A DNA stretch of 21,876 bases, taken from IMG/VR virus record IMGVR_UViG_3300027779_000188, positions 1 to 21,876 of that record; one strand, written 5' to 3'. This DNA is from a virus. Of the stretch, positions 1 to 21,876 are shown piece by piece. Position 1 is the stretch's first letter, and each line of letters begins with the position of its first letter. Made by a program: the position numbers and the translations under genes. Below the pieces are notes generated by a model. It was given only the letters and a program-made list of their open reading frames with translations. It made no database searches and was not told the origin of the DNA.

Positions 1-352
1 AATGCTCTATGTTCACGCCAGCTACGGCGTTATGCCACGCAGGAACTTGGTCATCCAGAATAGATCTCTGGATAAGTCTAATCGCCTTAAAGTTAGAGGA
101 CACTGCGGTGTTACGGATCACTTCGATTAAACGAAGACCTGTGGCAGGAATCGATTGCTTTGATGAATTTCCAACGGGAGTGAACTCTTCATTCACTGTC
201 TTGGCATCAGGTCGGTACAGCACAACTGCATACTGAGCGTCATTCAACCAATTTTGTAGTTCAGAGTTATACCATCGCGTTCCAGACGAGCTAATGTCCT
301 GCAAGACAACCTTTGCTCTATCAATAATATCTTTGGCTAACGTGACGGCCAT
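1..352 (-). CDS. Head-tail adaptor protein, DUF6682-like (partial, runs off left edge)
   Basis: The frame opens at the ATG at 352 and stays open to base 1, so only the first 117 codons are visible. The protein begins MAVTLAKDIIDRAKVVLQD, continues with RWYNSELQNWLNDAQYAVV and has LIEVIRNT further on. This pattern of an early helix, a W...EL..WLNDAQ helix and an 'ipatGlrLieVirN' segment is typical of the DUF6682 phage adaptor family, whose members sit at the portal ring and join the head to the tail. It is the last visible gene of the minus-strand head module, 10 bases downstream of the 116-residue gene. The family call is from memory of the pattern; the role follows from family and position. 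Confidence 0.75.
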   Translation of the reverse strand, partial: MAVTLAKDIIDRAKVVLQDISSSGTRWYNSELQNWLNDAQYAVVLYRPDAKTVNEEFTPVGNSSKQSIPATGLRLIEVIRNTAVSSNFKAIRLIQRSILDDQVPAWHNAVAGVNIEH

Positions 353-362
353 GACTTAACTC

Positions 363-713
363 CTAAGTTAATTTTCCGCTTGCATCACAAGCAAGCCAAT
401 CAGGATTGCTTTCGCCCCAAGGGATTTCTGGGTAAGCATTTCCATCAATAGGATTGCGAACAAATTTAATAGCTGAAGCTTTAGGTACTACAACCTTTGT
501 CTTAGCAGGTTCTTTAACGGCAATGCCCAAAGAGTCTTCAATCATCTTTGTTGCGTCTGCACGTATGTCTGAAATCTTTCCTCGCTTATCTATGTCGATG
601 GAAAAATGAGTTAGGATAAAGGCCTCGATTTGGTCTTTATTCATTAATGAGATCTTGTCTAAATCTTTTTTAGACACAGTAGGTTCTGCCTTTAGCTTGT
701 CGCCTTGAGCCAT
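363..713 (-). CDS. Small conserved head-module protein, function unknown
   Basis: 116 residues. The start has a GGAG ribosome-binding site about 7 bases upstream. Residues 20-65 (KISLMNKDQIEAFILTHF and on to SDIRADATKMIEDSLG) read like a small SAP/HeH-type helix-extension-helix fold, seen in small phage virion-module proteins. The C-terminus contains a 'RNPIDGNAYPEIPW' segment resembling tails of small phage proteins encoded next to capsid genes. It lies between the capsid and the adaptor and is preceded by a strong terminator hairpin, so it is probably made in smaller amounts than capsid. A head-decoration or completion role is possible but unproven. Confidence 0.7.
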   Translation of the reverse strand: MAQGDKLKAEPTVSKKDLDKISLMNKDQIEAFILTHFSIDIDKRGKISDIRADATKMIEDSLGIAVKEPAKTKVVVPKASAIKFVRNPIDGNAYPEIPWGESNPDWLACDASGKLT

Positions 714-726
714 GAGATTCTCCAGA

Positions 727-762
727 TAATAAAATCCCCCCGCCCCAGATTGGGGAGAGGGG
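727..762 (-). terminator. Intrinsic terminator downstream of the capsid gene
   Basis: Read on the minus strand, CCCC-TCT-CCCC, loop AATCT, then GGGG-C-GGGGGG is followed by ATTTTATT. The stem is strong and G+C-rich with one internal mismatch, and the T-tract points in the direction of head-gene transcription. It lies between the capsid stop and the next start, so it would reduce or stop read-through into the 116-residue gene and the adaptor. Confidence 0.8.
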
Positions 763-780
763 TACTAGTCCTAAATTGGA

Positions 781-1692
781 CTACTGTTTAGCGTTAAGCA
801 GAACACCAGCAGTAGGCTGGACTACTTTATAGCCATAGACCTTTAAACCACGAACAGCATCACCGAAGCGTGATTCAAGGCGTAAGGTTTCAGTCTTAAC
901 AAACTGGCTAGCAAAGGTTGCATAGTGAGTAGTACCTGCAAGGATCTTATACTGAGCATCAGCGTCAGCTGCTAAAGCAACTGCGGCATCGTCACCACGG
1001 ATCGGGACGCTGTTAGACTGATATATTGTGAAACGATCAATGATGCCTAACTTTCCGTTACGCGCAATCGAGGTAGAATCACCTGATTGGTTAGCGTTCT
1101 GAAGGTCGGACTTCTTGATCATTGAACAGATCCAAGGTGGGAGAACTAACCAGCGTCCTGTTTCAGCAATATCAGCTTCGTCCAACTTGTTACCCATATC
1201 AATGATATGATCAATAACGTTGGCCTTAGTGATCTGCTGAGCAAGAGTATAAGTAGCTCCGCCAATGATATTGCCAGCAGCAACGCCACTGTAAATACCA
1301 CCTAACACATCGGTATCAACTGCAATCTTCATACGCTCACCAGCGTCACGAGTTGCCTCGTTGACTAGTGGAATATCAGACTGAGCTGCCAGTACATCGT
1401 CAACCTTGAACTTAAAGATCTTAGCTTTGTCGATGGTTAATTCAACCAAAGTGTCACTTAGATCATCATAGCTAGTGATTGGCGTTGCAGCAGCTGGATC
1501 GTAATCTGAAATACCTACAACGGGAGTGTTGCGGATATTTACCTTACTGCCTTGGCCAGAAATCTCGCCTTGGTAGTCTGTGTTACAGATCGCGTCCAAC
1601 ACTGTGGTTTTGTAAAAGTTTACAAGTAATTTCTTACTCCAAACTTCAGGGATAAAGCGGCCGCCTGAGCCGTTTGCAAATGGAAGTGCCAT
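781..1692 (-). CDS. Major capsid protein (HK97-fold type)
   Basis: 303 residues. It begins MALPFANGSGGRFIPEVWS, a start typical of podovirus-like and P22-like coat proteins ('...FIPEiWskkll..f...tvl...'). It continues with an SKVNIRNTPVVGISDYDP strand region and an FKVDDVLAAQSDIPLVNEATRDAGERM segment comparable to the spine helix and P-domain of HK97-fold coats. The C-terminal part ends with a GLKVYGYKVVQP strand, as such coats often do. The start has AGGA about 8 bases upstream. It lies directly downstream of the scaffold, and a terminator follows it, as expected for the most abundant product. The assignment is strong from context; the exact coat subfamily is not resolved. Confidence 0.88.
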   Translation of the reverse strand: MALPFANGSGGRFIPEVWSKKLLVNFYKTTVLDAICNTDYQGEISGQGSKVNIRNTPVVGISDYDPAAATPITSYDDLSDTLVELTIDKAKIFKFKVDDVLAAQSDIPLVNEATRDAGERMKIAVDTDVLGGIYSGVAAGNIIGGATYTLAQQITKANVIDHIIDMGNKLDEADIAETGRWLVLPPWICSMIKKSDLQNANQSGDSTSIARNGKLGIIDRFTIYQSNSVPIRGDDAAVALAADADAQYKILAGTTHYATFASQFVKTETLRLESRFGDAVRGLKVYGYKVVQPTAGVLLNAKQ

Positions 1693-1741
1693 AATAATAT
1701 TCCTAACAAATATAAAAAGATTTGCGAGCTAGGAAATTTTT

Positions 1742-1760
1742 CTCTAACTCGTTGTTAGAG
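1742..1760 (-). other. Stem-loop overlapping the scaffold stop codon
   Basis: CTCTAAC and GTTAGAG form a perfect 7-base-pair stem around a 5-base loop, and the scaffold stop codon (1755-1757) lies in one arm. On the minus-strand transcript it is followed by AAAAATTT rather than a U-run, so it is not a typical terminator. It could protect or process the capsid message, or affect ribosome flow from scaffold to capsid. Confidence 0.45.
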
Positions 1761-2753
1761 CTGGCCAGCCATCATTTGTGCGTCAATTTCTTCAGCGTTT
1801 TTTTCATACTCGCTGAAACTCATTTTTGCAATCTGATCCCTCGTAAATCGAGGTTGGCTGTTACCAGCCCCCGGATTGGAACGAACAGTAGAAACAGTCG
1901 GATCAGCCGCCTGTCGCGCATCGTCCAAAATTTGCTGTTCACGACTTACCTTTGTATTAGAGGTCAGCCCTACAGCAGTCTTGTACGAAGAAAGTAACCA
2001 AACTACATCGCTAGCTTCACCAGTTTGAAGAAACTCCTGAACACGTTGTGGTTGACGCTGCACCCAGCCTTGAAAGTCAGGTGTATTAGAAACTTCAAAC
2101 GCATCAGCATGGGCTTCGAGAATAGTTTTCTCATGCACTGCTTGTGCTGTTTTCTTCTCTGCTTTCTTTGATGAACTTTCCATCGCTTTAAGCTTTCTAT
2201 CTAAAGAAGAGATCGTTTCGGATTGAGATTTGATACGACTCACAATGGGGTCGAAGTCCTCTCCATAGTCCTCACTGAATGTATCTAGCGAGTCGCTATT
2301 TCCAGTCGAATCCGACTGAACATTCGCAGGATCTGGGAGTGTCTGCTGAGTATTCACAACTTGAGCAAACTGTGCTTTCAGTGTGGCTACATCAGAGGCT
2401 AAGGCTTCGTTTTGTTTGCGAAGATCTGCTGCCTCCATAGAGGTTTGCGTCATCTTCTTGCGAGCGTGTTCATATGAGGCTTGAGCATTTTTAATTCGCT
2501 CTTCCGCATTCTCAACCGTCATCCCATCGGCTACAAATGGCTCAGAATTGTCCTCTGCGTTCAGCTCTGGAGCTTTGGCTTCGGGTTCTTCAACAATTTC
2601 TGCTTCTTGGGCTTGTTGTGGTTCAAGTTCAGCCTCAGCTTCCGCTTCAGCTTGGTTAGCTTCAGATTCCTTATCCGTTTCAGGGGTCTCATAGGCAAGT
2701 TTTAAAGTTTCTTCGGCTTCTTGTTCTAGCCGTTGCATTGTTTCGGGGGTCAT
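1755..2753 (-). CDS. Scaffolding protein
   Basis: 332 residues. Residues 1-75 are extremely rich in Glu and Ala with scattered Gln. Two likely coiled-coil stretches follow: about 80-140, starting at AEERIKNAQASYEHARKKM, and about 170-215, around SSLDRKLKAMESSSKKAEKK. The C-terminus contains RFTRDQIAKMSFSEYEKN, a short amphipathic segment of the sort that contacts coat protein in other scaffolds. An acidic, helical, low-complexity protein immediately upstream of the capsid gene is the usual signature of a phage scaffold. The start has GGAGAAGG just upstream. There is no protease motif, so self-cleavage is not suggested. Confidence 0.85.
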   Translation of the reverse strand: MTPETMQRLEQEAEETLKLAYETPETDKESEANQAEAEAEAELEPQQAQEAEIVEEPEAKAPELNAEDNSEPFVADGMTVENAEERIKNAQASYEHARKKMTQTSMEAADLRKQNEALASDVATLKAQFAQVVNTQQTLPDPANVQSDSTGNSDSLDTFSEDYGEDFDPIVSRIKSQSETISSLDRKLKAMESSSKKAEKKTAQAVHEKTILEAHADAFEVSNTPDFQGWVQRQPQRVQEFLQTGEASDVVWLLSSYKTAVGLTSNTKVSREQQILDDARQAADPTVSTVRSNPGAGNSQPRFTRDQIAKMSFSEYEKNAEEIDAQMMAGQL

Positions 2754-2880
2754 TACCTTCTCCGTTGATGGGTTTCAGGGCTGATTGCAACCTTGTCCGT
2801 TTCTGGGGGCTTTAATTCAGGGATTCCTTCACCCGCTCCAAATCAGTCGGGGCTTTTACACTTATCCGACCATCTAAAAG

Positions 2881-3132
2881 CTATCTCGCTATGGTTTTGT
2901 TAGCTGTCTCACTTAAGGACAACACCATACGAAAGGCACCTATAGTGCCTTGAAGAACCCGCACTCTGTCCAAGCTGAGTAGCGGATCTTCTAATTCTTC
3001 TGCCGCCAAATCGCATCGGCGGCCTATGTAATTCATCATGAGTGTGTATTCGTGGGGCATCCTGTTAGATAACCCGACTACTGCTTCCACTTCTTCTAAA
3101 GAAAGCTGCGCCCTTGGCGTTGCAGTGGCCAT
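2881..3132 (-). CDS. Small hypothetical protein between portal and scaffold
   Basis: 83 residues starting MATATPRAQLSLEEVEAVV. I place the start at the ATG at 3132 because AAAAAGGA lies 6-8 bases upstream and it begins 4 bases after the preceding gene stops. An in-frame ATG at 3159 would overlap that gene and has no comparable site. The protein looks mainly helical (LDRVRVLQGTIGAFRMVLSL). No family recognised. The 127 bases between it and the scaffold hold no convincing gene. Confidence 0.65.
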   Translation of the reverse strand: MATATPRAQLSLEEVEAVVGLSNRMPHEYTLMMNYIGRRCDLAAEELEDPLLSLDRVRVLQGTIGAFRMVLSLSETANKTIAR

Positions 3133-3136
3133 ATAC

Positions 3137-3460
3137 TCAATCCTTTTTAAGCAACCCATACTCAGTTGCCACTAATCGGATATAGTTCTCACTAATACCA
3201 AGGTGGGCCGCAAATGGATTCTGTGTTCGTCTGATAAAGCGAAGAGCATCAGCCGATTTGTATCGGTCTACACACCCTAAGTCTGAAATTGCTTGCCTGA
3301 TCACCGCTAAGAACAATCGCTCCTCTGGGTAATTCTGTGGCACAAGGTTTGAAATCTGTTCCGCAGCTAAATATGCCCTAACTTTAATAGGCACATCACC
3401 AAAACGATCAGGATCTCCATCTATCCGCTTAAACCAAAGATCTAAGCGAGGTTGTCTCAT
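3137..3460 (-). CDS. Small hypothetical protein downstream of portal
   Basis: 107 residues from the ATG at 3460, two bases beyond the portal stop. An in-frame TTG at 3472 would overlap the portal and is less likely. The protein is basic at the N-terminus (MRQPRLDLWFKRIDGDPDRFG), then helical. The C-terminal LGISENYIRLVATEYGLL segment resembles a short helix-turn-helix. No family recognised. Its place directly after the portal and before the scaffold suggests a head-assembly or minor virion role, by position only. Confidence 0.65.
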   Translation of the reverse strand: MRQPRLDLWFKRIDGDPDRFGDVPIKVRAYLAAEQISNLVPQNYPEERLFLAVIRQAISDLGCVDRYKSADALRFIRRTQNPFAAHLGISENYIRLVATEYGLLKKD

Positions 3461-3461
3461 C

Positions 3462-5585
3462 TTACTGATCAAACCCTGTAGGGGATTTACCTAGTTGAAT
3501 ATCTTGTCGGGTCTGTTCAGCGTAGGCAAAGTCTCTAGCAGCTTCAGCCTCCCGTTCCATAGGTAATGTTTGAGCATCAACCATAGATCTTTGAGAGTCT
3601 GCCATGGCTTGTTGGGCTTGCGCTTGAGCCTTGGCTGTTTGAGCCTGTACTCTCTGCATTTCCATCTCGTAAGCTGCTTCTTGCTTCTGCATTTCCTTAG
3701 CGCCTTCTTCTTTCTGCTGCGCTTCGTCTTGCTCACTCATTTCTGGAACCATTTTGTTTGGATCAAGGTCAAGTGACTTAGCAACTTCTTTAATTAGTTC
3801 TCTACGTTCAGTTAAACGAATGTCTACAGGGTTAGCGGTCATCTGCATGAACTGAATGAGGCGCTGACTGCGTACTTCTTTGGCAATCAGAGCAGTTGAA
3901 CCAGCAGCGACTATGTTCATGTCACCTTTGATTGATTCATCTACACACCAACGCATGTTCCAGTGGTACATAGAAGTAATAAGAGGTGTTGTGGCGTAAT
4001 CATCAATGTTCTTGATTACTGACTTCATCGCTATGCTGGCAGCACCCATTAACATGGACATGCCCGATGCAGTCTTAGTCATTCCGGGAGTATGTTGGCC
4101 GTGACTATATGAAGGCATAGACGTTTCTTCATCAGCAAAGCGCCTGAACAACTCAATAACCGTAGTGAGATGTGCTGACACATTCTGGGGTTGGTAGAAA
4201 CGAAGCATAGGAGTCCCTGCATCACCTCCTTCTCTTAACCAGATTTTCCAAGGATGAATGTCCGTAACGTCAGAACCAGGTGCAATCATGGATGTGTTTA
4301 CTTCCACCTGTGGGCCTGATGAAATTGCTTGATTATCAATAAAGATTCGTACTGCCGCGTTTATAGTGGCTTGAGAGTCCCGCATCATCTTAGGTACGCC
4401 AATACCCCATAACTGGTGAGGTGTTCTCTCGTAAGGGAACAGATGATATGGCGTTGACTGTGCGCTAATAGGGTTCAGTCGTGCACGAATTACTTCGTTA
4501 TCTGAGAACCACACATTGGCCTCGTACTCTATTTCTGGATCTTCAACCTCTAACCCAGACGCAATTAAATCGTGGCCATCTACTAGACCCCAGTACTCTA
4601 AAACTTCAAATCGGTCTGAGCTGTGGGATAAGTTATGCCCTGCAATCTGTCTACGCTCTAACTCATGGTGAAATTCCACATGGTTTCCATCTGGATTCCT
4701 TGAGATAGTGTTGGCAATCGCATCAGAAAGAAATCCGTCTGTAGTTTTTAACTTTCGGAATTGATGCTTAGTCATAACATGACGATGGAAAATTCCTGAA
4801 AAGGAATCCAGCGCTTTTGAATGTGGATCAGGGTACAAATCAAATATTGAAACGTGTTCTACATTTGGCTTAGGTGTTTCTTTCGATGAAGTTACCCAAG
4901 CGCCTGTCTCGTCTTGAATCCATCGTTGTGTTTTGTCCATCCGAACAGTCGCACCTTTGATAGCACCAGTACCAACAATACAAGCTTCCATAATGGAGGA
5001 TTTGTAAACTGATTCGTACTTAGCTTCTAGCAACTGATCTTTAATTTTCTCTTGCATCCGTACACTACGGACTTTGGCTTCTTTCTTTAAGTCTGCTTTC
5101 ATTCCATCAAGGATTTCCTTGACGCGAGCCTCCACTAAATCTGCTGGTAACTCTTGAATGGGTGTACCTTGTTGCTCCATCTGCTGCATTAGCTGCATCA
5201 CTTCCATGATAGCTTGCTGCTTCATCTCAGATTCAGTAGGCCCATCGAATAAATCAGGGATTGGTGTAGGGCTAACGCTCCAAGGATGGTCACTTCCGTT
5301 GGGAAACAGTAGATCAATGATACGACCATACGCAGCCATGGTTTTTTCACGGGTAAGACGGACGTAAATCTGTGAACGATTGGGGTCACTGTCTAAAGCG
5401 GCCTGTGTTGTACTGTCATATAGTGCAGAAAAGGCACGAAGGTCTTCAATCCAATCTTTTTCAATATCAGTTCGGGCTTGGCTCCACTCATCAAAGCGTA
5501 ATTTTAGCTTGCTGACTAAGTTACGGGCGACAGGAGACTCTTCTTTCTGCTCTTGCGGCTCACTTCTATCAATTTGCACTAGCAT
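3462..5585 (-). CDS. Portal protein (large, P22-like size)
   Basis: 707 residues, close to P22 portal in length and longer than T7-type portals. Early segments include RLTREKTMAAYGRIIDLLFP and DHPWSVSPTPIPD, followed by long helices. The middle contains HVSIFDLYPDPHS and LFPYERTPHQLWGIGVP, patterns common in podovirus-type portals. The C-terminus from about residue 615 is a long Gln/Ala/Glu-rich helix (QAQTAKAQAQAQQAMADSQ), consistent with the helical barrel of large portals. The start codon directly follows the terminase stop (TAAATG), so translation is probably coupled. It would form the dodecameric ring at the packaging vertex. Family and context agree; exact subfamily is unresolved. Confidence 0.88.
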   Translation of the reverse strand: MLVQIDRSEPQEQKEESPVARNLVSKLKLRFDEWSQARTDIEKDWIEDLRAFSALYDSTTQAALDSDPNRSQIYVRLTREKTMAAYGRIIDLLFPNGSDHPWSVSPTPIPDLFDGPTESEMKQQAIMEVMQLMQQMEQQGTPIQELPADLVEARVKEILDGMKADLKKEAKVRSVRMQEKIKDQLLEAKYESVYKSSIMEACIVGTGAIKGATVRMDKTQRWIQDETGAWVTSSKETPKPNVEHVSIFDLYPDPHSKALDSFSGIFHRHVMTKHQFRKLKTTDGFLSDAIANTISRNPDGNHVEFHHELERRQIAGHNLSHSSDRFEVLEYWGLVDGHDLIASGLEVEDPEIEYEANVWFSDNEVIRARLNPISAQSTPYHLFPYERTPHQLWGIGVPKMMRDSQATINAAVRIFIDNQAISSGPQVEVNTSMIAPGSDVTDIHPWKIWLREGGDAGTPMLRFYQPQNVSAHLTTVIELFRRFADEETSMPSYSHGQHTPGMTKTASGMSMLMGAASIAMKSVIKNIDDYATTPLITSMYHWNMRWCVDESIKGDMNIVAAGSTALIAKEVRSQRLIQFMQMTANPVDIRLTERRELIKEVAKSLDLDPNKMVPEMSEQDEAQQKEEGAKEMQKQEAAYEMEMQRVQAQTAKAQAQAQQAMADSQRSMVDAQTLPMEREAEAARDFAYAEQTRQDIQLGKSPTGFDQ

Positions 5586-7178
5586 TTAATAACCCACACC
5601 CGCTTGAGCGGCTTTATATTGTCTTAGATTAACGATTGTATTGGCATAACTACGCGGCATTCTTCTATACATCTCTGCTGCAATGGCATATGACATAACT
5701 CTGTCATCAAAGTACCCTGCCCTAGCGTTGGTTGATCCGTTTGCGGCTACAATATAGGTTTCCATCTCGCTAACAGTGTCTTCACAAACAATTCCACTGT
5801 CCTCATCTCTAACAAGGCTAGCTAAATTGTCTATGATTAATGGTTTAGAGCGGCTGGTGGTTAACCAACCCAGTTTCTTGAACTGCTTTCCGTCATATTC
5901 GCGCTCAAGTTCTTCTTGAATGTAGATATTTGGATAGCCTTTGTTCTTTAAGATGGTTAGCGTGGTCAATCCGTGGTTGTTTCTTTCTACACCCATGAAT
6001 GCTTTGCGGTATAGCATGCCTAAAGCGTACAAGAGGTCTCCAAAATGATCAGGAGAGATCTTTCCATGCCACTGCGCCACTTGGTTGCCGTCCTCGTCTA
6101 GCACGTCAGCGCAAGAGAAGTCTCCTTTCTCAAGGCCTTCAGCAACGTCAGCTCCAATAACATAACGCCTATTAGTTTTGGGTAAGTCCCACACCTTCAG
6201 GCAACCATCTTGCTTTTCTATCAGCTCAGCCGTATTGATGTTTATGTCAGCGATAATCTTAGCTGAGTAACACTCATCCCTTGCAGCCATTAACCAAGTT
6301 GCTGGGAATACAGTGCGACCTGAAGAGATGAAGGCTTCGTTGGCGGTCATCGGATATTCTTGACGGAACAGATCTTCTGAACGCAATTCGTAAATCTTGT
6401 TCCTACGCCAAAACATTTGTTCGTCTGTTAAGGAGTAGGTCTTTTGTATTTGAATCTCATCGAAGGTTAGCTCTAGAGATGGAGGAGCTACCATCTTGTA
6501 CTCTGGTTGCCAGAACCAAGGCACAAATATTAATCTGTACTGGCCTTCGCCACGCTGAGCCGTCTGAACCATGTCGTAGAAAACACCACCGACTCCGTTG
6601 GCTGTAGACTCAAGGATTACCTCAGTGTCATCTTCCAAAGGAACGGCCTGTAAAATACCAGCCAAGTGTTCCTCACCATTAGGCCAGAAGCCAACTTCGC
6701 TCCCATGAAAATACTGTAAGGTTTGTGATCGGCCTACAGCTTTGTTACCAGCAGTACCCACTTTGTAACCTGAGTCCAACTTGTCGAACACTAATTCTTT
6801 AGCGTTGGAGCTGGACACTGACGGCCTAAATGGATTGCCCTCATGGTAACGTCTAACCATGTCAAATAAGTTTGAGGTAGCCTCATGCTCATGTGTGAGG
6901 ATGAACGCTCTCTTGCCCTTGCTCTGACTTACCTTGTGGTAAAGTCTAGCCTCAGCGTAGGTACTACACCCTTGCTGACGGCCTTTTAGTATTAGTACTC
7001 TGACTCTTCCGATCTCAGACTTTTGTTCTTCAATCTTTTGATGAATATACATCTGAGCTTTGTTTAATTTAAAGCGCTCTTCTTGACCGCTCTTAGCTCT
7101 GATGTTTAAGCAAGCGGCAGCAAAGTAAGGGAAGTTTGTCTTAATGGCACGAAGCTTTTTCTTTTCAGCAGGTGTCAT
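5586..7178 (-). CDS. terL: Terminase large subunit (packaging ATPase and nuclease)
   Basis: 530 residues. The N-terminal ATPase has the deviant Walker A of large terminases, LKGRQQGCST (residues 64-73), and a Walker B with catalytic Glu, VILESTANG (E190). The C-terminal RNase H-like nuclease shows three acidic positions: D344 in IGADVAEG, E398 in GVERNNHG and D491/D492 in FDDRVMSYA. All key residues are present, so the enzyme appears intact. It drives DNA into the prohead and cuts the concatemer, working with the small subunit encoded two genes upstream and with the portal encoded immediately downstream. Whether packaging is headful or site-specific cannot be decided here. Confidence 0.95.
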   Translation of the reverse strand: MTPAEKKKLRAIKTNFPYFAAACLNIRAKSGQEERFKLNKAQMYIHQKIEEQKSEIGRVRVLILKGRQQGCSTYAEARLYHKVSQSKGKRAFILTHEHEATSNLFDMVRRYHEGNPFRPSVSSSNAKELVFDKLDSGYKVGTAGNKAVGRSQTLQYFHGSEVGFWPNGEEHLAGILQAVPLEDDTEVILESTANGVGGVFYDMVQTAQRGEGQYRLIFVPWFWQPEYKMVAPPSLELTFDEIQIQKTYSLTDEQMFWRRNKIYELRSEDLFRQEYPMTANEAFISSGRTVFPATWLMAARDECYSAKIIADININTAELIEKQDGCLKVWDLPKTNRRYVIGADVAEGLEKGDFSCADVLDEDGNQVAQWHGKISPDHFGDLLYALGMLYRKAFMGVERNNHGLTTLTILKNKGYPNIYIQEELEREYDGKQFKKLGWLTTSRSKPLIIDNLASLVRDEDSGIVCEDTVSEMETYIVAANGSTNARAGYFDDRVMSYAIAAEMYRRMPRSYANTIVNLRQYKAAQAGVGY

Positions 7179-7188
7179 TGATTAAATC

Positions 7189-7353
7189 CTACTGCTTCTT
7201 TTTAGTTGCAGATCGTGCAGCAGTTCTATTGGGGTTTGAAGATACAGCTTTAGCTTTTTTATAAGCTTTAGCTTTTTTAGCAGCTCTAAGCTTTGCTGAA
7301 GCGGCGTCTTCTTTTCTCTGTCTCATAATTCTCGTAGCTAGTGGACTTGCCAT
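7189..7353 (-). CDS. 54-residue Lys/Ala-rich basic protein
   Basis: 54 residues from the ATG at 7353, with GGAG about 8 bases upstream (GGTAGGAGAATATT). The middle has repeated Lys/Ala blocks (AKLRAAKKAKAYKKAKAV), and the C-terminus ends SATKKKQ. It has almost no acidic residues, so it could bind nucleic acid. It fits neatly between the two terminase genes, 16 bases after one and 10 before the other. No family recognised; a packaging accessory role is a guess from position. Confidence 0.7.
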   Translation of the reverse strand: MASPLATRIMRQRKEDAASAKLRAAKKAKAYKKAKAVSSNPNRTAARSATKKKQ

Positions 7354-7369
7354 AATATTCTCCTACCAT

Positions 7370-8086
7370 TTAGTTTGGATCAATTGCTTTCTCGATAAAC
7401 ATATCGCGCTCATCAAATGGATCAAGCTGATCTTCTTCATATTCCGTATCATCAAAGAGGTAGCTATCTTCTTCGTGCTCGATGACTTCATCATCAATAT
7501 CAGGTAGATCGGCAATCACGCTCTCAATCGACAGGGTGGCATCAATTTCTTTTTTGTCGGTGAACATTGCAAGGTGTCTACCAAGTTGAGTCCAAGCTGT
7601 TACTCTAGCTCCGGGAGAACCATTGGCTTTATCTTTGGCTTCTTCTAATAAGCCTGTGATAATTTCAGCTTCAGTTACTTTCAATTTTCTTCTCGATATA
7701 GCTTGCCGTCTATCAATGGCTCTAATCACATTCGGATTAGCCATGATGTCTTTGGCTTTAGTTTTCTTTCCGTAACCTGCGTAATCTTTGGCCGCTGTAA
7801 AATCTAAGGTGGCGCAATAAGCTTCTACGAAAAGATTCTGTTTGGGCGTAACAAGATCACCTGTTAACGCATTGATCGTTCCACCCCAACGCTTATGAGC
7901 GGTCTCAATCCCAATTTCTTGGCTACGCCGACTACGTGCGTCTTTAACTCGCTTGGCGTTCTCTTCTCTTGCCGCGAATTTTTTATCGACCACAGCTTGC
8001 CTTGCTCGGAACTTTTTATTTTCCTCGACACGCTTAGCATTTTTAAAGATTGATTTTCTTTGAGGGGGGTTAATGTCTTCTGACAT
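7370..8086 (-). CDS. terS: Terminase small subunit (Terminase_2-like)
   Basis: 238 residues. The centre (about 78-160) carries the typical pattern LVTPKQNLFVEAY, then TAAKDYAGYGKKTKAKDIMANPNV, then helices through ARVTAWTQLGRHLAMF. This matches small terminase subunits that recognise the packaging site by an N-terminal helix-turn-helix and oligomerise through helices. Unusually it has a basic, helical N-terminal extension of about 70 residues and a strongly acidic C-terminal tail. It is the first gene of the minus-strand block. Its ribosome-binding site (AAGGG, about 8 bases away) is moderate. Confidence 0.85.
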   Translation of the reverse strand: MSEDINPPQRKSIFKNAKRVEENKKFRARQAVVDKKFAAREENAKRVKDARSRRSQEIGIETAHKRWGGTINALTGDLVTPKQNLFVEAYCATLDFTAAKDYAGYGKKTKAKDIMANPNVIRAIDRRQAISRRKLKVTEAEIITGLLEEAKDKANGSPGARVTAWTQLGRHLAMFTDKKEIDATLSIESVIADLPDIDDEVIEHEEDSYLFDDTEYEEDQLDPFDERDMFIEKAIDPN

Positions 8087-8176
8087 GATGTAACCCTTGT
8101 AAAATAAGCCTATCCAAGGACAGAAAGGCTTTAAAGGACTGCGACACCCTTACATAAAATAGTGTTCACTCCCAAG

Positions 8177-8312
8177 TTATCCACATTTTTAACATCCAAT
8201 GTGCACATCGTCAAGCGTTTATCCACATTTATGTTCAAATAATGCACACCACGCCCATTGATTTTTATATGTATTTTAGTGCACCTGTGTATAAGTGTGC
8301 GTATTATCCACA
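8177..8312. promoter_or_regulatory. Cluster of four DnaA boxes
   Basis: TTATCCACA occurs at 8177-8185, 8219-8227 and 8304-8312. TTATACACA lies on the opposite strand at 8286-8294. All four fit the bacterial consensus TTATNCACA exactly. No comparable cluster was noticed elsewhere in the window. It suggests recruitment of host DnaA. Confidence 0.7.
8186..8214 (-). promoter_or_regulatory. Sigma70-like promoter toward the packaging/head genes
   Basis: On the minus strand, TTGACG (8209-8214) and TAAAAA (8186-8191) are separated by 17 bases, matching the -35 consensus at five of six positions and the -10 at four of six. It lies about 100 bases upstream of the small terminase start. DnaA boxes abut both sides (8177-8185 and 8219-8227, the latter four bases away), so DnaA binding could repress it. 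Confidence 0.5.
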
Positions 8313-8325
8313 GACCAATCACCCT

Positions 8326-8403
8326 ACCTAGTCCCACACTGGCACTACCTAGTCCCCACCTGACACTAGGGTAGTCCCACACAGACACTTACCTAGTCCC
8401 ACC
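8326..8403 (+). repeat. Four iteron-like direct repeats
   Basis: The core TAGTCCC(C)AC begins at 8329, 8350, 8372 and 8394, a spacing of 21, 22 and 22 bases (two helical turns). Three copies have ACC before the core, and the first three are followed by a (T/A)G(G/A)CACT half. This regular phasing is typical of iterons bound by a replication initiator. Confidence 0.65.
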
Positions 8404-8442
8404 GTGGGTCTCTAACATACAAGTAAAAATACAAATATAACT

Positions 8443-8490
8443 AAGGGGGTACTAACTAACAAAATTAAGTGTAGTTAGTTACCCCCCCTT
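8443..8490. repeat. Inverted repeat with G-tract and C-tract in A+T-rich DNA
   Basis: TAACTAAC (8453-8460) and GTTAGTTA (8474-8481) pair perfectly around a 13-base A+T-rich loop. Outside them a five-G tract (8445-8449) can pair with a seven-C tract (8482-8488) after a three-base bulge. The T-run expected of a terminator is missing. Being next to the iterons, it may be part of the origin. Confidence 0.5.
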
Positions 8491-8530
8491 GGGAAAAATA
8501 TAGGAAAAAATTTTATTGGAAAGGGAACTG

Positions 8531-8608
8531 ATGGATATTCATTCTTACAGAGTAAGCCACAACTTATATCTGGGTAAGCTGTGTAAGGACTCCTACAGAG
8601 GCGCGTAG
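8531..8608 (+). CDS. Possible 25-residue leader peptide
   Basis: ATG at 8531 opens a short frame beginning MDIHSYRVSHNLYLGK and ending at the TAG at 8606-8608. An AAGGGA sequence lies about 5 bases upstream, a passable ribosome-binding site. It could be a real micro-gene or chance. No family recognised. Confidence 0.3.
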   Translation: MDIHSYRVSHNLYLGKLCKDSYRGA

Positions 8609-8818
8609 TGAACGTTCTCGGTCAAGGGTAGGCCAAGGTATAGGGTAAGATCAAAGTGTGCTGTGAGCGCACGTTTAAGAGGTGTTTCAAAAAAGGTTTT
8701 AAATTTTTAGAGGGTGTTTCTAAATAGTAGGTTGCCCTCTGTTAAAAAGGCGGCCATACGCCTCATACCCCCATCGGTTTGGGATTTTCTGGCAGACTCC
8801 TGCGAGGTAGAAAACAAA

Positions 8819-8833
8819 TCGGGTTCAACCCGA
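8819..8833 (+). repeat. Palindrome copy 1 (TCGGGTTCAACCCGA)
   Basis: Perfect 7-base arms around a central C. It is intergenic, about 115 bases upstream of the first plus-strand gene. It lacks the outer G/C pair that most copies have. Confidence 0.85.
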
Positions 8834-8947
8834 CTAGGGCTAGTTGCGAGGGCATTACGACTCAAAAATTAAAATTAGGTATCATAGTAGCATGTTCTGG
8901 AGGAATCCAAGGGCATCAAACCATTTAATTAAAAAGGAAGATTTCAA

Positions 8948-9703
8948 ATGACTAATTTAACGAATGAGAAAGTTGCTGCGTATGCTCAGGTTGCTACAGG
9001 CCAGACCACTATTGATGCTTTGAAAAAAGACATTAAAAGAACTGGTTCTGAGATTTATGACACCATGGCCACTATGCTTTTAGGGTTTTGTACTAATAAG
9101 AATCTATTGACTGATGCCGATATCGACATGTTAACGCATGCGATACAGGTTGAATACAAGCGATCTTTTGGTACTAAATCCGAAGCAAAAGGCAACTTAG
9201 GAATGGAAAACGCTAGTCAGATTGCACGCGACTGGGCCACCATTGCTAAGGGTTGCATAAAAGCTGGGGCGAATGATTTTGACTTATGGGTACACACCCC
9301 ATCGGAAATGAATTATCACCGCGACTTGTACCTGAGTTATAAAACGCTCGGGCACGATGAAACCGAGCACTTGATTGCATCTGATGAAGGCCATAAGGCT
9401 GGCACTAAATCAGGAGTGCGTAATACTTTAGCCAAAATCAATGACCTCGATATTCGAGAAGAATTGATCAAAGTTAAATTGTTACCCGCTGTAAAGCCTC
9501 TACCTGAAGGCCTGATCATGGTCTCTGAACAAGAGCATATTATGCTCGATGTTATCAGAACGTACCTTGACGGATCTTCTGAGGAGGACGCATCACAATG
9601 GATGGTGATTCAAACTGGTCACTTTTCGGAGATGCTACTCTCCAAAGGTACTGCCGAGGTTCAGGCACAACCTAAGAAGAAAGGCAAAAAGAAAGCAGCT
9701 TAA
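8948..9703 (+). CDS. First gene of the early block, unknown protein with Lys-rich tail
   Basis: 251 residues. AAGGAAG lies 7 bases before the ATG, a good ribosome-binding site. The protein is mainly helical and soluble: residues 20-75 look like a helical bundle, and the middle has YKTLGHDETEHLIASDEGHKAG. It ends in a short basic tail, KKKGKKKAA, that may bind nucleic acid. No family recognised. It is the promoter-proximal gene beside the candidate origin and has its own terminator just downstream, so it appears to be an independent transcription unit. A replication or host-takeover role is possible from position only. Confidence 0.8.
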   Translation: MTNLTNEKVAAYAQVATGQTTIDALKKDIKRTGSEIYDTMATMLLGFCTNKNLLTDADIDMLTHAIQVEYKRSFGTKSEAKGNLGMENASQIARDWATIAKGCIKAGANDFDLWVHTPSEMNYHRDLYLSYKTLGHDETEHLIASDEGHKAGTKSGVRNTLAKINDLDIREELIKVKLLPAVKPLPEGLIMVSEQEHIMLDVIRTYLDGSSEEDASQWMVIQTGHFSEMLLSKGTAEVQAQPKKKGKKKAA

Positions 9704-9712
9704 TTATCTGAA

Positions 9713-9739
9713 AGGATAGCCCCGAAAGGGGCTTTTCCT
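9713..9739 (+). terminator. Intrinsic terminator after the first early gene
   Basis: AGCCCC, loop GAAA, GGGGCT, then TTTTCC. AGGA and TCCT can extend the stem outward. It begins nine bases after the stop codon of the 251-residue gene. Confidence 0.8.
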
Positions 9740-9769
9740 ATGTCTCAAATTTAATATTCAAGTAAAGCC

Positions 9770-9809
9770 TTTACTAAAGCTTGTCCTCATTGGGCTGGCC
9801 TTTAGTAAA
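9770..9809. repeat. 10-base inverted repeat with 20-base loop
   Basis: TTTACTAAAG (9770-9779) is the exact reverse complement of 9800-9809. The arms are A+T-rich and no T-run follows, so a second terminator is unlikely. An operator or RNA structure ahead of the next small genes is possible. A TATAAC sequence at 9834-9839 downstream could be a -10 element, without a good -35. Confidence 0.5.
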
Positions 9810-9883
9810 TACTTTCGGAGTTTAGCTAAGTATTTATAACGTGTTGATTTATCTATCAATTATTTCAGCATTATTTTATCAAG

Positions 9884-9898
9884 TCGGGTTCAACCCGA
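9884..9898 (+). repeat. Palindrome copy 2 (TCGGGTTCAACCCGA)
   Basis: Perfect copy, preceded by ATCAAG. It lies 13 bases upstream of the 50-residue gene, just before that gene's ribosome-binding site. Confidence 0.85.
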
Positions 9899-9911
9899 GA
9901 TTGGAGAGTGT

Positions 9912-10064
9912 ATGGATAAATTCTATCTATCAGTCCAGAAACTGGAGCGTGACCTATCGGTTATGCGTCCAGAGTTTGGCATGTCTGGAGTTTATGCAAG
10001 GTCGGGTTCAACCCGAGTTCTCTTGTCTATCGGTACGAACTCAGACCTATCGAGGAGTATGTAA
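9912..10064 (+). CDS. 50-residue hypothetical protein containing a palindrome copy
   Basis: ATG at 9912 follows GGAGAGTGT, a sound ribosome-binding site. The protein starts MDKFYLSVQKLERDLSV and ends TNSDLSRSM. Palindrome copy 3 lies inside and encodes SGSTR. The stop overlaps the next start (TAATG), typical of coupled phage genes. No family recognised. The site and coupling support it despite its length. Confidence 0.6.
   Translation: MDKFYLSVQKLERDLSVMRPEFGMSGVYARSGSTRVLLSIGTNSDLSRSM
10002..10016 (+). repeat. Palindrome copy 3 (TCGGGTTCAACCCGA), inside a gene
   Basis: Perfect copy within the 50-residue gene, read as TCG GGT TCA ACC CGA (SGSTR). Confidence 0.85.
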
Positions 10065-10165
10065 TGGATGATCTATCATTCGCAGCATTCAGTTCGTTAG
10101 TAATCATTGGAGGATATGCCTTATGGCTATCTATCTATATTTCTATCAAGGATAAGTCATGTTAA
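10064..10165 (+). CDS. 33-residue predicted membrane protein
   Basis: The ATG overlaps the previous stop (TAATG), and GAGGAG lies about 7 bases upstream. The protein is MDDLSFAAFSSLVIIGGYAL followed by WLSIYISIKDKSC, with one hydrophobic segment (about residues 7-27) and a positive C-terminal end. Single-span micro-proteins of this kind are common in early phage regions and often act on host membrane proteins; the target here is unknown. Confidence 0.55.
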   Translation: MDDLSFAAFSSLVIIGGYALWLSIYISIKDKSC

Positions 10166-10326
10166 ATATCTATCAAGAAAATGGGTATGCGAATCGCTTC
10201 GCCTATCTTAAAGGTCTGGCAGTAAATCATGGGATAGATCTTCAAGTCGTGTTGGTCTGTGCAGAAATGCTTGGCCCAGAAGAAGACTTCGATGCCCTCG
10301 TTACGCATTTAGAGGGCGGCCTATGA
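10159..10326 (+). CDS. 55-residue hypothetical protein
   Basis: The ATG at 10159 overlaps the end of the membrane micro-protein by 7 bases, and the TGA overlaps the next ATG (ATGA). AAGGA lies about 10 bases upstream. The protein starts MLNIYQENGYANRFAYLKGL and ends in an acidic helix (GPEEDFDALVTHLEGGL). No family recognised. Confidence 0.6.
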   Translation: MLNIYQENGYANRFAYLKGLAVNHGIDLQVVLVCAEMLGPEEDFDALVTHLEGGL

Positions 10327-10853
10327 TGAATCAAACCATGAGGATTGCCCTGCAAAAAGCGGGTATAAATTCTCTATCAAGTCGGGTTCAACCCGACTAC
10401 TCCCCTCTCCCCTATCAAGTAGGTAGTCATGACGGGGAGACCTATGAAGACTATGACCCTGACCATATCCTGATTAGAGCAGAGTTGCTCGGATGGGAGA
10501 CACCTTTTGTGTGTTGGATACCATCTAATGCTGTGCCTCCCAAGGTAGTGCAGCAGGTGCGTCCTACCATGCGTTACCACTATGAGGATGGTACGGAGCG
10601 TATCGGCAAGCGCAAGGCAACCTTTGCCAAGTCGATGCAGCAATCTATGAAGCTGAAGGAGGCTATGAAGAGACCTGTATGGCCTTCACCTAAAGAAAGT
10701 AAACATAGGATAGGTGTCGGTAAGGGAGGATTGTATGCCACCCCATCGGGTAAGCCGCCTGTAAAGAAAGATACGCCGCCTATAAATATCTATCGCCTAG
10801 CTAGACTAGGACGTGAGGCACAAGAGCGTATGGATAAACGTAATGAGTCGTAA
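10323..10853 (+). CDS. Basic hypothetical protein with embedded palindrome
   Basis: 176 residues, translationally coupled to the preceding gene (ATGATGA), with GAGGG a few bases upstream. The N-terminal 30 residues include palindrome copy 4, read as SRVQPD. A folded part follows (about 45-100, with HILIRAELLGWETPFVCW). The C-terminal half is basic and Pro/Lys-rich (KRPVWPSPKESKHRIGVGKG) and probably disordered, so nucleic-acid binding is possible. No family recognised. Confidence 0.75.
   Translation: MMNQTMRIALQKAGINSLSSRVQPDYSPLPYQVGSHDGETYEDYDPDHILIRAELLGWETPFVCWIPSNAVPPKVVQQVRPTMRYHYEDGTERIGKRKATFAKSMQQSMKLKEAMKRPVWPSPKESKHRIGVGKGGLYATPSGKPPVKKDTPPINIYRLARLGREAQERMDKRNES
10382..10396 (+). 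repeat. Palindrome copy 4 (TCGGGTTCAACCCGA), inside a gene
   Basis: Perfect copy preceded by CTATCAAG. It is read in a different frame from copy 3 (AGT CGG GTT CAA CCC GAC, SRVQPD). Confidence 0.85.
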
Positions 10854-10987
10854 GGGGTTTGTTGTTACTTCCCCCTATGGCAGTTACCAATGGCCGTTTT
10901 TTGCCATCGGGTAGCAAAGAGAGTGTGAGTGGGGTATTTGAGGGGCTGGCATGTGTGTTTGCCTAGTACCTAGAATACTCCTAATGT

Positions 10988-11016
10988 CCCGCAAAGTCAA
11001 TGGTGACGCGGGTTTT
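10988..11016 (+). terminator. Probable intrinsic terminator
   Basis: CCCGC, a three-A bulge, GTCA, loop ATGG, TGAC, GCGGG, then TTTT. It lies in the gap after the 176-residue gene and just before the first leader cassette, so it probably closes the upstream operon. Confidence 0.6.
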
Positions 11017-11026
11017 AGTGTAGAAG

Positions 11027-11041
11027 TCGGGTTGAACCCGA
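11027..11041 (+). repeat. Palindrome copy 5 (TCGGGTTGAACCCGA) with leader
   Basis: Perfect copy with central G. It continues as ACATTAAATAAGGAAATTGT up to the start region of the 61-residue gene, whose ATG is at 11064. Confidence 0.9.
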
Positions 11042-11063
11042 CATTAAATAAGGAAATTGTATT

Positions 11064-11249
11064 ATGAAAGTTACTAAATATTGCGGTGAAATAAAAGCAA
11101 TGGAGCAAGTTATAAATTGGGTTTCTCCTATGGTTATGGAGAAGGCTAGATACTTAAAAGACAGCGTAGAGCTTGCAGATTTAATGCGAGCGAAGCGTGA
11201 CCTGTCAGATTTAATTGCGAAGCGTGATGCGTTACTTGTAACGGGTTGA
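11064..11249 (+). CDS. 61-residue helical hypothetical protein
   Basis: AAGGAAATTGTATT before the ATG supplies the ribosome-binding site. The protein is almost wholly helical, and its C-terminal half has an internal near-repeat (LMRAKRDLSDLIAKRDALL) suggesting a short coiled coil. Its stop codon lies inside palindrome copy 6. No family recognised. Confidence 0.65.
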   Translation: MKVTKYCGEIKAMEQVINWVSPMVMEKARYLKDSVELADLMRAKRDLSDLIAKRDALLVTG

Positions 11250-11255
11250 ACCCAA
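11241..11255 (+). repeat. Palindrome copy 6 (degenerate) with leader
   Basis: ACGGGTTGAACCCAA differs from the consensus at two outer positions. The TGA stop of the 61-residue gene is inside it. The downstream leader AATAAGGAAATTGTATG is intact and starts the next gene. Confidence 0.8.
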
Positions 11256-11274
11256 CATTGAATAAGGAAATTGT

Positions 11275-11625
11275 ATGAAGATTTTAAATCTTACTCAGCA
11301 CCCTGCATCTGAAGATCAGATATCAGTAGGAGTGTATGACTTGGAAGGTGAAGACCTTGCCAAGATGAAACAACTATTAACGTTCAAGTCTTTACCCTCT
11401 CAACAGGAGATAGACAAAAGAGCGTGGGGTTTAGCACGCCTCACTAAGAAGGTTGAGTACGCCATGGTAGGCGGAGCACCATACCTAATGGGGCCATTAC
11501 AAAGGGTGCTGAAACAAAATAACACCACAGCATTGTTCGCTTACTCTGAGCGAGTAAGTGTTGAAGATCCATCAACAGGTATTAAGACCAGCGTGTTTAA
11601 GCACCTTGGTTTTGTATCTTCTTAA
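11275..11625 (+). CDS. Conserved phage protein with NLTQHPAS N-terminus
   Basis: 116 residues. It begins MKILNLTQHPASEDQISVGV, then LLTFKSLPSQQEID, YAMVGGAPYLMGPL, TALFAYSERVSVED and a C-terminal FKHLGFV. This order (a first strand ending NLTQH, an 'MvGGAPyLm' turn, an 'AYSeRvSvE' strand and a final 'FkHlGFV' strand) is one I recognise from a family of similar length in phages and bacteria, without a function I can name with confidence. It looks like a small alpha/beta, Rossmann-like fold. The start is fixed by the shared leader AAGGAAATTGT, and the stop overlaps the next cassette. Confidence 0.75.
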   Translation: MKILNLTQHPASEDQISVGVYDLEGEDLAKMKQLLTFKSLPSQQEIDKRAWGLARLTKKVEYAMVGGAPYLMGPLQRVLKQNNTTALFAYSERVSVEDPSTGIKTSVFKHLGFVSS

Positions 11626-11626
11626 G

Positions 11627-11641
11627 TCGGGTTGAACCCGA
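11627..11641 (+). repeat. Palindrome copy 7 (TCGGGTTGAACCCGA) with leader
   Basis: Perfect copy starting two bases after the preceding stop codon. It continues as ACATTGAATGAGGAAATTGT to the ATG at 11661. Confidence 0.9.
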
Positions 11642-11660
11642 CATTGAATGAGGAAATTGT

Positions 11661-11954
11661 ATGAAAACTTATTATATTTCTCTAGCCGCCTACATTGTGG
11701 TCGAGGTGAAAGCTGAAACGCAGGAAGCCGCGCATCAAAGCGCAGGAGATCTGCTTATAGATAGTGTTAATGATCTGGAAGATCTGGACTGCTCTTTAGT
11801 TAGGATCTTAGATGTTCAGAATAAGGAAGAGCTAGATTTTGTGAACTCTTTAGATCTGCCTGATGACCCTGTAGCCCAGCTTATTATGTTGGATATACAT
11901 AAAACTCAAAGCTCTGTTCTCATCATTAGGGATGATGAGTCACTACTACATTGA
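11661..11954 (+). CDS. 97-residue acidic hypothetical protein
   Basis: It starts from the shared leader (GAGGAAATTGT). Residues 1-35 (MKTYYISLAAYIVVEVKAET, then a helix) read as a strand-strand-helix unit. The rest is acidic (DSVNDLEDLDCSLVRILDV). No family recognised. Its stop TGA lies in the next leader (CATTGAATAGGAAATTCT). Confidence 0.7.
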   Translation: MKTYYISLAAYIVVEVKAETQEAAHQSAGDLLIDSVNDLEDLDCSLVRILDVQNKEELDFVNSLDLPDDPVAQLIMLDIHKTQSSVLIIRDDESLLH

Positions 11955-11966
11955 ATAGGAAATTCT
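11949..11966 (+). repeat. Leader cassette without palindrome
   Basis: CATTGAATAGGAAATTCT matches the tail of the leaders behind palindromes 5-7, but the palindrome is absent. It still provides the AGGA ribosome-binding site for the 30-residue gene. Confidence 0.65.
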
Positions 11967-12059
11967 ATGGGAATCTTTTTAGATAGTTCGGCAACTATGT
12001 TTGTAACGTTCTTCGGTCTTGCCGTATTTTTTATGATCGTAGATAGCATGAGGAAATAA
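11967..12059 (+). CDS. 30-residue predicted membrane micro-protein
   Basis: MGIFLDSSATMFVTFFGLAV followed by FFMIVDSMRK: one hydrophobic segment of about 18 residues with a short basic end. The ribosome-binding site comes from the shared leader. It ends two bases before the next gene. Unknown function. Confidence 0.5.
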   Translation: MGIFLDSSATMFVTFFGLAVFFMIVDSMRK

Positions 12060-12061
12060 TC

Positions 12062-12442
12062 ATGGCAGTTAAAGTATTCTTTGAAAACAAGAAACACAGT
12101 GAACTAGTTGCTGTGTTTGACAATGAGGATTTATACAATGTATGTGTAAAACCTCTTGAAAAGTTAGCCAAGGAATGGCGTATGGAAATTAGCGAAAGTG
12201 TCCACTCTGAGGACATGGACATTAAACCAGATAAGTTTAGGGAAGCAGTGATTAAAGCAGCTAAGGATAGCCTTGACAATGAGTGCCTAAATGGAGGAGA
12301 TGTTCACTTATTCTATGATAAAAAAATTGATAGGTACATGAGCATAGCTGCACCTGCGGATTCACTTGATGAATTCAAAGGTATGGATGCTGGTAGTATC
12401 TTCCGAAAGTTATGGGAGAGTAGTCAGTTAAATAAAATCTAA
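12062..12442 (+). CDS. Hypothetical protein, 126 residues
   Basis: GAGGAAATAATC precedes the ATG. The protein has an N-terminal strand pair (MAVKVFFENKKHSELVAVFD), a central helical region and a C-terminal segment EFKGMDAGSIFRKLWES. That segment shares a 17-base DNA match with the 'YKGMDADSIYNM' segment of the VWA protein at 19.6 kb. No family recognised. It is part of the run of closely spaced small genes. Confidence 0.7.
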   Translation: MAVKVFFENKKHSELVAVFDNEDLYNVCVKPLEKLAKEWRMEISESVHSEDMDIKPDKFREAVIKAAKDSLDNECLNGGDVHLFYDKKIDRYMSIAAPADSLDEFKGMDAGSIFRKLWESSQLNKI

Positions 12443-12454
12443 TGGGAGTCGGTG

Positions 12455-12682
12455 ATGCTAAAAATAAACAATCACTTTTTTTCAGAAGCCAAGTATCACC
12501 TTGGTGAAAGAAAACACAGTAGCAAGTGCTCAGCAATAGGCGCTTACATAAAGAACCAAGCAGCCCGTGAACAGAGGAGAAATGCTAAGGCAACCCTTCA
12601 ATGGGAAATGTCCTGCATTGAAGACTCTGAAACAAATTTTGATAACGAGTTACGTTATCCTTTTATGAAGGAGGTTTTATGA
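12455..12682 (+). CDS. Hypothetical protein, 75 residues
   Basis: I choose ATG 12455, which has GGGAG 7 bases upstream; GTG 12452 is also in frame. The protein is basic, with MLKINNHFFSEAKYHLGERK and QAAREQRRNAKATLQWEM. The stop overlaps the next ATG (ATGA). No family recognised. Confidence 0.65.
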   Translation: MLKINNHFFSEAKYHLGERKHSSKCSAIGAYIKNQAAREQRRNAKATLQWEMSCIEDSETNFDNELRYPFMKEVL

Positions 12683-13044
12683 CCGAAGAAGATAGATGTA
12701 TAAAGTGCAGTACCCTTATTGAAGGGGGTGGAACATGGGGTTACTGCCCCGATTGTTGGGATGATGATCTAATAGTCATGACCCCATTCAAGACTGTAGT
12801 TATTGGGAGCTATTGGTTGAGTGCAATCTTCAACGATGACACGACTGCCCTAGATGACGGGCAAGAAGCCATGCTAGAAGAATGGATGAAGCCCTACCCC
12901 CAAGATCGTTTCACTATGGAGTACGTCACCATCGACCATGATGTTTACGGCAACATAGTTAAAGAGATGGAGATTGAGTTCTCTCAATGCCAGATCTCTA
13001 GTCAGTGGGCTGACTGTTGCACCTTAAATATCTACGAACATTAA
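12679..13044 (+). CDS. Zinc-ribbon protein, DUF6926-like C-terminus
   Basis: 121 residues. Cysteine pairs C7-C10 (CIKC) and C23-C26 (CPDC) form a probable N-terminal zinc ribbon. The C-terminal part, EIEFSQCQISSQWADCCTLN, resembles the end of a small phage family (DUF6926 by recollection, moderate certainty). Coupled to the preceding gene by an ATGA overlap, with AAGGAGG upstream. Such proteins may bind nucleic acid or another protein; no activity is known. Confidence 0.7.
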   Translation: MTEEDRCIKCSTLIEGGGTWGYCPDCWDDDLIVMTPFKTVVIGSYWLSAIFNDDTTALDDGQEAMLEEWMKPYPQDRFTMEYVTIDHDVYGNIVKEMEIEFSQCQISSQWADCCTLNIYEH

Positions 13045-13062
13045 CCAAGTAGGAGAAAGATT

Positions 13063-13557
13063 ATGATCAAGAACGTACCAACTGTCATCTATGATATAGA
13101 TGGCACGTTAGCAGACATTGAGCACCGAAGAATTTTTGTTACGGGAAAAAAGAAAGACTTTAATGCTTTCAATAATGCTATGTCTAAGGATGTTATCAAT
13201 GTCCCAATAGTTAAGCTTCACACGATGTGCCATAACGCAGGGTATCAAATACTCTACTGCACTGGCCGAATGGAGGAGCATAGGGCATTGACCATTGAGT
13301 TTTTGAAAATGGTACATGAAGAGAGTGGGATTCTCGATCGATATACTTTATGTCCTTTTTCTCCACAACTTATTATGCGTCCCGATGAACGTAGATCTGA
13401 CCCCGATTGGGAAGTCAAACAGGACATGCTTCATGAAATTCTGAAGACACTGGACAAGGAGAACATATTGTTCACAGTGGATGATCGGCAGAAGGTTGTT
13501 GATATGTGGAGAGCCAATGGCCTCACATGTTTACAGGTAGCCGAAGGTAACTTTTGA
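13063..13557 (+). CDS. Polynucleotide 3'-phosphatase (HAD fold, PseT C-terminal-like)
   Basis: 164 residues. HAD motif I is DIDGTLAD (nucleophile D11, acid/base D13), motif II CTGR (T67), motif III K119 within RSDPDWEVKQ, and motif IV DDRQKVVDMW (D140/D141). The 'MR...D.DWEVK' segment and 'DDR..VVdMW' are characteristic of the phosphatase half of T4-type polynucleotide kinase/phosphatase. The N-terminal kinase P-loop is absent, so this should remove 3'-phosphates from nicked RNA or DNA without phosphorylating 5' ends. AGGAG lies 7 bases before the start. All catalytic residues are present. Confidence 0.85.
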   Translation: MIKNVPTVIYDIDGTLADIEHRRIFVTGKKKDFNAFNNAMSKDVINVPIVKLHTMCHNAGYQILYCTGRMEEHRALTIEFLKMVHEESGILDRYTLCPFSPQLIMRPDERRSDPDWEVKQDMLHEILKTLDKENILFTVDDRQKVVDMWRANGLTCLQVAEGNF

Positions 13558-13564
13558 ATACAAG

Positions 13565-13579
13565 TCAGGTTCAACCCGA
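13565..13579 (+). repeat. Palindrome copy 8 (one mismatch)
   Basis: TCAGGTTCAACCCGA, with G changed to A at position 3. It starts seven bases after the phosphatase stop and lies upstream of the next gene's ribosome-binding site. Confidence 0.8.
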
Positions 13580-13600
13580 CTTTGTATGGGAGAAAATAAT

Positions 13601-13858
13601 ATGAAGTACACTAACTACAGGTCAAATGTTAGTGGCCCAAACACTGCGGAGAGTGACCTTGAGCCAAAGGTTTGGCATGAGGTTCACTACATGTACTGTG
13701 ATGTTAGTTGCACTGTAATGGTCTGGGCTACAGACCCGATGGATGCAATCTCCATCATGCGAGAACAACACCGCAAAGAATCACCCATAAGCCAGCAAGA
13801 TGCTGGTTTTTTTATACCTAAAAGAAAAGAGGACAGTAACTATGATGATATTAACTAA
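13601..13858 (+). CDS. Hypothetical protein, 85 residues, with terminator-like hairpin in its 3' end
   Basis: I choose ATG 13601, which has GGGAG 8 bases upstream; an ATG at 13586 would place that site inside the gene. The protein starts MKYTNYRSNVSGPNTAESDL, then has HEVHYMYCDVSCTVMVWA and ATDPMDAISIMREQ, a strand pair followed by a helix. The hairpin at 13792-13813 falls in codons for QQDAGFFI. It overlaps the next gene by 17 bases. No family recognised. Confidence 0.65.
   Translation: MKYTNYRSNVSGPNTAESDLEPKVWHEVHYMYCDVSCTVMVWATDPMDAISIMREQHRKESPISQQDAGFFIPKRKEDSNYDDIN
13792..13813 (+). terminator. Terminator-like hairpin inside coding sequence
   Basis: CCAGCA, loop AGA, TGCTGG, then seven T. 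It has all the sequence features of an intrinsic terminator, yet lies within the 85-residue gene, about 30 bases upstream of the DUF2958 start. Translating ribosomes could prevent or permit folding, so it may act as an attenuator. Confidence 0.65.
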
Positions 13859-14180
13859 GCCGATCTTGAAGCAACTCAAGGCAAACCATGCCCGTCAGCA
13901 AGAAGATGATGTGTCAGATAGCACGATGCCTGTCGTTAAGCTCTTTGGAGGAGCATGTACATGGCTTCTATCAGAGCTGGACGATAATGGCGATGCCTTC
14001 GGACTTTGTGACCTTGGACTTGGGTTTCCCGAACTAGGTTATGTGCAGATGGACGAACTCATGGAACGAAAATTCCCTCCCTTCGGTCTACCGATTGAAC
14101 GTGACTTGCACTTCAAAGCAGATAAAACGCTCACTGAATATGCAGATGAAGCCAGTGAAAACGGAAGAATTATAGCTTAA
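13842..14180 (+). CDS. DUF2958 domain protein
   Basis: 112 residues from ATG 13842 (AGAGG about 9 bases upstream; a second ATG follows directly). The pattern LTKPILKQLKANHARQQED, then VVKLFGGACTWLLSELDDNG, FGLCDLGLGFPELGYVQMDEL and GLPIERDLHFKA matches DUF2958, a full-length single-domain family found on plasmids, phages and mobile elements, often near antirestriction genes. Biochemical function is unknown. The acidic surface is notable (Asp/Glu-rich), but I do not infer DNA mimicry from this alone. Confidence 0.85.
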   Translation: MMILTKPILKQLKANHARQQEDDVSDSTMPVVKLFGGACTWLLSELDDNGDAFGLCDLGLGFPELGYVQMDELMERKFPPFGLPIERDLHFKADKTLTEYADEASENGRIIA

Positions 14181-14197
14181 CTAATCGGAGAGTAACT

Positions 14198-14419
14198 ATG
14201 TTTGATAAGCAACCCAACCAAGAGCAAAGCATGAGGATTCAATCTATCGTCAATCGCTTTGTCCGATCAGCCAGAAACAGCAGGAAAGAAACAGCATGGC
14301 AGGATTCTGAGCGTAAAGGAATGGATGCGGTCACTAAGTATTGCCACGAACAAGGACTTGCTTTGCTTGGTGATCACATGATCAGAGCATCAACTCAATT
14401 AAGTAATTACGGAGAGTAA
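14198..14419 (+). CDS. Hypothetical protein, 73 residues
   Basis: Starts MFDKQPNQEQSMRIQSIVNR and is basic and helical. The leader CGGAGAGTAACTATG gives the ribosome-binding site and is repeated exactly before the next gene. No family recognised. Confidence 0.65.
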   Translation: MFDKQPNQEQSMRIQSIVNRFVRSARNSRKETAWQDSERKGMDAVTKYCHEQGLALLGDHMIRASTQLSNYGE

Positions 14420-14421
14420 CT

Positions 14422-14544
14422 ATGACCGCTACAATTTTTATTGCAGGAGTTGTCACAGGATATGTAATCCATGTCTTGTTAGCGAGGTGGGCAAGACGAT
14501 TGCGTGCCCAGAGTTTGATAATGAAATCAACATGGAGGGGTTAA
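14422..14544 (+). CDS. 40-residue predicted membrane protein
   Basis: MTATIFIAGVVTGYVIHVLL followed by ARWARRLRAQSLIMKSTWRG: one hydrophobic N-terminal segment, then a strongly basic tail, so the C-terminus is probably cytoplasmic. The ribosome-binding site GGAG comes from the repeated CGGAGAGTAACTATG leader. Unknown function. Confidence 0.55.
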   Translation: MTATIFIAGVVTGYVIHVLLARWARRLRAQSLIMKSTWRG

Positions 14545-14545
14545 C

Positions 14546-14767
14546 TTGGATAAGTTATCTGTATCACCTAAGTTTGATGAAACAAAAACCATCAGTGAGT
14601 CCTTGGCTTGCTGCAACATGATGATAGGTACGATTACAGACACGCATGACCAAGCTGCTATGCGGCTTGTGGTCAAGTGTCTATATAGTTCAATGGCTGT
14701 TGCCATTAATAAACTAATAGATGACAAGGCGCATGAGTTATGCGACCTTGAAAGGAGTAACTCATGA
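14546..14767 (+). CDS. Hypothetical protein, 73 residues, TTG start
   Basis: The start is TTG at 14546 with a strong GGAGGGG about 5 bases upstream; the first internal ATG is far inside. The protein is helical, MDKLSVSPKFDETKTISESL, and ends CDLERSNS. The stop overlaps the next ATG (ATGA). No family recognised. Confidence 0.6.
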   Translation: MDKLSVSPKFDETKTISESLACCNMMIGTITDTHDQAAMRLVVKCLYSSMAVAINKLIDDKAHELCDLERSNS

Positions 14768-15123
14768 TAAGTTATTGGGATAAGTTCAGTCAGGTAGTAG
14801 TGGCTCAGACCTTGAGAGAGGAAGAAGGCCGCGACTACCCTGATGAGGAGAGGATTCATCACCTGTCTTACTTAATGATGGTGAAATCTACAATCGCACA
14901 TGTAGATTACGTTCTGTTAGTTAATGAACGTGATGTAGATGAACACGGAGTTGCATCCGAGATTCATTGGTCATCGGATACCCTGACAGACGTTTCCGCA
15001 TCTGAAAAACCTTTGACCTCATGGGTGAGGGATGAGGACTTGATCATAGATAAACGAGGAATGGTTGGAGCATTTCACAACCATGGAACAACTGATGAAC
15101 CCTCATGGGGTTCTCACTCATAG
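14764..15123 (+). CDS. Acidic hypothetical protein, 119 residues
   Basis: GGAG lies 7 bases before the start, which overlaps the previous stop. The protein is acidic and rich in His: an N-terminal helix (KFSQVVVAQTLREEEGRDYP), then a folded core, then a C-terminal region with FHNHGTTDEPSWGSHS. No family recognised. Confidence 0.65.
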   Translation: MISYWDKFSQVVVAQTLREEEGRDYPDEERIHHLSYLMMVKSTIAHVDYVLLVNERDVDEHGVASEIHWSSDTLTDVSASEKPLTSWVRDEDLIIDKRGMVGAFHNHGTTDEPSWGSHS

Positions 15124-15131
15124 GAGGTCAA

Positions 15132-15440
15132 ATGTCTACTAATTCTATAACCTTTAAAAGCAAGATACCAAGCAGTTGGCACTTTGGTTCTGGTAAAAAT
15201 TCCATGACCAAGGTAAGAAGAATCAGACCAAACACTGCTGTGTACTGGTCAACAGTTGAGCTAAGTATTCTTATCCAGCTGCGTGCACTTGGCCTTAGTT
15301 ATAAAGACTGCGGCATCCAGATGAATAGAACACAAGGGTCTTGTGTGTCTGCTGTGGATAGCAACAACCTTTACGCTGAGGTTGATAAGAAACGTAAAGC
15401 TTTAATCAAGGAGGCTTTAAATGAAGACAAGTCGGGTTGA
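15132..15440 (+). CDS. Helix-turn-helix protein, putative regulator
   Basis: 102 residues from ATG 15132, chosen for the TAGGAGGTCAA immediately upstream; an in-frame ATG at 15105 lies inside the previous gene. Residues about 38-75 (YWSTVELSILIQLRALGLSYKDCGIQMNRT, then a helix; shown here as separate parts YWSTVELSILIQLRALG and LSYKDCGIQMNRT) resemble Myb- or GcrA-like helix-turn-helix domains that scan '...L..L...G.S...I...L.RT...V'. The remainder is basic. Its stop TGA lies inside palindrome copy 9. It is the only clear DNA-binding regulator candidate in the palindrome zone. Confidence 0.65.
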   Translation: MSTNSITFKSKIPSSWHFGSGKNSMTKVRRIRPNTAVYWSTVELSILIQLRALGLSYKDCGIQMNRTQGSCVSAVDSNNLYAEVDKKRKALIKEALNEDKSG

Positions 15441-15600
15441 ACCCGAGTTCAAAGAACTAAGCCTCGATCAGTCGGGGCTTTTTATTGCGTGTAATACAGA
15501 CAAGTATTATACCCCATCTCATATCGTGCTTTTCATAAGGGGTACGATTTCTAATGCCAGTACCGAAGAGCTTATCGTGTATATGGCAAGGAGTTTTTAA
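15421..15600 (+). CDS. 59-residue protein containing a palindrome and a terminator-like hairpin
   Basis: ATG 15421 has a near-perfect AAGGAGG six bases upstream and overlaps the end of the helix-turn-helix gene by 20 bases. The protein starts MKTSRVEPEFKELSLDQSGL and continues through FIACNTDKYYTPSHIVLFIR to MARSF. The stop overlaps the next start (TAATG). Palindrome copy 9 encodes SRVEPE, and the hairpin at 15459-15484 falls in codons for LSLDQSGLF. No family recognised, but the ribosome-binding site and coupling argue it is real. Confidence 0.6.
   Translation: MKTSRVEPEFKELSLDQSGLFIACNTDKYYTPSHIVLFIRGTISNASTEELIVYMARSF
15432..15446 (+). repeat. Palindrome copy 9 (TCGGGTTGAACCCGA) over a stop codon and inside a gene
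   Basis: Perfect copy. It contains the TGA of the helix-turn-helix gene and is coding in the overlapping 59-residue gene. It is the last copy seen in the window. Confidence 0.85.
15459..15484 (+). terminator. Terminator-like hairpin inside the 59-residue gene
   Basis: AAGCCTCGA, loop TCAG, TCGGGGCTT, then TTTATT: a 9-base-pair stem with one G-T pair. It lies 19 bases after the helix-turn-helix stop, a typical terminator position, but within the 59-residue frame. A GTTC-AAA-GAAC inverted repeat precedes it. Confidence 0.65.
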
Positions 15601-16073
15601 TGAAGCCGCTAGTAATAACGCATAACAAATCCAGACAGTCTGATGAATTTCGTCAGACAGTACAAGACGCAGTGATGGATGAAGAGGTGAAGCATTACCT
15701 AGCCTCGGTCAATGGGCCAGCCCAATCCTACGCCCTCACAACTAGGGAAGAGTTAACCAAAGTGTGTCATCGCATTGAGGCGACCCTGATGCTGAAAGGA
15801 GTAAAGAAGAAGAACATTGTCGGAACAGAAGTAACGTACCAATCAAGCGGAAGAGGTAGAGGTAACACCCCAGTTACCCAAGTGAAGATAAAAAAGACAG
15901 GCTCAGGATGGAGGTTGATAGAGGCTAGTAAATGTTATGTGGCTGACTACCAGACTTATACCTTAATGAACCTTACTGTTGAAGCAGAGCAGGACATATT
16001 TTCTATGGCCTATGAGGACATTGCAATCCAAACACCAAGCTTAAAAATTGGAGCTATCTATGCTAACAAATAG
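15600..16073 (+). CDS. Hypothetical protein, 157 residues
   Basis: Coupled to the previous gene (TAATG), with AAGGAG about 7 bases upstream. Starts MKPLVITHNKSRQSDEFRQT. The middle has GTEVTYQSSGRGRGNTPVTQ, and the C-terminal half alternates strands (YTLMNLTVEAEQDIFSM). No family recognised. Confidence 0.7.
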   Translation: MKPLVITHNKSRQSDEFRQTVQDAVMDEEVKHYLASVNGPAQSYALTTREELTKVCHRIEATLMLKGVKKKNIVGTEVTYQSSGRGRGNTPVTQVKIKKTGSGWRLIEASKCYVADYQTYTLMNLTVEAEQDIFSMAYEDIAIQTPSLKIGAIYANK

Positions 16074-16413
16074 AGAATGCAGGAAAATAAGTAGGAACCT
16101 AAGACACGACTATCACATGAGTGACAGTTGCGAGCGACACTCGTACGTCTTATGCGACACCCCTGTGGTCACAAAACGTACGGATTTAAAGAGTGGTGTT
16201 TCTTTATACACTTTACAAACCGGAGGATGGAAGACTCCGCTTACAAAAAGAGTGATGTACGAAGTTATCAGAAAATGTATGACACACAGCGTTTATATTT
16301 CCATGAGTGATGGTGACTTGTGGTTTCATGACCCCAAAGGATATATGTTTTGGGTAGGCGACTCACTAACTGTAAACAAGTATGGCTATGTCAATGACTA
16401 TGATTATGCTTAA
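16060..16413 (+). CDS. Hypothetical protein, 117 residues
   Basis: I choose ATG 16060 (GGAG 7 bases upstream), giving a 14-base overlap with the preceding gene; a TTG at 16048 is in frame but unlikely. The protein starts MLTNRECRKISRNLRHDYHM, and strands follow (SVYISMSDGDLWFHDPKGYM). The C-terminus is Tyr/Asp-rich. No family recognised. Confidence 0.65.
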   Translation: MLTNRECRKISRNLRHDYHMSDSCERHSYVLCDTPVVTKRTDLKSGVSLYTLQTGGWKTPLTKRVMYEVIRKCMTHSVYISMSDGDLWFHDPKGYMFWVGDSLTVNKYGYVNDYDYA

Positions 16414-16687
16414 CGCCTCACGTTTACCAAGGCACTATGGTTGTACAACTAATGGTGCGAGAACGAGTATGAGAGTATGCGAAATGATAGACCCTGATTC
16501 TCTAAGGCTAGACCCTAGCTTGGAGATTAATAACGACAACCATTTAGAGATACATGACTTAGTGCCTGACATGGCTCTGTTAAATGATGTGTCAATGAGA
16601 GAGCTTATGCCTGTTGAAGCATCGACTGCGTTATTCAATAGGTATGGAGAAGAGGAAGACCCATGGGAAGAAGATCAAATAGCATAG
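16382..16687 (+). CDS. Acidic hypothetical protein, start uncertain
   Basis: 101 residues from ATG 16382, but five in-frame ATGs lie between 16382 and 16406 and none has a clear ribosome-binding site. ATG 16406, which overlaps the previous stop, would suit translational coupling. The protein is strongly acidic from residue 35 on (SLEINNDNHLEIHDLVPDM) and ends EEEDPWEEDQIA. No family recognised. Confidence 0.5.
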   Translation: MAMSMTMIMLNASRLPRHYGCTTNGARTSMRVCEMIDPDSLRLDPSLEINNDNHLEIHDLVPDMALLNDVSMRELMPVEASTALFNRYGEEEDPWEEDQIA

Positions 16688-16751
16688 TGAACAACACCTG
16701 CTGCGATCCGCTCTTCGGGTTTAAAACATTAACCATTAAGAGAGGTACGAT

Positions 16752-16964
16752 ATGAGTACAGTAAAAGATAATACCATTACCGAAGGCTACTATATCTTAA
16801 AGTGCGGTGCTGTTTCCGCATGGTTCGAGAATGATATGCACCAAGAGGCTACCAAGGTATGCCAAAGCGATTCCGAAATGGTGCTGGTGTCGGTTTATGA
16901 GTATGAGGAATCATGTATACAGTTCCAAGGTGTACTGCCATTTGAAACTCAGATTTTATTTTAG
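16752..16964 (+). CDS. Hypothetical protein, 70 residues
   Basis: GAGAGG lies about 7 bases before the ATG. The protein starts MSTVKDNTITEGYYILKCGA and has strands through MVLVSVYEYEE. Probably a small beta-rich domain. No family recognised. Confidence 0.65.
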   Translation: MSTVKDNTITEGYYILKCGAVSAWFENDMHQEATKVCQSDSEMVLVSVYEYEESCIQFQGVLPFETQILF

Positions 16965-16972
16965 GAGGACGT

Positions 16973-17230
16973 ATGAGTATAAGCTTTAGTATTTTGGGAT
17001 GGACGTATGAGGTGGAAGTTTCCCACGTTATACCCTCTACCCCACAGACCATGTTTGAACCAGCCGATGATGGTGATACGCCATATAAGTTGTTAAGCAT
17101 TAGCAACAATGGTCACGCTGATGTCGATGACATTGAACTTGATCTAGGTTCGCAAGTGGATGAGGCTATAGAAGGTCAACGTCAAGAGGCTGCGGTTGAT
17201 GCTTACCTTGATTACATGGAAGCAGGATAG
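16973..17230 (+). CDS. Acidic hypothetical protein, 85 residues
   Basis: AGGAGG lies 5 bases before the ATG. The N-terminal half has strands (MSISFSILGWTYEVEVSHVI), and the C-terminal half is an acidic helix (DDIELDLGSQVDEAIEGQRQ). It ends the run of small genes; a 149-base gap follows. No family recognised. Confidence 0.65.
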   Translation: MSISFSILGWTYEVEVSHVIPSTPQTMFEPADDGDTPYKLLSISNNGHADVDDIELDLGSQVDEAIEGQRQEAAVDAYLDYMEAG

Positions 17231-17291
17231 CTTTCTTGTGCTTTCTATAGGGTACATAATATTATAAACTATCACATAGGAGATTAAGAAG

Positions 17292-17333
17292 TTGTATATG
17301 TCAGTACCTTTTTTATAAAGATCATTCTGATCT
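17292..17333 (+). promoter_or_regulatory. Candidate promoter and operator of the AAA/VWA operon
   Basis: TTGTAT (17292-17297), 16 bases, TATAAA (17314-17319). The -10 is good; the -35 is weak. A perfect inverted repeat AGATCA-TTC-TGATCT (17319-17333) overlaps its end, a suitable place for a repressor. A second TATTAT lies at about 17259. The region is the only sizeable gap upstream of the AAA gene. Confidence 0.4.
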
Positions 17334-17379
17334 ATAACTTATGCCCACTAAGGGCTAATAATTTTTAGGAGATTTACCA

Positions 17380-18366
17380 ATGCCGAAATACACAGAAGTA
17401 TTTGAGTATGCCCAAACGTGCATTCAAGCACATGTCCCTTGTTTAATCCGAGGTGCGCCGGGAGTGGGTAAGAGTTCACTCATAAAAAGTCTGGCCTCTG
17501 AGATGGGAATTGGGTTCGTAGATATACGAGCCGCCATGCTCGACCCAGTAGACATACTTGGTATCCCAGTACCCAATAGGGAGGAACGCACAGTCGAGTG
17601 GTTAACACCTGACTTCTGGCAACAGGAAGGTGCAGGCATTTTCTGTTTGGATGAGCTGGCGCAGGCAAGTCCAGCCACACAAAAAGCACTGTCTCAACCC
17701 GTACTAGATCACATGGTTGGTCAGTACAAACTAAACCCTAACTGGCACATCATTGCCGCTTCAAACCTAACGACCGACCGAGCAGGTGTTGGTCAACTCT
17801 TGAGCCATTTCAAGAATCGTTTCACTCATATTATCTATGACATAGACATAGAGGATTGGGTTCGTTGGGCGTTGAAGGCTGATGTTATGACAGAGGTGAT
17901 CGCTTTCATTCGGTGGCGTGGGGAATTACTCGCACCAGAAATAGATCACGATTCGGACGCTTACCCTACCCCTAGAAGTTGGGAGTTCATTAGTGACTTA
18001 CTGAAGACAAACCCACCAAAGCACCTTGAGTACCAGCTAATGCAAGGGACGATTGGAGAAGGTGCTGCTGCTGAGTTCAAAGGATTCCTGAATGTGTATA
18101 GGGATTTACCCGACCCTGATCACGTCATTATGAATCCTGACACTGCGCGTGTTCCAGATGATACCAGCACCCTATATGCCCTGACAGGTGCACTTGCTCA
18201 ACGAGCAACTGTAGCTACGATAGGCCGCATCATTCAGTACGGGCGAAGGATTCAACCAGAGTTCAACGTCATCATGATGCGTGACGCTATGAATAAATCA
18301 GAAGAGATCACAAGCACACGCGAATTTATTACGTGGGCTTCTGATAATCAGCACATCATTCTTTAA
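17380..18366 (+). CDS. MoxR-type AAA+ ATPase
   Basis: 328 residues. Walker A is GAPGVGKS (25-32), Walker B FCLDE (88-92), sensor 1 N129 in HIIAASN, and a probable arginine finger R147 in FKNRF. The LTPDFW segment before Walker B is common in MoxR-type ATPases, which hydrolyse ATP to remodel proteins, usually with a VWA partner (as in RavA-ViaA, NorQ-NorD, CbbQ-CbbO). Such a partner is encoded two genes downstream. AGGAG lies 9 bases before the start. The client is unknown. Confidence 0.9.
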   Translation: MPKYTEVFEYAQTCIQAHVPCLIRGAPGVGKSSLIKSLASEMGIGFVDIRAAMLDPVDILGIPVPNREERTVEWLTPDFWQQEGAGIFCLDELAQASPATQKALSQPVLDHMVGQYKLNPNWHIIAASNLTTDRAGVGQLLSHFKNRFTHIIYDIDIEDWVRWALKADVMTEVIAFIRWRGELLAPEIDHDSDAYPTPRSWEFISDLLKTNPPKHLEYQLMQGTIGEGAAAEFKGFLNVYRDLPDPDHVIMNPDTARVPDDTSTLYALTGALAQRATVATIGRIIQYGRRIQPEFNVIMMRDAMNKSEEITSTREFITWASDNQHIIL

Positions 18367-18389
18367 TAAAACTAATAAGGAGAAAGCTT

Positions 18390-19259
18390 ATGTCATTACA
18401 TGACAAGGCAATACTCATTGACGCTACCTTGCGTCAGTGGAACGCGAGGAAAGCAGACAAGGCCGTATCAGGGGAGGTCAATGCACAAAAAGGTGCGGCT
18501 GCTGATGCGAGTAAGGTTATAAAGCGATTGATCTCGAAGGAGATGACGGATCCAATCTCGCAAAACATTACAGCCCTTCGTCAATTCTACTATCTGAGAA
18601 CCCTACCTTGGCTCAATGGGGGATTCAGGATACTTCCCAGCAATCAACTGATGACTTTCCGCGAAGGATGGAAAGAGTTAGAGGGTCAGACCCAGAAAAA
18701 GATTGATGAACTTATCCTTAACTACGACACAGCTATGAAGAGAGCAGAGTTTGATCTAGGCAAGCTGTTTAATCCATCTGACTATCCGAGTGCTGATGAG
18801 TTACGCGGAAAGTTTGAGATTACCTTAGACATTATGCCTGTTCCTTTTACTAAGGACTTTAGGGCAGACGCTTCTGATGCAGAGATAAAGGAACTCAAAG
18901 CTAGGATACAGGAGACCGAGACTAAGGCTATGCAGCGCTGTGCTGACGAGCCGTGGTTACGGATGGAGAAGTTAGTGGATGAGCTTTCGCAAGCGTTAAG
19001 CCACCCTTCTAATTCTACTGAGGGTCGTATCTTTAAAAGCAAGATAGATAACTTAGAGAAGTTAATCAATCTCATACCCCAGATCAATGCCTTTCAAGAC
19101 CCTAATCTTACTGATGTAAGTGAGAGTGCAAGAGCATTGTTGATGGATGCTGATGTACTAAGGGGTAATGATGCGGCCCGAAGGTCAACCAAAACAACTG
19201 CCGATGACATACTCAGAAAGATGAGTGGGTTCATGGGTCAACCACCAGCAACAGTATAG
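18390..19259 (+). CDS. DUF3150-like helical protein of the MoxR/VWA module
   Basis: 289 residues, almost all helical. Starts MSLHDKAILIDATLRQWNAR. RTLPWLNGGFRILPSNQLMTF and a DYPSADELRGKFEITLDIMP segment followed by PVPF match the layout of DUF3150 proteins that sit beside MoxR ATPase and VWA genes. A coiled-coil (about 165-185) lies in the C-terminal half. GGAG is about 8 bases upstream. Probably an adaptor or substrate of the chaperone pair; family call is by pattern, moderate certainty. Confidence 0.7.
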   Translation: MSLHDKAILIDATLRQWNARKADKAVSGEVNAQKGAAADASKVIKRLISKEMTDPISQNITALRQFYYLRTLPWLNGGFRILPSNQLMTFREGWKELEGQTQKKIDELILNYDTAMKRAEFDLGKLFNPSDYPSADELRGKFEITLDIMPVPFTKDFRADASDAEIKELKARIQETETKAMQRCADEPWLRMEKLVDELSQALSHPSNSTEGRIFKSKIDNLEKLINLIPQINAFQDPNLTDVSESARALLMDADVLRGNDAARRSTKTTADDILRKMSGFMGQPPATV

Positions 19260-19270
19260 GAGAATATACT

Positions 19271-20521
19271 ATGCAAATGACAGCGGAAGATAAAGTAAGA
19301 AAGGCTAGGACTCAGTTAGTTTTAGATGAACCATTCTTTGGTTCGTTAGCTTTGAAGCTAAAGATTCTAGAAGATCAATCGTGCAGTACAGCATGGGTAG
19401 ATGGGACTACCCTTGGATATAACCCTGACTTTATTAATGACCTACCCTACAAACATTTAGTGGGGCTAATTGCACATGAGGTGATGCACTGTGTAGGTTG
19501 CCATCATGCTAGGCGTGGAGATAGAGATCATGGACGATGGAATGAGGCTGCTGATCATGCCATCAATCATATCCTTCATGATGCTGGCTTTGAGTTACCC
19601 GAAGGTGGACTCATGGATGATCAGTACAAAGGTATGGATGCTGACTCAATCTATAACATGATGCCAACTCCACCTCCTCCTCCACCTAAACCTCAAGGTG
19701 GCTCAGGCTCATGCTCAGGCTCAGAAGGTGATGGTGATCAGGATGTCCCCCCAGCTCCAGAGCTGGACGATAATGAGGGTCAGCCAGATAGTACGAATGG
19801 TAAGGGGGGTAACTACGGGGGGTGTGGAGAGTTCCGCGATGCTCCTTCCGAACTTGGTGGTCAAGCTTCCCCTGCTGAGTTAAAGGAGAAGGAAGAAGAT
19901 TGGAAGGTGGCTGCAACACAGGCCGCCCAAGTTGCCAAGGCCATGGGTAATTTAGCAGGGAGTATAGAGAGATTAGTTCTTGATACTATAAAACCAAAGG
20001 TTGATTGGAAAGCAGTGCTTCAAAGATTCATGACTTCCTTTGCCAAGAATGATTTCTCATGGAAGAGACCCAACCGAAGGTTCCTTGCTGATGATCTTAT
20101 CCTACCCTCACTACACAGTGAAACGATTGATGATGTAGTCATTGGCGTAGACACTTCTTGTTCCATTGGGCAAGAAGAGATGGACGTATTTAGTGCCGAG
20201 GTTAATGGGGTGCTTCAAGCGTACGATGTGACAGTGCATGTTGTCTATTGTGACACCCGTATAAATCACACCGATACCTACACTTCACCTGATGATCTAC
20301 CCATTAAGCTTTCGCCTTATGGTGGAGGTGGTACTAGCTTTGACCCTGTGTTTGATTGGGCCAATGACCTTGTATACAAGGGTACAGATATAAGCTGCCT
20401 TATCTATCTCACTGATCTCGAATGCTATATGCCACCGCAACCTGATTACCCTGTGCTGTGGGCATGTACGACTGATCTGGTAGCAGATTGGGGCGAGACT
20501 TTAAAAATTCAAATGAACTAG
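19271..20521 (+). CDS. Metallopeptidase-like / VWA-like protein (DUF2201 type)
   Basis: 416 residues. Residues 66-100 hold an IAHEVMHCVGCHHARRG motif (HExxH, H69-H73, then His pair 78-79) and NEAADHAIN, typical of the putative metallopeptidase domain of DUF2201 proteins. Residues about 135-200 form a Pro/Gly/Ser/Asp-rich linker. The C-terminal VWA-like domain has a MIDAS: DTSCS (D294, S296, S298), GGGTS (T355) and YLTDLE (D382). All metal-binding positions are present. It is the expected partner of the MoxR ATPase. Start has AGGAG about 8 bases upstream. Proteolytic activity is not shown in this family. Confidence 0.85.
   Translation: MQMTAEDKVRKARTQLVLDEPFFGSLALKLKILEDQSCSTAWVDGTTLGYNPDFINDLPYKHLVGLIAHEVMHCVGCHHARRGDRDHGRWNEAADHAINHILHDAGFELPEGGLMDDQYKGMDADSIYNMMPTPPPPPPKPQGGSGSCSGSEGDGDQDVPPAPELDDNEGQPDSTNGKGGNYGGCGEFRDAPSELGGQASPAELKEKEEDWKVAATQAAQVAKAMGNLAGSIERLVLDTIKPKVDWKAVLQRFMTSFAKNDFSWKRPNRRFLADDLILPSLHSETIDDVVIGVDTSCSIGQEEMDVFSAEVNGVLQAYDVTVHVVYCDTRINHTDTYTSPDDLPIKLSPYGGGGTSFDPVFDWANDLVYKGTDISCLIYLTDLECYMPPQPDYPVLWACTTDLVADWGETLKIQMN
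20479..20502 (+). repeat. 24-base direct repeat, copy A
   Basis: Identical to 21396-21419. Here it encodes VADWGET at the C-terminus of the VWA protein, where a 'GE' ending is usual for the family. Confidence 0.85.
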
Positions 20522-20532
20522 GAGAATACGTC

Positions 20533-21189
20533 ATGAAAGCAATACATTATTCAATAATTAAGTTGGAATTTAATATTGAAGGGGATGGAAATACTTATGA
20601 AACCAACCCTCCAAATAAAGCACTAGGTATGATGCCAGATTCTTGGAAGGATCATTTTCATCACAATATAAATTTTTATCTGAATAGCCTAAGCAAAGAC
20701 GATCTCATTAATTTAATTTTTAGAAACAAGGCTAAAAGATCTTGGGTTCGGAACGATAGGATAGGAAAGAGCATGATCTACTTTTCCTCCAAAGAAAAAG
20801 GTAAGTCTGGATATATGGTAGGTGATAGTGAAGAACTTGAATCATTGGTAGGAAAAGGTGTTGCAGCAGCAGAAACTATTGATCAAATGATTGGCGGAAC
20901 CATGTTGATATATGGTTCAAGGTCAGCTAAGTGGGTGTCTCATATCCTAGAATCCTTTAGCCATGCTCAACTCAACATCATAAGTAGATCTCTAGGCAGG
21001 CCAGTCACACACAAAGATTACAAGTTAATCAGTAGTAACTTATCCCCTGCTTCTGGTAGGCCTTATCTTTTGCGTGATCAAAAGTACGGGAGAGATAAGG
21101 ATCTTGCTATGGAAGATTTCAGATTTGCAATAACCAATGCTCTGATGAAAAGTCTAAGTGAAACAAAAGAATTTAAAGATGCCGCTTAA
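20533..21189 (+). CDS. Unknown protein following the VWA gene
   Basis: 218 residues from ATG 20533, which has GGAG about 8 bases upstream and lies 11 bases after the VWA stop; an earlier in-frame ATG at 20488 is inside the VWA gene. Starts MKAIHYSIIKLEFNIEGDGN. The middle has a Lys/Ser-rich stretch and GGTMLIYGSRSAKWVSHILE. The DNA is more A+T-rich than the preceding genes. No family recognised. Probably co-transcribed with the AAA/VWA module. Confidence 0.7.
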   Translation: MKAIHYSIIKLEFNIEGDGNTYETNPPNKALGMMPDSWKDHFHHNINFYLNSLSKDDLINLIFRNKAKRSWVRNDRIGKSMIYFSSKEKGKSGYMVGDSEELESLVGKGVAAAETIDQMIGGTMLIYGSRSAKWVSHILESFSHAQLNIISRSLGRPVTHKDYKLISSNLSPASGRPYLLRDQKYGRDKDLAMEDFRFAITNALMKSLSETKEFKDAA

Positions 21190-21201
21190 TAGGAGAAGTA
21201 T

Positions 21202-21876
21202 ATGAGAGCTAACCCAAAGTACTACCACCCCGAAAACCTTGACGGACTTAGTGATGTAGCTAAGGAGTTGGGTGTAAAATTCTTTAAAGAGTTTATGACC
21301 TCATACAAGAACATGAAGGATAATGAAGCATCAGACCGTTATTATGATACTGATTTAATCAATTTTTTATTAGGTCAGGAAGAGATCACAAATATGGTAG
21401 CAGATTGGGGCGAGACTTTCATTAGTGGGTTTACTCCGATTCAGTCTAAGAGTTTGCTATCAATGAGATCCACTAGGCTGATACTAGAGGAGTTTGCTCT
21501 GGAAGATCGTAATGAAGTTCTGCGACTTAGAGGGACGATTGATCGTATGCAAAAACATTTTAAAGATGGGCATATCAACCAAATGCTTGGAGAAACACCA
21601 AACATAAGAGATAGGCAAGTTAAAAGAACGATGAAGGTGATTGAAGACTTGTTTAGAGTTTCATCACTCAGAACTCCACAGAACGGAGATATTAGGGTAG
21701 AAAGTTTAAAGTTAGTTCCCTCTAACCAATGGGACGATGTGAAAGCAGACAGCAGAAGTTATGAATCTTATGATACTTTAGATCAAAAATTAGAGTTAGC
21801 ATTGCCATTTGATTTTTTAAATAAGATTGTCAAGAATGACCTTAATAATTTTCGAGATAGGTTTGTGCTAGATATA
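21202..21876 (+). CDS. Unknown protein, partial (runs off right edge)
   Basis: ATG 21202 follows AGGAGAAGTAT. The frame is open for 225 codons to the window edge. Starts MRANPKYYHPENLDGLSDVA, then helices, and VADWGET (residues 67-73) from the 24-base repeat. Later parts look helical and charged (IDRMQKHFKDGHINQML, RQVKRTMKVIEDLFRV). No family recognised. Likely the last known member of the AAA/VWA operon in this window. Confidence 0.7.
   Translation, partial: MRANPKYYHPENLDGLSDVAKELGVKFFKEFMTSYKNMKDNEASDRYYDTDLINFLLGQEEITNMVADWGETFISGFTPIQSKSLLSMRSTRLILEEFALEDRNEVLRLRGTIDRMQKHFKDGHINQMLGETPNIRDRQVKRTMKVIEDLFRVSSLRTPQNGDIRVESLKLVPSNQWDDVKADSRSYESYDTLDQKLELALPFDFLNKIVKNDLNNFRDRFVLDI
21396..21419 (+). 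repeat. 24-base direct repeat, copy B
   Basis: Exact match to 20479-20502 in the same reading frame (VADWGET), but inside an otherwise dissimilar protein. Confidence 0.85.

Follow-up and report, generated by a model that had tools for sequence, protein, structure and literature searches.

The DNA examined here (21,876 nucleotides, referred to throughout at its full length as the window) is an IMG/VR virus contig and belongs to a tailed phage. Its left part is transcribed leftward and encodes terminase, portal and major head protein, and the rightward-transcribed right part is the early region, composed mostly of small genes without known function together with those for polynucleotide kinase, for a MoxR-type ATPase and for a partner protein. 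Terminase relatives are present in IMG/VR, most of them at 76–99% identity, and those extending as far as the gene array described below are G001 (L005) and G002 (L006); the array is reached by three genomes (window, G001 and G002), of which two end inside it. G012 (73.6 kb) and G016 (66.5 kb), long contigs of the sister clade, each encode a tyrosine integrase and small proteins resembling, by eye, lambda-type HTH regulators, on account of which the phage group is probably temperate. A megablast comparison of the whole window with annotated phages returned zero matches.

Several other features of these genomes deserve record. A 28-bp direct repeat (96% identical) occupies 20475–20502 and 21392–21419 of the window at a spacing of 917 bp, and four tandem repeats of 21–22 bp (CTACCTAGTCCCACACTGRCACT) lie at 8324–8411, in the gap that separates the late operon from the divergent early one. 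The tandem repeats are also kept in G001 and G002, G016 carries different short repeats (TGCTGGACAGGT) at a comparable place, and the 8324–8411 repeats are possibly an origin or control region. In G012 a single open reading frame of 4641 codons (34230–48155; L037:14230–19998 plus L038:2–8152) encodes, in this order, a part resembling the N-terminus of the N4 virion RNA polymerase, a helicase and a DarB-like antirestriction region, and part of it has a PDB match to an internal virion protein (9sfn).

Within the early region, three consecutive genes are headed by one arrangement, a 15-bp palindrome followed by the leader ACATTRAATRAGGAAATTGT and a start codon (11027–11066, 11241–11277 and 11627–11663; Table 1), and the leader is matched three times in the window against 0.00 expected. 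An initial annotation made from the letters of this DNA had described palindrome, leader and ATG before three successive genes and a leader alone before a fourth, and the cassettes are indeed present before 11064, 11275 and 11661, as is the slightly shortened solitary leader before the ATG at 11967. The array thus stands as described, with two corrections in its details: the second palindrome is degenerate, and three extra bases accompany the first leader. The same annotation had placed the stop codons of preceding genes in or against the cassettes, and this is where the TGA of g61, the TAA of g116 and the TGA at 11952–11954 are found. Searches of Pfam and PHROGs gave nothing reliable on the functions of the cargo genes; g116 has one relative among phage-database entries, in Rhodothermus phage RM378, and its predicted model, of modest quality (pLDDT 69), had no convincing match in a fold search. 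No known RNA family was found between 8000 and 16000.

Table 1. Palindromes, leaders and genes of the early region (window coordinates)
Feature	Coordinates	Strand	Remarks
Palindrome	8819..8833	.	TCGGGTTCAACCCGA; 5' region of g251, the first early gene; G020 crossover point
Palindrome	9884..9898	.	13 bp upstream of the start codon (ATG) of 50-aa gene 9912-10064
Palindrome	10002..10016	.	Within the 50-aa gene 9912-10064
Palindrome	10382..10396	.	Within gene 10323-10853, encoding SRVQPD; G001 similarity starts at 10378
Palindrome, cassette a	11027..11041	.	Heads cassette
Leader with ribosome-binding site, cassette a	11042..11060	+	CATTAAATAAGGAAATTGT; three extra bases before ATG (GTATT-ATG)
g61, 61-aa orphan gene	11064..11249	+	TGA stop within second palindrome
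Palindrome, cassette b	11241..11255	.	ACGGGTTGAACCCAA; degenerate, 2 mismatches; contains g61 stop
Leader, cassette b	11256..11274	+	
g116, 116-aa gene	11275..11625	+	TAA stop abuts third palindrome; 88% identical in G002
Palindrome, cassette c	11627..11641	.	Heads cassette
Leader, cassette c	11642..11660	+	
g97, 97-aa orphan gene	11661..11954	+	TGA stop (11952-11954) lies in leader d
Leader d, without palindrome	11949..11966	+	CATTGAATAGGAAATTCT; one base shorter
30-aa open reading frame after leader d	11967..12059	+	By eye
g126	12062..12442	+	Upstream of kinase without palindrome; in G001/G002 after kinase and palindrome
Polynucleotide kinase	13063..13557	+	Kinase-palindrome junction common to G001 and G002
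Palindrome	13565..13579	.	TCAGGTTCAACCCGA; 1 mismatch; 3' of kinase; next gene unlike that in relatives
g90, 90-aa orphan gene	13586..13858	+	Behind kinase palindrome
Palindrome	15432..15446	.	Holds stop of gene 15105-15440; then intrinsic terminator 15459-15480

The palindrome itself, TCGGGTTSAACCCGA (S = C or G), occurs in the window in seven exact and two imperfect copies (1–2 mismatches), and at a tolerance of three mismatches or fewer these nine matches compare with 0.35 expected, a number reached in none of 100 shuffled sequences. Every copy lies within the early region (8819–15446) and the late genes have none. Some copies sit within genes or distant from any start codon, and those at 9884, 10002 and 10382 are kept at fixed positions in every relative that covers them. 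The gene that ends in the last copy (15105–15440) encodes a 111-aa protein with a stretch that by eye resembles a Myb/GcrA-type HTH, and it had no match in Pfam. Bacterial genomes yielded 53 TerL-like loci of prophage relatives, the best at 59% identity, and no repeated palindrome of such form was found within the stretches fetched. Contigs L050, L051, L053 and L054, with one palindrome each, were discarded as relatives, being without similarity to the window region, and so was L190, likewise with one palindrome and without similarity to G016; these occurrences are chance-like.

Recombination takes place at the palindrome-leader modules, as can be deciphered from a comparison of the three genomes. 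An upstream block ending at window position 11026 is 99–100% identical over its last 76–77 bp in the window, G001 and G002, and in all three the palindrome comes after it, together with a similar leader; the gene that comes next is g61 in the window, a gene beginning MPDD in G001 and g116 in G002. The last of these has a module on either side of it in both the window and G002, occupying the second slot in the former and the first in the latter. Similarly, a palindrome comes after the kinase in each of the three genomes, and behind that palindrome stands g90 in the window and g126 in the other two. Different genes behind shared palindrome-leader modules are the outcome that the initial annotation had named as support for cassette shuffling, and the counter-case of an unchanged gene order with diverged leaders was seen in none of the relatives. 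G016 has three palindrome-leader genes, and for two of them the corresponding stretch lies outside the G012 contig, so that their absence from it is uninformative.

In quantitative terms, 13 of 20 block ends, which derive from three pairwise comparisons and are not independent, coincide with a module in one or both of the genomes compared, where random positions would give 3.1 (0 of 20,000 trials). When a hand-made list of distinct exchange edges is instead set against all gene boundaries, five of 13 of which carry a module, 8 of 13 edges lie at modules (P about 0.08); with these few genomes, edges at modules are thus not in significant excess of what ordinary gene boundaries would give. About 5 of 13 edges lie off the modules, those away from them including 10143/10161, 10324 and, for g251 in G001 and G002, the edge on either side. 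The proposal that gene cargo can be swapped at short conserved junctions is consequently upheld in part, by the different genes at shared modules and by a crossover inside a palindrome, and qualified by the edges that fall elsewhere.

That crossover is preserved in a natural chimera, G020, which is of window type up to 8820 and of G001 type from 8821, so that its left switch falls inside the palindrome at 8819–8833; it reverts to window type near 9660, within the end of g251 and clear of any palindrome. As the right flank of the 8819 site differs too in G001 and G002, where the site is exactly reverse-complemented, a crossover at the palindrome explains the reversal equally well as an exact inversion of the element, and the latter was not retained. 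The alleles of g251 (8948–9703 in the window) are 52–92% identical among relatives and the neighbouring DNA is much more alike, a contrast that is a sign of repeated allele replacement. The predicted model of g251 (pLDDT 60) was too poor for use.

The manner in which the palindrome varies bears on whether it is recognised as DNA or as RNA. Transcribed, it could fold into a stem-loop ahead of the ribosome-binding site and affect the stability, processing or translation of the mRNA: the stem lies on the transcribed strand immediately 5' of the leader, and good copies fold to a 6–7 bp stem with a 3-nt loop that leaves the ribosome-binding site open. However, in an alignment of 37 sites from seven contigs, which are not independent of one another, positions 2, 4–7, 9–12 and 15 are invariant, and the symmetry continues through loop positions 7 and 9, which are unpairable in such a hairpin and yet always T and A. 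The centre is C in 27 sites and G in 10, never A or T, and at the 8819 site the sole difference between the window and G003 is C or G at the centre, the sequence immediately to either side being nearly the same. Deviations at position 3 (A) and position 13 (mostly T) mirror each other, broken pairs of the A.C kind are roughly as frequent as G.U, and folding z-scores span from -2.7 to 0. As an RNA hairpin leaves both the symmetry at positions 7 and 9 and the equivalence of C and G unexplained, a symmetric DNA site is favoured, an RNA element is in our judgment unlikely, and the palindrome looks, from its pattern of substitution, as if it were read as double-stranded DNA.

The sister clade carries a palindrome of its own. 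In G016 a different sequence, TCCGGATSATCCGGA, is present in eight copies, some with one end base changed, three of which stand directly upstream of GGAGAA and a start codon; the palindrome of G012 is TCCGGCTSAGCCGGA plus near forms, and the form TCSGGNTSANCCSGA is common to the palindromes of both clades. Such a concerted change of all copies between clades is what is expected of regulator-operator coevolution, the alternative being the spread of a changed palindrome by gene conversion. As a separate observation, several adjacent genes in the early region of G012 (65001–73555, minus strand) share the pre-start sequence GGGGGATGT, without a palindrome.

Taken together, we consider the palindrome to be a putative operator-like site for a two-fold symmetric DNA-binding regulator, fused to a leader and serving secondarily as homology for cassette exchange, a reading to which a probability of roughly 0.55 is assigned. 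The confinement of the sites to the early region and the second palindrome of like form in the sister clade both support the involvement of a regulator. A dimeric regulator would bind the palindrome and, seated between or inside the early rightward genes, could control or road-block early transcription. Sites in the accessory zone are joined to a short ribosome-binding leader, and each small gene arrives there as a unit of palindrome, leader and reading frame. Since this module of roughly 35 bp is repeated within and between related phages, homologous recombination at it, presumably carried out by a general recombinase, inserts, deletes and replaces single genes. Sigma-70-like promoters in the window numbered 15 against 17.6 in shuffled sequences, with none standing out at the modules, and the sole promoter-like overlap at the cassettes is a weak 9/12 match at cassette a. 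An operator of the autoregulated CI type was considered and is unsupported, because the surroundings of the HTH regulator genes, which are divergently arranged in G012 and G016, contain no palindrome of such kind.

The initial annotation had read the array as modular cargo exchangeable at short conserved junctions; for the palindromes themselves, a protein-binding site explains the copies inside genes, the copy before a terminator and the strict symmetry better than an element made for shuffling does. In its purest form the shuffling idea holds that the palindromes are recombination seams without any regulatory role, which owe their spread solely to the ribosome-binding site they carry and to the help they give to moving genes, in the manner of the boundary-sequence idea. 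The different genes behind one module and the chimera junction within a palindrome fit it, but it leaves unexplained the two-fold symmetry, the sites inside genes, the three sites fixed in all covering relatives and the genome-wide switch to another palindrome in the sister clade; we accord it a rather slim chance.

Very improbable are early promoters of the N4 type, in which hairpins extruded from supercoiled DNA would be read by a virion RNA polymerase to provide a start for each small gene. A 6-bp stem with a 3-base loop upstream of the leader does recall N4 promoters (PMC4496689), and a giant internal protein of G012 and G001 resembles the virion RNA polymerase family phrog_2206 over profile positions 225–639 of 3406; yet the likeness is confined to that N-terminal stretch, searches of Pfam, PHROGs and PDB sequences recovered no catalytic part (the genome in the window being incomplete), and the palindrome is also present within genes and before a terminator. 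Scarcely probable is the bolder proposition of a phage-borne platform for gene cassettes, in which a recombinase or an enzyme that processes cruciforms would act on the symmetric palindrome itself, one 35-bp element thereby joining regulation to the insertion, loss and reordering of single genes at dedicated sites. Integron-like, site-specific cassette recombination on a folded palindrome is barely credible: the cassette arrangement, the C/G flips at the centre, which match an invertible core, and the reversed 8819 site with its differing right flank would suit it, but there is no recombinase gene beside the array and no Phage_integrase match in the incomplete contig of the window (G012 and G016 hold ordinary phage integrases), the right crossover of G020 at about 9660 is away from palindromes, and plain homologous recombination is enough.

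It has long been asked how phages swap small accessory genes while the neighbours stay intact, and boundary sequences that can be recognised have rarely been found. In these genomes the seams carry a defined 15-bp element, the relatives offer a direct before-and-after comparison, and one natural recombinant places its crossover inside the element; the repeats thus have the look of regulatory sites that phages use for gene exchange. With one palindrome type in each of two sister clades, it furthermore becomes testable whether a regulator has changed jointly with its many sites.

With reference to known systems, the closest in layout are the SAS and ESAS elements of cluster K mycobacteriophages, whose inverted-repeat consensus differs among subclusters and which are suspected DNA-binding sites (PMC3203893). 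As there, a short repeat lies immediately before the starts of accessory non-structural genes, an inverted repeat lies upstream and preceding stops may overlap; the window likewise confines its sites to the non-structural half (8819–15446) and has three leader-start cassettes, although some sites are not at starts. The SAS 13-mer is nonetheless asymmetric (GGGATAGGAGCCC) and has no match in the window at two or fewer mismatches, while ESAS arms measure 17 bp with a spacer of 4–13 bp in most sites, unlike the compact 15-bp palindrome that also occurs within genes. A further difference is that gene exchange at the element was examined here.

The SPBRE, a 15-bp repeat bound by the SPbeta master repressor MrpR (PMC10516654), is similar as a 15-bp motif repeated across a temperate phage genome, but it stands in promoter regions of a Bacillus prophage, whereas the palindromes of the window are without a recognised promoter. 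In cluster A mycobacteriophages, stoperators are repressor sites across intergenic spaces with a sequence that varies by clade (PMC3029335, PMC9283540). They are 13 bp long, asymmetric and bound in one orientation, in contrast to the symmetric site with its C or G centre, and the L5 stoperator consensus is absent from the window. Conserved boundary sequences, proposed for phage mosaicism and discussed in PMC3029335, are alike in being short common sequences at module borders that serve homologous recombination, and differ from the single symmetric element with many copies per genome seen here.

Stem-loop repeats between accessory genes, with gene shuffling between copies, are the common ground with PeSLs. 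These promoter early stem-loops, reportedly described by Arbiol in 2010 and by Comeau in 2014, consist of an early promoter and a terminator stem-loop. The cassettes of the window show no early promoter for each element, and intrinsic terminators were sought and rejected at 11027, 11241 and 11627, which have no U tract, clear terminators being present elsewhere, e.g. at 15459. PeSLs are cited in PMC4503421 as mediating modular shuffling in T4-like phages. As the element fails a defining feature of each, it is not assigned to SAS, stoperators or PeSLs; by analogy, it would appear to behave most like an ESAS or SPBRE blended with exchange of the PeSL type.
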